A DNA stretch of 64,000 nucleotides, taken from Thermodesulfovibrio sp. Lineage in GTDB: Bacteria; Nitrospirota; Thermodesulfovibrionia; Thermodesulfovibrionales; UBA6898. How positions within the stretch are numbered: the stretch's first letter is position 1; every line of letters starts with the position of its first letter. The position numbers and the translations under genes were made by a program. The notes below the pieces were generated by a model. It worked only from the letters and a program-made list of their open reading frames with translations, ran no database searches and had not been told where the DNA came from. This document shows positions 1 to 64,000 of the stretch, in pieces. The stretch covers positions 1 to 64,000 of the forward strand of contig PNOC01000004.1 of assembly GCA_013824615.1 (NCBI GenBank), read 5' to 3'.

Positions 1-342
1 CGCCACCACCTGCAGTTCTCCCTGAACCTGGGCGACAACCCCGGTGACCTTCGCGTTCTTGTCAATACGTGGCGGCAGGGTCATATTGCCCGGCGCAAGA
101 TTGATAAAGACCTGTCCGGTCGCATCCTGCAGCACAAACCAGCAGCCGTTCGAACCACACTGGGTAAATACCTTCCCTTCAATCGTCACTTTCTTTCCAA
201 CAGCATTGCTGTCGAGGAAGATGTCCTTGATCTTGACGGCAGCGATCTTTTTATCCACACCCGCCCCGAATTTCTCAACTGAACAGCCGAGAAGAGAAAA
301 AATAACCAATACTGTCAGCAATACTGAAAGCGTCATTTTCAT
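1..342 (-). CDS. OB-fold lipoprotein, 3' end cut by window edge
   Basis: The frame is open from an ATG at 342 down to base 1 with no stop, so the C-terminus lies outside the window (114 codons seen). It begins with a lipoprotein signal: MKMTLSVLLTVLVIFSLLGC, with Cys20 as the probable lipidated residue. The mature part has the run VTIEGKVFTQCGSNGCWFVL followed by QDATGQVFINL, a pattern typical of small periplasmic OB-fold (tRNA_anti-like or DUF4920-like) proteins. A role in binding ligands or metal is only a family-level guess. It is transcribed in the same direction as the histidine kinase upstream, with a 117-nt gap. Confidence 0.75.
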   Translation of the reverse strand, partial: MKMTLSVLLTVLVIFSLLGCSVEKFGAGVDKKIAAVKIKDIFLDSNAVGKKVTIEGKVFTQCGSNGCWFVLQDATGQVFINLAPGNMTLPPRIDKNAKVTGVVAQVQGELQVVA

Positions 343-459
343 ACCGAACCTCGCAAAAAATACCGTGGAATTTATTGTAAAGATTTTATAATGCATGGCA
401 GATATGAAGAAAATATGAATAACGCGGAATGAAAATCAGGCCACGGCCATTTTCAATAA

Positions 460-2175
460 CTATGCAGCCGAACGAAGCGGCAAACCAATCAGCACAGTCG
501 TTCCCCGGCCCTCCTCGCTGTCTATGCTGATATAGCCTCCGTGCTGTTCAACAATCTGCTTGACGATATAGAGACCCAGTCCGGTGCCCTTCCCTTTTTC
601 TTTGGTCGTATAGAACGGCAGGAATATCTGGTGTCTGATGCTGTCTTTGATCCCGTGACCTGTATCGGAAAAAGAGGCCTCCGCAAACCTTCCATCCCCC
701 GAAATTTTTGTTGTCATGGTCAGTATCCCCTGCTTCTCCATCGCATGGAGTGCATTGATCTGGAGATTTCTGACCACCTGCTCAAGCAGCATCTCATCGC
801 CGATTATGACTATTTCTGCGCTCGTGTATCTTCTGACCACAGTGCAAAGTTTAAACATACCGCTGACCTCAAGCAGTTCCGTTACCCTGTCAAGGAACCG
901 GTGGAAAGGAATTTCTTTCATCTCAGGCGTCTGAGGCTTGCCAAGGGCCAGGAGATTATTCCCATGGAGATGCAGACGCTGGGTCTGTGAACTAAAAACC
1001 TCAGCGCACTTTATTGTAAGCTCGTCGTTTCCGTCCCTCATCAGAAGCATTTCTGAATATCCCAGTAAACTGCTGAGGATGTTGTTGATCTCATGGTCGA
1101 TGCTTCCGGCAATGACCGACACGGTAGCCATTTTCTCGGACTGGAGCAACTGCGCCTGCATGGCCTTCCGCTCAGAGATATCGCGCATAAAACCGGTTAC
1201 CATCAGACCGCTGTCAGTCCCTGAAACCGAGAGTGTCACCTCCATCGGGAAGGCAGCGCCATGGTGCTTCCGCCCCCTGACTTCAAAAGGCTCTCCACAC
1301 CCCTTATCGCCGCACTTCAGGCAATCATCCTGGGCTTTCTGATACCGTGCATGGTCATCTTCATGGACAAGCTCCATGACAGACTTACCCAGCATGCTCT
1401 CAACCGGCCAGCCAAATATCCGCTCAGCCGCATCGTTGAACAGAACAATCCCGCCTTTTTCGTCCACCGAAATGATCCCGTCATGTGCAGACCTGACCAG
1501 GCTGCTGTATTTTGCCTGAGACCTCACAATTTCACGGTGCTGAAAATCAATGCGTCTCGACGCCCGCCACACAATGCCAAAGAACGTGACATACAGGAGA
1601 GTGAAGCCACCGGCCATCGATTTCCAGACCAGGCTTTTCCTCTGGCCGATAGCGAGAGAAAGGTCCTTGATGTTCTGGTAAATCTCGATGACTGCGTCAA
1701 CGCCGGTACCGTTTGTGAAAGACACCGGAACATAGAGTTCAAGAAGCCTGCCGTAGTTCCTCTCCGAGACATGCTCCAGTTTTGACAGTGAGCTGATGCC
1801 TGAGATTGTCCTGCCGGAAATCGCCTCCTGAAGCTCCCGGTTATCAGGAAATTTCAGACCGACAGCGTCCCTGCTGTCAGCCCATAGAACCGTACCATCA
1901 ATTCCCCATATCTTGATCCTCTCAACATTCTTACCCAAAGTCAGGTGCTCAACCCGCCTGGAAAACAGATCGTAGGCATCCCCGACCTTGGCTGAACGGA
2001 AGTCTTCAACCCCGAATTCATGGCGAACCTCTTCAATAACAAGTGCAGCAGTCGTCTGTTTCGACTCCTCAACCATAAAACGCTCAAGACTGTTTGTGAT
2101 GATATAGCCCAGTGAATATCCGAATACACAAAAAGCCACTAGACAGATAAGGGAGAATTTTTGAAGCAGCGTCAT
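460..2175 (-). CDS. PAS-domain sensor histidine kinase
   Basis: Membrane sensor kinase of about 571 residues. An N-terminal TM helix (about residues 8-28) and a second one near 190-205 enclose a periplasmic sensor of about 150 residues. A PAS domain follows (YSSLVRSAHDGIISVDEKGG onward), then a His box IAGSIDHEINNILSSLLGY, an N box (NLQINALHAM), and the G1 and F/G2 ATP-lid motifs (DTGHGI, FLPFYTTKEKGKGTGLGL). The PAS domain carries an unusual CLKCGDKGC cluster. I prefer the ATG at 2175: AGGAGGT (2185-2191) lies 9 nt upstream, while the in-frame TTG at 2181 is only 3 nt away. No cognate response regulator is adjacent, so the target is unknown. It is divergent from terC. Confidence 0.9.
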   Translation of the reverse strand: MTLLQKFSLICLVAFCVFGYSLGYIITNSLERFMVEESKQTTAALVIEEVRHEFGVEDFRSAKVGDAYDLFSRRVEHLTLGKNVERIKIWGIDGTVLWADSRDAVGLKFPDNRELQEAISGRTISGISSLSKLEHVSERNYGRLLELYVPVSFTNGTGVDAVIEIYQNIKDLSLAIGQRKSLVWKSMAGGFTLLYVTFFGIVWRASRRIDFQHREIVRSQAKYSSLVRSAHDGIISVDEKGGIVLFNDAAERIFGWPVESMLGKSVMELVHEDDHARYQKAQDDCLKCGDKGCGEPFEVRGRKHHGAAFPMEVTLSVSGTDSGLMVTGFMRDISERKAMQAQLLQSEKMATVSVIAGSIDHEINNILSSLLGYSEMLLMRDGNDELTIKCAEVFSSQTQRLHLHGNNLLALGKPQTPEMKEIPFHRFLDRVTELLEVSGMFKLCTVVRRYTSAEIVIIGDEMLLEQVVRNLQINALHAMEKQGILTMTTKISGDGRFAEASFSDTGHGIKDSIRHQIFLPFYTTKEKGKGTGLGLYIVKQIVEQHGGYISIDSEEGRGTTVLIGLPLRSAA

Positions 2176-2421
2176 CCGCAATGGACCTCCTGACAGGCCT
2201 TATTCATTTCAGCCGCAAGGCCTCCCAAACTACACGAAAACTGAAAATGCAATGGATATTTATAACAAAACCACAATACATTATATGGTACGTTAACATA
2301 GATTTCACAAAACTGAAATCGCGACTGCAGGATGCGGTAACAGGACTTATATATCATCGAATCCGGCACGGGTACGTCATTACCAGGTTGCAGGGCCGAA
2401 GCAGAGTTTCATAATGACTTA

Positions 2422-2459
2422 TGCTACAATTAACTGCTTTTCCGGCCTTCCGGAAAAGC
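2422..2459 (+). promoter_or_regulatory. Extended -10 promoter and leader hairpin of terC
   Basis: TGC-TACAAT at 2422-2430 fits an extended -10 element (TGnTATAAT), with no good -35. A perfect 10-bp inverted repeat follows, GCTTTTCCGG / CCGGAAAAGC with a CCTT loop (2436-2459). It would sit at the very 5' end of the predicted transcript, as a stability hairpin or protein site. The rest of the 2176-2493 gap holds the kinase ribosome-binding site and nothing else I recognise; there is no manganese riboswitch here. Confidence 0.5.
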
Positions 2460-2493
2460 CGCCTGATGCTGAACAACGATTGAAGGAGATACG

Positions 2494-3225
2494 ATGGAAT
2501 GGATAACTGACCCGCAGATATGGATAAGCCTTGCGACGCTGACTGCACTTGAGATCATTCTGGGAATCGACAACATTGTCGTAATCTCGATCCTCTCGAA
2601 CAAACTGCCTCACGCCCAGCAGGCCAAGGCACGCTCCATAGGGATTGCACTGGCCCTGATAACGCGTCTCCTGCTTCTGCTGAGCATTGTCTGGCTTGCC
2701 GGTCTTACGGCACCCCTGTTTACGCTTCTGGATAACCAGATATCGGTCCGGGATCTTATCATGCTCGGCGGTGGGCTTTTTCTTCTGGTCAAGGGCACCC
2801 ATGAGATACACGGGGTTTTTGAAAAAGAGGAGGAACCCAGTTCACTTCAGGGGAAAAACTCATTCAATGCCGTTGTCACCCAGATCGTTGCCCTGGACAT
2901 CGTCTTTTCACTCGACTCAGTCATTACGGCAATCGGCATGGCACAGAAGACCGGGGTCATGGTCGCTGCGGTTATCATCGCCCTGGTTATCATGCTGGTC
3001 GCTGCCGGCACGATCAGCGCCTTTATTCACCGGCACCCTTCCCTGAAAATGTTGGCGCTGAGTTTTCTCCTGATGGTAGGGGTGACGCTCATCGCAGAAG
3101 GGCTTGAATTCCATTTTCCAAAGGGGTATATCTATTTTGCCATGGCCTTCTCAGGCCTTGTCGAGACTCTGAACCTGCTTTCGGGAAACAGAAAAAAAGA
3201 AATCCCGGCAGAGGTCAAATCCTGA
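2494..3225 (+). CDS. terC: TerC family integral membrane protein
   Basis: A 243-residue polytopic protein starting MEWITDPQIWISLATLTALE, with the TerC/YgdQ hallmarks: LEIILGIDNIVVIS in TM1-2 and a second acidic motif, VALDIVFSLDSVITAIGMA, near residues 132-150. These Asp/Glu-containing helices are the likely cation path. TerC-family proteins export manganese or help metallate exported enzymes (family knowledge). A GAAGGAG Shine-Dalgarno precedes the ATG. The stop overlaps the start of the next gene by 1 nt, so the two are translationally coupled. With the Gdt1-type exporter and the manganese riboswitch downstream, a role in Mn(II) homeostasis is the best inference. Confidence 0.93.
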   Translation: MEWITDPQIWISLATLTALEIILGIDNIVVISILSNKLPHAQQAKARSIGIALALITRLLLLLSIVWLAGLTAPLFTLLDNQISVRDLIMLGGGLFLLVKGTHEIHGVFEKEEEPSSLQGKNSFNAVVTQIVALDIVFSLDSVITAIGMAQKTGVMVAAVIIALVIMLVAAGTISAFIHRHPSLKMLALSFLLMVGVTLIAEGLEFHFPKGYIYFAMAFSGLVETLNLLSGNRKKEIPAEVKS

Positions 3226-3926
3226 TGACCGCATTTGTTGGTTCCCTGATCTTTGTGGTGCTTGCGGAGATGGGAGACAAGACCCAGCTTCTTGCCATGG
3301 CCTTTGCCTGCAAATTTCGCTGGCAAACAGTCATGTGGGGAGTGCTTGTTGCAACTGCGGCCAACCATCTTCTTGCCGCTGTCGTGGGCAGCTACCTTGC
3401 CTCAGTTGTTCCCATGTCCTATATCAAAGTTGCAGCAGCAGCCTCATTTATTATCTTTGGCCTCTGGACCATCCGCGGCGATACTCTGGAGGGAGAGGAC
3501 AAGAAGTACAACTTCAGCCCGTTCTGGACCGTGACGATCGCCTTTTTCATGGCTGAGATGGGTGACAAAACACAACTTGCAACGATTGCGCTTGCCGTTA
3601 AGTATAACACCATATTTACCGTATGGATGGGTACAACTCTTGGCATGATTATCGCGGACGGGTTTGGCATTATTGTCGGCAATGTAATGGGCAAACATAT
3701 CCCTGAGCGGACGATCAAATGGGTTTCAGCCCTGATATTTATAGCGTTTGGCGGATATGGACTTTACGAAAATCTGCCACAACATATATGGAGTCCGGCG
3801 ATAATAATTGGAAGCCTTATGGCACTTGCGGCAGCCATGTATGTCGTTGCACGGTTAGGCGCGGGGAGAGCAACTCAGTTCCCTGTATGTGAAACAAAAG
3901 AGGCCCTTACATCAGATAAGGATTGA
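3225..3926 (+). CDS. mneA: Gdt1/UPF0016 family manganese exporter (MneA-like)
   Basis: A 233-residue, six-TM protein made of two homologous halves, each with the family signature E-x-G-D-K-[TS]: VLAEMGDKTQLLAMAFA near residue 15 and FMAEMGDKTQLATIALA near residue 111. These acidic pairs form the cation site. Bacterial members such as Vibrio MneA export Mn(II), and relatives in eukaryotes move Mn/Ca into the Golgi. The start codon overlaps the terC stop (TGATG), so the genes form a two-gene unit. A decayed copy of its 5' end lies 30-130 nt downstream of its stop. The substrate assignment rests on family and on the nearby Mn riboswitch; the exact ion is not proven. Confidence 0.88.
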   Translation: MTAFVGSLIFVVLAEMGDKTQLLAMAFACKFRWQTVMWGVLVATAANHLLAAVVGSYLASVVPMSYIKVAAAASFIIFGLWTIRGDTLEGEDKKYNFSPFWTVTIAFFMAEMGDKTQLATIALAVKYNTIFTVWMGTTLGMIIADGFGIIVGNVMGKHIPERTIKWVSALIFIAFGGYGLYENLPQHIWSPAIIIGSLMALAAAMYVVARLGAGRATQFPVCETKEALTSDKD

Positions 3927-3954
3927 CACGAACCACAAGAAAGATCTGAGCGGC

Positions 3955-4092
3955 ATAAAGGTCAAATACTGATGACAGCCTTTATTACTTTCCCGATTTT
4001 TTTGTTCTGACTGAGGTGGGAAACAGGCCCGTTCCTTGCCATGGCCTTCTCAGGCATTGCCGGGAAACTGAACCTGCCTGCGGGATATTTAA
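3955..4092 (+). pseudogene. Chimeric relic: Gdt1-type 5' end fused to terC 3' end
   Basis: Bases about 3959-4050 align with the start region of the intact exporter (3211-3304), including AGGTCAAATNCTGATGAC and TTGCCATGGCCTT. After that shared CCATGGCCTT the sequence instead follows the 3' end of terC (3140-3188): CCATGGCCTTCTCAGGC is identical and CTGAACCTGC recurs. The exporter-like frame starts at ATGACAGCC (3972) and stops after 12 codons, and a frameshift follows, so it is not functional. This looks like the scar of an unequal crossover at the motif shared by the two genes. Confidence 0.7.
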
Positions 4093-4116
4093 ATAAGGTG
4101 TTAAAGCAACGGCCGC

Positions 4117-4145
4117 TTGACTTAAGCTTTTTTTTAGGTTAGTGT
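4117..4145 (+). promoter_or_regulatory. Possible promoter of the riboswitch transcript
   Basis: TTGACT (4117-4122) is followed after 17 nt by TAGTGT (4140-4145), a good -35 with a weak -10. Its position just ahead of the riboswitch aptamer supports a separate transcript for the zinc-ribbon and ATPase genes, distinct from terC-exporter. Confidence 0.35.
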
Positions 4146-4149
4146 AAAC

Positions 4150-4250
4150 CGATCAAAGGGGAGTAGCTGAATCGATGGCTGTCGTCAGCACGGTCTGAAC
4201 AGACCCGGCACTGTCGGTTAGGTAAAACTAACAAGCAAGACCTTTGTCAC
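4150..4250 (+). promoter_or_regulatory. yybP-ykoY manganese riboswitch aptamer
   Basis: The conserved yybP-ykoY elements appear in order: CAAAGGGGAGTAGC (4154-4167), the GTCGTCAGCACGGTC segment (4181-4195) and GGTAAAACTAACAAGC (4221-4236). The closing helix P1 can form between CAAAGG (4154-4159) and CCTTTG (4241-4246). In characterised members Mn(II) binds between the two loops and stabilises this helix. Here the 3' strand of P1 is also the 5' strand of the terminator, so metal binding should prevent termination and switch on the downstream zinc-ribbon and P-type ATPase genes. Class recognition is strong; the ON direction is inferred from the overlapping stems. Confidence 0.92.
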
Positions 4251-4280
4251 GGAATTATCTGTGACAAAGGTCTTTTTTTT
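4239..4280 (+). terminator. Riboswitch expression-platform terminator
   Basis: Perfect 12-bp stem GACCTTTGTCAC (4239-4250) / GTGACAAAGGTC (4261-4272) followed by eight T residues. It shares CCTTTG with aptamer helix P1, so the two folds are mutually exclusive. Confidence 0.93.
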
Positions 4281-4360
4281 GGGTTAAACTGCAGTAGAAA
4301 GGAGTGCTTGAGTTCGGCACGAAAACGTTGCGGCAAATATAAAAAAAGGAGAAAATATCA

Positions 4361-4660
4361 ATGAAACCAAGCGAGAGAGAAGCAGAGTACATTGCAAAGA
4401 TGGAGTTTGACAAAAGGAAGAAGATCGAGGAGGAAAAACACCGCCAGCTTAAGGAAGAAGAAAAAAAACAGCTTAAAGAACTTCATGACATGAGATGTCC
4501 CAAATGCGGGATGGAGCTGATAGAGATTGATTACAAGGCAATAAAAGTAGACAAATGCTCTGAGTGTGACGGGATCTGGCTCGATGCCGGCGAACTTGAG
4601 GCCGTTGCAAAACTCGAAAAATCAGGACTTGATAAACTATTCAGCGTATTCACGAAGTGA
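4361..4660 (+). CDS. TFIIB-type zinc-ribbon protein
   Basis: A 99-residue protein with two parts. Residues 1-44 are a highly charged Lys/Glu helix or coiled coil. Residues 46-90 are a zf-TFIIB ribbon with two Cys pairs (RCPKCGMELIEI and DKCSECDGIWLDAGELE). The CDGIWLDxGEL signature is typical of this small-protein family, whose biochemical role is largely unknown. It is the first gene after the manganese riboswitch and is followed 37 nt later by a P-type ATPase. Co-expression suggests a metal-binding accessory or sensor for the pump, but this is inference. An AAAGGAG-type ribosome site precedes the ATG. Confidence 0.85.
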   Translation: MKPSEREAEYIAKMEFDKRKKIEEEKHRQLKEEEKKQLKELHDMRCPKCGMELIEIDYKAIKVDKCSECDGIWLDAGELEAVAKLEKSGLDKLFSVFTK

Positions 4661-4697
4661 TTTCCCGGCAGGCACTAGTCGGAAACAGGAGATAGTA

Positions 4698-7328
4698 ATG
4701 CACTGGCACAGGAAAACAGTAGAGGAGACCCTCACAGAACTCGGCACCTCTGCTGAGGGTCTATCCCGCGATGAGGCTCAGAAGCGGCTGCTCGAATACG
4801 GCCCGAATGAATTGACGGAGAAAGAAAAGAAGACACCGCTCATGATGTTCCTTGACCAGTTCAGGGACTTCATGATCCTCGTTCTGATCGCCGCAGCGCT
4901 TATTTCGGGCTTTATCGGCGAACTATCCGACACCATCGCCATTGTGGTTATTGTCGTTTTGAACGCGGTCGTCGGTTTTATCCAGGAGTATCGGGCTGAA
5001 AAGGCCATGGCAGCGCTTAAAAAAATGTCTGCGCCGTCCGCTACGGTCATGCGCAACGGCATGCCCGAAACCATACCCGCCTCCGGACTCGTGCCGGGAG
5101 ACCTGGTCATGCTCGAGGCAGGGAAGATCGTCCCGGCTGATATGCGACTGATAGAAGCTGCAGGTTTCAGGGTGGAAGAGGCGGCGCTCACCGGTGAATC
5201 CGAACCCGTGCAAAAACATACTGAAGAACTGCGCGATGAACAACTGTCCCTTGGCGACAGAAAGAACACAGCCTACAAAGGTACGATAGTGACCTTCGGA
5301 CGCGGCGCCGGCATTGTCGTGGACACCGGCATGGATACAGAACTCGGAAGAATCGCTTCCATGCTGCAGGAGGAGGAAGAGGTGAAGACCCCTCTTCAGA
5401 AAAGACTCGCCAGCTTTGGACAGAAACTGGCCTTTGCCGTCCTCGCCATATGCGGCATTGTTCTTGGCATAGGCATTATGAGGGGAGAGCCCCCCCTGCT
5501 GATGCTCCTCACCGCCATTTCGCTTGCTGTCGCTGCCATTCCGGAGGCCTTACCTGCGGTGATAACGATCTCCCTTGCCCTCGGGGCGAAGAAGCTGATT
5601 CTGCAACACGCCCTGATCAGGAAACTGCCGGCGGTGGAGACACTCGGTTCGGTCACCTATATCTGCTCTGACAAGACAGGAACTCTTACGCTGAACCGGA
5701 TGACTGTCGAGGAGATATATGTGGATGGGAAGATCTCCCGGGGTCAACAGGCAAAGGACCGGGGGCAGGAAAAAAGTATGATCGCCCCATATCCCTTATT
5801 CATGACAGCCCTCGCCTTAAGTAATGATGCACAGGCAGGCTCTGACGGCCTGGTTATAGGCGACCCGACAGAAACAGCTCTTTACGAGTTCGCACGGCAG
5901 GGTGGGTATGAGAAAAAAAACCTGGAACAAAAATACCCGAGAAGGGCCGAAATACCATTCGACGCAGACAGAAAATGTATGACGACCTTTCACCAGTGGC
6001 CGGACGGCAAATTCGTCTCGATCACCAAGGGAGCAATAGATGTTCTGCTTGACAGGTCGTCGAATCTCTTAACCGCAGAAGGCCTAAGGGATATCGACGC
6101 TGCCGCAATCCACGTGATCAACAATAAGATGGCTGCTGACGGTCTGAGGGTGCTCAGCATAGCAATGAGAACCTGGGACTCCCTGCCTGCTGATATGTCC
6201 GCCAGGGCAGTTGAGACTGGTCTTACCGTGCTGGGCCTTGCCGGTATGATGGACCCGCCGCGGGAAGAGGCGAAAGAGGCCGTGCGCTTATGCAAGGCAG
6301 CCGGGATCAGGCCGGTCATGATAACCGGCGACCACCCGATCACCGCAAGGGTCATCGCTGAAAGACTGGGCATCATCGAGGACGACTCAAAAGCCATAAT
6401 CACGGGGCGGGAACTGGATAACCTGTCTCTTGAGGAATTCGAGGAAAGGGTCGAGCATATCAGGGTATACGCCCGCGTCGCCCCTGAGCAGAAATTAAAA
6501 ATTGTAAAAGCGCTGCAGGACAAAGGCCAGTTCGTCGCCATGACCGGGGACGGGGTGAATGATGCGCCGGCGCTGAAGAGGGCGGACATCGGGATAGCGA
6601 TGGGCATTACCGGGACGGATGTTTCCAAGGAAGCTGCCCATATGATCCTCCTGGACGATAATTTTGCCACTATTGTAAAAGCGGTCAGGGAAGGTCGAAA
6701 GATATATGACAATATACGGAAATTCATCAGGTATCTCCTGACCACAAACTCGGGTGAGATATGGACCCTCTTCCTGGCCCCGCTTGTCGGCCTGCCCATA
6801 CCCCTGCTGCCGATCCATCTGCTCTGGATCAACCTTGTCACCGACGGACTTCCCGCCCTGGCCCTGTCTGCCGAACCGGCTGAGGGAGATGTCATGAACA
6901 GACCTCCTCGCCATCCCAAGGAGAGCATCTTCAGTCATGGACTGGGGGCCCATGCAGTATGGGTAGGCCTCCTTATGGGTGCTGTCGTCCTGTCAGTTCA
7001 GGCCTGGGCAATAAAAACAGAGCATACCCACTGGCAGACCATGGTCTTTACCGTTCTTTGCCTGACTCAGTTGGGTCACGTTCTTGCCATACGCTCGGAA
7101 AAGGCATCCCTATTCACCATAGGAATATTTTCGAACAAGTATCTTTTGGGCGCCGTACTGCTGACCTTCATCCTCCAAATGGCTACGATCTATTTACCGG
7201 CACTGAATACCATCTTCAAGACCGAACCGCTGACTCTGTACGAACTGCTGATTACTCTGGCATTGTCTTCGGTGGTGTTTATGGCCGTAGAAATAGAAAA
7301 GTTCCTGAAAAGGCGGGGCATAGGGTAG
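4698..7328 (+). CDS. P2A-type cation-transporting ATPase (Ca2+/Mn2+ exporter)
   Basis: An 876-residue P-type ATPase. Order of parts: N-terminal cation-ATPase domain (MHWHRKTVEETLTELGTS), TM1-2, actuator domain with LTGES, TM4 motif AAIPEALPAV, phosphorylation motif CSDKTGTLT with Asp325, nucleotide domain, hinge MTGDGVNDAPALK, and TM5-10. Ion-site residues of the SERCA/PMR1 group are present: TTNSGEI in TM5 and NLVTDGLPALAL in TM6. Family members export Ca2+ and/or Mn2+ using ATP. The upstream riboswitch favours Mn2+, as known for YoaB-type pumps under yybP-ykoY control. I chose ATG 4698 because it follows an AGGAGAT site and matches the family N-terminus; the frame stays open 44 codons further upstream, inside the zinc-ribbon gene. 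Confidence 0.92.
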   Translation: MHWHRKTVEETLTELGTSAEGLSRDEAQKRLLEYGPNELTEKEKKTPLMMFLDQFRDFMILVLIAAALISGFIGELSDTIAIVVIVVLNAVVGFIQEYRAEKAMAALKKMSAPSATVMRNGMPETIPASGLVPGDLVMLEAGKIVPADMRLIEAAGFRVEEAALTGESEPVQKHTEELRDEQLSLGDRKNTAYKGTIVTFGRGAGIVVDTGMDTELGRIASMLQEEEEVKTPLQKRLASFGQKLAFAVLAICGIVLGIGIMRGEPPLLMLLTAISLAVAAIPEALPAVITISLALGAKKLILQHALIRKLPAVETLGSVTYICSDKTGTLTLNRMTVEEIYVDGKISRGQQAKDRGQEKSMIAPYPLFMTALALSNDAQAGSDGLVIGDPTETALYEFARQGGYEKKNLEQKYPRRAEIPFDADRKCMTTFHQWPDGKFVSITKGAIDVLLDRSSNLLTAEGLRDIDAAAIHVINNKMAADGLRVLSIAMRTWDSLPADMSARAVETGLTVLGLAGMMDPPREEAKEAVRLCKAAGIRPVMITGDHPITARVIAERLGIIEDDSKAIITGRELDNLSLEEFEERVEHIRVYARVAPEQKLKIVKALQDKGQFVAMTGDGVNDAPALKRADIGIAMGITGTDVSKEAAHMILLDDNFATIVKAVREGRKIYDNIRKFIRYLLTTNSGEIWTLFLAPLVGLPIPLLPIHLLWINLVTDGLPALALSAEPAEGDVMNRPPRHPKESIFSHGLGAHAVWVGLLMGAVVLSVQAWAIKTEHTHWQTMVFTVLCLTQLGHVLAIRSEKASLFTIGIFSNKYLLGAVLLTFILQMATIYLPALNTIFKTEPLTLYELLITLALSSVVFMAVEIEKFLKRRGIG

Positions 7329-7391
7329 CGGAAGCCTAATACCATGGATGGGGCCGAGCCACGTTTCCGGCTTGCTTTCCGGCTTGCTTTC

Positions 7392-7421
7392 TTGACATTA
7401 CCCGTGATTATGCGATAGTAT
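7392..7421 (+). promoter_or_regulatory. Sigma-70-type promoter of the putative small RNA
   Basis: A perfect TTGACA (7392-7397) is followed after 18 nt by TAGTAT (7416-7421). It is preceded by a short tandem repeat of TTTCCGGCTTGC (about 7366-7390). Predicted start about 7428; no coding frame follows. Confidence 0.7.
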
Positions 7422-7427
7422 GTAATT

Positions 7428-7578
7428 AGGAACAGGACAACAAAACTTCTTACGGGAAGTTTGAATATACAGCAACCTGTGCGGACATTCTACCCTCCAG
7501 TTCGCACAGTATTCCTGAGGGTTTTCCCCGATCCCCAGCCCTCAGGATGCAGGCCCTCGCCAGAGGGCCTTTTTTTTT
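7428..7578 (+). ncRNA. Putative small RNA with C-rich hairpin loops
   Basis: This gene-free stretch has a promoter at its start, an intrinsic terminator at its end and three hairpins between them. Hairpin 1 is AAACTTC/GAAGTTT (7443-7462). Hairpin 2 is CTGTGCGGA/TTCGCACAG (7477-7509) with a loop containing ACCCTCCAG. Hairpin 3 is CCTGAGGG/CCCTCAGG (7514-7546) with the loop TTTTCCCCGATCCCCAG. The CCTCC and CCCC runs in loops are complementary to Shine-Dalgarno sequences, as in known C-rich-loop regulatory RNAs. I see no 6S, SRP, tmRNA or RNase P signature. Length about 145-150 nt. It may act in trans on mRNAs; targets are unknown. Confidence 0.65.
7551..7578 (+). terminator. Intrinsic terminator of the small RNA
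   Basis: Stem AGGCCCTC/GAGGGCCT (7551-7558 and 7563-7570) with a GCCA loop and a run of T residues. It has no T run on the opposite strand, so it does not serve cdsA. Confidence 0.88.
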
Positions 7579-7606
7579 CCTCTGCCGCCTGAAGAAAACA
7601 GATTAC

Positions 7607-8398
7607 TTACTGCAGAAGCCCGAACGCCAGGCAAACCCAGTAGAAGACCGGGCCTGCAAACGTACTGCCGTCAATCTTGTCGAGGATACCGCCATGTCCG
7701 GGAAATATATTCCCCGAATCCTTCACCCCGGCGTCCCGCTTCAGCATGGATTCAACGAGATCACCGACAATCGTTGTTGCACCAATGGCAGCTCCGAGAA
7801 CTGCACACTGTGCCAGGCCGATCTGCGGCAGCAGAGCGGTCCGGATAAGGACAGCCCCGGCGACACCACCGAGCAAAGACCCGAACGCCCCTTCGACGGT
7901 CTTGTTGGGACTCATGGCTTCATACAGCTTATATCTGCCCAGATTCTTGCCGATATAATAAGCCGCGCTGTCGGCAGCCCAGACAGAGGTGTACAGGAAG
8001 ATAATCCAGGAAGGTGAACGCTGCGCCAGGGTCAGCTGAAACGTAAGCAGCCCGGGGACATAGAGCAGTCCGAGCAGGACCGTAGCGGCTTCCTGCATGG
8101 AGGAGGCCGGGTCCGGCTTCAGAAAAAGCCTGAGCCCTAAAAAAAACAGGGCCGCCAAAAGCGACAGGGCGTACATATCTGCCAGAGACAGAAAGAAGGC
8201 CGCCATCACTCCAACACCCCAGGCAATGCCGAGATATTTCATGACCACATTCAGCCGGAACATGGTATAAAATTCATACAGTCCGAGGGCTGCAACAGCA
8301 GTTATCAGATAGAAAAAATACTGCACCGGCAGGCGCGTTACATAAAGAAACAGCAACGGCACCAAAATCGCGGCAACAATGAGTCGTCTAAGATGCAC
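7607..8398 (-). CDS. cdsA: Phosphatidate cytidylyltransferase
   Basis: A 263-residue polytopic membrane enzyme that makes CDP-diacylglycerol from phosphatidate and CTP, the branch point of phospholipid synthesis. The C-terminal CdsA signature is intact: SMLKRDAGVKDSGNIFPGHG followed by GILDKIDG. Several TM helices precede it. Its start overlaps the uppS stop by 11 nt, the usual uppS-cdsA arrangement. It appears to be the last gene of the GH57-FG-GAP-uppS-cdsA run. The canonical neighbour dxr is not in this window. Confidence 0.96.
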   Translation of the reverse strand: MHLRRLIVAAILVPLLFLYVTRLPVQYFFYLITAVAALGLYEFYTMFRLNVVMKYLGIAWGVGVMAAFFLSLADMYALSLLAALFFLGLRLFLKPDPASSMQEAATVLLGLLYVPGLLTFQLTLAQRSPSWIIFLYTSVWAADSAAYYIGKNLGRYKLYEAMSPNKTVEGAFGSLLGGVAGAVLIRTALLPQIGLAQCAVLGAAIGATTIVGDLVESMLKRDAGVKDSGNIFPGHGGILDKIDGSTFAGPVFYWVCLAFGLLQ

Positions 8399-9107
8399 GG
8401 GACCTTACCGGGACGGTGCCGAAGCGACGTTCCCTTCCCTGGTAATCCTGTATCGCCCGTATAAATTCTTCACGGTCGAAATCCGGCCAGAGTATTTCGG
8501 AAAAATAGAGTTCGGAATAAGCACTCTGCCAGAGCATAAAATTGCTCAGTCTTCTCTCCCCGCTCGTCCGGATGATCAGATCAGGAGACGGAAGCCCGGC
8601 AGTATCCAGATAGCCGGCAAAGGACTCATCGGTTATAGACTCCGGACTGATGCCCGCCTCTATCATTTTCCCGACCGCCCGTATGATCTCATTCCGTCCG
8701 CTGTAGCTCAGAGCAGTAACCAGGGTCATACCGGTATTGGAAGCAGTCTGCTTTTCTGTCTCCAGGATCAAAGCCTGGATATTTTCAGGAAGCCGGGACA
8801 GTTCCCCGATTGCCCGATAAATAATATTCTGTCTCTTAAGGTCAGCCAGCTCTTTTTTCAGGTAGAGTTCAAGCAGCTTCATAAGCATCGACACTTCGGT
8901 AACAGGCCGCTGCCAGTTTTCAGTAGAAAAAGTATACAGGGTCAGATATTTTATGCCGATTTCAGCAGAGGTCTCTATGACCTCTTTGGCCCTCTCCGCG
9001 CCCACCCGGTGCCCCTCCACCCGGGGAAGTTTTCGCAATTCCGCCCATCTGCCATTGCCGTCCATGATGACACCAACATGCACCGGCAGCTCGCCCGTCA
9101 GACTCAC
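8388..9107 (-). CDS. uppS: Isoprenyl (undecaprenyl) diphosphate synthase
   Basis: A 239-residue cis-prenyltransferase that elongates farnesyl diphosphate with isopentenyl diphosphate to make the lipid carrier for peptidoglycan and O-antigen. HVGVIMDGNGRWA carries the catalytic Asp and substrate loop, and the C-terminal signature RTSGERRLSNFMLWQSAYSE is complete. The product chain length is assumed to be C55 from the family. The start is GTG, just after a weak GCAGG ribosome site. The gene lies 5 nt after the FG-GAP gene and overlaps cdsA. Confidence 0.95.
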   Translation of the reverse strand: MSLTGELPVHVGVIMDGNGRWAELRKLPRVEGHRVGAERAKEVIETSAEIGIKYLTLYTFSTENWQRPVTEVSMLMKLLELYLKKELADLKRQNIIYRAIGELSRLPENIQALILETEKQTASNTGMTLVTALSYSGRNEIIRAVGKMIEAGISPESITDESFAGYLDTAGLPSPDLIIRTSGERRLSNFMLWQSAYSELYFSEILWPDFDREEFIRAIQDYQGRERRFGTVPVRSRAS

Positions 9108-9112
9108 CCTGC

Positions 9113-10780
9113 TTACCGCCCCTTCACCGAATAAATATGCAGCATAGTACCGAGAGGGCTTTCGCCTTTCAGGATATTGTCGAACTTCAGGCCCATAAAC
9201 GGACTGCTGAGCACGATGAGCTTGTCGCCGGCGACTGCATAATCCAGAACAGCCCCTTTGACGTCATCAATCGTCACGGACTCCTCCATGGCTATGCCGT
9301 TCCACCCGTAGGTTCTGAGAGAAGAAGTCTTATATCCCGCAGTCTTCAGCATGCTTGTCAGCGGAACGCGGTAGACTACCATCACCTCCCGCTGGGCCGG
9401 AATCATCCGGTCTTTGATCGACCACTCTTCTGCATCAAGATAGGCTGCCTTTGCTGTTTTCTTGAAGGTTGATATAAACCCCCCCGTGTCAGCACCGCTT
9501 TTCCAGACACGGGTCCCCTTCTCATCATACAGGTTCAGAAATCCCTTGTCGTCATAGGCAAAAACAAGGGGCTCCCTGTTCGGGCCTTCAAGCGTAACAA
9601 AGTCATAGACATTGACTCCCTTCGGCAGTTTGAGCTTTTCACCGATGGCATATCCACCCTTCCAGATTATCTTAAGAATATCCAGGGAAAACCCGTCGGC
9701 ATTGGTATAGGCCTGGGCTATCAACCCGCTGCCATGCCTCCGCGTAAAATATTTGCCCTCCCAAAGCAGCTTGAATCCCTCCCCGGTAAACTCATAGATT
9801 GCAGAGGTCACCTCGGAATTTCTCATGGACGTGACCACCACTTCATCCCGGCCATTAGCATTGAGATCGACAGCATCGAGCCAGAGGTGATCATCCTGGG
9901 CAGACCCCTTGATTTCCCAAAGGGGTTTGAAGTCAACACCCGGGGTATAGAAACGGATATCTTTTCCGTTGCTGATCATGATTTCCTGCTTGCCGTCCCC
10001 GTCAAAATCACCGGCTGCCAGCAGTCTTCCCCGATATGGCATGTCGTATGTCATAACAGCCTCCCCAAGCTTCGGGACAAAGAATGCATCGCCGAACTTA
10101 AGGTCCCTGGACTGCTCGGGAGCAATGCTGATCTCGCTGTCGAAAAACCTGGTGCCGTCGGAAACCCAGACAAGCCGCGTCCGCATGAATATCGTCCGGT
10201 CCTGTTCCCGCGCTGTCAGAATGAGGGCAACCTCTGCACCAAGCCTCTTTGCCTCCGCAAGCGCCCTGGCCTCATCCCCGCTCTCAAGCGCAGTATCAAG
10301 CATCTCTATCCGTCCGGACGCCTTGAGTTTTCTGTAATAGGCATCAGCCAGATACCAGTCAATGCCACGGTCCTGACAGAAAAGCATCCTGACTTTGGTA
10401 TCCGACAGGCGTACTAGGTCTCCTGCCTGGGCCAATCCTTCGACGAGCCGCGCCACCACTGCCTCTGGGGAAACCTTCTTCACCTCTATCTTCCCGGCAG
10501 GAGTCTCGACCTTGCCGATCACCTCCCGAGTAACCGGGTGCCTGAACGGTTCACCCTCCCGCATGACCCGAAGTCTCATTCCGGGAAAGAGTTGTCCGGA
10601 TCCCCCCGCGGCCTGCGCTATGACAACCTCATCTCCGGCTATGCGCAGCACAGAGCCTGCCACCGGGTTAAAATAAGAAATGGTCGCGTTGGCCAGACCG
10701 GTGATTGGATCCTCTGCAGCGTGCGCAAAGGCCACTACCATAAAAAACAGACACAAGCTCATATATGCAATTCTTTTCAA
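9113..10780 (-). CDS. Secreted FG-GAP/VCBS repeat protein
   Basis: A 555-residue exported protein with signal peptide MKRIAYMSLCLFFMVVAFAHA. Residues about 25-200 form a mixed alpha/beta domain that may resemble CsgG-like or flagellar assembly proteins (weak). After it come integrin-type calcium-binding repeats: AAGDFDGDGKQEIMISNGKD near residue 250 and AVDLNANGRDEVVVTSM near residue 295, the rest forming a propeller-like region. The Asp-rich loops suggest Ca2+ binding. The function is not known. It sits directly between the GH57 gene and uppS, 2 nt from the former, so it is probably co-transcribed. An envelope or glycan-related role is conceivable but unproven. Confidence 0.85.
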   Translation of the reverse strand: MKRIAYMSLCLFFMVVAFAHAAEDPITGLANATISYFNPVAGSVLRIAGDEVVIAQAAGGSGQLFPGMRLRVMREGEPFRHPVTREVIGKVETPAGKIEVKKVSPEAVVARLVEGLAQAGDLVRLSDTKVRMLFCQDRGIDWYLADAYYRKLKASGRIEMLDTALESGDEARALAEAKRLGAEVALILTAREQDRTIFMRTRLVWVSDGTRFFDSEISIAPEQSRDLKFGDAFFVPKLGEAVMTYDMPYRGRLLAAGDFDGDGKQEIMISNGKDIRFYTPGVDFKPLWEIKGSAQDDHLWLDAVDLNANGRDEVVVTSMRNSEVTSAIYEFTGEGFKLLWEGKYFTRRHGSGLIAQAYTNADGFSLDILKIIWKGGYAIGEKLKLPKGVNVYDFVTLEGPNREPLVFAYDDKGFLNLYDEKGTRVWKSGADTGGFISTFKKTAKAAYLDAEEWSIKDRMIPAQREVMVVYRVPLTSMLKTAGYKTSSLRTYGWNGIAMEESVTIDDVKGAVLDYAVAGDKLIVLSSPFMGLKFDNILKGESPLGTMLHIYSVKGR

Positions 10781-10782
10781 TG

Positions 10783-12852
10783 TTAATCCTCCTGAAAACT
10801 GATCGTGAAGCCGAATTCCCGCGGTCCTCTGAGGTCGAGCCGCATCACAAATAAAAAGGCCGTACCCTGATAGAGCCGTTCAATGCCCTGCTCAGACAGA
10901 GAAACCGTCTCGACAGGATAATGCCAGACGCTGATTGCTTCATCAAACGTAAAAATTGTCCTCAGTTTCAGGTAGCTTTCACTGAGCTCCAGAACAGAGA
11001 CGTTGTCGTGGACAGCGGTACTCTGGATAGCCAGAGTATCTTCTCCGGTGTGTATGCTTGCATACGGCGAACCAAGCAGAGATATGTTCATCTCGACAGC
11101 AAACAGCCCTGAAAATTGACCGTCAAGCGTATACGTGACCCTGATGTCATCTTTTGCCGTAATGCGTACAATCTTCGAGAGCTGCAGCGCACTTCCCTTC
11201 ACAATCCCCTCGCGGCTGAGAGTCAAAATCGTGTCCCTGGACTTTTGTTCATGCTGCAGGCGGTAGGGGGCCGTCAGAAAGTCGCCCAGTTCATCATGTT
11301 CAGCCCGGGAGATATCCAGGATACCGGTATCAGCAGGCAGAAAATGGTCGATCAGAGACGTTCTCCGGTTCTGGTCATAGACCAGGTAATCCGCAAGCCC
11401 CTCCTCTTTCAGGACCAGCTGCTCATGGATGGTCTTGGTCAGGTCGCTGCCGTTCTCGGAGGCCTTGGCAATCTTCGAGTGGTAGGCCTCAGGCTTCCGT
11501 GACAGGATATCCAGAATATTGACCGGGTTCTTTTTCAGGGACAGTTCTGTCAAAGCACCGCCGCGTTCTGTTGCCACAAGTGTAAGCTTTTTCGTGCTGA
11601 CGATAATATCGTCGCTGCCGTCACAGTCGAAATCCGCCTGTTCGACCTTCGGATATTCCTTCAGGATATTACCGGCAAGAGCCTCAGCCCTTATGAGATG
11701 ACGGAAAAGCGCCGAGCGGAGATGAGGCAGATAGAGACCACCGAAAACTCCATGCCAATAAGCATCGTTGCACTGGCCTCTCCAGAGTTCGTCCAGCGCC
11801 TTACGTCCGCCTGCCGGGTCCTTCTTTATCGCCGCATGGACCTGCCTGCTGATCATCGTCATTCGCTTATGGAGGTGATTGGCCTCGGGGTATTTCACCA
11901 TGAAGGAACGCCAGATTCCTCCCCGCAGAAACTGCTTCGAGCGCTCACCCATAATCCTGGTGAGTTCTTCCAGAACATATTCGTATTCAAGAGAGGCCTC
12001 CGCAGGCAGGGTCCACTCGCCCATCTCCCGGTATGAGGCCGTCGGCAGATACACCCGGCCGCTTGGTTGAAATTTGTCATGATAATCCCTGAAGGTCGTG
12101 GTTTCGATCCAGGAAGCGTGCTTCGTCAGTTCGTTGAAAAAATTGTTCAGCCAGCCGTCTCCGTAGCAGTGTTGATAGGTCTTCGGCCATACCCCGAACT
12201 TCTCGCCGTCATCCGCCATGGTCAGCAGCGGATCACCCCCCCGCATATGGACGACACGGAAATACGAAATGATCTCCTCGACCGACCTGAACGGAATAAA
12301 ATAGCGCAGCTTCTCGCTTCCCGGGAAGACGCTGACAACCGATCCTTCATCCTCGGTGTTAAAATAGCCGACCAGTTCGCCCTCCTCCAGGCCGCTCAGT
12401 TTGAAATGATAGTCGTCTATCGGCAGGTACTCTATCCCGGCGCGGGCTATGAACTGAGGCATCTGCGGTTCCCAGACGCGCTCTGCAAGCCACATGCCCC
12501 GGGGCTCGTACCCCACCGTTTTTTTGATGAATTTCGAAAGCATGGTTATCTGGGCAACACGGTCCTTCTCCGGAAGCACCGACAGGATAGGTTCGTAGAA
12601 GCCGCCGGAGAGTATCTCGACCCGGTCTTCTTTTACCAGCGACCTGATCATCTCAATCGCCTCGGGATGGTTGTCGTTTATCCAGGACAGAAGAAAACCG
12701 GAATAATGAAGAACCACCCGGATACCGGGATGTTCCATGAGCGTCTCGAGGAACGGCAGGTAGGACTTTCTGTAACATTCCTCCAGCACATGATCGAAAT
12801 TACCGACCGGCTGATGGTTGTGAAACGCTAGGATAAGATGGAGTTTTGACAT
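10783..12852 (-). CDS. GH57 4-alpha-glucanotransferase / alpha-amylase-like enzyme
   Basis: A 689-residue glycoside hydrolase family 57 enzyme. The N-terminal barrel starts LHLILAFHNHQPVGNFDHVL. The nucleophile is Glu124 in MWLAERVWEP and the acid/base is Asp214 in TMADDGEKFG, nearly the same numbering as in the Thermococcus litoralis 4-alpha-glucanotransferase. The C-terminal half (from about residue 400) matches the DUF1926-type beta-sandwich found in these transferases. It should rearrange or cleave alpha-1,4-glucans in the cytoplasm, since no signal peptide is present, probably in glycogen metabolism. No other glycogen gene is nearby. A 25-bp near-palindrome overlaps its likely promoter. 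Confidence 0.9.
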   Translation of the reverse strand: MSKLHLILAFHNHQPVGNFDHVLEECYRKSYLPFLETLMEHPGIRVVLHYSGFLLSWINDNHPEAIEMIRSLVKEDRVEILSGGFYEPILSVLPEKDRVAQITMLSKFIKKTVGYEPRGMWLAERVWEPQMPQFIARAGIEYLPIDDYHFKLSGLEEGELVGYFNTEDEGSVVSVFPGSEKLRYFIPFRSVEEIISYFRVVHMRGGDPLLTMADDGEKFGVWPKTYQHCYGDGWLNNFFNELTKHASWIETTTFRDYHDKFQPSGRVYLPTASYREMGEWTLPAEASLEYEYVLEELTRIMGERSKQFLRGGIWRSFMVKYPEANHLHKRMTMISRQVHAAIKKDPAGGRKALDELWRGQCNDAYWHGVFGGLYLPHLRSALFRHLIRAEALAGNILKEYPKVEQADFDCDGSDDIIVSTKKLTLVATERGGALTELSLKKNPVNILDILSRKPEAYHSKIAKASENGSDLTKTIHEQLVLKEEGLADYLVYDQNRRTSLIDHFLPADTGILDISRAEHDELGDFLTAPYRLQHEQKSRDTILTLSREGIVKGSALQLSKIVRITAKDDIRVTYTLDGQFSGLFAVEMNISLLGSPYASIHTGEDTLAIQSTAVHDNVSVLELSESYLKLRTIFTFDEAISVWHYPVETVSLSEQGIERLYQGTAFLFVMRLDLRGPREFGFTISFQED

Positions 12853-12923
12853 TGTTTTTCCTCATTCAGCCGCCCCTGCGGCCCCCTTACAAAACGGCTC
12901 CTCCCATAGAAATACGACTATTT

Positions 12924-12948
12924 TTTGTGTTATAAACTATACCACAAA
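12924..12948 (-). promoter_or_regulatory. 25-bp near-palindromic operator over the GH57 promoter
   Basis: The arms TTTGTGTTATA and TATACCACAAA are separated by AAC, with one mismatch in 11 pairs. Read on the minus strand the element contains TATAGT, a plausible -10 box for the GH57 transcript. A dimeric repressor site is the simplest reading. The rest of 12853-12983 shows nothing else. Confidence 0.55.
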
Positions 12949-12983
12949 CCGGAATGAGGTTGAAAGTTTGAAGGGGCCTGGGA

Positions 12984-14081
12984 CTACAGCAGAACCAGGT
13001 TATCCCTGTGGATGATCTCGTCGGAGTATTTGAAGCCTAAGACCGTCTCAATCTCGGCGGTCTGCCGGCCCAGAATCTTCCGGACATCAACGGCCGCGTA
13101 GTTCGTCAGCCCCTTGGCAATGCGTTTACCCCTGGCATCAGCACAATAGACCGGGTCCCCGGCCTCAAAATCGCCCGTGACTGCAGCCACGCCGGAGGGC
13201 AGGAGGCTCCGCCCCATCTGGAGAATTGCCTTCACCGCACCGTCATCCAGGACCAGCGTACCGGCTGCCCTGCTGCCGTGGGCTATCCAGCCTTTACGGT
13301 CCGATAGCCGCGCCTCTCCGGGCCTGAAGAATGTTCCCTGCTCTTTTCCCCTGAGCAGGGAGACGAGCAGCCCTTTTTTTCTGCCGTTAATGATATTGAC
13401 CGCAATCCCGTGCGAAGTGGCCTTCTTCGCTGCCTGCACCTTGGAGGACATGCCGCCCGTGCCGACCGCACTGCCGGAACCGCCTGCCTGCCGTTCGATA
13501 GACTGGGTAATCTCTTCGACCAGCTGCACCAGCTCGGCCTCCGCATGTATCCGCGGGTCCTCTTTGTAAAGACCGTCCACGTCGGACAAAATAATCAGGC
13601 GCTCGGCCTCTGTCAGAATCGCGACGAGCGCCGCCAGATTGTCGTTGTCGCCGAATTTGATCTCGTCAGTCACCACCGTATCGTTCTCGTTCACAATGGG
13701 GACGATCCCGTAGGAGAGCAGCGTCATCAGGGTGTTTTTTGAATTGATATATCTTCTGCGGTGAGAAAGGTCATCCCTGGTCAGGAGTATCTGGGCCACC
13801 TTGGTATTATGTTCGCCGAAGCTCTTTTCGTAGGCCCACATCAGGCTGCTCTGACCGACCGCAGCCGCAGCCTGTTTCAGTTTGATTTCTTTGGGCTTTT
13901 CCGTGAGTCCCAGTTTCTTCATTCCGGCTGCCACCGCGCCTGAGGAGACAACGACCACCTCATATCCCATGCCCTTGATCTCAACGATCTCAGAGGCGAT
14001 CGCAGAAATCCTCTTCATATTCAACCCCTCCCGGTCATCCGCCAGGATATTGCTCCCGATCTTTACCACAAGTCTTTTCAT
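12984..14081 (-). CDS. proB: Glutamate 5-kinase
   Basis: A 365-residue enzyme that phosphorylates glutamate in the first step of proline synthesis. The amino-acid kinase domain begins MKRLVVKIGSNILADD and contains VSSGAVAAGMKKLG, VNENDTVVTDEIKFGDND and LSDVDGLY. The last ~95 residues form the PUA domain of long ProB forms. I chose ATG 14081, which matches the family N-terminus; in-frame GTG codons at 14084 and 14099 are alternatives. There is no Shine-Dalgarno, but a near-consensus promoter places the transcription start on the ATG itself, so the mRNA is predicted to be leaderless. proA is not in the window. tsaD lies immediately upstream. Confidence 0.95.
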   Translation of the reverse strand: MKRLVVKIGSNILADDREGLNMKRISAIASEIVEIKGMGYEVVVVSSGAVAAGMKKLGLTEKPKEIKLKQAAAAVGQSSLMWAYEKSFGEHNTKVAQILLTRDDLSHRRRYINSKNTLMTLLSYGIVPIVNENDTVVTDEIKFGDNDNLAALVAILTEAERLIILSDVDGLYKEDPRIHAEAELVQLVEEITQSIERQAGGSGSAVGTGGMSSKVQAAKKATSHGIAVNIINGRKKGLLVSLLRGKEQGTFFRPGEARLSDRKGWIAHGSRAAGTLVLDDGAVKAILQMGRSLLPSGVAAVTGDFEAGDPVYCADARGKRIAKGLTNYAAVDVRKILGRQTAEIETVLGFKYSDEIIHRDNLVLL

Positions 14082-14087
14082 CACAGA

Positions 14088-14116
14088 ATTATACCGCACA
14101 GCCGGCCATTTGTCAT
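14088..14116 (-). promoter_or_regulatory. proB promoter predicting a leaderless mRNA
   Basis: On the minus strand ATGACA (14116-14111) is followed after exactly 17 nt by a perfect TATAAT (14093-14088). Six bases (TCTGTG) then separate the -10 box from the ATG at 14081. The -35 box overlaps the tsaD stop codon. Confidence 0.75.
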
Positions 14117-15141
14117 CCGAGCGGCAGGTGAGCGCGGGGGTTCAGGTCAGGACCGCTGAACTCTTTCTTCAGTGCACGGTGATAACCGGCTGCCGCGATC
14201 ATGGCAGCGTTGTCAGTGCAAAGCGAAACCGGGGGCACAAACACCTGCACGCCATGCTCATCTCCCATCTCCTGCATCCGCTTTCTCAGCCCCCTGTTTG
14301 CGGCAACCCCGCCTGCAAGTGCCACGCGCTTAATCCCCTTCTGTTCCACCGCCCACTGTGTCTTTCTGATCAGGACATCGACAACCGCCTTCTGAAATGA
14401 CGCTGCGATATCCGCCATCATCGGCTCCGGAAGCTCCGGAAGCCGGCGTTCTCCGTTAGCCCTGGGCCCCCGACTCCTGATGTAGTTCAGCACCGCTGTT
14501 TTGAGACCGCTGAAGCTGAAATCAAGACTCTCGGGCAGATAGGCACGGGGAAAATCAATTGCCACGGGATTGCCCCCGGCAGCAAGCAGGTCGATGATCG
14601 GACCGCCGGGATAGCCACATCCGAGCATCTTTGATACCTTGTCATAGGCCTCGCCAGCTGCATCGTCGCGCGTCCGGCCCAGTTCAGTATATCTGCCGAA
14701 ATCCTCGGCAGCATAAAGACTGGTATGGCCGCCCGAGACAATCAGGGACAGAAAAGGAAACTCAGGCTGCGGAGACTGCAGAAACGGCGACAGCAGATGG
14801 CCTTCGAGATGGTTGACCGCAACCAGGGGAATATTTCGGGCATAGGCAAGGGCCTTGGCGAATGAACAGCCGACGAGGAGCGACCCGATCAAACCCGGGG
14901 CAAAACAGACCGCGACGGCACCAAGATCATCCAGAGTAACTCCGGCAGTCTTCAGGGCCTCATCCACCACAGGGGCGATCATCTCGATATGCTGGCGTGA
15001 GGCCAGTTCAGGCACAATACCGCCGTACTTGGCATGAATCTCCTCCTGGCCCGAGACAATATTCGAGAGAATCCTGAAGCCGTCTTCAACAACCGCTGCA
15101 GAGGTGTCATCACATGACGTATCTATACCGAGAATAAGCAT
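14113..15141 (-). CDS. tsaD: tRNA N6-threonylcarbamoyladenosine transferase
   Basis: A 342-residue ASKHA-fold protein that transfers the threonylcarbamoyl group to A37 of ANN-decoding tRNAs. Visible motifs are MLILGIDTSCDDTSAAVVED at the start, the metal-binding NHLEGH, SGGHTSL and the late AGGVAANRGLR. Length is typical. Its partner TsaB and the RimI acetyltransferase are encoded near 25-26 kb on the other strand; TsaE and TsaC are not in the window. Its stop overlaps the proB promoter. Confidence 0.97.
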   Translation of the reverse strand: MLILGIDTSCDDTSAAVVEDGFRILSNIVSGQEEIHAKYGGIVPELASRQHIEMIAPVVDEALKTAGVTLDDLGAVAVCFAPGLIGSLLVGCSFAKALAYARNIPLVAVNHLEGHLLSPFLQSPQPEFPFLSLIVSGGHTSLYAAEDFGRYTELGRTRDDAAGEAYDKVSKMLGCGYPGGPIIDLLAAGGNPVAIDFPRAYLPESLDFSFSGLKTAVLNYIRSRGPRANGERRLPELPEPMMADIAASFQKAVVDVLIRKTQWAVEQKGIKRVALAGGVAANRGLRKRMQEMGDEHGVQVFVPPVSLCTDNAAMIAAAGYHRALKKEFSGPDLNPRAHLPLG

Positions 15142-15186
15142 GGGATATTATAGCCGGAGGCCGCAGGGAATTGCTTTTTTCAGCCG

Positions 15187-15555
15187 CTATTTACGTAACC
15201 CTTTGCCAACCGCCTTATTGTTTTCCTGCTGTAAAATGGTGACTTCTCTTGCATCTGCGGTATAAAAATCATCCATCTCACTATGTTCCAGGTTCCTGTA
15301 CCGGATCCGAACAGACTTTCCTTTTCCCAAGTCGGATTTTTCGCCGCCAATCACCTCTGCTCCGGTGACCACAAATTCATGCATCTTTCCCTGTATTCTC
15401 AGCCATAGTGAAAATAACCCGTTCTTATCCAAAACAGCCCGCTCAATCACCCCGCTGCAGACACCAGAACTTTTCCGTTCAGAACTGTCCTGCGCACTGG
15501 CACTGCAGACACACATAGCTGCAAACAACAGAAATACAAGCAGATTACGTTTCAT
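15187..15555 (-). CDS. Small secreted protein, possibly OB-fold
   Basis: A 122-residue protein with a clear signal peptide, MKRNLLVFLLFAAMCVCSASA, then a short polar linker and an all-beta looking domain (SGVCSGVIERAVL through RIRYRNLEHSE to REVTIL). The frame stays open to 15645, but the upstream part crosses a repeat element, and the signal peptide supports the start at 15555. No strong ribosome site is visible. I do not recognise the family; the pattern of short strands resembles small periplasmic OB-fold proteins. It lies between lolD and tsaD. Confidence 0.65.
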   Translation of the reverse strand: MKRNLLVFLLFAAMCVCSASAQDSSERKSSGVCSGVIERAVLDKNGLFSLWLRIQGKMHEFVVTGAEVIGGEKSDLGKGKSVRIRYRNLEHSEMDDFYTADAREVTILQQENNKAVGKGLRK

Positions 15556-15629
15556 ATGTATGCCAACCTTAGCGAGAACACAGGAAACAACTCCTGCCCC
15601 GATTGATAAAGTAATGAATACTATTAAAA

Positions 15630-15659
15630 TGGATCCCCCGGTCAAGCCGGAGGATGACA
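15630..15659. repeat. Short palindromic intergenic repeat
   Basis: The core CCCCCGGTCAAGCCGGAGG, flanked by GGAT and ATGAC, forms a small hairpin (CCGG/CCGG around TCAAG with extended arms). Sequences of this type recur between genes in many bacterial genomes. It lies between lolD and the small secreted protein gene. Confidence 0.6.
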
Positions 15660-15700
15660 GCCTTACAAAAAGCAGCCAAACCCTCAGCTGGCTGTAGAGC

Positions 15701-16378
<678 letters not shown>

Positions 16379-16567
16379 TTCACCTCAAATAAGCATCCTG
16401 AAAAAAGGGCAGGAGGTCTGAAAAAATTCCTATCTGCAACACCTTGCGGCCCTGACAAACTAGGCACTGACATGGCTCCGGTTATCACATACCTCAGATC
16501 TGCATTCATGTGTATCAAATTAAATTCTGTTGCATTACAGGATTTTTTCAGAGCTTCTGCCCTGCCG

Positions 16568-17797
16568 TCACTCATACCGCAGCGGCTCCACGGGGTTCAG
16601 GCGAGCGGCCTGCCAGGCAGGATAGATGGTCGCCAGAAAACTGATGATCACTGCCGAGGTACAGACCACCACAAAATCCGTCAACTCCATCCGGACCGGC
16701 AGGTGGCTCAGATAGTAAACATCCGGCGGCAGTTTGATAATCTGGTATTTATCCAGAAGCCGCCCAAGGACATAGCCGCCGGTGAGTCCAAGTGCTGTGC
16801 CGATCAGGCCGATAAACAATCCCTGGAGCATGAAGACCGCCATAATCCCGCCATTTCTGGCACCCATCGCCTTCAGGATCGCAATCTCCCTGCTCTTTTC
16901 GATCACGTTCATGATCAAGTTGCTGATAATATTGAAGGAGGCGACCAGAACGATCAGGACCAGGATGATGAACATGGCGAACTTCTCCAGTTTCAGTGCA
17001 GAGAAAAGGTTCTTGTTCATCTGCATCCAGTCCTTTACATAGACCTGCGGCCCCAGTTTTCCCTGGAGGTCTTTTCTTACAACAGGCGCCTTGTAGATGT
17101 CCTTCAGCTTGAGTTCAATGCCGGTTATCGCATTCTTCATCCCGAAGAAATCCTGTGTCGTCTTCATATCTGTCAGCACAAGGTTCGAGTCGTACTCAAA
17201 CATCCCGATCTCGAAGATCGCAATCACTCTGAACTTTTTCACCTTCGGCAGCATGCCCATCGGACCGATCTCACCAAGCGGTGAGACGATATTGACCGTA
17301 TCACCGATCAGCAGTCCAAGATTGCCGGCAAGCTCCCGGCCAAGGACCAGTCCGGGCATTTCGCTGTCCTGGGTAAGTTTTCTGATGTCGCCGTCTTTGA
17401 TGTGCGAGAGAATCTCTGTGGTCTTGGCTTCGTCTGCGGGATCAATGCCCCGGATAAATACACCGTGCACCCTGCTGCCTGAAGAAACCATCACCTGCCC
17501 CAGCACAAAGGGCGCAAACGAAACCACTTCCTTCTCGTTCTTCAGCTTCTCTGCATATTCCTGGTAGGCAGGGATCATCCCCCTGTTGCCGACAACCACA
17601 ATGTGGGCATTTGCGCCAAGGATCTTCTTCTGGAGGTCCTGCTGGAAACCTGACATGACCGACAGGACAACGAGGAGGGCCATAACGCCGACCGCAACGC
17701 CGCCGATCGATATCGCGGTATTGACAGAAACGCCCTTATGTTTCTTTTTTGACCGGAGATAACGAAAGGCGATGAAGACCTGGTACGGCAGTCTCAT
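16568..17797 (-). CDS. lolC: Lipoprotein-releasing system permease LolC/LolE
   Basis: A 409-residue FtsX/MacB-type permease. It has the amphipathic start MRLPYQVFIAFRYLRSKKK, TM1 near residue 28, a large periplasmic domain (about 50-270) and three C-terminal TM helices. VIEKSREIAILKAMGA is the coupling helix typical of LolC/E. It works with LolD to release lipoproteins for LolA. Only one LolC/E gene is present, so a homodimer (LolF-type) is likely. The start overlaps the lysS stop by 4 nt (ATGA). Confidence 0.93.
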   Translation of the reverse strand: MRLPYQVFIAFRYLRSKKKHKGVSVNTAISIGGVAVGVMALLVVLSVMSGFQQDLQKKILGANAHIVVVGNRGMIPAYQEYAEKLKNEKEVVSFAPFVLGQVMVSSGSRVHGVFIRGIDPADEAKTTEILSHIKDGDIRKLTQDSEMPGLVLGRELAGNLGLLIGDTVNIVSPLGEIGPMGMLPKVKKFRVIAIFEIGMFEYDSNLVLTDMKTTQDFFGMKNAITGIELKLKDIYKAPVVRKDLQGKLGPQVYVKDWMQMNKNLFSALKLEKFAMFIILVLIVLVASFNIISNLIMNVIEKSREIAILKAMGARNGGIMAVFMLQGLFIGLIGTALGLTGGYVLGRLLDKYQIIKLPPDVYYLSHLPVRMELTDFVVVCTSAVIISFLATIYPAWQAARLNPVEPLRYE

Positions 17798-19338
17798 TTT
17801 TTTCCGGTATCAGGTTCAGCTTCAGACCCGGCCTCGGCCCCAGCTTCAGCCCCAGCTTCAGCACTGTATTCAGGCTTCAGCTGCGGGAAGAGGATCACAT
17901 CCCTGATCGACTGGGCATTTGTCAGCAGCATAACCAGCCGGTCGATGCCGATGCCCTCGCCTGCCGCAGGCGGCATGCCGTATTCAAGCGCCCGGATAAA
18001 GTCTTCATCCATCCAGTGGGCCTCATCGTCTCCGGCCTGCTTAGCCTTCACCTGTTCAAGAAACCGACCCTTCTGATCAAAAGGATCATTCAGCTCAGAA
18101 AAGGCATTAGCGATCTCACGGCCGCAGATAAAGAGTTCGAAACGTTCCACTAACGCCGGATTGTCCTGTTTTCTCTTTGCAAGCGGAGAGAGTTCTACCG
18201 GGTGGTCGGTGATAAAGGTCGGCTGGATAAGGCCGGGCTCGACCATTTCTTTGAAGATCTCATCGAGTATCTTGCCCATGGACGAACCTTCAGGGATGTC
18301 GTATTTCCGGGCCCGGGCCCAGGCCTTTGCCTTTTCAGGGTCATTGAAGATCTCGGGAGGCACTCCGCTCTTTTCGAGCGCCTCCAGCATCGGAAGCCTC
18401 GGCCACGGAGGTGTCAGGTCGATCTCGACATCACCGTAAGTGATCTTCGTGGTGCCGATCGCCTTCATCGCCACCTCTGCAAAGAGCTCTTCAGTAAAAG
18501 ACATCAGGAACTGGTAGTCCCGGTACGCAATATAGAACTCGAGCATCGAGAATTCCGGGTTATGCCGGGTCGAGATGCCCTCGTTCCTGAAGTTTTTGTT
18601 CAGCTCATAGACCCGCTCGTAGCCGCCGACAAGAAGTCTCTTGAGATATAGCTCAGGAGCGATCCTGAGATAGAGATCGATACCGAGGGCATTGTGGTGC
18701 GTCTTGAAAGGCCGGGCAGTTGCACCACCAGGGATCTGGTGCATCATCGGCGTTTCAACCTCGATAAAACCCTTGGCCTCCAGGAAGTCCCTGACCGCCC
18801 TGATCACCCTGGAACGCTTCGCAAAATTTTCCCGCACCTCAGGGTTGACAATCAGGTCCACATACCGCTGGCGGTAGCGGGTTTCAACATCTTTAAGCCC
18901 ATGCCACTTTTCAGGCAGCGGCCTGACCGCCTTGGTCATCAGTTCAAAATGGCTCACCTCGACCGTCAGTTCATCGGTCTTTGTGCGGAAGAGCCTGCCC
19001 TTTACCCCGACGATATCTCCGATATCGAGTTTTTTCAGGAGCTTATGACGGTCGCCCAGCACATCCCGCTTAAGATATATCTGGATCCGGCCGGTGCTGT
19101 CCTGTATATGGGCAAAGGCCGCCTTCCCGAAGTCCCGGTAGGCGACCAGCCTGCCTGCAATGGTACATTCTATGGTCGCGGCATCCAGCTCATCCTTGGT
19201 CCTGCTGCCGAATTTTTGGGACACTTCGGCCGCATGGTCATCCGCCTGAAAAGGCCTCCCGTATGGCTCAATTCCCAGTTCCCTGAGTTCTTCAATCTTC
19301 TTGATGCGCTGTTTAACCAGCTCGTTCAGTTCTTCCAC
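17794..19338 (-). CDS. lysS: Lysyl-tRNA synthetase, class II
   Basis: A 514-residue class II enzyme charging tRNA-Lys. The N-terminal OB anticodon domain (about 55-145) is followed by the catalytic core with motif 2 FRNEGISTRHNPEF and motif 3 GIGIDRLVML. A low-complexity tail of AEAG repeats follows the normal C-terminus, caused by a short tandem DNA repeat near 17815-17860. I prefer GTG 19338, since the GAGGTGA ribosome site fits it; GTG 19344 overlaps that site. It heads the lysS-lolC-lolD unit. Confidence 0.96.
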   Translation of the reverse strand: MEELNELVKQRIKKIEELRELGIEPYGRPFQADDHAAEVSQKFGSRTKDELDAATIECTIAGRLVAYRDFGKAAFAHIQDSTGRIQIYLKRDVLGDRHKLLKKLDIGDIVGVKGRLFRTKTDELTVEVSHFELMTKAVRPLPEKWHGLKDVETRYRQRYVDLIVNPEVRENFAKRSRVIRAVRDFLEAKGFIEVETPMMHQIPGGATARPFKTHHNALGIDLYLRIAPELYLKRLLVGGYERVYELNKNFRNEGISTRHNPEFSMLEFYIAYRDYQFLMSFTEELFAEVAMKAIGTTKITYGDVEIDLTPPWPRLPMLEALEKSGVPPEIFNDPEKAKAWARARKYDIPEGSSMGKILDEIFKEMVEPGLIQPTFITDHPVELSPLAKRKQDNPALVERFELFICGREIANAFSELNDPFDQKGRFLEQVKAKQAGDDEAHWMDEDFIRALEYGMPPAAGEGIGIDRLVMLLTNAQSIRDVILFPQLKPEYSAEAGAEAGAEAGSEAEPDTGKK

Positions 19339-19365
19339 AATCACCTCAAAAAAAATATATGGATA

Positions 19366-19393
19366 TAATTACTGATTTCCTATATCAAGTCAA
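19366..19393 (-). promoter_or_regulatory. Probable lysS promoter
   Basis: Minus strand: TTGACT (19393-19388) followed by an AT-rich TAATTATAT region at 16-19 nt spacing. Good -35, imprecise -10. Confidence 0.4.
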
Positions 19394-19474
19394 GGACGTC
19401 TGCTGTCTGAAATCCGCCATTCCATTAATTCCAAACAAGTTGCGGATACAGAAAAGGAGGAGCTCTATCCGGAA

Positions 19475-20218
19475 TTAATCAGCAGGAAAACCTGGAATAC
19501 CCTGAACCGGCTGCTCTTTATACTTCTCGGTCAGATAGGCGAGCAGGAACTCTATCCTCTGGGTAAGCTGGTCAGGATCAGGATCAGAGCCCTTGTTGAC
19601 ATAATTGGCAGGTTCCATGTTTTCCATCTGCTGCTTGAGGTCCTGCCCGCATTTCTCTGCAGAAAAAAAGACAATAGGGACACCCGGGGTATTATGCCGG
19701 GACTCACCACTGCGGGATTCGAGGGCCCGTATCATGCGTGCGGCGGTCAACCCGTCCATCACCGGCATATTCAGATCGATGATCGCAATGTCGATCAGCT
19801 TCTTTTCTGCCAGCAGTTTTGAAAATGCCGTCAGAAGTTCAAGCCCGTTTTCAAAGGCCATGACATGAGAAGAGTAGTTTTTCTCCTTCAGGAGTGCCTC
19901 GATGATCTTTCGCGTGAAGCGGGAGTCGTCAGCAACAAGTGCATATCCGTCTTTTGACATCAGGTGCGAAACTGCAACCGGTTCAGGGGTTTTAGTCGTG
20001 TTCAGCTGCTCGAGCACTTCAGGGGGAGGTGCTGCGGCAGCGACTGATACCGGCGCATCCGGCGGCTGACTCAACACCGGGGGAGGTGCTTCATCAAGTT
20101 TACTGATATCGAGGGTAAACCCGCAAAAAATACAATTATGTTCACGCCGTCCGTGTCTGACGATAATGCTGCACGGCACCGGTTCTCCACAACACATACA
20201 ATATTTTAATTCGTCCAC
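19475..20218 (-). CDS. Zinc-ribbon plus CheY-like receiver protein
   Basis: A 247-residue protein. The N-terminus carries a zinc ribbon with two Cys pairs (CMCCGEPV and CIFCGFTL, residues about 6-40). A Pro/Ala-rich linker follows, then a receiver domain from about residue 115 (ALVADDSRF acidic pair, IIDLNMPVMDG phospho-acceptor Asp, FFSAEK). The usual receiver Lys region reads YVNKGSDPDPD. There is no DNA-binding output domain, so it may act through protein contacts. I chose GTG 20218 because AAGGAGGGG lies just upstream; an in-frame start at 20251 lacks this. Its kinase partner is unknown. Confidence 0.85.
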   Translation of the reverse strand: MDELKYCMCCGEPVPCSIIVRHGRREHNCIFCGFTLDISKLDEAPPPVLSQPPDAPVSVAAAAPPPEVLEQLNTTKTPEPVAVSHLMSKDGYALVADDSRFTRKIIEALLKEKNYSSHVMAFENGLELLTAFSKLLAEKKLIDIAIIDLNMPVMDGLTAARMIRALESRSGESRHNTPGVPIVFFSAEKCGQDLKQQMENMEPANYVNKGSDPDPDQLTQRIEFLLAYLTEKYKEQPVQGIPGFPAD

Positions 20219-20326
20219 GTGTGCCCCTCCTTCCCCGGTCTGGCTTTTCAAACAAAAATAATTTCAATTATATCGATAGCCTATATATTTTACAACATAA
20301 AACAGGAAAATTCCCCTGGCAATTAA

Positions 20327-20456
20327 GAGACGGGTTCGTAAAAAACTCCGGAGGCAAGGCGCGCAAGAAATGAGGAATGAGGCGTACTTACTTGTACGTC
20401 GCAGTGACGAGTTTCGCAGCGCAACGCAGTATACGGACTTTTTACGAAGCCGTCTC
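20327..20456. repeat. Long palindromic repeat, copy 1 (left of tRNA-Ser)
   Basis: A 130-bp element bounded by GAGACGGGTTCGTAAAAA and TTTTTACGAAGCCGTCTC, inverted copies of each other. Inside, GAGGCGTAC and GTACGTCGC also pair, so the whole unit can fold into a long imperfect hairpin. A second copy in the same orientation lies at 20621-20743. Similar non-coding hairpin repeats are common in Geobacter-like genomes (recollection, not tested). The rest of 20219-20326 is AT-rich and shows no gene. Confidence 0.85.
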
Positions 20457-20459
20457 AAG

Positions 20460-20489
20460 TTGTTATCGGGTGAGCGCTTCATATATAAT
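20460..20489 (+). promoter_or_regulatory. Probable tRNA-Ser promoter
   Basis: TTGTTA (20460-20465), 18 nt, then a perfect TATAAT (20484-20489), 10 nt before the tRNA. The -35 starts 3 nt after the left repeat ends. Confidence 0.55.
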
Positions 20490-20499
20490 TACAGACCGC

Positions 20500-20589
20500 G
20501 GAGAGGTGCCAGAGCGGTTGAATGGGACGGTCTCGAAAATCGTTGTGGGGGCAACTCCACCCAGGGTTCGAATCCCTGCCTCTCCGCCA
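20500..20589 (+). tRNA. tRNA-Ser(CGA)
   Basis: Acceptor stem GGAGAGG/CCTCTCC with discriminator G and encoded CCA (20587-20589). The anticodon stem ACGGT/ATCGT encloses loop CTCGAAA, giving anticodon CGA for UCG codons. A long variable arm typical of tRNA-Ser follows, then the T loop GGTTCGAATCC. It is framed on both sides by copies of a palindromic repeat. Confidence 0.97.
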
Positions 20590-20620
20590 GAACTTATCAA
20601 TTGTTAGCTCGCAAAAAGAA

Positions 20621-20743
20621 ACGGGTTTGTAAAAAGTTCCGGAGGCAAGGCGGGCAAGAAATGAGGAATGAGGCGTACTTACTGGTACGTCGCAGTGACG
20701 AGTTTTGAAGCGCAACGCAGCATACGGACTTTTTACGAAGCCG
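20621..20743. repeat. Long palindromic repeat, copy 2 (right of tRNA-Ser)
   Basis: About 123 bp, nearly identical to copy 1 and in the same orientation, bounded by ACGGGTTTGTAAAAAGTTCC and GGACTTTTTACGAAGCCGG. It ends 8 nt before the stop of the next minus-strand gene and could serve as its 3' hairpin. Confidence 0.85.
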
Positions 20744-20751
20744 GCATTCCT

Positions 20752-21159
20752 TCAATGCGGCTTCTGCTCCTTCACCTGGACTATGTTGAGCGGCATCGAG
20801 TGTACCATCTCCCCATCCAGAAAATGCTCCACCCAGTAGATCCCCGGTGCCTGAAACTCAAGATTCAGATGCACCGAAATCTCCCGGTGGCGCACACTCG
20901 GATTATTGAGACTCAACCGCGATACCGTCTCCCTCAGTACGTTTTTCTTATCCGGAGAGGACAGGCGCATCATCACCTCAAACTCACCCTTCCCTTCTGT
21001 CCACTCGGTGATAACCGCCATTCTCGGATGAAAGGCAGGAAACTGGGCGGCATAAATGTTCTCAAAAATTCCCATGAGACTGACCTTGCCTCCAAGCTCC
21101 TGGCGTATATCGTCACAGACGATCGTAAAATGCACCGAGGGTTTAAGTCTGTCAGACAT
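20752..21159 (-). CDS. DUF6941-like protein of unknown function
   Basis: A 135-residue soluble protein starting MSDRLKPSVHFTIVCDDIRQ. The phrase CDDIRQELGGKVSLMGIFENI matches what I recall of the DUF6941 family, predicted all-beta proteins of unknown role. The start at 21159 is set by AAGGAG seven nucleotides upstream; in-frame codons to 21195 lack a site. There is no signal peptide or TM helix. It is divergent from znuABC, which could mean shared control, but nothing in the protein points to zinc. Confidence 0.75.
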   Translation of the reverse strand: MSDRLKPSVHFTIVCDDIRQELGGKVSLMGIFENIYAAQFPAFHPRMAVITEWTEGKGEFEVMMRLSSPDKKNVLRETVSRLSLNNPSVRHREISVHLNLEFQAPGIYWVEHFLDGEMVHSMPLNIVQVKEQKPH

Positions 21160-21281
21160 TATGATTCTCCTTAGAACGTTCGCGTCACCGGCCACTCTGT
21201 CCGGCTCTCTGTTCTATTATACGTTATGAGGCAGGCGGCTTGACAGTCATAAAATAATTATGGATAAGTAAGAGATACACT

Positions 21282-22289
21282 ATGAAGATATTGCAGACGT
21301 TATTAGCAGTTTTCTGCCTGACTGCATTCCTGGGGGCCACCTCCTGTCAGAAGAAATCTGAAGACAGGCCGGAAGCCGGAAGCCGGAGACTTTCGGTCGT
21401 CACCAGTCTTTTTCCGGTCTATGACTTCGCGCGTCAGGTCGCCCGCGACAAGGCCGATATTGTCCTGTTGCTGCCTCCCGGAACCGAACCTCACAGCTTT
21501 GACCCGAGGCCTGCTGATATCATCACGCTCAACCATGCAGACCTTTTCTTTTACACCAATATGTATATGGAACCATGGGTCAGGAAGATCATTGCCGGCG
21601 TCGGCAGCAAGGACCTGCTTGCCATAGATACCAGCATCGGAATTCAGCTTTTCGGCAGGACCGGAGACCCCGGCCATGATGAAGAAGGGCATAGGGCAGC
21701 AGCCCCTGAACAGCGGACACCCCAGAAAAGCGCTCTCAGCCAAAAGCATGAGCATGATGGCACTGACCCTCATGCGTGGCTGGACCTTGCCAATGCAATG
21801 CGGATGGTCGAAAACATCAGGGACGGCCTGATCCGTAAAGACCCTCAAAACCGGGCCTTCTATACTGAAAATGCGGCAGCCTATGCAAGGCAGTTGGCAG
21901 TCCTGGACGAGCAGTACCGGACCTCACTTGCCAAGTGCAGAAAAAAAGCCTTTGTGAACGGAGGACATTTCACCTTCGGCTATCTGGCGAGAAGATACGG
22001 TCTTGCCTATGTCTCGGCCTACGGCCTTTCTCCAAATTCTGAGCCGACTCCCGGAGCCGTTGCCAGGGTCACGCGGACCCTCAGGACAGAGGGACTCCAG
22101 CACCTTTTCTTTGAAGAGTTGCTCACCCCCCGCATTGCGGAAACCATCAGCAGAGAGACCGGGGCAGAACTTCTGATGCTCCACGGAGGGCATAATATTT
22201 CCAGAGATGAATTCAAACAGGGAGTGACCTTCCTGTCCCTGATGGAAGCGAATCTCGTAAACCTCCTGATCGGACTCCAGTGCGGGTAG
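21282..22289 (+). CDS. znuA: Zinc ABC transporter substrate-binding lipoprotein
   Basis: A 335-residue cluster A-I solute-binding protein with lipobox LGATSC (Cys22). Metal ligands of the ZnuA/TroA family are visible: His in GTEPHSFDPRP, His in TDPHAWLDLANAM, His in NGGHFTFGYLARRYGL and a late acidic site near LLMLHGGHN. A His/Asp-rich stretch (HDEEGHRAA to SQKHEHDGTDPH) is the typical zinc-gathering loop and favours Zn over Mn. It captures the ion in the periplasm for ZnuB/ZnuC. It is the first gene of znuABC; no zur is present and I could not identify a Zur box. Confidence 0.92.
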   Translation: MKILQTLLAVFCLTAFLGATSCQKKSEDRPEAGSRRLSVVTSLFPVYDFARQVARDKADIVLLLPPGTEPHSFDPRPADIITLNHADLFFYTNMYMEPWVRKIIAGVGSKDLLAIDTSIGIQLFGRTGDPGHDEEGHRAAAPEQRTPQKSALSQKHEHDGTDPHAWLDLANAMRMVENIRDGLIRKDPQNRAFYTENAAAYARQLAVLDEQYRTSLAKCRKKAFVNGGHFTFGYLARRYGLAYVSAYGLSPNSEPTPGAVARVTRTLRTEGLQHLFFEELLTPRIAETISRETGAELLMLHGGHNISRDEFKQGVTFLSLMEANLVNLLIGLQCG

Positions 22290-23032
22290 AGGTTGTACAT
22301 GCCTCCCAGGTCACGCATTCCTTTAATGCTGTCGAGGTCCTCTCGGACATCAGCTTCAGCATCCGAAAGGGGGATTATGTCGGCCTGGTCGGCCCAAACG
22401 GTTCAGGAAAATCAACGCTGGTCAGGCTGATTCTCGGTCTCCTGACTCCCACTGCAGGCTCGATGTCGATTTTCGGAACTTCACATAAGGAACTGCGCGA
22501 CTGGAACCGCATCGGCTATCTCCCGCAGAAGATAAACTTCTTTAATCCCCACTTTCCCTCAACCGTCAGCGAGATCGTGAGTCTTGGACTCGTAGCAGAG
22601 TCCGACCGCAGAAGTACGAACGCAGAGGACAAAGAATCAGTCGAACGGGCACTTGAGCTGCTGGGCATCGCTGACCTGAAAAAAGAGCTCATTGGCGCTC
22701 TCTCAGGAGGACAGCAGCAGCGGGTCTTTATTGCGCGGGCCCTTGTCGGCAATCCGGAGCTGCTGATTCTTGATGAGCCTACCACGGCACTGGACCCGGA
22801 AACGCGTGAAAATTTCTTCAGCCTGCTGCATCACCTGAATCACCATCACCAGGTCTCGATCGTCCTGGTAACACACGACATCGGCAGCATCGGGGAGTTC
22901 GCTTCGAAACTGCTCTATCTCGACAAAAAGATTATTTTTTACGGAGACTTTGACGAGTTCTGCAAGTCAGATCATATGACGAGGATATTCGGTCCTTCAT
23001 CTCAGCATATCATCTGCCATAAACATGATTAA
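22280..23032 (+). CDS. znuC: Zinc ABC transporter ATPase
   Basis: A 250-residue ABC ATPase. Walker A is GPNGSGKST, the signature is ALSGGQQQRVFIARAL, Walker B is LLILDEPTTALD and the switch His lies in LVTHDIGS. The start is GTG 22280, overlapping the znuA stop by 10 nt; no closer start with a ribosome site is visible, so translation is probably coupled. It energises import through ZnuB. Length and domain order are normal. Confidence 0.93.
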   Translation: MRVEVVHASQVTHSFNAVEVLSDISFSIRKGDYVGLVGPNGSGKSTLVRLILGLLTPTAGSMSIFGTSHKELRDWNRIGYLPQKINFFNPHFPSTVSEIVSLGLVAESDRRSTNAEDKESVERALELLGIADLKKELIGALSGGQQQRVFIARALVGNPELLILDEPTTALDPETRENFFSLLHHLNHHHQVSIVLVTHDIGSIGEFASKLLYLDKKIIFYGDFDEFCKSDHMTRIFGPSSQHIICHKHD

Positions 23033-23053
23033 AAAACCCATACCAGAAAAAAC

Positions 23054-23890
23054 ATGGACACCGGTATTATAGAGTTTCTCAGCTTTGGCTTCATCCAGCG
23101 GGCACTGATCGCAGGGTCCTTCATTGCGCTGATCTGCGCCCTCCTGGGGGTCGTCCTCGTGCTGCGGCGCCTCTCTCTCATAGGCGATGGCCTGTCGCAT
23201 GTCACCTTCAGCGGGGTTGCTCTGGGTCTGTTTTTGAATGTGTATCCTCTGTATGTATCTCTTCCTCTCGTGGTCTGCAGCGCACTGGGCATACTGAAGC
23301 TTGCAGATAAAGCCCGGATGTACGGTGATGCAGCAATCGGCATCGTCTCCTCGGTCGGCATTGCAGCCGGCGTCATGCTGGCAAGCCTGGGCGGCGGGTT
23401 CAATGTAGACCTTTTCAGTTACCTCTTCGGGAATATCCTCTCTATAAGCGGTTATGAAGTCATCTCTTCGATAGGACTTTCAATCCTGGTGATGGCAGTT
23501 ATCGTCTTTTATTTCAACGAGATCCTCTCGATCACCTTTGATGAGGAGTTCGCGCGGGCCTCCGGCATCAACACAGGAAGAATCAATGCCATTCTGGTCA
23601 TGCTGACTGGAGTGACGGTTGTACTCACCATGAAGGTCGTCGGCATAATGCTCACCTCAGCCCTGCTGATACTGCCGGCCTCCACCGCCTTTCAACTGGC
23701 CCGGGGCTTTAGAAACGCCATGGCCATCGCAGCCGGCACATCTGTCTTCTCGGTCGTTGCCGGCATTGTTATTTCATTCGTAATGAATCTGCCTACGGGC
23801 GCAACTATTGTCCTGCTGAATGCAGGCTTTTTTCTGGCGGCCTTTCTCTTCAAGCAGCGAATCAGAAAACCCTCCGCCCCTGCGCAGTAA
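23054..23890 (+). CDS. znuB: Zinc ABC transporter permease
   Basis: A 278-residue ABC-3 family permease with about eight TM helices, starting MDTGIIEFLSFGFIQRALIA. Family phrases include GVVLVLRRLSLIGDGLSHVTFSGVALG and the C-terminal MTGVTVVLTMKVVGIMLTSALLILPASTAFQLA region (given in part). It forms the membrane channel for Zn2+ with ZnuC. It begins 21 nt after znuC and its stop overlaps the start of the MFS gene by 1 nt (TAATG), so that exporter may be part of the same transcript. Confidence 0.93.
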   Translation: MDTGIIEFLSFGFIQRALIAGSFIALICALLGVVLVLRRLSLIGDGLSHVTFSGVALGLFLNVYPLYVSLPLVVCSALGILKLADKARMYGDAAIGIVSSVGIAAGVMLASLGGGFNVDLFSYLFGNILSISGYEVISSIGLSILVMAVIVFYFNEILSITFDEEFARASGINTGRINAILVMLTGVTVVLTMKVVGIMLTSALLILPASTAFQLARGFRNAMAIAAGTSVFSVVAGIVISFVMNLPTGATIVLLNAGFFLAAFLFKQRIRKPSAPAQ

Positions 23891-25110
23891 TGGCTATGCT
23901 GTCCGGACCTGAACGCTTCTCAGCCCTCGCTCACCGCGACTTCAGACTCTTTCTGATCGGACAGACCATATCTCTCTCCGGCACCTGGATGCAGTCGGTG
24001 GCGCAGGGGTGGCTGGTATACAGTCTTACCAGGTCTCCTTTTTATCTCGGCATCGTCGCTGCTGCGGGGGCACTGCCGATCATGATTCTCACCCTGGCCG
24101 GAGGCATCATCGCTGACCGTTTCCCCAAAAAAAAGCTGCTGCTGCTGACACAGGCACTGTCCATTCTTCCGGCCCTTGCTCTCGGCATCCTCACAAGCCT
24201 CGGGGTCACCACGGTCTGGCATATCGCTGCCATAGCGTTCTTTCTCGGAGCAATCAATGCCATTGATATACCGGTGCGTCAATCTTTTCTGATCGAGATG
24301 GTCGGCCGGGGCGATATTGTTAATGCCATAGCGCTGAATTCCGCTGTGTTCAATGGTTCGCGAATCATCGGACCGGTGATAGCCGGAGTATCGATCGCCT
24401 ATCTCGGTATGCCCGCCTGTTTTTTTATCAATGCACTGAGCTTTATCGCCGTAATCGCAGCTCTGGCCATGATGCAGACTCAGGGGCAAAGGCCCGTTAC
24501 GTCAGAGGGAGTTATTCGGGATTTCATGAAGGGCATCAGGTTCATCCGGAGCAGGACCGAGATTCTCCATGTCATAGCCCTGATCGCCGTATTCAGCCTG
24601 GTCGGCATACCCTACATCAACCTCATCCCGGTATTTGCCGGAGAAGTCTACAATACAGGTCCCAGAGGCCTGGGGTTCCTTGTCGGCGCTTCCGGCCTCG
24701 GCGCACTCACCGCAGCTCTCGGTATTGCCGTTGCAGGAAACATACATAACAAGTCCCGCTTTATGTCTTCGGCAGCCCTCTGCTTTTCAATATCACTTAT
24801 CCTCTTTTCTCTCACCGGACTGTTCTGGCTTGCACTGATCGTCATCGCGGTCGGCAGTTGGGGCATGGTCAGCTATCTTGCCGCGGCGAACAGCTATATC
24901 CAGGTTGCTGTGCCGGACGAACTGCGCGGACGGGTCATGAGTGTCTATTCGTTTGTTTTTCTGGGGGTTGTACCGGTCGGCAATACGCTCATGGGGATAA
25001 CCGCCGACCTTATCGGCACAAGACAGGCGGTCTTATCCGGGGGAGTCATCTGCCTTCTCTTTTCAGCCTTCTTTTCCCTGAAATATCTTCGATCGCCGCG
25101 CAGCATCTAG
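23890..25110 (+). CDS. MFS transporter, DHA3/EntS-like
   Basis: A 406-residue protein with about 12 TM helices, opening FRLFLIGQTISLSGTWMQSV followed by AQGWLVYSLT. This start is typical of the MFS_3/EntS-like drug or siderophore exporters. The GGIIADRFPKKKLLLLTQ loop carries the MFS motif A between TM2 and TM3. The substrate is not predictable. Its start overlaps znuB by 1 nt, and tsaB follows after 62 nt. Confidence 0.87.
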   Translation: MAMLSGPERFSALAHRDFRLFLIGQTISLSGTWMQSVAQGWLVYSLTRSPFYLGIVAAAGALPIMILTLAGGIIADRFPKKKLLLLTQALSILPALALGILTSLGVTTVWHIAAIAFFLGAINAIDIPVRQSFLIEMVGRGDIVNAIALNSAVFNGSRIIGPVIAGVSIAYLGMPACFFINALSFIAVIAALAMMQTQGQRPVTSEGVIRDFMKGIRFIRSRTEILHVIALIAVFSLVGIPYINLIPVFAGEVYNTGPRGLGFLVGASGLGALTAALGIAVAGNIHNKSRFMSSAALCFSISLILFSLTGLFWLALIVIAVGSWGMVSYLAAANSYIQVAVPDELRGRVMSVYSFVFLGVVPVGNTLMGITADLIGTRQAVLSGGVICLLFSAFFSLKYLRSPRSI

Positions 25111-25172
25111 CTACGGACAGGCAGTTTGATATTGTTCGCGCAGCCCTGTCCTATGGTAAACTTAAATATTCC

Positions 25173-25889
25173 ATGAAGATCCTTGCCATAGAAACTTCGA
25201 CCATACTGGGTGGTATTGCCGTTGCCGATGCCGGCCGCGGGCTGATTGCCGAGGCACGGTTAAATGTTAAAACCACCCACTCCGAGAGACTGATGACAGT
25301 TATCGGGCAGGTTATGGAACAGTCGGGCCTTCGGCTTGAAGAAATAGATCTCTTTGCTGTCGCCTCAGGGCCTGGCTCTTTTACCGGACTGAGGATTGGT
25401 CTCAGCACTGCCAAGGGGCTTGCGTATGCAACGGGAAAACCCATGGTCACTGTCCCCACTCTCGAGGCCTTTGCGTGGAGTTTCGCCTTCAGCAGATATC
25501 CTGTCTGCATCATGCTCGATGCCCGAAGAGATGAAGTCTATACTGCCCTCTTCAGATGGGAAGGAGACACGTTCGTGAGGGAGATCGCCGAGACCTCGGT
25601 CAAACCGGACGAACTGCTGACACGGCTGGAAGGCACGGTGCTCTTTGCCGGCGAAGGCACCCTTGTCTACCGCGACAAAATCGTCTCCGCACTTGGTAAG
25701 CGGGCTGTATTTGCCCCGGCAGACAGGATGGTCCCCTCCCCGGCCAGTCTGGCAGTGCTCGGACTTGACAGAGCAGCGGCCGGGCACTGCACTGATCCTT
25801 TTGGCGCCGCACCTCTGTATATAAGAAGATCAGAAGCAGAAGTGAAGCTGGACGAGAAGATGAAGGCCCCTTCGACAGGCTTAGGGTGA
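25173..25889 (+). CDS. tsaB: tRNA t6A synthesis protein TsaB
   Basis: A 238-residue ASKHA-fold partner of TsaD. It starts MKILAIETSTILGGIAVADA and contains the conserved VASGPGSFTGLRIGLSTAKGL (given in part). TsaB scaffolds TsaD and TsaE for t6A37 formation. ATG 25173 is chosen from homology; no clear Shine-Dalgarno is visible and the frame is open far upstream into the MFS gene. The last codons, encoding APSTGLG and the stop, lie in a dispersed repeat (25867-25899), so the C-terminus has been replaced or extended by repeat DNA. tsaD is about 10 kb away. Confidence 0.93.
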   Translation: MKILAIETSTILGGIAVADAGRGLIAEARLNVKTTHSERLMTVIGQVMEQSGLRLEEIDLFAVASGPGSFTGLRIGLSTAKGLAYATGKPMVTVPTLEAFAWSFAFSRYPVCIMLDARRDEVYTALFRWEGDTFVREIAETSVKPDELLTRLEGTVLFAGEGTLVYRDKIVSALGKRAVFAPADRMVPSPASLAVLGLDRAAAGHCTDPFGAAPLYIRRSEAEVKLDEKMKAPSTGLG

Positions 25890-25899
25890 CAATTGTCAT
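25867..25899. repeat. Dispersed repeat overlapping the tsaB stop
   Basis: The motif CCCCTTCGACAGGCTTAGGG followed by TGACAATTGTCA matches a well-known class of intergenic repeat (the one that reads SLSKG or PKPVEG when translated). It includes the palindrome GACAATTGTC. It supplies the tsaB stop codon. Confidence 0.6.
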
Positions 25900-25958
25900 G
25901 GTAAACCTTCGGTGAACTTAAGACAGGCTTTGTCAAACCATGTGAGCAAAGCCATACA

Positions 25959-26450
25959 ATGGTCTGCAACTTACCTATGAACTTCCTGGCAACTGAGCTC
26001 ATAATCAACCGGATGACCGACGAGGATATACCGGAGGTGCTTGCCATAGAAACCGCTTCGTTCACCGTACCCTGGTCAGAGACACTTTTCATGAACGAGC
26101 TCCGCAGCCCGCTTGCCCGGCCCGTGGTGGCTCGGCATAACAACCGTATAGCAGGTTATCTCTGCAGCAGCCTGGTACTCGATGAAGGCCATATACTCGA
26201 CGTGGCTGTGCATCCCTCAGGGAGAAGACAGGGGCTGGGAAGAAGGCTGCTTCAGGAAACCCTGGACCATCTCGGGCAGCAGGGCTGCAGAATAGTATTC
26301 CTCGAGGTCAGGGCCTCGCACACCGGAGTGATAGGCTTTTACGAGCAGGCCGGGTTCAGGGTAATCCAGACCAGAAAATGCTATTATGTATCACCGATTG
26401 ATGACGCGGCGATCATGGAACTGCGGTTCTCTGTGCCCGGCAACCGGTGA
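25959..26450 (+). CDS. rimI: Ribosomal-protein alanine N-acetyltransferase
   Basis: A 163-residue GNAT enzyme. The acetyl-CoA loop is VHPSGRRQGLGRRLLQ (family pattern R/QxxGxG/A), preceded by the strand HILDVAV and followed by FLEVRASHTGVIGFYEQAGF, the RimI hallmark. It should acetylate the N-terminus of ribosomal protein S18 or similar substrates. tsaB-rimI adjacency is common. The start is ATG 25959 or ATG 25977 (MNFLA); no ribosome site decides between them. Confidence 0.9.
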   Translation: MVCNLPMNFLATELIINRMTDEDIPEVLAIETASFTVPWSETLFMNELRSPLARPVVARHNNRIAGYLCSSLVLDEGHILDVAVHPSGRRQGLGRRLLQETLDHLGQQGCRIVFLEVRASHTGVIGFYEQAGFRVIQTRKCYYVSPIDDAAIMELRFSVPGNR

Positions 26451-26498
26451 CAGATCCGGCATAATTGTGATTAACTATCAAAAGAAGGGGGGAAAGGC

Positions 26499-27014
26499 AT
26501 GACTTCGCTCTGGGCAAATGTTTTTAAATCCCGGCAGGAGGCTCAGGATCCCGTATCGGCGCTCCTCAAAAGAATCCCTGTCTTTGACAGTCTCAATGCC
26601 CGTGATCTCGTGCGGATCGAAAAAATACTCCATGAGCGTGAGTACCGTCCAGAGGAAAGGATATTTCTCCAGGGGGACCCCGGCCTCGGCATGTATATTA
26701 TTATCGAGGGGAATGTCGAGATTGTCACTGAGCCCGGGCACCACCTGCTGACCGTGCTGCATGAAGGAGAGTTCTTCGGAGAACTGGCGCTGCTGGACGA
26801 GTCACCACGGACGGCCACCGCCATTGCACAATCGCCCTGCCGGCTCCTCTGCCTGGTGCAGTCAGACCTTTATGACCTCATAGACCGCAATCCGAAGCTG
26901 GGGGTCAAGATTCTGGTGCAGCTTGCGCGCACCATAGGGGAAAGACTGAAAAAAACCAATGAGTATGTTTATGAATTAAAAAAAGAACTAAAAGGACCGC
27001 CGTTCCATGAATGA
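26499..27014 (+). CDS. Cyclic-nucleotide-binding domain protein
   Basis: A 171-residue protein consisting of a single cNMP-binding beta-barrel (about residues 25-145) with a charged C-terminal helix. The phosphate-binding cassette reads GEFFGELALLDESPRTATAI, close to the CRP/PKA consensus with the Glu and Arg that contact cAMP or cGMP. There is no helix-turn-helix or kinase domain. A GAAGGGGGG site lies upstream. The stop overlaps the AI-2E-family permease start by 8 nt, suggesting that it regulates or accompanies that membrane protein; the ligand is unproven. Confidence 0.88.
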   Translation: MTSLWANVFKSRQEAQDPVSALLKRIPVFDSLNARDLVRIEKILHEREYRPEERIFLQGDPGLGMYIIIEGNVEIVTEPGHHLLTVLHEGEFFGELALLDESPRTATAIAQSPCRLLCLVQSDLYDLIDRNPKLGVKILVQLARTIGERLKKTNEYVYELKKELKGPPFHE

Positions 27015-28044
27015 TGCAGTCAGCCGCTGGCTGAGGATATTCTTTGCACTGGGACTCCTCGTCGCCCTCTTCTTCCTCATGTCCGCCATCGCTGACCTCG
27101 TCAGGATAATGATCATCTCGGCCCTGCTTGCCTACATCCTGGACCCGCTTGCCGTGAAACTGGAATCCCGGGGCATGGGCCGCGGGGTGGCCACGCTCAT
27201 CATCTTTTCCTTTGTCTGCGCGGTGCTTTCAGTCACGCTCATTATACTGCTGCCGGTTCTGACCGACCAGCTGGAAGCCGTGCAGACAGGGCTTACCCCT
27301 GACCAGGTTGCACGCAATATCTCCGGGATGGACGAACTGATTTCCCGGAAGCTCGCCTTTCTCGGGATTGACAACCTGGATCTGGCCGGAAAGCTTGAGA
27401 AGGCTTTGGCAGGCTTCAGCGACTGGGTCTTCTCACACCTGTTGGACGTTGTCAGTCTCTTCACCCATCTGGTGCTGGTCCCTTTTATGGTATTTTTTCT
27501 CCTGAAGGACGGCCGTGAAATGAAAAAGCAGCTGGTAAGAATTATACCGAACCGCTATTTCGAGTTCTCGATGAACCTGATTGCGAAGCTCGACTGGCAG
27601 TTCGGCAATTATCTCCGCGGGCAATTCCTCGATGCACTGATATTTGGCATCCTCTCAATCTGCACGCTCTGGTTCCTGGGGGTGAAATACTTCCTGCTAA
27701 TCGGGATATTCGCCGGCCTCGCCAACCTGATCCCGTTTCTCGGCCCGATAGCCGGAGCAACCCCGGCGATCATCGTCTCGATAATCGACACCGGAGGGCT
27801 GGCCCTGGCCGGGTCTGTTATTATGGCGTTTGTGGTAATGAAACTGATCGACGACGCAATCATCCAGCCTATCGTCGTGGCCAGGAGCGTCAATATGCAT
27901 CCGCTCCTGGTCCTGCTGGCAGTGATCATCGGGGGCAAGTTTTTCGGAATTCTCGGCATGCTCCTGTCGGTGCCGCTGACCGGCTTTGCCAAGGTTGCGC
28001 TTCGCGAAGGAATAGCAAACTACCGCAGATACCGACTGACTTAG
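27007..28044 (+). CDS. AI-2E family (PerM/YdiK) membrane protein
   Basis: A 345-residue polytopic protein of the UPF0118/AI-2E exporter family. N-terminal hydrophobic helices include LVRIMIISALLAYILDPLAV. A central soluble segment is rich in charged residues, and the C-terminus holds the family core GLANLIPFLGPIAGATPAI then PLLVLLAVIIGGKFFGILGM. Members export autoinducer-2 or exchange Na+/H+, but most have no known substrate. It overlaps the upstream cNMP-binding gene by 8 nt. It is convergent with the small ORF at 28053, with an 8-nt gap. Confidence 0.9.
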   Translation: MNDAVSRWLRIFFALGLLVALFFLMSAIADLVRIMIISALLAYILDPLAVKLESRGMGRGVATLIIFSFVCAVLSVTLIILLPVLTDQLEAVQTGLTPDQVARNISGMDELISRKLAFLGIDNLDLAGKLEKALAGFSDWVFSHLLDVVSLFTHLVLVPFMVFFLLKDGREMKKQLVRIIPNRYFEFSMNLIAKLDWQFGNYLRGQFLDALIFGILSICTLWFLGVKYFLLIGIFAGLANLIPFLGPIAGATPAIIVSIIDTGGLALAGSVIMAFVVMKLIDDAIIQPIVVARSVNMHPLLVLLAVIIGGKFFGILGMLLSVPLTGFAKVALREGIANYRRYRLT

Positions 28045-28052
28045 GGACACGG

Positions 28053-28238
28053 CTACCGCACGTAAAGCTTTGCCCCTTCCTGCAATGAGCCGTCGAGGCC
28101 TGCTTCGTTTCCCCATTCGTCATAAACCTTCCCGCCGGCTTCAACCTCCTCCATGAGGCCTGCCGTCAACAGCGCATGCCTGACCGTTGTCATCGGGGGG
28201 AATAGCGAAACTGCGCAGTCATTCACCTCGACCTTCAT
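28053..28238 (-). CDS. 61-residue conserved small protein coupled to the nucleotidase
   Basis: The protein starts MKVEVNDCAVSLFPPMTTVR and ends KVYDEWGNEAGLDGSLQEGA then KLYVR. The closing phrase, with alternating short strands and a final basic strand, suggests a ThiS/MoaD-like beta-grasp fold, but without the diglycine tail. The start shares one base with the 5'-nucleotidase stop (ATGA), so it is translationally coupled. I do not recognise a function. The tight coupling, normal codon pattern and conserved-looking motif support a real gene. Confidence 0.72.
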   Translation of the reverse strand: MKVEVNDCAVSLFPPMTTVRHALLTAGLMEEVEAGGKVYDEWGNEAGLDGSLQEGAKLYVR

Positions 28239-29779
28239 CAGTCTTTGACCTCCCTGATGCGTCCTTCAACAACCGGGGACACCTGCTTCACCTCCCTGAT
28301 GTAATCGATGATCACATCCCGCTCCCATTTACCGGAATTGCTGTAAACGAGCTTTTCGCCCTTCAGCGTACCGCCGACATTCGTAAAGTCCTTCGAGGAT
28401 CTTACTGCCTCACCAAAAGCCTTATAGCCGTCACCTCCGGCCGCAAGGAAGTCATCGGTGGCAACCGTATATTCCCGATCAGCCTCAGCAGGCCTGCCGG
28501 CAATTGTCAGATCCCTGATGCGCGCTCCGACAGCAGCGGTCCGGGAGTAGGCAAAGGACATACCCGAGACCTGTGGAAAACGTCCGGCCCCGTCCTCGAT
28601 GGCAGAGAGGCCATGCTCCAGCGCCTCCCTGATCTGACGGCCGGTGAGTCTCACCCCGACAACATAGTTGTTAAAGGGAGAAACGGCGTAGACATGCTTC
28701 ATCAGGATTTTGCCTTTCTTGATACTCGTCCTGATGCTTCCACCTCCGATGATCGCGGCATCAGTCATCGCCGTCTTTCTGATGATATCAGTAATAAAGT
28801 TGCCGAGGTTCGTCTCACGGCTCCGGACGTTCTCCCCATCCAGATCAACCAGAGCCTCGCCCACCGGCTCATCAAGCCTCGCGTCGACCCGCTCACTGTA
28901 CTTTTTGACAAGTCTGGTGACTGCAGTGTCCGGGGTCTCCGGCAGCGGCCTGATATCGATAAGCCTGCCTTCCGCTCTGACAACCTTCAGGTCCTCAACA
29001 TAGAGGTCAAGCCGGCCCAGCGCCTTGCCATGCTCCCACGCCTGCAGAACAATCGTGTTGTTAATCACAACGGGCTGAAGCACCCTTGTATGCGAATGGC
29101 CGCCGATAATTGCCGTAAGGCCGGTGACCTTCGCAGCAAGGTCCCGGTCCGCAGCATGGCCGATATGCGACAGCACTATCACTATATCCGCTTTTCCCCT
29201 CAGGAGCTCAAGATTCTTCTCAACCGAAGAGACAACAGGCAGAAAAGAAAGGCCGGGAACATTTCTTGGATGAGTTGTAACAGGGACATCCTCAGTCACG
29301 AGGCCTATAAAAGCTATGCGGACACCCTGGATCTCTTTGACCACGTATGGCCTGATCAGGTCAAGCCCTTCGACATTCGCCCCAAGGACAGGGAACTGAG
29401 CCTCGGAAATTCTTTTCCGCAGGACGTCAAGGCCGAAATCAAACTCGTGATTACCGAGCGCCATGGCATCAAACCGCATTTCATTCATCAGCTCGACAAC
29501 CGATTCTCCGAAGAAAAGGTTTGCCCAGTTGTTCCCCTGAATCATGTCGCCTGCAGAAACCAGAAGGGTCGGCCCCTGCGCCCTGATCCTGTCGACCTCG
29601 AAGGCCAACGCCGCTATGCCGCCAAGGAAATCCTCTGAGCCAAAAGGCCTGTACGGCTCGGCAAAACCATGGAAATCATTCACATGCAGTATACTGACGA
29701 CCTTCTGTTCAGCTGCTGCATTCCGCCCGAACGCAGCAAGAAACAGAACGAGAAGCAACCATGCGATATACCTTTTCAT
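28238..29779 (-). CDS. 5'-nucleotidase / UDP-sugar hydrolase (UshA-like)
   Basis: A 513-residue periplasmic enzyme with signal peptide MKRYIAWLLLVLFLAAFGRN and an Ala-rich cleavage site. The metallophosphatase domain shows all metal motifs: LHVNDFHG, SAGDMIQGN, MALGNHEFD, VLSHIGHAADRD and IIGGHSHT. The C-terminal nucleotide-binding domain (from about residue 325) has GGSIRTSIKKG and YTVATDDFLAAGGDGYKAF. It should hydrolyse nucleotides or nucleotide sugars outside the cytoplasm. It lies downstream of the lipoprotein-FecR-TPR barrel genes, 10 nt from the lipoprotein stop, and upstream of a coupled small gene. Confidence 0.93.
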   Translation of the reverse strand: MKRYIAWLLLVLFLAAFGRNAAAEQKVVSILHVNDFHGFAEPYRPFGSEDFLGGIAALAFEVDRIRAQGPTLLVSAGDMIQGNNWANLFFGESVVELMNEMRFDAMALGNHEFDFGLDVLRKRISEAQFPVLGANVEGLDLIRPYVVKEIQGVRIAFIGLVTEDVPVTTHPRNVPGLSFLPVVSSVEKNLELLRGKADIVIVLSHIGHAADRDLAAKVTGLTAIIGGHSHTRVLQPVVINNTIVLQAWEHGKALGRLDLYVEDLKVVRAEGRLIDIRPLPETPDTAVTRLVKKYSERVDARLDEPVGEALVDLDGENVRSRETNLGNFITDIIRKTAMTDAAIIGGGSIRTSIKKGKILMKHVYAVSPFNNYVVGVRLTGRQIREALEHGLSAIEDGAGRFPQVSGMSFAYSRTAAVGARIRDLTIAGRPAEADREYTVATDDFLAAGGDGYKAFGEAVRSSKDFTNVGGTLKGEKLVYSNSGKWERDVIIDYIREVKQVSPVVEGRIREVKD

Positions 29780-29789
29780 AAAAGATCCC

Positions 29790-30911
29790 TTACCTCACTA
29801 AGACTCCGCCACCTGCCTGCAGCTGCGTCACCGTGTACTGAATTGATACGTGGGTGGTATCGGTGCCGCAGGTGACATCAAAAGAATCGGTCACCACAAA
29901 AAAGCTGCCATTCCAGGCACTGTAGTTAATTACCGGGGTTATACAGCTGCAGTTCCCTGCCTGACCGCAGTTACTGTTCAGCGGCTCGTTTATTGCAGAG
30001 GTCAGGGCATCGATAAGGAGCTGTGCAAACTGCCTGATTTCACCGTTCACCACGGTAAACGGGCTGCCGCTATTGCAGGTTCCGGCAACGCAGACCTGCG
30101 TGCTGACCGTATAGTCTGCAAGAGGAAGGTCAGTCGGAAAGCCGACCGGCAGGGGCTGGAGAGGTGGGGGAGGTATAGCCCCTTTTTTCATTCTCCAGGT
30201 GCCTGTCTCGGTCCCGGCCAGACAGCCGCCGGTCGTAACGCTGGTACCGCTTGCAAACTGCCCGTCTGAGGACATGGTCCCACGGTATTCGGTGGTTTCA
30301 ACCGCACCGCACGCCTGCTCGTTGTAGGTCACCTTGATGCCGTTCCCTATAATGGTACCGGCAGCAGAAAGAAAGCCGGGCAGGTCCTGCACTGAAGCAG
30401 CCAGGGAATTTCCTGTCTGTATGAAGGAAACGGCGTCAGGGGGCAGCTCAACGCCGCCCTGAGGTGTCTGAAAAAATGCCCAGATGCCGGTTATGTCGAA
30501 TCCCATCAGGATATCCACACTTCTGGTAATCCCGTCGAGGTCCGCAAGAATGTCACCCTGATAGAGGCTGCCGCCCTTGCCATCAACGGCCCTGGCATAA
30601 AAGCGTCTGCTCGGCCCATTCGGCACCTGAAAGGTCTCGACCAGTTCTGTACGGCCGGCGACATCAATCTCCTTTTCGATCGTTGCCATGCCAGAGCCTG
30701 AAATCACAACTCTGATAAATCTGACGTCTGACGGGGCACTCAGCTGAAGCGTCCTGGCAGCGTCCTGCTGTTTTGCGCTCAAAAGATTAACGTGAACCGT
30801 CGTCATGCTGCCGGCCGATACCGGCGAACTGCCGCCACCCCCGCAAGAAAGTGTTCCTAGCAGCATCATTATCATAAACAGTTTTGCCATCCGGGCAATT
30901 ATTTTCATCAT
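29790..30911 (-). CDS. Lipoprotein of unknown function
   Basis: About 373 residues with a lipobox LLGTLSC after a hydrophobic stretch, then a Gly/Ser linker (CGGGGSSPVSAGS). The mature protein is beta-rich, with an N-terminal fibronectin-like part (residues about 40-115), a middle lipocalin-like part (TGIWAFFQTPQGG to TGTWRMKKG) and a Cys-rich C-terminal part (VCVAGTCNSG, CGQAGNCSC). Even Cys numbers suggest disulfides. Start is ATG 30911 or 30908, both after GAGGAGG. It lies 12 nt after the FecR gene, and probably belongs to the same surface system. Confidence 0.75.
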   Translation of the reverse strand: MMKIIARMAKLFMIMMLLGTLSCGGGGSSPVSAGSMTTVHVNLLSAKQQDAARTLQLSAPSDVRFIRVVISGSGMATIEKEIDVAGRTELVETFQVPNGPSRRFYARAVDGKGGSLYQGDILADLDGITRSVDILMGFDITGIWAFFQTPQGGVELPPDAVSFIQTGNSLAASVQDLPGFLSAAGTIIGNGIKVTYNEQACGAVETTEYRGTMSSDGQFASGTSVTTGGCLAGTETGTWRMKKGAIPPPPLQPLPVGFPTDLPLADYTVSTQVCVAGTCNSGSPFTVVNGEIRQFAQLLIDALTSAINEPLNSNCGQAGNCSCITPVINYSAWNGSFFVVTDSFDVTCGTDTTHVSIQYTVTQLQAGGGVLVR

Positions 30912-30923
30912 CACACCTCCTCG

Positions 30924-31694
30924 TTATGGGAACACGATCCCGACCGCAATCGGGTTCTTGACCGGCACCGTAACAGGCAACCGCTCTATCTTCGGCGCCA
31001 GCGCAGTTGTCCTCAAGGTATCCGCAATAGCCAGGGCGGGCTTTGTTGCTGCCAGCAGGGACGGACGGGGCTGTTTAGTCATTCCAGAGGCATGAACAGC
31101 CTCGCGCGGCGCGGGTACCGGCGTTGGAAGCGCCTCCCCTTGCCGGGCGGTGACCATCATCCCGGGAGTAAGCACAACCGTCCCCGTGACCGTCGGGTCA
31201 ATGCTCCGGATGTCGACCATGCCTTCAAGGGATATCACCGACGTATATTTCTTCCCGTCCCTCTCACCGGTCTCAAAGTAAATGACCGTTCCACGCGCTG
31301 CAGCCACAAGCGTGGGGGTCCGAACCTCAAAATCGGACCTCCCCACTACCGCCCTCATCTTGCCGTCAAGCAGGTTGAATATGGCCCTTCCGCGGTCGTC
31401 CTTGCGGAGTACAAACTCCTTCACAACAAGGCGCGTATTCTCTCCGATCGTCAGGACGCTGTCATCCAGAAAAAGCATTTTAGTCCTGGATGCCTCTTTC
31501 GTGGCAACAATATCAATGAGCTGTATGCCGTCCTTCAGCTTTGTCTCAAACAGGGTATTGTTCCTCTCGGTTAGTGCCTTTCCCTTCAAGGCAACGATCT
31601 TCCCGATCTCCTCGGCAGCATCAACCATGGCAGCAGCCCCGAGCAAAAAACCGCTAAGCAGAAAAACAGTAAACAGGATAAGCGTTTTTTTCAT
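30924..31694 (-). CDS. Exported FecR-domain protein
   Basis: A 256-residue protein with a signal peptide or anchor (MKKTLILFTVFLLSGFLLGA) and a FecR domain (about residues 30-190: IGKIVALKGKAL, DSVLTIGENTRLVVKEF, RTPTLVAAARGTV). The FecR fold here lacks an N-terminal cytoplasmic anti-sigma segment, so it is more likely a structural secreted FecR protein than a sigma regulator. A Pro-rich tail follows. It sits between the TPR barrel (1-nt gap) and the lipoprotein, which implies a three-protein surface module. Confidence 0.85.
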   Translation of the reverse strand: MKKTLILFTVFLLSGFLLGAAAMVDAAEEIGKIVALKGKALTERNNTLFETKLKDGIQLIDIVATKEASRTKMLFLDDSVLTIGENTRLVVKEFVLRKDDRGRAIFNLLDGKMRAVVGRSDFEVRTPTLVAAARGTVIYFETGERDGKKYTSVISLEGMVDIRSIDPTVTGTVVLTPGMMVTARQGEALPTPVPAPREAVHASGMTKQPRPSLLAATKPALAIADTLRTTALAPKIERLPVTVPVKNPIAVGIVFP

Positions 31695-31695
31695 G

Positions 31696-32922
31696 TTAAA
31701 ACCTCACATGCAATAATATGGTTGTCAGATAGCGCTTGTAATCAAAGTCGTCAATATTAGAGCGGTTATTAATATAGGTTTCACTCAGGGACACCCCAAA
31801 GGCATCAGTAAAAAATCTGGTGACTGAGGCAGCCATGGTCGCGGTCTTGTCCTTGCGGGCCTGGCCGGAAGCAGGACTGATACCCTCATATTTCTTCGCA
31901 TAGTACTCGCCGTAGAGGCTCAGGAAGAAACGGACGGGAAGCGTAACGTGCAATGAAGCAAATCCCTTGTTGCCGTCATATCGCCAGTAGTCTTTTTCAG
32001 CCAGGTCCTTGTCATAGCCATAGCCGATCTCAATCCTGACAGCGTCACTGACCGGCACCGTCTGCACTACCCCTGCAAGGAGGTTCTGGCCGCTCCGCTC
32101 CCGGTTGCCGATGAACAGGGCCCCATCCTTGAAGCGGGTGTATTTATAATGGAACTGCAATTCCGTGCTGAAGCCCCTGCCTTCGGCGATCGTGACAGAC
32201 GGGGCAATAGCGTGCGCCATGTCGTAGTCGCTCCCCCCGACCAGGATATATTCAAACCGGTAGGTGCCGCCAACCCGCACAGCAGGGTTGAGGTTGCAGC
32301 TGTACGTTATATCGGCAAGATTCTGGGCTATATTAAAGTCATGCAGCTTGTAATGGACTGTCTTGAAGAAGCTGTACCCTGCCGAAGCCTCAGCTTTTTC
32401 AGTCCTGAGCAGGACGACCCTGCCGTTCAGATAAAAAAGATTTTTCCAGTCCGACTTCCTGCTGATCCCCTCGGGCAGCGGGCTGTTGCTCCCGCTTATG
32501 GTGACGTTGCTGTCGTACTGCTCCCCGGCCGCAACGCTCAGAGACCAGCGTTTCTGGTGTCTGGCGCCGCTGTCCTGCATCTTTTCGAGATATTCTCCTG
32601 CCTGCCTGGCATATGCAGAGCCAGGGGCCAGTTCTTTTGTACTTTCAAAATAGTCGGCAGCCTCAGCAAATATCTGCCGGTTAAAATAAAAAATTCCGAG
32701 TTCGAGATTCGTCCGTGGATCGGATGGTTCAACGGAGAGGGCCCGTTTGAGATACCTGTCCGCATCTGTGCTGTTCATCTGGTTCAGCCTGATCCCCTGA
32801 TCGAGGTCTGAGCGCTGCTCCCCCGGTCTGCTTTGAGCCATGGGAATCTCATCAGCAGCATCAGCGAGCTGGAATGAGATAAAAAGAAGAAAGATAATGA
32901 CCCCTGCTGTACCACGTTTCAT
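31696..32922 (-). CDS. TPR plus outer-membrane beta-barrel protein
   Basis: A 408-residue protein with signal peptide (MKRGTAGVIIFLLFISFQLA). Residues about 45-115 hold TPR-like repeats (RYLKRALSVEPSDPRTNLEL, AADYFESTKELAPGSAYARQ). From about 125 to the C-terminus there are alternating amphipathic strands ending LTTILLHVRF, with a terminal Phe as in outer-membrane barrels. The layout resembles Slam-type (DUF560) surface lipoprotein assembly proteins. Located ahead of FecR and lipoprotein genes, it may export or anchor one of them; this is inference. AGGAGGAAATC precedes the ATG. Confidence 0.82.
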   Translation of the reverse strand: MKRGTAGVIIFLLFISFQLADAADEIPMAQSRPGEQRSDLDQGIRLNQMNSTDADRYLKRALSVEPSDPRTNLELGIFYFNRQIFAEAADYFESTKELAPGSAYARQAGEYLEKMQDSGARHQKRWSLSVAAGEQYDSNVTISGSNSPLPEGISRKSDWKNLFYLNGRVVLLRTEKAEASAGYSFFKTVHYKLHDFNIAQNLADITYSCNLNPAVRVGGTYRFEYILVGGSDYDMAHAIAPSVTIAEGRGFSTELQFHYKYTRFKDGALFIGNRERSGQNLLAGVVQTVPVSDAVRIEIGYGYDKDLAEKDYWRYDGNKGFASLHVTLPVRFFLSLYGEYYAKKYEGISPASGQARKDKTATMAASVTRFFTDAFGVSLSETYINNRSNIDDFDYKRYLTTILLHVRF

Positions 32923-32995
32923 CGTTGATTTCCTCCTGTACCTGTCTCCTCATCTGAAGCCGATATTCACCGGCGGCAGATTCAGGCATAACAAT

Positions 32996-33023
32996 ATAAT
33001 ACTCTCCTGCCCCCGGTTGTCAA
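32996..33023 (-). promoter_or_regulatory. Promoter of the TPR barrel-FecR-lipoprotein unit
   Basis: Minus strand: TTGACA (33023-33018), 16 nt, TATTAT (33001-32996), giving a leader of about 65 nt. Confidence 0.65.
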
Positions 33024-33067
33024 TAGTTAGTATTGAATTGAGTATTATATTGAACCCATACACACCC

Positions 33068-33108
33068 ATTTCATGAAATTGACTTGCCCTGTTTTATAGA
33101 GTTAACAT
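33068..33108 (+). promoter_or_regulatory. Promoter of the FmdB-type gene with adjacent palindrome
   Basis: A perfect 12-bp palindrome ATTTCATGAAAT (33068-33079) abuts TTGACT (33079-33084). TAACAT lies 18 nt downstream (33103-33108). The palindrome could be an operator. Confidence 0.45.
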
Positions 33109-33130
33109 ACAGACTATCAGGAGGTGTCCT

Positions 33131-33340
33131 ATGCCTATTTATGAATATATCTGCGATGCCTGCAGCGAGAAGTTTGCTCTGTTGCAGAGCATGCGTGCAG
33201 CCGGTGACGGTACTGAATGTCCGAAGTGCGCCTCAAAGAAAACCAGGAAGGTCATCTCTGCCTTCTGCTGTGCGAGTTCTGATGCAGGGGGGGGCTCACC
33301 TTCCTCATCCGGACACTCCCATGGCCCCGGGGGCGGCTGA
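33131..33340 (+). CDS. FmdB-family zinc-ribbon protein
   Basis: A 69-residue protein. MPIYEYICDACSEKFALLQ followed by ECPKCASKKTRKVIS is the FmdB regulatory-protein zinc ribbon with two CxxC pairs. A second Cys pair, then a Gly/Ser/His tail (SSSGHSHGPGGG), ends the protein. FmdB-type proteins are small metal-binding proteins of unclear function. AGGAGG precedes the start. A run of eight G residues near 33287-33294 sits in the codons for the tail and could vary in length. It has its own promoter. Confidence 0.88.
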   Translation: MPIYEYICDACSEKFALLQSMRAAGDGTECPKCASKKTRKVISAFCCASSDAGGGSPSSSGHSHGPGGG

Positions 33341-33392
33341 GGGGTCTCCCGCTGCTGAACCGTGCGTTCAGCAAGATACAGACCAGGACCAT

Positions 33393-33429
33393 AAAAAGTC
33401 TTGACTTTTTCATTAGTTAGAAATAAAAT
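33393..33429 (+). promoter_or_regulatory. Promoter with palindrome over the -35 box
   Basis: TTGACT (33401-33406), 17 nt, TAAAAT (33424-33429) is a near-consensus promoter for the response regulator at 33459. The perfect inverted repeat AAAAAGTC-TT-GACTTTTT (33393-33410) overlaps the -35 box and is a likely operator. Confidence 0.7.
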
Positions 33430-33458
33430 TTTGCAAACTACTCTCAATGAGGTGAGGC

Positions 33459-34571
33459 ATGGCTCGAAGGCTATTACTGGCAGATGACAGCATAACCATC
33501 CAAAAGGTCGTTGAACTCGTATTAGCCGAAGAAGATTTCGAGATCAAGTCAGTAAGCAACGGCGAAGACGCACTGAATCTGATTGAAGCATTTAATCCGG
33601 ACATTGTTCTTGCTGATATTGAGATGCCTAAACTCAACGGCTATCAACTCTGCGAACGGATCAAGACAAATCCCCGGACTGCCGCGGTACCGGTAATTCT
33701 TCTGGCCGGTGCCTTTGAGCCGGTTGACAATGAGCTGTCTCGCACGGTAAGGGCAGACGATGTTGTGATCAAGCCCTTTGAGTCTCAGGAACTTATCAGC
33801 AAGATCAATGCTGTGCTCACCATGGGGGCAGCCACGGCCTTGGACGAGGAAGTCCTGGCCGAACCACTGGACGAGGCCCTGGACCTGGGCGACGAAATCG
33901 ACAATGCCATACAGCCGGAGACTGCTGAACTGGCGATTGAAGAAGACCTCTGGGCAATGGAGGACCTGACCGAAGTACCGGACGCCTTTGCAGCCGAGTC
34001 CCTGTCTGAAGAGGATACCTTTACGGCCGAGGCAGTTGAAGAGGTCCATCCTCAAGAAGCCCCAATTGCAGCTGCCGTTTTCCGGGCGGAACTGCCCGTA
34101 GAAGAACCTGTGCAGGCAGCCGCTGCCGCACCAGTGGCCCACGCTGCACCGCCCGTCTCAGCACCGGCACCTGCCGCAGGAGCTATCACCTGCGAAGCGG
34201 CTCTCCCGTCGAAAGCTGAACTGCTTGCCCTGATTGACAAGAAGGTGAGCGAACAGACCGCGAATCTGTTCCAGTCGCTTGACCGGACAATCAGTGAGAC
34301 CATGTCCCGGAAGATAGACGAGAGGCTTGACAAGAGCCTGGACCTGAAAGATGCCCTGCTGGCAGCGGTCACCCAGATGATGAAGGACTCCATAGAAAAG
34401 ATTCTCTGGGAGATGGCCCCGGAACTCGTTGAGAAGGTGACGAAAGAAACCATAAAAGTAGCATTTTCATCCATAACCAAAGAAGTCGAGAAAGTCCTCT
34501 GGGAGACCGTCCCCGAGTTGGCCAGTACCCTGATAAAAGAAGAGATCGAAAAGATCAAAGCATCCTCGTAA
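33459..34571 (+). CDS. Receiver protein with PopZ-like amphipathic C-terminal repeats
   Basis: A 370-residue protein. The receiver domain (residues 1-125) has the acidic pair LLLADDS, phospho-acceptor VLADIEMPKLNG and the late Lys in VVIKPFES. A long Ala/Glu/Pro-rich linker follows (about 130-250). The C-terminal helical region contains two copies of a motif: EKILWEMAPELVEKVTKETI and EKVLWETVPELASTLIKEEI. This recalls the C-terminal helices of PopZ-like or DUF2497 proteins and may drive oligomerisation or polar placement. No DNA-binding domain is present. It is upstream of valS with a terminator between, so it is probably monocistronic. Confidence 0.85.
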   Translation: MARRLLLADDSITIQKVVELVLAEEDFEIKSVSNGEDALNLIEAFNPDIVLADIEMPKLNGYQLCERIKTNPRTAAVPVILLAGAFEPVDNELSRTVRADDVVIKPFESQELISKINAVLTMGAATALDEEVLAEPLDEALDLGDEIDNAIQPETAELAIEEDLWAMEDLTEVPDAFAAESLSEEDTFTAEAVEEVHPQEAPIAAAVFRAELPVEEPVQAAAAAPVAHAAPPVSAPAPAAGAITCEAALPSKAELLALIDKKVSEQTANLFQSLDRTISETMSRKIDERLDKSLDLKDALLAAVTQMMKDSIEKILWEMAPELVEKVTKETIKVAFSSITKEVEKVLWETVPELASTLIKEEIEKIKASS

Positions 34572-34596
34572 AACACAGGAGAATTATCATAAGCGG

Positions 34597-34631
34597 CGGG
34601 GAAATGGCAGAGCCCATTCCCCGTCTTTTAT
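34597..34631 (+). terminator. Terminator after the receiver gene
   Basis: Hairpin CGGGGAAATGG/CCCATTCCCCG (34597-34623) followed by TCTTTTATT. Confidence 0.7.
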
Positions 34632-34646
34632 TGTTAAGACAAAACT

Positions 34647-37322
34647 ATGACAGAGTTAAGCAAAGGCTATAACCCCCAGGGAGTTGAAGAAAAGTGGTAT
34701 GACCACTGGCTGGCAGAAGGCCTTTTCAAGGCTGATCCGGAGTCTTCCGCAGAGCCGTTCAGCATAGTCATTCCGCCGCCTAACGTTACCGGTTCCCTGC
34801 ATATGGGCCACGCCCTGAATGCAACACTGCAGGATATCCTTGCACGCTGGAAGCGCATGTCCGGCTACTCGGTCCTCTGGGTGCCGGGGACCGACCACGC
34901 AGGCATTGCTACACAGAATGTCGTGGAACGCCAGTTATCTGCTGAAGGTATCGACCGGCACTGGCTGGGGCGGGAAGCTTTTATTGAGCGGGTTTGGAAA
35001 TGGAAGGCTGAATACGGCGGCAGGATAATCCATCAGCTGAAAAAGATGGGCAGTTCCTGCGACTGGTCGCGGGAACGGTTCACCCTCGACAGCGGTCTTT
35101 CACGGGCAGTGCTGGAGGTCTTTGTCAGTCTGTACGAGCAGGGGTTGATCTATCGCGACAACCGCCTGATCAACTGGTGTCCGCGCTGCCATACGGCACT
35201 TTCCGACATCGAGGTAGAACATGAGGATTTTGACGGACTGCTGACCTATATCCAGTACCCGCTGGAAGACGGAAGCGGCCACCTGGTCGTGGCAACCACC
35301 CGGCCGGAAACAATGCTGGGGGACACAGCCGTGGCGGTCAACCCTGAAGATGAACGCTACGCCGGATTCATAGGCAAGACCATTGTACTGCCCCTGAGCC
35401 AGCGGAGAATTCCTGTCATCGCAGACCCGGCCGTAGACCCTGAATTCGGCACCGGAGCCGTCAAGGTCACCCCGGCCCATGATTTCAATGATGAGGCCAT
35501 GGCAAGGAGGCAGACCCCGCATCTTCCCTTTATCAGCGTCATAGGCATGGACGGCAAGATGACCGATCTGGCAGAGGCACCCTATACCGGATTGGACCGG
35601 TACGACTGCAGGAAGATGGTCATCCGGGACCTGAAGGAACTCGGACTGCTGGTAAAGCAGGAAAAACACAGTCATGCCATCGGCCAGTGCTACCGTTGCA
35701 AGACGACTATAGAACCGCTCTCAACACTCCAGTGGTACGTAAAGATTAAACCTCTGGCAGAGGATGCCATCACCGCCGTAAGGGACGGCAGGATCTCGAT
35801 TGTTCCGGCGTCCTGGGAGAGCACCTATTTTTCGTGGATGGAGAATATCAATGACTGGTGCATCTCCCGCCAGATATGGTGGGGCCACAGAATCCCGGCC
35901 TGGTACTGTGACGCCTGCGGAGAACTTATCGTGGCACGGGAAACACCGACAGCCTGCACAAAATGCGGCGGCGCCTCCCTGCGTCAGGATGAAGATGTAC
36001 TGGACACCTGGTTTTCATCGGCACTCTGGCCCTTTTCGACCCTCGGCTGGCCTGACCAGACCGCCGAACTGTCCAAGTACTACCCGACCTCGGTCCTGGT
36101 GACAGGGTTTGACATCATTTTCTTCTGGGTGGCCAGAATGATCATGATGGGTCTGAAATTCAAGAAAGAAATACCGTTCAGCACCGTCTATATCCATGCA
36201 CTGGTGCGCGATGCCAGCGGGCAGAAGATGTCCAAGTCCAAGGGAAATGTTATCGATCCCCTGATCATGATCGAGAAATACGGCACTGATGCCTTCAGGT
36301 TTACGCTTACTGCTTTTGCCGCCCAGGGCAGGGACGTCAAATTTTCCGAGGAAAGGGTAGAAGGATACCGGCACTTCGTCAACAAGCTCTGGAACGCTTC
36401 ACGCTTCATTCTTTCAAACGCGGGGGACGCCCGGCTTCCCGAAGCGGTTTCTGCCGGCTCCCTGGATATCGGCAGCAGGTGGATCCTCAGCAGGCTTGCA
36501 GCAACAGCCGGGGAGATCAGCAAAGCTCTGGAAGATTACCGTTTCAACGACGCTGCGGGCAGCCTGTATCATTTCATCTGGCACGAACTTTGTGACTGGT
36601 ATATTGAAATGATTAAACCGGTGCTCTACGGTGAGTCAGAGGAGAAGGCAGCAGTGCAGGAATGTCTGCTGTATATCCTGGACAACACCCTGCGGCTGCT
36701 TCATCCGTTTATGCCTTTCGTGACCGAGGAAATCTGGCAGAGCATACCGGTAAGTCAGGAGAGAGGCCGCAGTATCATGATTGCTGCTTATCCGAAAGCC
36801 CTCCTGCGGGATGAGGCTGCAGAGTCGGAAATGGAGGTCATCATGGAAACAGTCATGGGGATACGGACCATCCGGGGGGAGCTCAACGTCTCTCCCGCTC
36901 TTGAACTCAAGGCCGCGGTCAGGACGCAGTCAGCAGCGGCAGAGGATATCATCAGCCGAAACCTTTCCTTCATCAGGAAACTCGCCAGGGCAGACATTAT
37001 CGAAATAGGAAGCGGGGTAGCAAAACCGCGCGGATCTGCCGCAGCGATCAGAACATTTGCCGAGATCTACGTTCCCCTGGAAGGACTTCTGGATCTTAAG
37101 GCAGAGATTGAACGGCTTAGAAAAGAAATGGAAAAACTGGATGAAACCATCGTTTTTTTGAACAAGAAACTCCTGAATGAGGATTTTTTAAAACGGGCCC
37201 CGAAAGACATCGTGCTGAAAGAAAAAGAAAAATGCGACGAGTGCCTCAGAAAAAAGGAGCGCATACAGGATAACATTCAGAAACTTTATGAAGCAGGGGG
37301 TAACGAACATGGAAAAGACTGA
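34647..37322 (+). CDS. valS: Valyl-tRNA synthetase
   Basis: An 891-residue class Ia synthetase charging tRNA-Val. The HIGH-like motif is GSLHMGHALNATLQD near residue 50 and KMSKSKGNVIDP is near residue 527. The editing domain contains VVATTRPETMLGDTAVAV. Zinc-like CDACGELIV and CTKCGGAS pairs are in the core. The C-terminal coiled coil (about 815-885) is the ValS tRNA-binding arm. It overlaps the next gene by 14 nt and leads the run to nadC. Confidence 0.97.
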   Translation: MTELSKGYNPQGVEEKWYDHWLAEGLFKADPESSAEPFSIVIPPPNVTGSLHMGHALNATLQDILARWKRMSGYSVLWVPGTDHAGIATQNVVERQLSAEGIDRHWLGREAFIERVWKWKAEYGGRIIHQLKKMGSSCDWSRERFTLDSGLSRAVLEVFVSLYEQGLIYRDNRLINWCPRCHTALSDIEVEHEDFDGLLTYIQYPLEDGSGHLVVATTRPETMLGDTAVAVNPEDERYAGFIGKTIVLPLSQRRIPVIADPAVDPEFGTGAVKVTPAHDFNDEAMARRQTPHLPFISVIGMDGKMTDLAEAPYTGLDRYDCRKMVIRDLKELGLLVKQEKHSHAIGQCYRCKTTIEPLSTLQWYVKIKPLAEDAITAVRDGRISIVPASWESTYFSWMENINDWCISRQIWWGHRIPAWYCDACGELIVARETPTACTKCGGASLRQDEDVLDTWFSSALWPFSTLGWPDQTAELSKYYPTSVLVTGFDIIFFWVARMIMMGLKFKKEIPFSTVYIHALVRDASGQKMSKSKGNVIDPLIMIEKYGTDAFRFTLTAFAAQGRDVKFSEERVEGYRHFVNKLWNASRFILSNAGDARLPEAVSAGSLDIGSRWILSRLAATAGEISKALEDYRFNDAAGSLYHFIWHELCDWYIEMIKPVLYGESEEKAAVQECLLYILDNTLRLLHPFMPFVTEEIWQSIPVSQERGRSIMIAAYPKALLRDEAAESEMEVIMETVMGIRTIRGELNVSPALELKAAVRTQSAAAEDIISRNLSFIRKLARADIIEIGSGVAKPRGSAAAIRTFAEIYVPLEGLLDLKAEIERLRKEMEKLDETIVFLNKKLLNEDFLKRAPKDIVLKEKEKCDECLRKKERIQDNIQKLYEAGGNEHGKD

Positions 37323-37791
37323 ACAGGTACTGCAGGGAAAAGATCTGGATATTATCGAGGGTGAGTACGTCCGGATCAGCCAGAGCAAGGTCAGAAATGT
37401 GGAAGGCAGCCATGTCGAGATGCAGCAGGTGGCAGCACTCAGCATCGACGGAGAGAAGGTCGAGGCAGCCCAGTCTGCAGCGCTGCTGCTCCACGGGGAG
37501 AGTGTTTCGCTGCATCAGAGCGTTGCAGGGGCATCGGTCAGCAACAGCACCACGCTTAACTATTCCTGCACCTCACTGTCCCTGTCGAAGGGCGAAACGA
37601 GCCTCAACAGCAGTGCTGCGGGGATTATTGCCTCAGGGACGATCAGAGCTGAAAACAGCGCGTCACTGCTGCTCCTCGCCAACCGGGTTGAGGGAGATGT
37701 CGCCACCCTGCTCGACTGGAAATCCGCACTTGCTCTCGGGGCTGTGCTGGGTGGAATATTTGGGGTCTTCTCCCTTCTCAAAAGGAAATAG
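37309..37791 (+). CDS. Bactofilin-like repeat protein with C-terminal TM anchor
   Basis: A 160-residue protein with a regular repeat: GEYVRISQSKVRNVEGSHVE, MQQVAALSIDGEKVEAAQSA, ALLLHGESVSLHQSV and so on. Gly/Ser turns separated by short hydrophobic strands suggest a beta-solenoid. It ends with a TM helix, SALALGAVLGGIFGVFSLL, and KRK. It resembles polymer-forming bactofilin-type folds but lacks a recognised signature. I chose ATG 37309 because a GGGGGT site lies nine bases upstream. It overlaps the valS end by 14 nt, and nadC follows 2 nt later. Confidence 0.75.
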   Translation: MEKTEQVLQGKDLDIIEGEYVRISQSKVRNVEGSHVEMQQVAALSIDGEKVEAAQSAALLLHGESVSLHQSVAGASVSNSTTLNYSCTSLSLSKGETSLNSSAAGIIASGTIRAENSASLLLLANRVEGDVATLLDWKSALALGAVLGGIFGVFSLLKRK

Positions 37792-37793
37792 CA

Positions 37794-38627
37794 GTGGATA
37801 TTCCCGCGAGCGTCAGCGAACTCATTCGTCATGCGCTGGAAGAGGACATAGGACATGGGGATATCACCACCTCGCTTATCGTGCCGCCTGACAATACCTC
37901 ACGGGCGCTGTATATTGCGAAGGGAAGTTTTGTGTTGGCGGGCCTTCCGTTTGCACGCGAGGTCTTCAGCCTCCTGGATCCTGAAACCCGGTTTACTGCT
38001 TTTTATCACGACGGCGCAAAGGTTTCTCGGGGTGATGTGCTCGGGGAAGTCTCAGGAAAAACCAGGATTCTCCTGGCCGGTGAACGGGTCAGCCTGAATC
38101 TCCTCCAGCGGCTCTCCGGCATCGCCTCGCTGACCAGTCAGTTTGTGGATCTGGTAAGGGGCACCAAGGCCCGTATTGTTGATACAAGAAAAACCACGCC
38201 CGGCCTGAGATTTATGGAAAAATATGCAGTCAAAATGGGCGGAGGACTGAACCACCGGTTCGGTCTCTTTGACGGAATTCTGATCAAGGACAACCATATC
38301 GAAGAGGTTGGCAGCATTACGGACGCTATTTCCCTGGCAAAAGCAGGCCATCATCTCACCAAGATTGAGGTGGAAGTGGAAAATCTCAAGGACCTTCAGG
38401 AAGCGATTGAGGCCGGCGCTGATATAATCATGCTCGACAATATGCCGCCGCAGGACATGGCTGAAGCAGTGAAGCTTGCCGGCGGCAGAGTAACCATAGA
38501 AGCGTCCGGCAACATGAGTCTGTCAAATATAAAAGAGGTGGCAGACACCGGGGTAGACCTTATTTCAGTCGGGGCCCTGACACATTCTGCGGCAGCTGCA
38601 GACATCAGTATGAAGATTGTCAAGTAA
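37794..38627 (+). CDS. nadC: Quinolinate phosphoribosyltransferase (decarboxylating)
   Basis: A 277-residue enzyme converting quinolinate and PRPP to nicotinate mononucleotide in de novo NAD synthesis. The N-terminal part contains ALEEDIGHGDITTSL. The barrel shows VDTRKTTPGLRFMEKYAVKM, GGGLNHRFGLFDGILIKDNH and the later ADIIMLDNMPPQDM, with GRVTIEASGNMSLSNI. The GTG start follows AAGGAAAT. nadA and nadB are not in the window. It begins 2 nt after the repeat protein gene. Confidence 0.96.
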   Translation: MDIPASVSELIRHALEEDIGHGDITTSLIVPPDNTSRALYIAKGSFVLAGLPFAREVFSLLDPETRFTAFYHDGAKVSRGDVLGEVSGKTRILLAGERVSLNLLQRLSGIASLTSQFVDLVRGTKARIVDTRKTTPGLRFMEKYAVKMGGGLNHRFGLFDGILIKDNHIEEVGSITDAISLAKAGHHLTKIEVEVENLKDLQEAIEAGADIIMLDNMPPQDMAEAVKLAGGRVTIEASGNMSLSNIKEVADTGVDLISVGALTHSAAAADISMKIVK

Positions 38628-38762
38628 GTTTTATATATAATTCTGAAACAGAAACAGACGCGTATGCTGCCGGTCAATTCGCCAGTCCGGAACCTCTCCC
38701 GGCCGGGGCAGCCGACCAGGGAATTTTTTCCGGATCAGATGATCTGATATACTATAGCGGTT

Positions 38763-39041
38763 ATGAATATCGTCAGAGCTCATCTCCTGATCGAGGGCAG
38801 GGTTCAGGGTGTATTCTACCGGGCCTTCACCAGAGATGTTGCCCTGAAACTCCACCTGCAGGGATGGGTCAGAAATACGCCTGACGGAAGAGTTGAAGCG
38901 GTTATTGAAGGCAGCAGGGAACGTGTTGAACAAGCAGTAGAAGAATGCCGCCGGGGGCCCGTTGGGTCAGCGGTAAAGGGAATGAGCATTTCGTGGGATG
39001 AAAGCCCCGAGGGCCATTCAGATTTCGAGATCCGCTACTGA
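38763..39041 (+). CDS. acyP: Acylphosphatase
   Basis: A 92-residue alpha/beta enzyme that hydrolyses acyl phosphates such as carbamoyl phosphate. GRVQGVFYRAFTRDVA holds the phosphate-binding loop with catalytic Arg, and GWVRNTPDGRVEAVIEG supplies the catalytic Asn. There is no strong ribosome site. The leader is short: TATACT lies 9 nt upstream, and a small inverted repeat ATCAGA-TGA-TCTGAT just before it may be an operator. It is followed 2 nt later by the MshEN gene. Confidence 0.93.
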   Translation: MNIVRAHLLIEGRVQGVFYRAFTRDVALKLHLQGWVRNTPDGRVEAVIEGSRERVEQAVEECRRGPVGSAVKGMSISWDESPEGHSDFEIRY

Positions 39042-39043
39042 AT

Positions 39044-39703
39044 ATGAAAAACAGAAAAAAACTGGGTGAAATGCTGGTGGAGGCAGGGGTCATCGATGAC
39101 TTCCAGTTGAGAGCCGCCTTGTCCTATCAAAGTGAGTGGGGCGGCAGGCTCGGCTCCATACTTATCAAGAAAGGCATCCTGTCGGAAAGAGAACTGCTCT
39201 CTGCTATTGTCGAGCAGTATGGCGTCGAAAGCGTATCGCTTGACGCCATAGAAAAACCGCCGGATGAAGTGATGAAACTCGTCAGGGTGGACACTGCAAA
39301 GAAATTCGACATATTCCCCCTTTCCTTCGACGGCAAAACGCTGGTTACGGCCATGGCTGACCCGACTGACCTTAAGACCATTGACGATATCAGTTTCATG
39401 CTGGGGGTAAGAATTAAGCCGGTGCTGGCACTGGAGTCAGAAATATCAAGGGCCATAGGCATACATTACGAAGGCCGCAGTCCCGGCGAATGGCGCCCCG
39501 AGACGCGAACCGTGCATCAGTCAGGAGACCGCCAACAGCCGATCATGACGGCACAGGAAAACCTTCCGAAGCCTGAATTCTCTACCCGCCAGGCAGTGGA
39601 GGGGCTCATTGATCTCCTTATTGATAAAGGGCTCATATCAAAAGAGGAACTGATCCGGAAAATCGTCCTCAAGGGCACTCCTCATATCCGCATCGGTGAT
39701 TAA
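39044..39703 (+). CDS. Stand-alone MshEN (T2SSE_N) c-di-GMP-type protein
   Basis: A 219-residue protein with two consecutive copies of the MshEN c-di-GMP motif: KLGEMLVEAGVIDDFQLRAA then LSYQ, and RLGSILIKKGILSERELLSA then IVEQ. Both fit the [RK]LGxxLxxxG-x5-LxxAx3Q pattern. A T2SSE_N-like domain follows to about residue 150, then a linker and a short helical tail resembling part of another motif (KGLISKEELIRKI). There is no ATPase domain, so it is not a type II/IV secretion motor. It probably acts as a c-di-GMP receptor that regulates partners. The stop overlaps the bioB GTG start by 8 nt. Confidence 0.87.
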   Translation: MKNRKKLGEMLVEAGVIDDFQLRAALSYQSEWGGRLGSILIKKGILSERELLSAIVEQYGVESVSLDAIEKPPDEVMKLVRVDTAKKFDIFPLSFDGKTLVTAMADPTDLKTIDDISFMLGVRIKPVLALESEISRAIGIHYEGRSPGEWRPETRTVHQSGDRQQPIMTAQENLPKPEFSTRQAVEGLIDLLIDKGLISKEELIRKIVLKGTPHIRIGD

Positions 39704-40721
39704 AGCAGAGACTTCCTGCCAGCCCCAAACCCGGACCTCTGCCTCTGCCGTTGTTCTCTTGAGCAAAGTCCAGGAGACGGTCCTCTCGGGCCAAAGTATA
39801 ACCAGGGAAGAGGCCAGCATGCTCGCAGCCCTGCCGGCGGAAGACAGCCCTGAGCTCTTTGCTGCAGCCAACAGAATCCGCTCGCACTTCCGCCATGACC
39901 AGGTTGATCTCTGTTCCATCATTAATGCCAAGTCCGGTGCCTGCTCCGAAGACTGTTCCTTCTGTGCCCAGTCGGCCAGGAGTTCCGCAGAGATCAGCAG
40001 GTATTCCCTCATCGGCCCTGCTCAGGTACTGCAGGCTGCTGAACTGGCCAGAGAAGGCGGGGCCCGCCGTTTCTGCATCGTCACCAGCGGAAAACGGGTC
40101 TCTCCAAAAGAAGTCAATACCATTGCTGCGATGATAGCCGCCGTCCGTGCACAGAGTCTGCTGCCCTGTGCAACACTGGGACTTTTGACCGGTCCGGATC
40201 TCAGTCTTCTTAAGAATGCAGGTTTGCATCGGTATCACAATAATCTCGAAACCTCCAAAAGGTTTTTCCCGAATATATGTACCACGCATACCTGGGAGGA
40301 GAAGGCCGATACTCTCAGGGCAGCGAGAAATGCCGGTCTGTCCGTCTGCTCCGGGGGGATCTTCGGGCTGGGAGAAACCTGGGACGACAGGATAGATCTG
40401 GCCTTTTCCCTGAAAGAGCTTTCTCCTGATTCCGTGCCGATCAACTTTCTGACACCGATTGCCGGGACCCTGCTGGGAAAACAGATGCCTCTTACTCCAC
40501 TTGAAGCATTGAAGATTATCAGCCTTTACCGGCTCATTCTTCCGGAGAAGGAGATCAGGGTCTGCGGCGGCAGGCTTCAAACGCTCGGGGAATTGCATGC
40601 CTTTATTTTTTTTGCGGGTGCAGACGGCCTGTTGACCGGCAACTATCTTACAACCCTCGGCCGAAGCTTTGAGGATGATCGGCGACTGATCGGCCACTGC
40701 GGCCTGAAGGCACTCCCGTAG
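39696..40721 (+). CDS. bioB: Biotin synthase
   Basis: A 341-residue radical SAM enzyme inserting sulfur into dethiobiotin. CSEDCSFCAQSA holds the three Cys ligands of the 4Fe-4S cluster, and RVCGGR provides the arginine ligand of the 2Fe-2S cluster. VPINFLTPIAGTLL is family-typical. The start is GTG 39696, overlapping the previous gene; no ribosome site is strong. It precedes bioW by 2 nt, indicating pimelate-based biotin synthesis. bioF, bioA and bioD are not in the window. Confidence 0.96.
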   Translation: MIKAETSCQPQTRTSASAVVLLSKVQETVLSGQSITREEASMLAALPAEDSPELFAAANRIRSHFRHDQVDLCSIINAKSGACSEDCSFCAQSARSSAEISRYSLIGPAQVLQAAELAREGGARRFCIVTSGKRVSPKEVNTIAAMIAAVRAQSLLPCATLGLLTGPDLSLLKNAGLHRYHNNLETSKRFFPNICTTHTWEEKADTLRAARNAGLSVCSGGIFGLGETWDDRIDLAFSLKELSPDSVPINFLTPIAGTLLGKQMPLTPLEALKIISLYRLILPEKEIRVCGGRLQTLGELHAFIFFAGADGLLTGNYLTTLGRSFEDDRRLIGHCGLKALP

Positions 40722-40723
40722 CC

Positions 40724-41560
40724 ATGCTCTACAGTGTGCGTATGAGGGCCTCGCAAAAATCACCGTCACCCGGCAAGGGGCAAGCAAATAAAGAAAGATC
40801 GCCAGGGATTCATATATCCGGGGCTGAGGGCCTCTACGGGAAAGCCGAAATAGGTGACGCTGTTGACCGCTATATAAAAAGAGCACTGGAACATCCAAGA
40901 GGCGACCCCGACCGCATCTCTCTGACCGTTGAAAAAGTCAGTCACCGGCCCAGGCAGATTACCTCTCTTGCGCTCAGGACCGCTGACACGGCAACCGTCA
41001 GGCAGGCACAGACCTTTGTGCAGGACATGCTGCGGAGCCTGCTGATATCAGCTGCAGCCATTGACAGGGCCTTCGAACTGCTCAGCAGCTCCAATACTAT
41101 GCGCGGAGCCGCTCTCCTGGATGCTGCATCGGGCAAAAGGCTTGAACCTGACCAGGAGAGGGGCATCCGGGTTTCGAGACTCGGCCTCAGCAGGACTGCC
41201 GAAACAGAACTGCAAAAGCGGCTGGCCCGCCTTAGGCTGAATACCGGCACGGTGAGGGAAGCGGTAGTCCTGGCATCCAAGGTCGCCTCATGCAGGCCAG
41301 TCCTTGCCGAACTTTGCATTTCGGACGACCCTGATTATACAACCGGATACATTGCCTCAAGAAGCTTCGGATACATTCGGATTCCTTATGTGAAAAAAAA
41401 GCGTTCGCGTAGCGGGGGGCGGATATTTTTTATGCGTGGGGAATATAACCTGGGCAGAATTATAGCCTATCTCGAAAAAACCCCGGTGCTCATCAGCACC
41501 GTAGCTCTCTGCAGCGGCATCTCCACAACGGATGAACTCCTCGGTCATCGTAATCTATAA
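40724..41560 (+). CDS. bioW: 6-carboxyhexanoate-CoA ligase (pimeloyl-CoA synthetase)
   Basis: A 278-residue BioW enzyme that activates pimelate with ATP and CoA. The N-terminus MLYSVRMRAS and the later HISGAEGLYG match BioW, but an extra Lys/Ser/Pro-rich stretch of about 18 residues separates them. Other family signs are IKRALEHPRGDPDRISLTVE, TMRGAALLDAASGKRLEPD and the C-terminal RIFFMRGEYNLG. It is directly after bioB. The stop overlaps the diacylglycerol kinase gene by 29 nt. Confidence 0.9.
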   Translation: MLYSVRMRASQKSPSPGKGQANKERSPGIHISGAEGLYGKAEIGDAVDRYIKRALEHPRGDPDRISLTVEKVSHRPRQITSLALRTADTATVRQAQTFVQDMLRSLLISAAAIDRAFELLSSSNTMRGAALLDAASGKRLEPDQERGIRVSRLGLSRTAETELQKRLARLRLNTGTVREAVVLASKVASCRPVLAELCISDDPDYTTGYIASRSFGYIRIPYVKKKRSRSGGRIFFMRGEYNLGRIIAYLEKTPVLISTVALCSGISTTDELLGHRNL

Positions 41561-42416
41561 TCCCACTGCCCGCAGGGCTTCAGGGAAAACCATCAAGGCT
41601 GCCTCTGCATTTTTTGAAAGACAGGGTTATGCAACAGAGATCCTGTGCACCGGGAGCAGAGGGGAAGCAGAAGCTTTTGCACGCCGGGCTGTACTGAAAA
41701 AACCGCATCTGATCATCGCCGCAGGCGGGGACGGAACGATCAATGAAGTGATCAATGGCATGGCCTTTTCAGGCGTTTCACTCGGCATCCTGCCACTTGG
41801 CACCACCAATGTCCTGGCCCGGGAGATATACCCGAAGCGGGATTTGATAACTATACTCCATACCCTCATCACCAGCCAATCACGCCCAATCTCTCTCGGC
41901 AGGATCACGTGCCTGAGTAAGGGCGTTTTTCAGACACGTTACTTCTGCCTGATGGCAGGAGTGGGGTTCGACGGCCAGGCAGTCCGGGACGTTAATCTTA
42001 AACTGAAGAAACGTACCGGGCCGGGGGCCTACATCCTCAGCGGACTGCACACCCTGCTGTCCTACGCACCACATGAGCTTACTATCTCACTCGATGGCCA
42101 AACGGTCTGCGGGTATGCGGCGATCATCGGCAATATCTCGCGGTATGGCGGAGACTTCAAAATAACACCTGATGCGCGAATTGAAGAGACCTCTCTTTAT
42201 GTCTGTATCTTCCAGGGGAAGAAACGGAGCGATCTGCTGAGGTACGTCGGCCTGATGCCCTTCGGCAGGCATATCAGAGCGCGGGATGTTCTCTACCGCC
42301 GGGTCGAAGAGATAGTCATATGCGGAGCAGCTCCTGTTCAGATAGACGGCGATTACTTATGCGAAACGCCTGCCACCATCACCGTCGTCCGAAACGCCAT
42401 CAGACTGGTCTGTTAA
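41532..42416 (+). CDS. Diacylglycerol/lipid kinase (DagK_cat family)
   Basis: A 294-residue lipid kinase. The ATP-binding motif is AAGGDGTINEVINGMA, with the downstream LGTTNVLARE, typical of DgkB/YegS-type enzymes that phosphorylate diacylglycerol or sphingoid-like bases. The N-terminal strand is SSVIVIYNPTARRASGK. It overlaps bioW by 29 nt, so it is likely co-transcribed with biotin genes though functionally distinct. It runs tail to tail into mnmA, overlapping by 17 nt. The substrate is unassigned. Confidence 0.92.
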   Translation: MNSSVIVIYNPTARRASGKTIKAASAFFERQGYATEILCTGSRGEAEAFARRAVLKKPHLIIAAGGDGTINEVINGMAFSGVSLGILPLGTTNVLAREIYPKRDLITILHTLITSQSRPISLGRITCLSKGVFQTRYFCLMAGVGFDGQAVRDVNLKLKKRTGPGAYILSGLHTLLSYAPHELTISLDGQTVCGYAAIIGNISRYGGDFKITPDARIEETSLYVCIFQGKKRSDLLRYVGLMPFGRHIRARDVLYRRVEEIVICGAAPVQIDGDYLCETPATITVVRNAIRLVC

Positions 42417-43500
42417 CCGCTGTCCTCAGTCCGAAATCAAGGGTACGTTGGATTACCCCCCCCCCAAGAACACGCTCGCCCTCATAAAAGACCGCACTCT
42501 GACCTGGCGACGGGGCCCATACCGGTTCATCAAAACTAACCACAACAGCGTCCCCTTTGAGCTCAAGCACAGCCGGCACCTCCTTCATCATCGAACGTAT
42601 TTTCACCCCTGCAGCAAAAGCAGGCAGCAGAGGCTTCCGGAGCCAGTGGAGCTGGTCCACCATTATTGACCTATAGGCCGCATCCTCCCGGGACCCGACC
42701 TGAACTGCTCTCTTCTCAGCATCAATCCTCGTAACATACAGGGGCGTCAAGGACGGAATGCCAAGCCCCTTTCTCTGCCCCACGGTGAAGCGGTGAATTC
42801 CCTGGTGCCTGGCGAGTTCCTTTCCACTGCGGTCGACGACAGGACCGGGAGAAATCATGGAGGGATTCTGCTTCTCCAGAAAACTGCCATAGTCGTTGTC
42901 TTCTACAAAACAGATCTCCTGACTTTCAGGCCAGTAAGCAGCCTCAAGCTTCAGGGACCTCGCAATCTCCCTGACTTCCTGTTTCCGCAATGCCCCCAGG
43001 GGCAGCACCAGCCTCCTGAGTTCCTCTTCCTGCAGCTGGTAGAGCACGTAAGATTGGTCCTTCCCTCCATCGAGCCCCTTTTTCAGGACAACCGGTTCTC
43101 CGGCATCCGCCGTTCTTTCCACAATTGCATAATGGCCGGTCGCAATGAAGTCCGCCCCACGCTTTTCAGCCTCTCGCAACAGAAACGGAAACTTGATATG
43201 CCGGTTACAGAGGATGCAGGGGTTCGGGGTCAAGCCCCTGGCATAGGCCGCTGCAAACGGTTCAACCACCTGTCTGCTGAATTCATCGCGGACATCGAGG
43301 GAGTCATGGCGGATGCCGAGGCGTCCGGCAGTGCGTGCCGCACTCTGGGCAGAACTCAGCGAACAGCAGCCGGAGAGTTTATCCTCTGCCTGCCAGAGGA
43401 TGAAACTAATCCCCTCCACCTCGTACCCCTGCTGCTTTAACAGCGCAGCAGAAACGCTGGAATCAACGCCGCCGCTCATTCCAAGTATTACCTTTGCCAT
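42400..43500 (-). CDS. mnmA: tRNA-specific 2-thiouridylase
   Basis: A 366-residue enzyme that inserts sulfur at U34 of tRNA-Lys, Glu and Gln. The PP-loop is LGMSGGVDSSVSAALL. Catalytic cysteines are in NPCILCNRHIKF and ESQEICFVEDN. The C-terminal barrel ends VLGGGVIQRT. A run of ten G residues on the coding strand (C residues at 42456-42465) encodes the triple Gly near the C-terminus, so slippage there would alter only the last ~20 residues. It is convergent with the lipid kinase gene. Confidence 0.96.
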   Translation of the reverse strand: MAKVILGMSGGVDSSVSAALLKQQGYEVEGISFILWQAEDKLSGCCSLSSAQSAARTAGRLGIRHDSLDVRDEFSRQVVEPFAAAYARGLTPNPCILCNRHIKFPFLLREAEKRGADFIATGHYAIVERTADAGEPVVLKKGLDGGKDQSYVLYQLQEEELRRLVLPLGALRKQEVREIARSLKLEAAYWPESQEICFVEDNDYGSFLEKQNPSMISPGPVVDRSGKELARHQGIHRFTVGQRKGLGIPSLTPLYVTRIDAEKRAVQVGSREDAAYRSIMVDQLHWLRKPLLPAFAAGVKIRSMMKEVPAVLELKGDAVVVSFDEPVWAPSPGQSAVFYEGERVLGGGVIQRTLDFGLRTAVNRPV

Positions 43501-43578
43501 GCTTTACTATACCAGATGACTGCTGATGATGGGCAGCCGGGCGCCTGTTGCCGCCAGAGGGTTTCAAACAGTAATCTG

Positions 43579-43607
43579 TTGACCGAAGGCCTCTGTCGTG
43601 CTAGCAT
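43579..43607 (+). promoter_or_regulatory. Promoter of the YtxH-type gene
   Basis: TTGACC (43579-43584), exactly 17 nt, TAGCAT (43602-43607), 27 nt before the ATG, with AAAGGAG between. Confidence 0.6.
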
Positions 43608-43633
43608 AAAATAAAGCTTGAAAGGAGACTGCA

Positions 43634-43831
43634 ATGTTAAACAGAGATGATAATTACAGCGTTGAGATCATGGCATCTTTCCTGATAGGAGGAATCGTGG
43701 GTGCAGGACTGGCACTGCTTCTGGCCCCGCAGTCAGGCAGAAAGACCCGGGCCCAGATCAGGGATATGGCCGAAGATGCATCCGATTACGCCTCGGACTA
43801 CGCTAAAAAGCTGAAGCACAAAATCTCGTAA
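43634..43831 (+). CDS. YtxH-domain small membrane protein
   Basis: A 65-residue protein with one TM helix, MASFLIGGIVGAGLALLLAP, followed by QSGRKTRAQIRDMAEDAS and a charged tail (DYASDYAKKLKHKIS). This is the YtxH/gas-vesicle-like small protein family linked to general stress in other bacteria. An AAAGGAG ribosome site and its own near-consensus promoter support expression. It is isolated between divergent or convergent neighbours. Confidence 0.87.
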   Translation: MLNRDDNYSVEIMASFLIGGIVGAGLALLLAPQSGRKTRAQIRDMAEDASDYASDYAKKLKHKIS

Positions 43832-43862
43832 AAAAAGGGCATCGGGACGGCAGGGGAATTTC

Positions 43863-44411
43863 CTACTTCAGCTGTAATTTGATATAGGAGCTTTTCCTGA
43901 GGTCCCTGAGTATCTCCTTCAGCCGGTCGTTGAGCATCTTCTCGGTCAGGTAATTTTCGATCTCTCCGCGTACGGTTTCGTATGCGCGTCCTGAAAACTG
44001 CGCTGCGTTCTGCTGGTAAAAGGTCTCGATAGCGGCATCGGTCACCCTGATATACGCCCTCACCTTGAGATTGATATATTCGTTCACAATCTCATCCCCG
44101 GTCGGGGCTTCAATCCTGTACTTTCTGGCTTCCTTCAGGAGCAGGATCCTGTTGATCATGGTATTAAGGACTTCTTCACGGGTAATCTTCGGTGACAGTT
44201 GCTGAGTGACGGCATACTGCTCTTCGAACTCGCTCAGGGTTACGGCCTGATTATCAACAAAGGCCACGACCCGATCATGGATGGCCGCAGGTGCTAACGG
44301 AGCATACAGCAGAAACAACACCATGATAATAAGCATGGTCACGACCGGCTTCACGCTGCCGCAGAAAGATTCCCGACAAGCGGGAAGGACAGAGTCTATA
44401 GTTATGTTCAT
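43863..44411 (-). CDS. SurA N-terminal-type periplasmic chaperone without PPIase domain
   Basis: About 182 residues. A hydrophobic export segment (VTMLIIMVLFLLYAPLAPAA) is followed by IHDRVVAFVDNQAVTLSEFE, the SurA_N signature. Helices follow: EVLNTMINRILLLKEARKYR, then a linker and a C-terminal helix RGEIENYLTEKMLNDRLKEIL. No parvulin domain is present, so it probably works as a chaperone only. ATG 44411 has a better-spaced AGGA site than GTG 44429. It is downstream of the Omp85 gene, so it may assist outer-membrane protein assembly. Confidence 0.82.
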   Translation of the reverse strand: MNITIDSVLPACRESFCGSVKPVVTMLIIMVLFLLYAPLAPAAIHDRVVAFVDNQAVTLSEFEEQYAVTQQLSPKITREEVLNTMINRILLLKEARKYRIEAPTGDEIVNEYINLKVRAYIRVTDAAIETFYQQNAAQFSGRAYETVRGEIENYLTEKMLNDRLKEILRDLRKSSYIKLQLK

Positions 44412-44492
44412 GCCCTTATTCCTATTCACTGTTCACCATGAGCTCTTTTCTCGTTTGTCTGCCTGCAGTCATCAGTTCCCCAATCTCCCATA

Positions 44493-47255
44493 TCAGAATG
44501 CATGCCCCACGCTGAAATGCAGCGCCCCTCTGCTCTCCCCCGGCTCCCTGTTCAGCTTCATCCCGTAATCGACCCGCAGCGGGCCTACCGGCGTTTTATA
44601 CCGGAGGCCGAGCCCGGCTGTATACCGCATATCCGACAGAACAGCTTTTTTTGAATTCACCCATACATTACCCATATCGAAAAAAGGAACAATGCCGATC
44701 CCCATACCGACCGAGGTCCGCAGTTCCACGTTTCCCATGAGAAAAACGTTGCCTCCGGTGGGGTTCCCATCGGAGCCTTTCGGTCCCAGCGTGTCCTGAT
44801 CAAAACCCCTGACCGTAGATCTGCCCCCGAGAAAAAATCTTTCCACCAGCGGAAGTTCCGATGTATCACCCAGGTGATAGGCGACACCTCCCCGGATTGA
44901 GAGGGCAAGTACAACGTCTTTGGCGAGTTTCTGGAATCGTGACCCGTAGACCTCAAGTTTCGCAAAGTTCGTTTCAGACAGGAACAGATATGACGCTACC
45001 TTGAGAGAGGCCCCGGCAAGCACACCCTTTTCAGGTTCAAAGGGGTTGTCACGCGTGTCGTAAATTATCACCGGCTTAATGCTCCCGATCGCCAGGGTCC
45101 CCATATCTTCCTTGCTCAGCACAACGTCAGGCGCAACGTCAGTCGTCCTGACAAGCGAAAACTCGTAGTAGAGTTCGGACTTTATGCGTGGGTTCAGTTT
45201 TCTCTCAATTCCGGCGGTAAGCGTATAGCGGGTCAGGTGATAGAGCGTATCCTTTGTCGATGCGTTAATATCCCTTTTATCGTTATACTGAAAATAGACC
45301 CTCAGGGGGAGCTGGCTGCCGAAGGCCCAGGGTTCGTTGTACTGCAGCAGATAACGCTGCTCCAGAGAACTGACTTCGGCACGCATCAGACCTTCCCGGT
45401 TCAGGCCCCACAGGTTCCGGTAACTCACCTCCAGAAAACCCCTGAACTTTTCATACTCTGCATAGCCGGCCCCGAACTCAACAGATCCCGCGTTGCCCTC
45501 CTTCACCCTGACCAGGACATCACTGCGGTCGCCGTCAGGCTCAAGGGCCTCGATCTGAACATCATTGAAAAGGCCCAGCTTATAGAGCCGCTGCCGTTCC
45601 TCGGCAAAGAGAGCAAGGTTGAATTCCTGACCCTCCTTATGCAGCAGTTCACGGCGGATGACCCGGTAACGCGTCTGCCTGTTCCCCACGATAACCGTGC
45701 GGCCCAGGAAAAGTTTCTTTCCCTCGCTGACCGCAAAAACCACCGTGGCCTTATGTCCCTCTATCTGCCTCTGGACCGAGACGTCTACCGAGGCAAACCC
45801 GCGCCCGGTGTAATACTCCAGTATCCTGAAGCGCGCATCAGAAATATCCACCTCATTATAGGGATCCCCCTCCTTAAGTCCAAGGACTTTCTTCAGCTGC
45901 TCTGCAGCTTCGGGAGTGACACCGATAACGGTAACTGCCGAGATTCCGGTTTTTTCGCCTTCTTCGACAAGCACCGTCAAATCGACTGCAGCCTTGTTTT
46001 CTGATGTTTTCACCTCGATTTTTCTGACCACGGCCTCAAGGTATCCGAGCGCCCCAAAAAACTCTCTCAGCAGGTCCTGGTCTTTCCCGAGCAGATCAGG
46101 ATTATAATAACCGTTCTCTTTCAGAGTCATCACCTGCCTGAGGCTGTCCTGAGGCAGCCGTGTCCCGCTGAAACTGATCGAAGAGACTTTTACCCTCTCC
46201 CCCTCGTAAATGAAAAAAGAGAGGCTGATTTCACGTTCACCTGAGCGTATGACCGGGGCAATCTGAACGTACGGATATCCCTCGCCGTGATAGCGGGCCA
46301 GCATCCTGTCCGTGGCCTCTCCCACCATTTCATCGTTAATATCCTCGCTCTCCGGAAGCAGGGACTCCTGCGTGAGGACCTTCGGGGACAGGGCTGTATT
46401 GCCCTGGAATATCAGTTCAAGCTTTTTCCCGGGACTCACCTGGATATCCAGATTGCCGTCAGCAAAACTGAACGGTCCGACTACAGGCTTTATATATCCC
46501 CGCTTTTTCAGTTCCTCCCTCATGGCCCTGAGCTCCAGCCGGACTCTGTCCTGATTGTAGATGTCGTTGATTGAAATCTTCATCAGGTCTTTGAAACTGC
46601 TGAATGCGTCCGCGCCCCGGCCGGCTCTGCCCGGGGATTGCCCCGTATTCAGCCCTGTCTCCCCCGGACGTATATCTTCCGAACCGGGATCCTTCACAGT
46701 AAAAGACAGGCTTGCGATGACACGTGGAGGGCCCGTGATGACCTCCAGCCTGATATCTGCCAGATTAGACCGCTCAGCAGGCTTCACGGTAATCCGTACC
46801 CCGGCTGAGGGAAACCCCTGACTGTTCAGAGCTGCCTTGAGGTCTTCCGCAGCCTGTTCCATAAGGTCAGGGCGCAACTGCTCGTCTTCCTTGAAAAGAA
46901 AGAGTTTCCGTATTTTTCTGTCTGAAAGCTGACGCTCCCCGGTAATTTCAATCTTCCTGATATACGCCCTCTCCCGCACGGCGATCCCGATTGTCTGAGG
47001 GTCTCCCTCCTGCACGGTAATGGCGATATCCTCAAAAATACCTTTTAGAAAGGCCGTCCTAATGGCCCGACGGACCGCCATGGCATCCGGCATTTTATCG
47101 CTGCTCAGTCCGAGCATCTCAAGGAACTCCCCCTCTCCGATCGACTGCAGCCCTGTCACTACAATACGGACCGGAGCCCCTGCAGGCTCAGGTGCAGCCG
47201 AAGCAGCCAGAGGCAGCAGGACGAGAACAAGCAGGAGCACGCAAATATTTCTCAT
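44493..47255 (-). CDS. Omp85-family protein (TamA/BamA-like) with many POTRA domains
   Basis: A 920-residue outer-membrane protein with signal peptide MRNICVLLLVLVLLPLAASA. A long POTRA region (about 28-590) shows at least six repeat-like units, for example IVVTGLQSIGEGEF, IEITGERQLSDRKI, LIFQGNTALSPKVL, ISFSGTRLPQDSLR, VTVIGVTPEAAEQL and VIVGNRQTRYRVIR. The 16-strand barrel has FFLGGRSTVRGFD (the VRGF insertion loop) and a C-terminal aromatic. The start overlaps the TamB stop by 4 nt, which favours a TamA-type role in translocation and assembly, though BamA cannot be excluded. Confidence 0.93.
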   Translation of the reverse strand: MRNICVLLLVLVLLPLAASAAPEPAGAPVRIVVTGLQSIGEGEFLEMLGLSSDKMPDAMAVRRAIRTAFLKGIFEDIAITVQEGDPQTIGIAVRERAYIRKIEITGERQLSDRKIRKLFLFKEDEQLRPDLMEQAAEDLKAALNSQGFPSAGVRITVKPAERSNLADIRLEVITGPPRVIASLSFTVKDPGSEDIRPGETGLNTGQSPGRAGRGADAFSSFKDLMKISINDIYNQDRVRLELRAMREELKKRGYIKPVVGPFSFADGNLDIQVSPGKKLELIFQGNTALSPKVLTQESLLPESEDINDEMVGEATDRMLARYHGEGYPYVQIAPVIRSGEREISLSFFIYEGERVKVSSISFSGTRLPQDSLRQVMTLKENGYYNPDLLGKDQDLLREFFGALGYLEAVVRKIEVKTSENKAAVDLTVLVEEGEKTGISAVTVIGVTPEAAEQLKKVLGLKEGDPYNEVDISDARFRILEYYTGRGFASVDVSVQRQIEGHKATVVFAVSEGKKLFLGRTVIVGNRQTRYRVIRRELLHKEGQEFNLALFAEERQRLYKLGLFNDVQIEALEPDGDRSDVLVRVKEGNAGSVEFGAGYAEYEKFRGFLEVSYRNLWGLNREGLMRAEVSSLEQRYLLQYNEPWAFGSQLPLRVYFQYNDKRDINASTKDTLYHLTRYTLTAGIERKLNPRIKSELYYEFSLVRTTDVAPDVVLSKEDMGTLAIGSIKPVIIYDTRDNPFEPEKGVLAGASLKVASYLFLSETNFAKLEVYGSRFQKLAKDVVLALSIRGGVAYHLGDTSELPLVERFFLGGRSTVRGFDQDTLGPKGSDGNPTGGNVFLMGNVELRTSVGMGIGIVPFFDMGNVWVNSKKAVLSDMRYTAGLGLRYKTPVGPLRVDYGMKLNREPGESRGALHFSVGHAF

Positions 47256-50200
47256 TTGAATTCAAACCTGAATTTCACATCAGCACCTATAATCCCGCGT
47301 TCATCCCTGATGCCGATCAGAGATACGTTTCTGTTCAGAAAATATTCAAGTTTAATGATCTGCTCCTCTGAAGACCCTGCAGAAGAGGTATAGGTGACGA
47401 ACATTTTATCCCCCATCAGTCTTTTTGAGACAGTCACCCTGGGTTCGACCGTTCCGGTGCTCTTCGATACATGGGGGTCCACCTGAAACCGGTCCAGACC
47501 GGTGATGCTCCTGAGCCTCTCCTCCACCACGTCCTGGAGCTTGCCGGTCACAAACGAGGTGGCCTCCCCGGCCCCGACACCCCCTTCAAGCCCTTTAAGC
47601 TGTCCCCCGGTCTGTCCGAGAGTCAGCAGCGCCAGGATATCCATTTCCTTGAGAACAGGATCAGAGGAGAGCGACATGGCAAACTGGTTCATACGGCCCT
47701 CAAGGTTCATCTTGATTTTATACCCTTTGACGATCGTCTCTGCAGCGATGGCGATCACCGCGTTCAGCCGGTTCGGGTCGGCGAAATCTGCGCTTGCATG
47801 CAATATCCTGAACTCATTATTTCTGAAGTAAACCGTACCCTCTTTTGACTCCAGGCGGCCGAAGAGTGCCGGCCGGTAGACTGTCCCGCGCAGAAGCATG
47901 TCGGCGGTCACCTCTGCCCGCGCAATATTGTTGTCCACCCGGATATTATCCCGCCCCAGCACGCGGATATTCAGCTGCGCCTTATCGAGATTCGAGATCT
48001 CCGACCGTACTTTATCGACCTGCTTTGTTCTGAGCAGCCAACTCTTCCATTCAATACGTTCCCTGTATCGGGCCCTGTTTATACTGACGTCTCCGGATAT
48101 AATCTGGTCCTCCGGGGTCCCCTTGTAGAGGAGATTGCCGTTAAAATTGACCGTAAAATCGCTCGAGACAGAAGCCGAGATATTGCTCATCGCTGCCTCA
48201 ACGAAAAAGCGGCTGATCGCAAATTTCTTCAGGTACAGAATCCCGGTCAGGTCAATGTCCCCGCCGCCGAGCTTCCCGGTGAGCTTCTCAAGCACCACCC
48301 GGTCATTGTCCAGGTAGAGATAACCGTTCAAGGCACTGATCCGATAGGAATAATCCTTCAGGCTGAGGGCTCCGTTCGTCAAGCTGATACCGCCGTTTAC
48401 AGAAGGCTTCTCCCAGTCTCCGGTAATCTCCAGTGTAAATTCAGCATCGCCTTTGATCACCCCGATCTTGGTCGAAAGACTCTTAAAGGGCGACAGGGCG
48501 GAAGTTCCCTCTATTGCCAGGTTGTAGCTCTTGCCGATATCAAGGCTGCCGTTCATTTTGACCTGCGCATTGCCGCCCCTCATCGTTACATGATCAAAGG
48601 CCAGGTGCCGGTTGCGCAGCTCAAGTTTTATTTCATGGTCGTTCGTAAAACTGTACCCGTACATTGAGAGATTCAGCTGCTTCAGGGCAGAGGTTGCCGT
48701 CACCTGGTTTCTGTCGCCGCGGAGGGCTATGCTCCCGTTCATGCTCAGGATCAGGTCGTCAGGCACCTCTTTGAGAAAGGCGCTGATCACCGTATCATAG
48801 CGGCCGGACAGGATGTCGACTTTCGCCTCCCAGGGAAAATCACTTTTGATCTTCCCCTTGCCTGACACGGTCACTTTGTTATTCAACAGCGCTGCATTGA
48901 AAACAAGCTCCCGGTCCGTGATTACCGCAGCGACCGTGCCGCTCCCCATCGGTCGGTCCCTGAGCCGGCCCTCAACCATCTCTGCGGTGAGCACCACTCG
49001 GTGCTTCTCCATCGTCCCGCTCCCTTCAGCCTTAAGACTAAAGAGAGCCTCCCCCCTGACCGGCCGGGGCACAAGGTCGCTCAAATACAGTTTTTCAGAG
49101 GAGGCAGACAGCAGAAATGTTCCCTCCGGATCAATCAGGAGGCTGCCCGACAGAATAGACTTCCCCTTCTGAATTTTCACCGGGGCGAGGTTGATTCCCT
49201 CCCCCTGGTATTTCCACCCGAACGATCCGGAATCATACGCGACACCGTAGAGGGTTCCGTTTTTGACCACGGCCTCGCCGATCAGCACCGGCTTGTCTCC
49301 GCTGCCGGTAACTTTCAGCTCTGTACGAAATCTGCCGTTGCCCTGGAAATCGTCATAAAATATCCCTACAAATTTTTTAAGTTCTGCATTATTGATTGTG
49401 GCCTGCAGGTCATACTCGGGATTATTGAGGTCAAACAGATCAACCGCATTTTTGAACCTGATAACGCCTTTCATGGCATAAGCATCTTCAGCCCCGTTCG
49501 CGGTGAGTGTCTGTATGGTCAGGAGATCTTTTTTATACCTGATGTCGGCAGTGAGCATATCAGCCCCAAAGGTGCCTATCACCGGCCTGTTAATCTTTGC
49601 GCTGCCGGAGAGCACCGGATCAGTAAACAACCCGGATATTTTTCCCCTGAACTCCCCTGTCCCGTGAACAGTCGTAAAATACGGCCCGGTCATATCCGCA
49701 AGGTCCCGGGTCTGCAGTACTCCCTCGAAATCGAGCAATTTATTCTTTAGATCAGCAGTACCGTTCATCTCGGCATCTGAAATTCCGGTATGCAGCTTCA
49801 GGCCGGTAATCGTCACCAGATCGCCTTTCATGCCGTACCTGCCGGTCACTTCACTGATCCGTCCGAGTGCGCTCTTCCCTTTCTCACTGCTCCGGTATAC
49901 AAAGCCCCCTTCGGGATTAAACGACGAATCGCTGTTGACAAGTGTACCGCTGATCTTGCCGGGCATGACCCCAGGGTGCCAGCCGATGAGCTTGAATACC
50001 GGGCCGCTGTCGACCTGGGAAAAATCGACCTTCAGCGTATAATAGTTTACGACCGGCAGGGTAATCGACGCAGACAGAGTAGCCGAACCGTTATAGAGCC
50101 TGCCAGTACCGTCCGTAAACCGCATGGTGCCGTCAGCATAGGATATGCCGCATTTCAGGTGATCGACATCAACATCAAAGAGGTTCCCTGCGCGGAGCTC

Positions 50201-51187
50201 TCCGGTCCCTTTGGCAACCAGCTTATGCAGGGGCCCCTTCACCTGCCCCTTCAGCGTCACATACCCTTCGATCTTCTCCTCAACTTTCAGCAGTTCCATG
50301 AGCGTCTGGATAAAGAAACTTCCCTGCAGGTCCAGGTCAAGCGAGACATCCTCCTTCGCAAGGCTTACCAGCCCCTTCACCGAAACAGACCCCTCTCCGC
50401 TTTTTTCGAGCCTGAACAGTTTCTTCAGCGTACTGAGCGATAACGAAAGATCGGCCTTAATCTTCCCCTGCCCTGCTTCATAGTCACCAGTGCCGGTCAT
50501 CCTCGAATCAAAGGAATCGACCGTCAGCTTCTTGATCTCTATGGTGTTGTCCCTGATCAGCAGGGCTGCGGAGACAGCGGCCGACAGTTCGGGCATACCG
50601 TCCTTCTTAAGCGTTATATTCTCCGTGGTGACGATCACCCTGCCTCTGCTGCCCAGAATCGCCTCGCCGCCAAGACCCTTTACCGTGATCGACAGCCCGC
50701 TGCGGTCATCAAGAAAATCGGTACTGCCCTTCTGCAGTTCAACGGCCATAACGTTTACCTTCAGGGCGTTCTCCCGCGTTGTGGCAAGATAGCGCTCGAT
50801 ATTGACGGCTATCTCCTCTGCTTTCGTTCTGCTGAGGCTGACCTCGGGCTCCTTGATCACCAGCCTTCGTATCGTCAGCCTTTTTGAGAAAAGGCCGCTC
50901 AGTTCGACGTAAGCCTTCACCCGGGGTGCAACCAGCAGTCTATCCCCCCCCTCATCAAAAACCTTCAGTCCCTTTGCCTCTATAAACAGCGGAAAAATAT
51001 TAAGATAAATATTCTGGGCAATCACCTTCCTGCCGAGCATCATCTCCAGTTCCGGCAGGATTGTCTTTTTAAGGGCATTGGAAATATTCGGGCCGCGCAG
51101 GACAAGGAGCAGGATGCCGATAATCAGCGCCGGGGCGAGGATTATGGTCGCTTTTATTATTCTTGTCCGTCTCTGAGCGTCATCCAT
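47252..51187 (-). CDS. tamB: Translocation and assembly module protein TamB
   Basis: A 1311-residue AsmA-like protein. An N-terminal TM helix (ATIILAPALIIGILLLVLRG) anchors it in the inner membrane. A very long repetitive beta region follows, of the kind that forms a lipid or protein conduit across the periplasm. The C-terminal DUF490 domain contains MDILALLTLGQTGGQLKGLE and GLDRFQVDPHVSKSTG. It partners the Omp85 protein encoded just downstream, 4 nt overlap. It overlaps glnD by 31 nt, so translation is probably linked to the nitrogen sensor, an unusual arrangement. Confidence 0.94.
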   Translation of the reverse strand: MDDAQRRTRIIKATIILAPALIIGILLLVLRGPNISNALKKTILPELEMMLGRKVIAQNIYLNIFPLFIEAKGLKVFDEGGDRLLVAPRVKAYVELSGLFSKRLTIRRLVIKEPEVSLSRTKAEEIAVNIERYLATTRENALKVNVMAVELQKGSTDFLDDRSGLSITVKGLGGEAILGSRGRVIVTTENITLKKDGMPELSAAVSAALLIRDNTIEIKKLTVDSFDSRMTGTGDYEAGQGKIKADLSLSLSTLKKLFRLEKSGEGSVSVKGLVSLAKEDVSLDLDLQGSFFIQTLMELLKVEEKIEGYVTLKGQVKGPLHKLVAKGTGELRAGNLFDVDVDHLKCGISYADGTMRFTDGTGRLYNGSATLSASITLPVVNYYTLKVDFSQVDSGPVFKLIGWHPGVMPGKISGTLVNSDSSFNPEGGFVYRSSEKGKSALGRISEVTGRYGMKGDLVTITGLKLHTGISDAEMNGTADLKNKLLDFEGVLQTRDLADMTGPYFTTVHGTGEFRGKISGLFTDPVLSGSAKINRPVIGTFGADMLTADIRYKKDLLTIQTLTANGAEDAYAMKGVIRFKNAVDLFDLNNPEYDLQATINNAELKKFVGIFYDDFQGNGRFRTELKVTGSGDKPVLIGEAVVKNGTLYGVAYDSGSFGWKYQGEGINLAPVKIQKGKSILSGSLLIDPEGTFLLSASSEKLYLSDLVPRPVRGEALFSLKAEGSGTMEKHRVVLTAEMVEGRLRDRPMGSGTVAAVITDRELVFNAALLNNKVTVSGKGKIKSDFPWEAKVDILSGRYDTVISAFLKEVPDDLILSMNGSIALRGDRNQVTATSALKQLNLSMYGYSFTNDHEIKLELRNRHLAFDHVTMRGGNAQVKMNGSLDIGKSYNLAIEGTSALSPFKSLSTKIGVIKGDAEFTLEITGDWEKPSVNGGISLTNGALSLKDYSYRISALNGYLYLDNDRVVLEKLTGKLGGGDIDLTGILYLKKFAISRFFVEAAMSNISASVSSDFTVNFNGNLLYKGTPEDQIISGDVSINRARYRERIEWKSWLLRTKQVDKVRSEISNLDKAQLNIRVLGRDNIRVDNNIARAEVTADMLLRGTVYRPALFGRLESKEGTVYFRNNEFRILHASADFADPNRLNAVIAIAAETIVKGYKIKMNLEGRMNQFAMSLSSDPVLKEMDILALLTLGQTGGQLKGLEGGVGAGEATSFVTGKLQDVVEERLRSITGLDRFQVDPHVSKSTGTVEPRVTVSKRLMGDKMFVTYTSSAGSSEEQIIKLEYFLNRNVSLIGIRDERGIIGADVKFRFEFK

Positions 51188-53751
51188 AAAGCAGACAGCA
51201 GCCTTTCTGACCCGGCAGCGCCGAGCTTCCCATTCCCTGACCGGACAGAAAAAATATCCTGCGCCAGGCCCGATTCTGTATTAATTCTCGCTGAGGATAT
51301 GCTGACCCCCTGTTTGGCCAGGACAAGCGAGATATCATAGAGCAGTCCCAGCCGGTCTGGGGAAAATACCTCGATAATACTGACTTCATCTGAGGTCTCA
51401 TTATCCAGCTCTATAAATATATCATATGGCGAGACATTCGTCTCCGGACGCCTGACAACGTGAAAAGGCCTGTTCTCTGCAATCACTGCCTTCAGCCCCT
51501 CGGTCAGATCCAGCACAAGCCCGTCCCACCATATATCCTGCCAGTTCGAAACTGCTATTTTATCAATAACCAGCCCGTTCCTGCAGGTAAATATCCGGCC
51601 GTTAACAATATTTAATCCCTTGGATGAAAGAAAACCGACGAGCTTCGAGAAAAGACCGTGGGAATCGGCGGTGGAGACCGATATCTCGACCAGGCCGTCC
51701 GCCCTCTTGTCAATACGCACGGCAAAGCCCCCCTCCAATGCCCTGTTGACCAGCCGGTAGTCGTCGATGATCTTTTCGCGCGGCGCTGACAGCAGGTATC
51801 TCTCCGGCATCTCGCTGATAAAGGCGGCCAACAAAGGCGGCTCTATACCTCGTACCGTACTGAGCAGATCGCGGACATACTCTTTCCGGTCCCGGGTTAC
51901 CCCATTGAGATAGTCAAGGGTATGCAGATACAACTCCTTCAGCAGATACGCCTTCCAGGAACTCCAGAACCCGGGATTGACGGCCGACATATCCGCATAC
52001 GTGATCAGGTACAGGGCATTAAGGTTTTCAGGATCACCGACTGCTTCGGCAAAGCGGGCAATCACTTCGGGATCATGCGCCTCCCGCTTCAGGGCAGTCT
52101 CGGACATCAGTATATGGTTTCTGACCAGAAAGCCTATGCGCGATCTCTTGTCAGCAGCAAGGTTGAACCGCTCCAGGATATCCTTCTGCCTCTTATACCC
52201 TTCTTCCTCATGGTTCCTGCCTGCTGCCTTGCCGATATCGTGGAGCAGCAAAGACAGAAACAGGACATCGAGCTGGCCCGTGCTGTTGATGATATGATGG
52301 AGGTCCTCGAGGCTCTTATAACTGGTTGTTCTTAAGAGCTCCAGGTTACGGATCGCCACCAGCGTGTGTTCGTCAACGGTATAGAGATGATACGGTTCGT
52401 GAATGACCAGCATTCTCAGCGCCCCGAACTCCGGCAGAAATCTTCCGAGCACACCACTGTCATGCATCTCCCTGAGCGTGTCGTAGACCCTGCCGCCCTT
52501 CAGGATCTCCAGAAATGAATTAACAGAACGGGGCTGGATTCTGGCCTTGCGGTTAATCCGCAGGAGATCAGTGCGGATTGCACGTCTGAGCCCGGGACTA
52601 AAGCGCTTCCCGGTCCGGGCCATCAGGGAGAAGGCCTCCATGATCTTCCCGGCAGTAAGCGGGGCCCCTTTCGGAGCAGTGGCAATAAGGCTTCCGCCTG
52701 AGACGGAAAAATCTTCCGTAATCTTCCTGATGCTGAAATCTTTCGTCACCGTAACATAGGGCCGGCTGCACTGCGCCACAATATCGGCCGTGATTTCCTG
52801 TATCGCCCTGCTCTTAAGGTAATAATAGCGGAGCATCCGCTCAACACCGCTGAATTTCTTTGAGTCGAGGAACCCGAGTCTCGGGGCAAGCACCCGCTGG
52901 AACTCGAACGAGAGCAGGTCATTCTTTCTGTTGCTCTCGAGATGAAGGCAGAACCGGGCACGCAGAAGAAAATCGTACGCGCTCAGAAAACGCCTCCGGA
53001 AAAGAGGCGGAATCCCCTCAAAAAAACCGGCATAGTCCCGGGTCTTCAGGGCCACTTTGGAGAGCCAGAATGCGGTATGGACATCCCGCAGTCCGCCCTC
53101 TCCGTCCTTGACATTGGGTTCCAGCAGAAAAACAGAATTCCCGGCACTATGATGGCGCTTCCCTTTTTCAAGCAGCTTCTCCCTCACAAAATCCCGTTGC
53201 CGCCTGGAAGTAACGGCAGGCAGGACTTTGCTGCAAAAGAGATCGTACAGTACCGGATCTCCGGCCAGGTAGCGGGCCTCCAGCAGGGACGTCCGCGTCC
53301 GGATGTCGGCAAAGGCTTCCTCGATGCATTCTTCAGGCGTTCTGAAGGCATGACTGATATCGAGGCCTGAGTCCCAGAGCCGGTATAAGATCTGCTCCGC
53401 AGCCTCTGTCTCTTTCCTGTCAGCAGCAATGAAGAGAAGATCAACATCAGAAAAAGGGGCCATCTCCATGCGGCCATAGCCGCCGGTGGCCAGGAGAGTA
53501 AGATTATGGGGGCCCTGATATTTCCGGCTGCTACGCCCGGAACGTCGCCCGACGGATCTGCCGCCGGTCCGGCCATCAATCTGTGCAGGCCGGACCCTGC
53601 CCTTTCCCTCAGCGGGTTCGTTATAAAACAGGGCCCGAACCATGCAGTCGATGCGCAGGGAATACTGCTGTGTCAGCGCCACCCCACCCTGTCCGCTGTC
53701 AAGCCAGGAGTTCAGCTCCGACAGACTGGGTTTAGTGCCGGTCTTAGTCAT
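51157..53751 (-). CDS. glnD: [Protein-PII] uridylyltransferase / uridylyl-removing enzyme
   Basis: An 864-residue bifunctional nitrogen sensor that uridylylates PII when glutamine is low and removes UMP when it is high. Domains: nucleotidyltransferase (GGYGRMEMAPFSDVDLLF near residue 90, preceded by a basic insert GRSVGRRSGRSSRKYQG), GlnD-specific helical region, HD domain with LLLHDIGKAAGRNHEEEG near residue 470, and two C-terminal ACT domains (SHGLFSKLVGFLSSKGLNIV and SPDRLGLLYDISLVLAKQGV). Its stop region overlaps tamB, and its start overlaps the sulfatase stop by 8 nt. No glnK or glnB is in the window. amtB is two genes upstream. Confidence 0.96.
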   Translation of the reverse strand: MTKTGTKPSLSELNSWLDSGQGGVALTQQYSLRIDCMVRALFYNEPAEGKGRVRPAQIDGRTGGRSVGRRSGRSSRKYQGPHNLTLLATGGYGRMEMAPFSDVDLLFIAADRKETEAAEQILYRLWDSGLDISHAFRTPEECIEEAFADIRTRTSLLEARYLAGDPVLYDLFCSKVLPAVTSRRQRDFVREKLLEKGKRHHSAGNSVFLLEPNVKDGEGGLRDVHTAFWLSKVALKTRDYAGFFEGIPPLFRRRFLSAYDFLLRARFCLHLESNRKNDLLSFEFQRVLAPRLGFLDSKKFSGVERMLRYYYLKSRAIQEITADIVAQCSRPYVTVTKDFSIRKITEDFSVSGGSLIATAPKGAPLTAGKIMEAFSLMARTGKRFSPGLRRAIRTDLLRINRKARIQPRSVNSFLEILKGGRVYDTLREMHDSGVLGRFLPEFGALRMLVIHEPYHLYTVDEHTLVAIRNLELLRTTSYKSLEDLHHIINSTGQLDVLFLSLLLHDIGKAAGRNHEEEGYKRQKDILERFNLAADKRSRIGFLVRNHILMSETALKREAHDPEVIARFAEAVGDPENLNALYLITYADMSAVNPGFWSSWKAYLLKELYLHTLDYLNGVTRDRKEYVRDLLSTVRGIEPPLLAAFISEMPERYLLSAPREKIIDDYRLVNRALEGGFAVRIDKRADGLVEISVSTADSHGLFSKLVGFLSSKGLNIVNGRIFTCRNGLVIDKIAVSNWQDIWWDGLVLDLTEGLKAVIAENRPFHVVRRPETNVSPYDIFIELDNETSDEVSIIEVFSPDRLGLLYDISLVLAKQGVSISSARINTESGLAQDIFSVRSGNGKLGAAGSERLLSALWMTLRDGQE

Positions 53752-55591
53752 GCCGCTCCCGGTAAAACTCGGACATCATCTTCAGCATCTCGACAATATA
53801 TAACCGTTTCTGCTTAAGAACCGCAGCGGGGTCCCCTACTTTCTTATAATCAGCCGCACTGAAAACCTCAAAAAGATTCCGGTAACTGTCCGTCGAAAAA
53901 ACTATCTTCACGTCACGGTCTATCATGCAGGCATGCCCCCAATCCCCGGAGCAGACATACGGCCGTCCGGCCGTACTGAAAATAGAGCTTCCCTGCGCAT
54001 AGTCAGAGGCTGCATTGGTATAACCCAGCAATTCCATCAGCGTGGGGACAACATCATAGTGACTCGTCAGACGTTCCACCGCCATGCCCCGGATGCCGGG
54101 GACATGCATGACAAATACGGTCTTGGCGACATAGTCACTGAAGGACTGCGTATGCCCGAAATGACCCTGCTCCAGAAACTCCTCGCCATGATCACCGGTA
54201 ACAATAACAATCGTATGCTCCAGGGCCCCTGACTGTTTCAGGGCGTCAAATATCCTGCCGAAGAGCGCATCGTCATAATGCAGTGAATTCTTGAACCTGT
54301 TTCTGATCTGGATAGCTGCGGCCTCTCCGATGGTCTTGCTGTAGTTGATATCCTCACCCGCCGCCGGTCTGAACTTTTCATGCTCCTTGGGGTAAACATA
54401 CGGCTGATGCGAGGCATTGAAAAAGATGAAGGAGAAAAACGGCCGGGAGGTGTCCCGCCGCTTTGTAAACTCGATAAACCGTTCGGTCATGAGCCTCTCC
54501 CTCTCCGCTCCGGAGCTCGGGAACTCATCTTCGACAGCGTCAGGCACGTTGACAAACACCGTTTTTCTGAACTCCGGATACGTGAGTCTGGTAGCCGAAA
54601 GGATCCGGAATTCATAACCGAGCTTCTTCAGCTCGTCAAGCAGCACCGGGGACCTTCGCTCTATGAGAAAAGAGTCCCAGTACGTGGACTGCAGACCATA
54701 AAAAAGCGAGAAAATACCCATCCGCGTCCCGTTGCCGCCGCTGTAATGGTTCTTCAGCACGATATGCTCACGGCTGAATTTCCAGAGATTCGGTGTTATT
54801 TCAGGATCCAGCATATCGAACCGGAACCCTTCAGCAGCAATCACCAGGATATTCGGTCTGCCGGGCTGCACCCTCTCATTTCTGACAAGCTGTTTTCTGG
54901 GATAGTTCAACAGACTGTCCTGCGGTGTCTGCCTCAGGTCATCGTCCTGACCGGCCGTCAGGCCAAAGACCTTTATCAGCGTCCTGTCAGCCCGCAGAGT
55001 GACATAGAGCGGGTAGAGCCTCGCAATGCGGGTCACCCCCGGAGCATTGTAGAACGAACCAGCCGCATAGATGACCTTGTCCGCAGCGATCGTCAGGAGA
55101 AATACCGCGACCAGAGCATACCTGAGCCTGCGGCTAAGCGTGCCTTCTGCCCTGAACGACAGATAAACAAATACTGACTCCAGCAGAAGAACCCCTGCCG
55201 CCTTCAGCAGAAAAAAAACGATCGTCGAGCTGCCGAGCGTGACAGAATCGGTAAAGCCTTCCGTCAGCACGGTCCTGATGATCATCCCGTTTATATGGAG
55301 ATGAAACAGCCGGTAAATATTCAGATCGAGCAGCAGAAATATCTGGAGAAGAGCGTATAAAACTATTCCGGCATATTTTCCAACCTTTCCCGAATAGCGC
55401 ATAAGCGGAAAAACAATCAGTGCCGGGATGAAATTAAGAAAAGTCATATGCGCCAGGAACTGAAAAACCTGCACCAGTCCCGGACTGCTGCCCGCCAGGA
55501 GTCCGCGGCAGATAAAAGCCGAAAACGCCATATTGAGAAGCATTAAGACAATGAGGCTTGAGTGGTATTCTTTCTTTTTCCGATTATCCAT
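53744..55591 (-). CDS. YejM/LtaS-like membrane sulfatase-family protein
   Basis: A 615-residue protein with five N-terminal TM helices (residues about 10-190), then an alkaline-phosphatase/sulfatase-fold domain. The nucleophile region reads GGNGTRMGIFSLFYGL, with Thr in place of the sulfatase Cys as in LtaS-type enzymes. Metal motifs EGFRFDML, DHGEE and GHFGHT are present. Related YejM/PbgA proteins act in lipopolysaccharide or cardiolipin control, and LtaS-type ones transfer phosphoglycerol groups. The intact catalytic residues favour an active phosphotransferase. The start is ATG 55591 (MDNRKKKEYH); the frame is open to 55621. It overlaps glnD by 8 nt. Confidence 0.86.
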   Translation of the reverse strand: MDNRKKKEYHSSLIVLMLLNMAFSAFICRGLLAGSSPGLVQVFQFLAHMTFLNFIPALIVFPLMRYSGKVGKYAGIVLYALLQIFLLLDLNIYRLFHLHINGMIIRTVLTEGFTDSVTLGSSTIVFFLLKAAGVLLLESVFVYLSFRAEGTLSRRLRYALVAVFLLTIAADKVIYAAGSFYNAPGVTRIARLYPLYVTLRADRTLIKVFGLTAGQDDDLRQTPQDSLLNYPRKQLVRNERVQPGRPNILVIAAEGFRFDMLDPEITPNLWKFSREHIVLKNHYSGGNGTRMGIFSLFYGLQSTYWDSFLIERRSPVLLDELKKLGYEFRILSATRLTYPEFRKTVFVNVPDAVEDEFPSSGAERERLMTERFIEFTKRRDTSRPFFSFIFFNASHQPYVYPKEHEKFRPAAGEDINYSKTIGEAAAIQIRNRFKNSLHYDDALFGRIFDALKQSGALEHTIVIVTGDHGEEFLEQGHFGHTQSFSDYVAKTVFVMHVPGIRGMAVERLTSHYDVVPTLMELLGYTNAASDYAQGSSIFSTAGRPYVCSGDWGHACMIDRDVKIVFSTDSYRNLFEVFSAADYKKVGDPAAVLKQKRLYIVEMLKMMSEFYRERHD

Positions 55592-55707
55592 AAAAAACTC
55601 AGCGTTATAAGGACATAGCATAATAATTCCGTGTAAAGCACAACGGTTTATTATAACCCGAACAGCGTGTTAAGGATTGAATTTCAGGGGCTGGCAGAGA
55701 GGAGGCT

Positions 55708-55745
55708 GAAAGGCACCCTGAAGTGACTGCCACAGGGTGCCTTTC
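55708..55745. terminator. Hairpin after amtB
   Basis: Perfect 13-bp stem GAAAGGCACCCTG/CAGGGTGCCTTTC with a 12-nt loop, about 50 nt past the amtB stop. No T run on either strand, so it may be a 3'-end stabiliser rather than a true intrinsic terminator. Confidence 0.5.
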
Positions 55746-55797
55746 ATTTGAATACGTATTTCAGGAAATCGTCATTACACTACCATTACCACCATCA

Positions 55798-57105
55798 TTA
55801 CATCGTGTAACCGCTTTCACCGTGCTGGCTGAGATCCAGGCCCTCGAATTCATCTTCCGCGCTCAGCCTCAGGCCCATGGTCCAGGATATAAGTTTGAGA
55901 ATGACCACGGTGGCAACAAAAGAATAGACTGCGGTAACAACTACCCCGATGAACTGATTCATAAGCAGTCCGGAACCGCCGAAGAAGAGGCCGTCAGCAC
56001 CGGCCGGATTTAGCAGTTTCTGTGCCAGAAGTCCTGTTGCGAGAGTTCCGAGTATGCCACCGACCCCATGCACGCCAAAGGCATCAAGCGAGTCGTCATA
56101 CCCAAGCCGGCTTTTCAAATTCAGAGAAATATAGCAGACAGCACCGGCAAGCATACCGATCGCCAGGGCCGACAGGGGACCGACGTACCCGGATGCCGGA
56201 GTGATCGTTGCCAGCCCGGCAATAGCTCCGGTAGCAGCACCGAACATCGTCGGCTTGCCGCGATGGACCCACTCGATAATCACCCAGATAAGGGTTGCTG
56301 CGACGGCGGAGCTGTGAGTGGCAACAAAGGTCATGACACTCAGCGGTCCTGCTGAAAGGGCACTGCCGGCATTAAAGCCAAACCAGCCAAACCACAGAAT
56401 CCCTGCACCGATGACGGTCATCGGCAGGTTATGCGGCGTCATGGACTCATGCATATATCCCTTCCGCTTGCCGATCACCATGGCTGCTGCAAGCGCCGAG
56501 ATGCCCGAGGTGATATGAACAACTATGCCACCCGCAAAATCAAGAACGCCCATATTCTTCATCCAGCCTCCTGTCCCCCATACCCAGTGGGCAACCGGAT
56601 CATAAACGACCGTTGACCATACAACCGTAAAGACCAGGAAGGAAGAGAATTTCATGCGTTCCGCAATCGCCCCGGAGATAAGCGCAGGGGTTATAACCGC
56701 AAACATCGCCTGATAGATCATAAATGCCAGGTGCGGGACGGTCGGGGCATAGTCAGGGTTCGGCTCGAGCCCGACGCCTTTCAGTCCGATCCAGTCGAGA
56801 CCGCCGATAATGCCATGAACATCCGGACCAAAGGAGAGACTGTACCCGCAGAGGATCCACTGGACTGAAACCAGGGCGATCGCGACAAAGCTCTGCATAT
56901 AGGTGCCGAGCACATTTTTTCTTCTGACCATACCGCCGTAAAACATGGCCAGTCCCGGTGTCATCAGCATGACCAGGGCAGTCGAAACAAGGACAAAGGC
57001 CGTGTCACCGGCATCAACCTTTGCGGCCGTCTCTGCATAGCCGGTCATGGGCATGGCAAGAAATGTGATCAGCACAAAAAGCATAACAACTACAATATTT
57101 CTCAT
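55798..57105 (-). CDS. amtB: Ammonium transporter
   Basis: A 435-residue Amt protein with a signal-like N-terminus (MRNIVVVMLFVLITFLAMPM) and 11 TM helices. The pore signature FAGGIVVHITSGISALAAAM (first His) and DAFGVHGVGGILGTLATGLL (second His) give the twin-His pore, and VMLMTPGLAMFYGGMVRRKN is the N-terminal signature. It conducts ammonium or ammonia inward. No glnK is adjacent. A probable sigma-54 promoter lies 35-50 nt upstream, with a GGAGGAG ribosome site. glnD is two genes downstream. Confidence 0.96.
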   Translation of the reverse strand: MRNIVVVMLFVLITFLAMPMTGYAETAAKVDAGDTAFVLVSTALVMLMTPGLAMFYGGMVRRKNVLGTYMQSFVAIALVSVQWILCGYSLSFGPDVHGIIGGLDWIGLKGVGLEPNPDYAPTVPHLAFMIYQAMFAVITPALISGAIAERMKFSSFLVFTVVWSTVVYDPVAHWVWGTGGWMKNMGVLDFAGGIVVHITSGISALAAAMVIGKRKGYMHESMTPHNLPMTVIGAGILWFGWFGFNAGSALSAGPLSVMTFVATHSSAVAATLIWVIIEWVHRGKPTMFGAATGAIAGLATITPASGYVGPLSALAIGMLAGAVCYISLNLKSRLGYDDSLDAFGVHGVGGILGTLATGLLAQKLLNPAGADGLFFGGSGLLMNQFIGVVVTAVYSFVATVVILKLISWTMGLRLSAEDEFEGLDLSQHGESGYTM

Positions 57106-57139
57106 TAATGGCTCCTCCGGATAGTAGTTGCATGGTATT

Positions 57140-57155
57140 TGCTATAACCATGCCA
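57140..57155 (-). promoter_or_regulatory. Sigma-54 promoter of amtB
   Basis: Minus strand TGGCATGGTTATAGCA matches TGGCAC-N5-TTGCA at nine of eleven fixed positions, with the GG (-24) and GC (-12) exactly spaced. It predicts a start near 57129 and a short leader ending in GGAGGAG. This fits nitrogen control of amtB. Confidence 0.72.
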
Positions 57156-57210
57156 GAATATAATTCTGTTTAATTACGACATGTTATATAGCAAAACCTA
57201 AAGCCAATAG

Positions 57211-57310
57211 CTACATAATTGTAGGAATAACAGGTTTGATGCGAAGATAATCTCTATTTTTCGGGCAGTTATACAGTTACTACATATTTGTCGAATTGAC
57301 ATAATTGTAC
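57211..57310. promoter_or_regulatory. Three-site array upstream of amtB
   Basis: Three related sites: CTACATAATTGTAG (57211-57224, a perfect palindrome), CTACATATTTGTCG (57280-57293) and TGACATAATTGTAC (57297-57310). They lie about 70-170 nt upstream of the sigma-54 -12 box, the usual range for an enhancer-binding protein. They do not match the NtrC GCAC/GTGC consensus. The rest of the 57106-57435 gap shows no gene. Confidence 0.5.
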
Positions 57311-57400
57311 AAGTACGCTCCCAGTAATATTATTGTTGACTGACTTTTCCGGAATTAAAACCGCCTTTAAATAAAAAAATGCCTTAACTCATTTTTTCGC

Positions 57401-57429
57401 TTGACATCATCAGGTCATTATAATATTAT
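57401..57429 (+). promoter_or_regulatory. gntR promoter predicting a leaderless mRNA
   Basis: Perfect TTGACA (57401-57406), exactly 17 nt, TATTAT (57424-57429), then six bases (GTCTAC) before the ATG at 57436. The predicted start falls on the ATG, and no ribosome site is present, the same geometry as at proB. Confidence 0.75.
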
Positions 57430-57435
57430 GTCTAC

Positions 57436-58197
57436 ATGATGCATTCTGATACATCAGCGTTGCAAAGTGGAACAGTAGACCGCTTCAATCAGGAGAAGCT
57501 CTATATCCAGCTTACCAGAATCTTTCTGGATGAGATCCGGACCAACCACTGGAAGCTCAAAGACCGGATTCCCTCTGAAGAAGAGCTCTGCAGGATGTAT
57601 AACGTAAGCAAGGTAACGGTGAGGCAGGCGATCAATAATCTTGTCTCTGACGGATATCTCATGAAGATCCAGGGCAAAGGGACCTTCGTCACCAGTGTCC
57701 TTCCGGTCGTCGGGGTTGCCATGAGAACAATATTTACAGAAGAAATGTTCGGAAAGGAGGTAAAAGCAGAAAAAGAAATATTATACAGGGGTATTAAGGA
57801 ACCTGCACAGGATATACGGTCCTATCTGAAAACGGATAGAGATATCTATTATATCCTCAGCCGGAGACTCCTTAATGGATACCCCGCCTATGTTGATGAA
57901 TCTTTCATCCCCCACAGTATCACCCCTGAGATCGACCAGCTGAACCTTGCAGACGCCTCGCTCTATTTCTTCCTTCAGGAAAAGGCGCTGAAGAAGATCT
58001 TTAAAGTCATCCAGACGGTCGAGGTATCTCAGGCCACAGGGGATTCAGCACGCCACCTTGATCTGGATGAAGGGGTTTCCGTGCTTGTCGTACACAGATT
58101 GCTTCTCAGCTCTGACAGCACTCCGGTGGCTTATACCAAGCTGCAGGGCAGAAGTGACCGCTATAAATTCCAGGCTGAATTTGAACGTCTCAGATAA
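57436..58197 (+). CDS. GntR/HutC-family transcription regulator
   Basis: A 253-residue regulator. The N-terminal winged helix (about 20-90) is a GntR domain with the conserved KLKDRIPSEEELCRMYNVSK and VTVRQAINNLVSDGYLMKIQ. A UTRA ligand-binding domain follows (about 95-250), with YYILSRRLLNGYPAYVDESF. HutC-type members respond to a small metabolite. It is the first gene of a run with the TSUP permease and a two-component pair, so it likely controls that run. The promoter is near consensus and the mRNA appears leaderless. Its operator is not obvious. Confidence 0.9.
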   Translation: MMHSDTSALQSGTVDRFNQEKLYIQLTRIFLDEIRTNHWKLKDRIPSEEELCRMYNVSKVTVRQAINNLVSDGYLMKIQGKGTFVTSVLPVVGVAMRTIFTEEMFGKEVKAEKEILYRGIKEPAQDIRSYLKTDRDIYYILSRRLLNGYPAYVDESFIPHSITPEIDQLNLADASLYFFLQEKALKKIFKVIQTVEVSQATGDSARHLDLDEGVSVLVVHRLLLSSDSTPVAYTKLQGRSDRYKFQAEFERLR

Positions 58198-58215
58198 TAA
58201 AAAGGAGGTTTTACA

Positions 58216-59463
58216 ATGAGTTATCCGCGAAGGTTGTACGAGTTTCTCATGGCCGGGTCTGTTGCCTATGCCAAATGGGACTATGAGGTCTCCATGAACA
58301 TTCTGAAGAACCGCAAGAAGCTGCTGTTGCTGCTGGTGATGATCCTGCCGATCCTGGTGGTCTCCTCCCTGAACGCAGCAGACATGATCGGCGGCAAGAC
58401 CGCCTATGCCCCGGCGCACTATTCAAACCTTATCTTTGTGGTTTCCATCGCCGTAGGTCTCGCTGCGGGCCTGATCACCGGCTGCATCGGTGCAGGCGGA
58501 GGCTTTATCATCACCCCTGCCCTTATGGCTGCAGGCGTCAAGGGCATCCTTGCCGTCGGCACCGACGTGTTTCACATCTTCGCCAAGGCGATCATGGGGA
58601 CCACCGTCCACAGGAAACTGGGCAATGTCTCTGTCAAGCTCGCCGTATGGTTCCTGGTCGGCTCAGGCGTCGGAACCTTTGTCGGCGGCGCACTCAACAA
58701 GGCCCTCTATAACAAAGACCCTCTTCTGAGCGAGGCATTCATCAGCACGGTTTATGCTGTTCTGCTGGGATTTCTCGGCTTCTATGCCTTCATAGACTTT
58801 TATAATTCAACAAAAAAGAGCGGTGGCGGCGGGGCGCACAGCGGACCTGATGCAACCCCTGCCCTGGCCCTTAAAGTCCAGAGCGTCAAGATCCCCCCTT
58901 ACATCACATTTGATGAGCACCTTGTCGTCGGCGGAAAGAAGATATCGGCCATCTTTCTGATCATAGGCGGCTTCATCGTCGGCATGCTCGCTGCGATCAT
59001 GGGCGTGGGCGGCGGCTTCGTCACCTTCCCTATGTTCGTCTACGTATTCGGCGTCTCTGCCGGGACAACCGTCGGCACGGACATCCTTCAGATCATCTTC
59101 ACTGCAGGCCTTGCCTCTATCGCCCAGTATGCCATCTACGGCTATGTCTTTTATACCCTTGCCATGGGCATGCTGATCGGATCGTTGATAGGCATCCAGG
59201 TCGGAGCGCTCGTCACCAAGGTCGTCAAGGGAACACATATCCTCGGCTTCTATGCTGTATCGATTATCGCAGGCTTTATCAACAGGGCAAGCACCCTGCC
59301 GAAGAAGATGGTGGAGCTTGAATATATAAACATGTCAAAGACCACGGTTACCAACATTGAATATGCCGGCAACATCATCTTCTGGATCGTTGTCAGCATC
59401 TTCGGCATCTGGGTCATGAGCAAATTCTTTATGAATATCGGTAAACTCAGGGGGGATGAATAG
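58216..59463 (+). CDS. TSUP (TauE/SafE) family permease
   Basis: A 415-residue permease with two homologous halves: GCIGAGGGFIITPALMAAGV near residue 93 and AIMGVGGGFVTFPMFVYVFG near 256. Most members carry sulfonates, sulfite or small organic acids outward or inward; the substrate here is unknown. A loop rich in Gly/Ser/His (SGGGGAHSGPD) joins the halves. An AAAGGAGG site precedes the start, 19 nt after gntR. It is followed 2 nt later by the two-TM protein, implying they work together. Confidence 0.9.
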   Translation: MSYPRRLYEFLMAGSVAYAKWDYEVSMNILKNRKKLLLLLVMILPILVVSSLNAADMIGGKTAYAPAHYSNLIFVVSIAVGLAAGLITGCIGAGGGFIITPALMAAGVKGILAVGTDVFHIFAKAIMGTTVHRKLGNVSVKLAVWFLVGSGVGTFVGGALNKALYNKDPLLSEAFISTVYAVLLGFLGFYAFIDFYNSTKKSGGGGAHSGPDATPALALKVQSVKIPPYITFDEHLVVGGKKISAIFLIIGGFIVGMLAAIMGVGGGFVTFPMFVYVFGVSAGTTVGTDILQIIFTAGLASIAQYAIYGYVFYTLAMGMLIGSLIGIQVGALVTKVVKGTHILGFYAVSIIAGFINRASTLPKKMVELEYINMSKTTVTNIEYAGNIIFWIVVSIFGIWVMSKFFMNIGKLRGDE

Positions 59464-59465
59464 TC

Positions 59466-60194
59466 ATGGCCACTATAAACAAAACATCAATCTCAATAGG
59501 CGCGCTGCTGGCCGCATCATTCCTCGGGGTACTCATCCTGATCTTCTCGCCGGTTTTCGGTAACGGCAGGAACGGTCTCACCTATGCTGACGACATGTTC
59601 AACTCGCTCTCGAAAGGGTCGTCATATTTTATTCCTGAACTCCAGAAGAATGCGGATAAATTCAAGGGACAGGCTTTTTCTGTCAAGATCAGTGCTGCCA
59701 AAGCAGAGGACAAGCCTGGTGACACAGAAAAAAGAATCGAAAACCTCTCCAAGGTCCTCACGCCTGCAGGAGCGAGGATAGAGGTATCCGGCACGGACAT
59801 GAAGATCGAGGGTGATCTTGGAGCGATACTCGCCTCGGCACTGCAGGATTCAGATGCCATGTATAAGAACCAGGGAGAGGCGATCAAGACCCGCTACAGC
59901 TTCGACGACGAAAAGAAGATCTTCAGGCAGTGGCATAACGCCTTCAGTGCCATGGATAAGGCCCTGAAGAAAGACGGCAAAATTGAACAGGCCAAGATCA
60001 TCTCAGACGTTTCCAAGAAGGCCGTCGAAACCGCCTATAACTACTATAAGGTTGACGCAGTCCAGGTGAAGGAAAAAGCCGTACTCATGACAGCGCTGCT
60101 CGTCTTCTACGTTGTATACACCATGTGGTGGGGCTTCGCGATCTATTTCTTATTTGACGGCGTCGGCCTCTCGATGAGCAAGGCCAAACATTAA
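59466..60194 (+). CDS. Uncharacterised two-TM protein paired with the TSUP permease
   Basis: A 242-residue protein with a TM helix at each end (ISIGALLAASFLGVLILIFS and AVLMTALLVFYVVYTMWWGF). The central ~170 residues are charged and probably extracytoplasmic, from FNSLSKGSSYFIPELQKNAD to AYNYYKVDAVQVKEK. I do not recognise a family. The tight spacing to the permease (2 nt) and to the Usp gene (17 nt) suggests a dedicated accessory or substrate-binding subunit. No enzymatic motif is visible. Confidence 0.78.
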   Translation: MATINKTSISIGALLAASFLGVLILIFSPVFGNGRNGLTYADDMFNSLSKGSSYFIPELQKNADKFKGQAFSVKISAAKAEDKPGDTEKRIENLSKVLTPAGARIEVSGTDMKIEGDLGAILASALQDSDAMYKNQGEAIKTRYSFDDEKKIFRQWHNAFSAMDKALKKDGKIEQAKIISDVSKKAVETAYNYYKVDAVQVKEKAVLMTALLVFYVVYTMWWGFAIYFLFDGVGLSMSKAKH

Positions 60195-60211
60195 TATTAA
60201 GGAGAAACAGA

Positions 60212-60643
60212 ATGAAAATACTCGTTCCGGTTGACGGATCCAAATACTCTGAAGAAGCTCTCAAGATCGCTGCAGACCTGGCAAAGACCAAAGGGGCAGG
60301 CATCTGCCTTATTAATGTCGTGCCTTTCATAGAGGGAGTCGATCTAGAAATATCTGCTTCGGAAAGAGAGGGCCTCAACAGCTCTCTTACCAAAAGAGGC
60401 GACTATATTATGCAGCAGGCAGCAGGCAGCCTGACTGCGCAGAATATTGACTCGACCTGCAAGCTCGTGGTGGCTGCTACCTCAGTGCCTGACGTAATCA
60501 TCGACTATGCAGAAACGGAAAAAGTGGACCTCATTATCATGGGCTCGAAGGGTCTCAGTTCATCTTCACGTTTCACTCTGGGCAGTGTTACCTCAAACGT
60601 CGTAAAACATAGTCCTTGTTCTGTATATGTCGTAAAGATATAA
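60212..60643 (+). CDS. Universal stress protein
   Basis: A 143-residue UspA-fold protein starting MKILVPVDGSKYSEEALKIA. The ATP-binding motif is present: MGSKGLSSSSRFTLGSVTSN, fitting G-x2-G-x9-G-[ST]. It may bind ATP and sense energy state. It is the fourth gene of the GntR-TSUP cluster, with an AAGGAG site. A strong 14-bp hairpin follows the stop. Confidence 0.93.
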   Translation: MKILVPVDGSKYSEEALKIAADLAKTKGAGICLINVVPFIEGVDLEISASEREGLNSSLTKRGDYIMQQAAGSLTAQNIDSTCKLVVAATSVPDVIIDYAETEKVDLIIMGSKGLSSSSRFTLGSVTSNVVKHSPCSVYVVKI

Positions 60644-60654
60644 TAATACGCATA

Positions 60655-60685
60655 AGCAGGAAAGGCGGGGTCCGCCTTTCCTGCT
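60655..60685 (+). promoter_or_regulatory. 14-bp perfect hairpin between Usp and kinase genes
   Basis: AGCAGGAAAGGCGG (60655-60668) pairs perfectly with CCGCCTTTCCTGCT (60672-60685) around a three-base loop. No T run follows, so it may be an mRNA processing or stability element separating expression of the stress and kinase genes. Confidence 0.6.
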
Positions 60686-60705
60686 GCTGATCCTGTCACT
60701 GAACT

Positions 60706-62976
60706 ATGAACCCATTTGACCGCTCATTCAACTCTTCAGCCTCCGGCTGGCTTTTCTTCTTTAAGCCGCTCCATAAATATTTTTCAAAGCACCCCATTCG
60801 AAAAACCGTTATCATCGCCGCAGTCCTTCTGGCGATCGTCCTGCTGTCAGGCTGGCAGTTCATGGCCAAGGTCAAGGAAGTGGTAACTGATGACTTCAAT
60901 CAGCAGCAGCTTGTCCTGGCCCGCCATGCCGCAGAGCAGATCAAGAACCATGTGGATACCGCCCGTAAGGAATTGGTCCTCCTTGCCCTCTCCCCGTCGA
61001 TCCAGTACTATGAAAAGAGTTTTCTGCCGAAGCGCATGCAGATCGCCTTCTCGAGCCTCAAACAGGAGGGTGCCCTTGAACTCCGCTATCTGGACGCCAC
61101 AGGACAAAGGACCTATACCGTAAGCGGTGCGCAGTTCGACAACGTGCAGTCCGATCCGGAAGATCTAAAGTTCCACCATTGGGCAAAAGACAATATGAAG
61201 CGCTACGGAACACTGGCAAGCGAGGTCTATCCCCTGCCGCAGGAACCGGACGGGCAGAAACTGGTCATGAAGATCGCGGTGCCGGTCTGGCAGGTCTCTG
61301 TCGACGATTCGCATCCCGTGGCAACCGGCAAGTTCTCCGGCACTATCGTCATCATCATGGACGTCACCTCACTGATACAGAATCTGACTGCAGGGATCAA
61401 ATCCGGAAAGACCGGTTACGCCTGGGTGATCGACAGCAACGGAACGTTCCTGTACCACATCGAGAAGAGCCTGATCGGCAGGAATGCCTTTGAGGCCAGA
61501 AAAGAGAAGGTGTCAACCATCTCCTTTGCCCGCATAAACGAGATCCAGAAAAAGATGATGCTGACCGGTAAAGAGGGCACCAGCTGGTATGTCTCCGGCT
61601 GGCACAGGGGCAAGGAAGGCACCATTAAAAAGCTCATCGCCTACAGCCCGATTGTGCTGACTGATCTGGCGGAAACCAGGACTTGGTCCGTGGCGGTCGT
61701 CGCCCCGGTCAGTGAAGTGGAAGGCGCTATCCACGGCATACAGATACGCCAGTTCATGATGCAGGGGGTCCTGATCTTCATCATCCTCGGCGGCTCGCTG
61801 ACCGTCATCTCGCTGATGGTCCGCTGGTCATCCTCACTCCAGCAGGAAGTCAGCCGCCAGACCAAAGAGTTGATGAAGTCGGAGCAGCGGTACCGCTCCC
61901 TGATCGAAAACGCCGAGGACATCATCTTTACGATCGACCGTGATGGCAACCTGGCCTCAATTAACACTTACGGCGCAAAGCTGCTCAACCGCTCAGAAGA
62001 CCAGATCATAGGCCATAATATCACCGAGATCTTTTCCTGGCCGACTGCCGAAATGCTGCTACAGACGATCAAGGAGGTCTACGACATCAAGCGCGGCAGG
62101 CAGGTGACGCACCTGATACGTGTCGGGGAGAAGGATATCTGGCTTAACACCAACTTCAGGAGACTGCTGGACGATGCCGGAAACATATACGCCATACTGG
62201 GCATCTCCCGGAATATTACAGAACGCAAAAAAATGGAAGAACAGGGCTACTACACCGAAAAACTCGCCTCCATGGGGACCCTTGCCGCGGGTGTGGCCCA
62301 CGAGATAAACAACCCCCTTGCGATCATACTCGGGTTCACGGATATGCTCCTGGAAAAAACACCGCCGGATTCGGAATCTCACGATATCCTGAAGACCATC
62401 GAGGGGCAGGGACATAAGGCTAAAAAAGTGGTGGACAATCTTCTGACCTTTGCCAGGACCAAAGAACACACGGAAACCAGTGTGGACATCAATAAAAACA
62501 TTACCGAGGTGTTAACGGTGCTCGGAAATAACCTTCTGGTCCGCAAGGTGGCGATCAACACCCTGGATCTCGGAAGCGATCTCCCGCCGGTCAAGGGAGA
62601 TCCGGACGAGCTCCAGCAGGTATTCCTGAACATCATCAACAACGCGGTCTATGCCATGAAGGGCGGGGGAAAGCTCTCGATTATAACAAGCCCTGCAGAG
62701 GACGGGAAATGGGTCGAGATCAGAATTTCCGACACAGGCAGCGGCATCAGAAAAGAGCATCGAAAGAATATCTTCGATCCGCTCTTCACCACAAAAAAGG
62801 TCGGCGATGGCACAGGTTTGGGGCTCTCCGTGTCATACGGTATAATAACCAGGCATCGCGGCACCATCGCCTTTGACACAAAGACAGCTGATGAGTCTGA
62901 AACTCCCGGCACCACATTCATCATAACACTGCCGGCAATGCCGGACATAAAAGGGCTGCGGGGAAAAACCGCATAA
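60706..62976 (+). CDS. Cache-PAS sensor histidine kinase
   Basis: A 756-residue kinase. TM1 (VIIAAVLLAIVLLSGWQFMA) and TM2 (FMMQGVLIFIILGGSLTVIS) flank a ~300-residue periplasmic region of double-Cache type. A PAS domain follows (RYRSLIENAEDIIFTIDRDG). The His box is AAGVAHEINNPLAIILGF, the N box NIINNAVYAMKGGG, and the ATP lid DTGSGI, FDPLFTTKKVGDGTGLGLS. The Cache domain should bind a small extracellular ligand, perhaps the TSUP substrate. It precedes the receiver gene by 16 nt. The ATG lacks a clear ribosome site. Confidence 0.93.
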   Translation: MNPFDRSFNSSASGWLFFFKPLHKYFSKHPIRKTVIIAAVLLAIVLLSGWQFMAKVKEVVTDDFNQQQLVLARHAAEQIKNHVDTARKELVLLALSPSIQYYEKSFLPKRMQIAFSSLKQEGALELRYLDATGQRTYTVSGAQFDNVQSDPEDLKFHHWAKDNMKRYGTLASEVYPLPQEPDGQKLVMKIAVPVWQVSVDDSHPVATGKFSGTIVIIMDVTSLIQNLTAGIKSGKTGYAWVIDSNGTFLYHIEKSLIGRNAFEARKEKVSTISFARINEIQKKMMLTGKEGTSWYVSGWHRGKEGTIKKLIAYSPIVLTDLAETRTWSVAVVAPVSEVEGAIHGIQIRQFMMQGVLIFIILGGSLTVISLMVRWSSSLQQEVSRQTKELMKSEQRYRSLIENAEDIIFTIDRDGNLASINTYGAKLLNRSEDQIIGHNITEIFSWPTAEMLLQTIKEVYDIKRGRQVTHLIRVGEKDIWLNTNFRRLLDDAGNIYAILGISRNITERKKMEEQGYYTEKLASMGTLAAGVAHEINNPLAIILGFTDMLLEKTPPDSESHDILKTIEGQGHKAKKVVDNLLTFARTKEHTETSVDINKNITEVLTVLGNNLLVRKVAINTLDLGSDLPPVKGDPDELQQVFLNIINNAVYAMKGGGKLSIITSPAEDGKWVEIRISDTGSGIRKEHRKNIFDPLFTTKKVGDGTGLGLSVSYGIITRHRGTIAFDTKTADESETPGTTFIITLPAMPDIKGLRGKTA

Positions 62977-62992
62977 ACAGGAGGATACATTA

Positions 62993-63415
62993 ATGGCTGC
63001 AACAATTCTGGCAGTTGACGACGAACCTGATATGCTGAAACTGCTCAGCATGATCATAAAGGAAAAAACCGGGCACAAGATCATCACCACAAACAATCCG
63101 GTCGAGGCGCTTGAGATTGCAAAACAGGGCGGCATCGACCTGCTTATTGCCGATCTGAAGATGCCGGGACTCGACGGCAGTGAACTGCTCGACGCGGTCA
63201 AGGCGGTCGACCAGAATATCCCTGTCGTGATCATGACCGCGTTTGCCTCAGAGGAAGCAGCGGCAGAGACCTTACAGAAAGGCGGCTTTGACTTCATCAT
63301 CAAGCCCTTCCGCAAAGAGCAGATCCTCTCGACCATAGACAAGGCCCTTAAATGGACCGCGATGCAGAAGGAAAACCGGGAGTTAAAGGCAAAACTGAAG
63401 GGCTCAGAGGGCTGA
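62993..63415 (+). CDS. Single-domain response regulator with C-terminal helix
   Basis: A 140-residue receiver: acidic pair LAVDDEPD, phospho-acceptor LLIADLKMPGLDG, Thr in VVIMTAFAS and Lys in FIIKPFRKEQ. A ~20-residue charged helix ends the protein (TAMQKENRELKAKLKGSEG), like the linker of NtrC-type regulators but with no AAA domain. It is the partner of the kinase 16 nt upstream, with an AGGAGG site. It converges on the PEP-synthase-like gene with a 9-nt gap. The output is unknown; it may act by protein contact. Confidence 0.93.
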   Translation: MAATILAVDDEPDMLKLLSMIIKEKTGHKIITTNNPVEALEIAKQGGIDLLIADLKMPGLDGSELLDAVKAVDQNIPVVIMTAFASEEAAAETLQKGGFDFIIKPFRKEQILSTIDKALKWTAMQKENRELKAKLKGSEG

Positions 63416-63424
63416 TTTTGACCG

Positions 63425-64000
63425 CTACTTACCCAGCCCCAGCGGCTGGAGGTGGTCGCGGACGAATTCGTCGCGGTACCAGTCGGTGATATCGTCGTTG
63501 TACATGGCCATGTCGAGCTGTTTGGTAAACACGGTCATCCGGCCCATCGCCTCAAGCCGCCGCTCTATCTCCGGCCTTTTGAACTTCAGCAGGACGGCGT
63601 TGACCACATCCTCGGTCAGCCTGACCCTGAAGTCCAGCATCTCCAGGAGTTCCTTGATTAACCGCACCCTGCGGAGTCTGCGGTCGGTTGCAGCCCCGCC
63701 GCCTTTGAAAAAGAACCTCACATAATTATCATTAAGTGTATCGCCGGCAAAGGCCTCGACCATCGAGAAGTGATACCCGAGCCTGATGCTGAAGTTCATA
63801 TAGTTCCCTGAGACGATCGCAAAACTTCTGATCGCCGTCTGCTGCAGCTGTTCTTCGGTGATCGAAGCAGCATGGGCCATCATGCCCAGAAAGCCCTTTG
63901 CGTCCGCTGCCCGGGGCTCAGGCCATTTCATGCCACGGAGACCTTTCAGAAAGGATATATACGGCACAGAAAGAACATCTTCAGGAAGGGCCTTTTCAAC
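63425..64000 (-). CDS. PEP-synthase-like protein, C-terminal part
   Basis: The frame is open across the right edge of the window (191 residues plus stop seen), so the N-terminus is missing; an internal GTG at 63967 is not a likely start. The visible part has YHFSMVEAFAGDTLNDNYVR then FFFKGGGAATDRRLRRVRLI, a combination I associate with the C-terminal region of PEP/pyruvate-binding-domain proteins of Deltaproteobacteria and Nitrospirota. The catalytic phospho-His and swivelling domains would lie outside. The function is therefore assigned by recollection of the family only. It is convergent with the two-component genes. Confidence 0.6.
   Translation of the reverse strand, partial: VEKALPEDVLSVPYISFLKGLRGMKWPEPRAADAKGFLGMMAHAASITEEQLQQTAIRSFAIVSGNYMNFSIRLGYHFSMVEAFAGDTLNDNYVRFFFKGGGAATDRRLRRVRLIKELLEMLDFRVRLTEDVVNAVLLKFKRPEIERRLEAMGRMTVFTKQLDMAMYNDDITDWYRDEFVRDHLQPLGLGK

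Follow-up and report, generated by a model that had tools for sequence, protein, structure and literature searches.

The window analysed here, a stretch of 64,000 nucleotides from a Thermodesulfovibrio sp. contig, carries on its plus strand a predicted RNA gene (7392-7579) in which a TTGACA promoter is followed by three hairpins and then an intrinsic terminator. The gene sits between a P-type cation ATPase gene, which ends at 7328, and a convergent cdsA-like (cytidylyltransferase) gene on the minus strand (7607-8398); as the initial annotation had claimed, this gap holds no credible open reading frame. The sigma-70-type promoter (7392-7419, plus strand) combines a -35 element, TTGACA (7392-7397), with a -10 element, GATAGT (7414-7419), across a spacer of 16 nt, and the two elements together match 10/12 consensus positions (single-site shuffle p about 0.025). 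Despite diverged surroundings, a TTGAC-type -35 is kept upstream of the conserved core of the RNA in 5/5 genomes of the window's genus, where the distance from the end of the -10 to the core is 38-52 nt, and a -35 of this type is also kept in several genomes beyond the genus. The combined promoter score lies clearly above that of shuffles in only some of the tested genomes. If the transcript starts about 7 nt past the -10, where we place it from the promoter sequence, it would extend from 7427 to 7579 on the plus strand and measure about 150 nt.

All of the predicted hairpins and the terminator could be located. The 154-nt strand folds at -58.8 kcal/mol, compared with -37.3 +/- 3.5 kcal/mol for dinucleotide shuffles (z = -6.2, 0/200), and in this fold both C-rich loops are unpaired with a probability of about 0.93-1.0. 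Hairpin 1 (7443-7462, plus strand, -5.6 kcal/mol) is specific to one lineage: it is confined to the window genome (L001) and its nearest relative (L002), so that the conserved RNA spans 7472-7579 and comprises hairpins 2 and 3 plus the terminator. The remaining elements follow on the same strand. Hairpin 2 (7477-7509, -14.3 kcal/mol) has a covarying stem of 10 bp, with two-sided changes at 9/10 pairs in the order, and presents the loop 1 motif ACCCTCCA at 7492-7499 (ACCCTCCC in other families), whose unpaired probability is about 1. Hairpin 3 (7513-7547, -16.9 kcal/mol; two-sided changes at 7/9 modelled pairs in the order) presents the loop 2 motif CCCCGATCCCC at 7526-7536, which is near-invariant in the family and recurs in the type B RNAs described below. 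The terminator (7551-7579) consists of AGGCCCTCGCCAGAGGGCCT, with its stem at 7551-7570 (-16.1 kcal/mol; two-sided changes at 7/8 pairs in the order), followed by a T tract. Loop 1 is ACCCUCCA or ACCCUCCC, almost letter-for-letter constant, and loop 2 is UCCCCGAUCCCC in the window's family and another C-rich sequence in other families. Mean column identity reaches 97.6% in loop 1, as against 82.6% in its stem and 63% in the linkers; a loop better conserved than the stem that carries it is what one expects of a seed or binding site.

The structure goes beyond chance, because its stems covary in relatives. A covariance model built from related genomes had been named as a check, and the compensatory changes that it called for are present in the stems: in the order-wide alignment, which was fitted to the model structure and is thus biased in its favour, 23/27 pairs show two-sided changes compared with 8.0 in shuffles (0/500 shuffles reach this number), 96.8% of cells are paired, and the covariation collapses when partners are slid. 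The family-only alignment, which was not so fitted, has 98.1% of its cells pairing and 7 pairs changed on both sides, compared with 2.6 in shuffles.

How widely is this RNA distributed? A DNA search of 61 relatives returned clear homologues in the same family only. Covariance model R1, built from 21 sequences, detected the RNA in 20/27 family genomes and no copy in the other 7/27, and it also matched at least 14 genomes of other families in the same order (E about 1e-8 to 3e-3). In the strongest of these distant matches (L209-L218) the ACCCUCCC loop is retained, the second loop is again C-rich, and the terminator is present, with a loop that is sometimes C-rich as well. Model R2, which includes these distant matches, placed the RNA in 32/396 Nitrospirota genomes, all of the same order, and revealed no homologues outside the order among the 396 genomes sampled. 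Motif-pattern matches in Streptomyces, Bacillus, Planctomycetota and Actinomycetes records were discarded, because the model did not score convincingly where the pattern lay. The named records with the motif are Nitrospirota metagenome-assembled genomes, including Nitrospiraceae bacterium UBA6898 and an assembly labelled 'Ngb-4', presumably the Candidatus Sulfobium genome Nbg-4 (PMC5812927). In a limited search of openly available papers, we came across no account of the RNA in Nitrospirota or Thermodesulfovibrio.

The genes that flank the RNA vary from genome to genome. In several genera, the core begins 1-10 nt past the stop codon of a DrsE_2-family (dsrE-like) gene (L006, L008, L009, L012, L013), and the same spacing is seen in genomes L209 and L211 of family f7, hence in two families in all. 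Two genomes from a further family (L214, L217) instead have the core behind a TetR gene, a relative of which precedes dsrE in f7. Together, the dsrE-adjacent cores and this TetR context suggest an ancestral site at the 3' end of dsrE, from which the RNA would later have moved. Conceivably, the element might then be mainly the 3' end of a dsrE-like mRNA, acting in stability or termination and as a small RNA only incidentally. The close spacing at the dsrE-adjacent loci speaks for this reading, but we regard it as a quite unlikely account of what the RNA is, given that the window and most other genomes have other neighbours and often a promoter-like site of the RNA's own, and that a terminator needs neither invariant loops nor a second hairpin with a separate loop motif.

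The same variability bears on whether the element acts in cis. Hairpins followed by a terminator do look like an attenuator; however, in the window the gene that follows is convergent, the neighbours differ between genomes and no conserved co-directional gene was seen downstream, and a leader, be it a riboswitch or an attenuator, is rejected on these grounds. A short coding gene fares no better, since changes concentrate in paired positions, where they are compensated, and in linkers, and inspection of the window showed no conserved peptide reading. We therefore give hardly any credence to a cis-acting leader or a short coding gene. Taken together, the covariation, the nearly invariant loop 1, the retained promoter-like sites, the terminator and the variable neighbours strongly support the prediction that the window element is a real non-coding RNA gene.

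Two features of the surroundings may be recorded here. In three genomes of one genus (L016, L017, L019), the core is followed after about 110 nt by a convergent frame that is about 500 codons long and contains repeats such as VVGQTSNGANNNLLILRYTSSGSLDTTFG. An Rfam scan also placed tRNA genes near several copies of the main and sibling RNAs (L033, L036, L003, L214), which possibly hint at insertion sites.

Is this a known RNA under another name? The initial annotation held that it fits no class, which is correct with respect to Rfam, where no family matches the window RNA at its cut-off and permissive thresholds yield sub-threshold matches only, and incorrect with respect to function, as a class of RNAs with C-rich loops directed against Shine-Dalgarno (SD) sequences is known (6C/B11, NfeR1/ar14, sX13). 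The anatomy of this class, stable hairpins with conserved unpaired C-rich loops and a terminator, is present here; with regard to a transcription unit of its own, the RNA has a promoter-like site and variable neighbours, yet is dsrE-adjacent in some genera. The ar14/SmelA075/NfeR1 RNA of Rhizobiales (RF02344) has three hairpins, each with the conserved C-rich anti-SD loop CCUCCUCCC and with diverging stems, and is a stand-alone trans-acting small RNA whose loops have been shown to act on the translation initiation region of mRNAs and to silence them there (PMC10746234, PMC3927594). The window RNA differs from it in loop sequences, stems and phylum, its loops being ACCCUCCA and UCCCCGAUCCCC rather than an identical CCUCCUCCC in three hairpins; no ar14 match was reported for the window stretch, and the best ar14 score among 15 loci at a permissive threshold was 26.6 bits (L213), compared with a cut-off of 58.8. 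In Actinobacteria, the two C-rich loops of 6C/B11 pair with G-rich ribosome-binding sites (RBSs) and repress translation (PMC10470900). The window RNA likewise has two C-rich loops, but instead of simple runs of C these read CCCUCC and CCCCGAUCCCC, the phylum is another one, and gathering and permissive scans gave no 6C match in the window or the tested loci. The sX13 RNA of Xanthomonas (RF02232) measures 115 nt and has three stems with C-rich apical loops, and the mRNAs that it represses have 4G motifs near the start codon (PMC3771888); the window RNA is unrelated to it in sequence and scores 13.4 bits against a cut-off of 50. The best sub-threshold Rfam score was obtained for suhB/mmgR (RF00519; 21.4 bits against a cut-off of 41), a likeness that consists of a C-rich unpaired stretch and a GC-rich terminator, with an alignment that rests on the terminator and C tracts. 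As membership tests for ar14, 6C, sX13 and suhB all failed, the RNA is a separate family that probably works like a known functional class. It thus represents an RNA family that is absent from Rfam and is kept throughout an order of Nitrospirota most of whose members are uncultured, and an apparently independent case of the stable-hairpin, C-rich anti-SD loop design otherwise seen in Rhizobiales, Xanthomonas and Actinobacteria.

How might this RNA act? In our estimation it is probably a trans-acting small RNA with its own promoter and terminator, whose C-rich loops occlude ribosome-binding sites and so repress translation. RBS occlusion appears most likely because analogues with the same anatomy repress through their C-rich loops. 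The gene, its structure, its loops, its distribution and the presence of Hfq, which is encoded in the genome (G000:C18), are computed; transcription, pairing, repression and targets we infer. We envision a scenario whereby the RNA would be transcribed from its own promoter and stopped at its own terminator, and whereby two stable hairpins would hold out the unpaired loops ACCCUCCA and UCCCCGAUCCCC. Each loop would pair over 6-10 bases with G-rich stretches (GGAGGG, GGGGAU) in the RBSs of a subset of mRNAs, perhaps with assistance from Hfq, and a paired RBS would block 30S binding and thereby repress translation.

The complementarity of the loops to RBSs, which had been noted at the outset, is real at the level of sequence. 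Among 382 genes predicted by a simple ORF caller in 457 kb of the genome (the window and 20 further stretches), and with start codons chosen by SD strength, GGAGGG, the complement of loop 1, is found in the SD region of 15/382 genes compared with 2 and 0 at control positions, and GGGGAT, the complement of part of loop 2, in that of 10/382 compared with 0 and 1; if the leftmost start is used instead, the two counts become 9 and 5 genes. A subset of RBSs is thus shown, by sequence, to be able to pair with the loops, which does not imply selection for pairing. Shuffled loops, however, pair about equally well, and the complementarity is for this reason generic to C-rich sequence: the mean energy of loop 1 against start regions is -8.5, a value that falls among those of 40 shuffled loops (-9.0 to -6.6); that of loop 2 is -8.6, weaker than its shuffle mean of -9.6. 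Target prediction, also proposed earlier, gave a divided answer, namely enrichment of the loop complements at SD positions but no conservation of the glmU and mlaD/mlaC candidates. Given the equal performance of shuffled loops and the two candidates that are not conserved, action at RBSs is something that we only infer.

The individual candidates were rejected for different reasons. At glmU, the complementarity lies where an upstream reading frame appears to continue, and it is not kept across genomes. At mlaD/mlaC, only a few genomes, all from a single genus, have the mlaC match, and one of them, G018, has a changed loop; several other TGGAGGGT matches near mlaD fall within the next reading frame. 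The window genome holds 11 sites of TGGAGGGT followed by ATG, including the antisense of the RNA itself, and most of them start no long frame. A full-length loop 2 complement as an mRNA target was likewise set aside, most other CCCCGATCCCC sites lying in long frames or belonging to further RNAs of this sort.

The CCCCGATCCCC motif is commoner in the family than its reversed control. Most of the extra occurrences sit in reading frames, and one intergenic group constitutes a second RNA, type B, with two hairpins carrying the loops ACCCUCCA or GAUCCCCA and CCCCGAUCCCC, and in many cases a promoter-like sequence immediately precedes the first hairpin. Model R3, in which the type B structure is poorly resolved, detects type B in a few of the family's genera, with about seven copies in G017 and six in G019, counts that exclude matches to the main RNA. 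The window genome has one copy (G000:C5:46939-47044, minus strand; L031, L314), with loops ACCCTCCA/GATCCCCA and CCCCGATCCCC and a -10-like TATGATAGT just upstream. Model R2 scores this copy weakly (25.6 bits), and a common origin of the main RNA and type B is therefore possible.

Alternatively, the C-rich loops of the RNA and its multicopy siblings may titrate a protein that binds C-rich RNA, much as CsrB binds CsrA via GGA loops. Consistent with such sequestration, the 11-nt loop CCCCGAUCCCC hardly varies within the family and is common to hairpins with unrelated stems, up to about seven gene copies per genome carry it, and no evident leader target with its full complement was found. Against this, loop 2 switches to other C-rich strings elsewhere, as would be expected of pairing or loose recognition more than of a single exact protein site, and we know of no bacterial C-rich-RNA-binding protein of this kind; we thus hold protein sequestration to be unlikely, and RBS occlusion remains our preferred reading. 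A broader and rather speculative proposal, to which we would assign a minor share of belief, is that the main RNA and type B form a lineage-specific network of sibling small RNAs sharing nearly invariant C-rich loops, either redundant on a common G-rich-RBS regulon or acting as a sponge for an undescribed protein that binds C-rich RNA, with the main RNA maybe born at a dsrE-like 3' end in relatives of Candidatus Sulfobium among the Nitrospirota. Because of the multicopy siblings and the dsrE linkage, questions of small RNA birth and redundancy become testable.

Finally, two copies of the main RNA have a changed loop 1, ACCACCA in genome G018 (L019, 1503-1610, minus strand) and ACCCTCGA in genome G007 (L045, 1329-1435, minus strand), the latter genome having a second copy with an intact loop 1; the changed-loop copies are useful natural variants.
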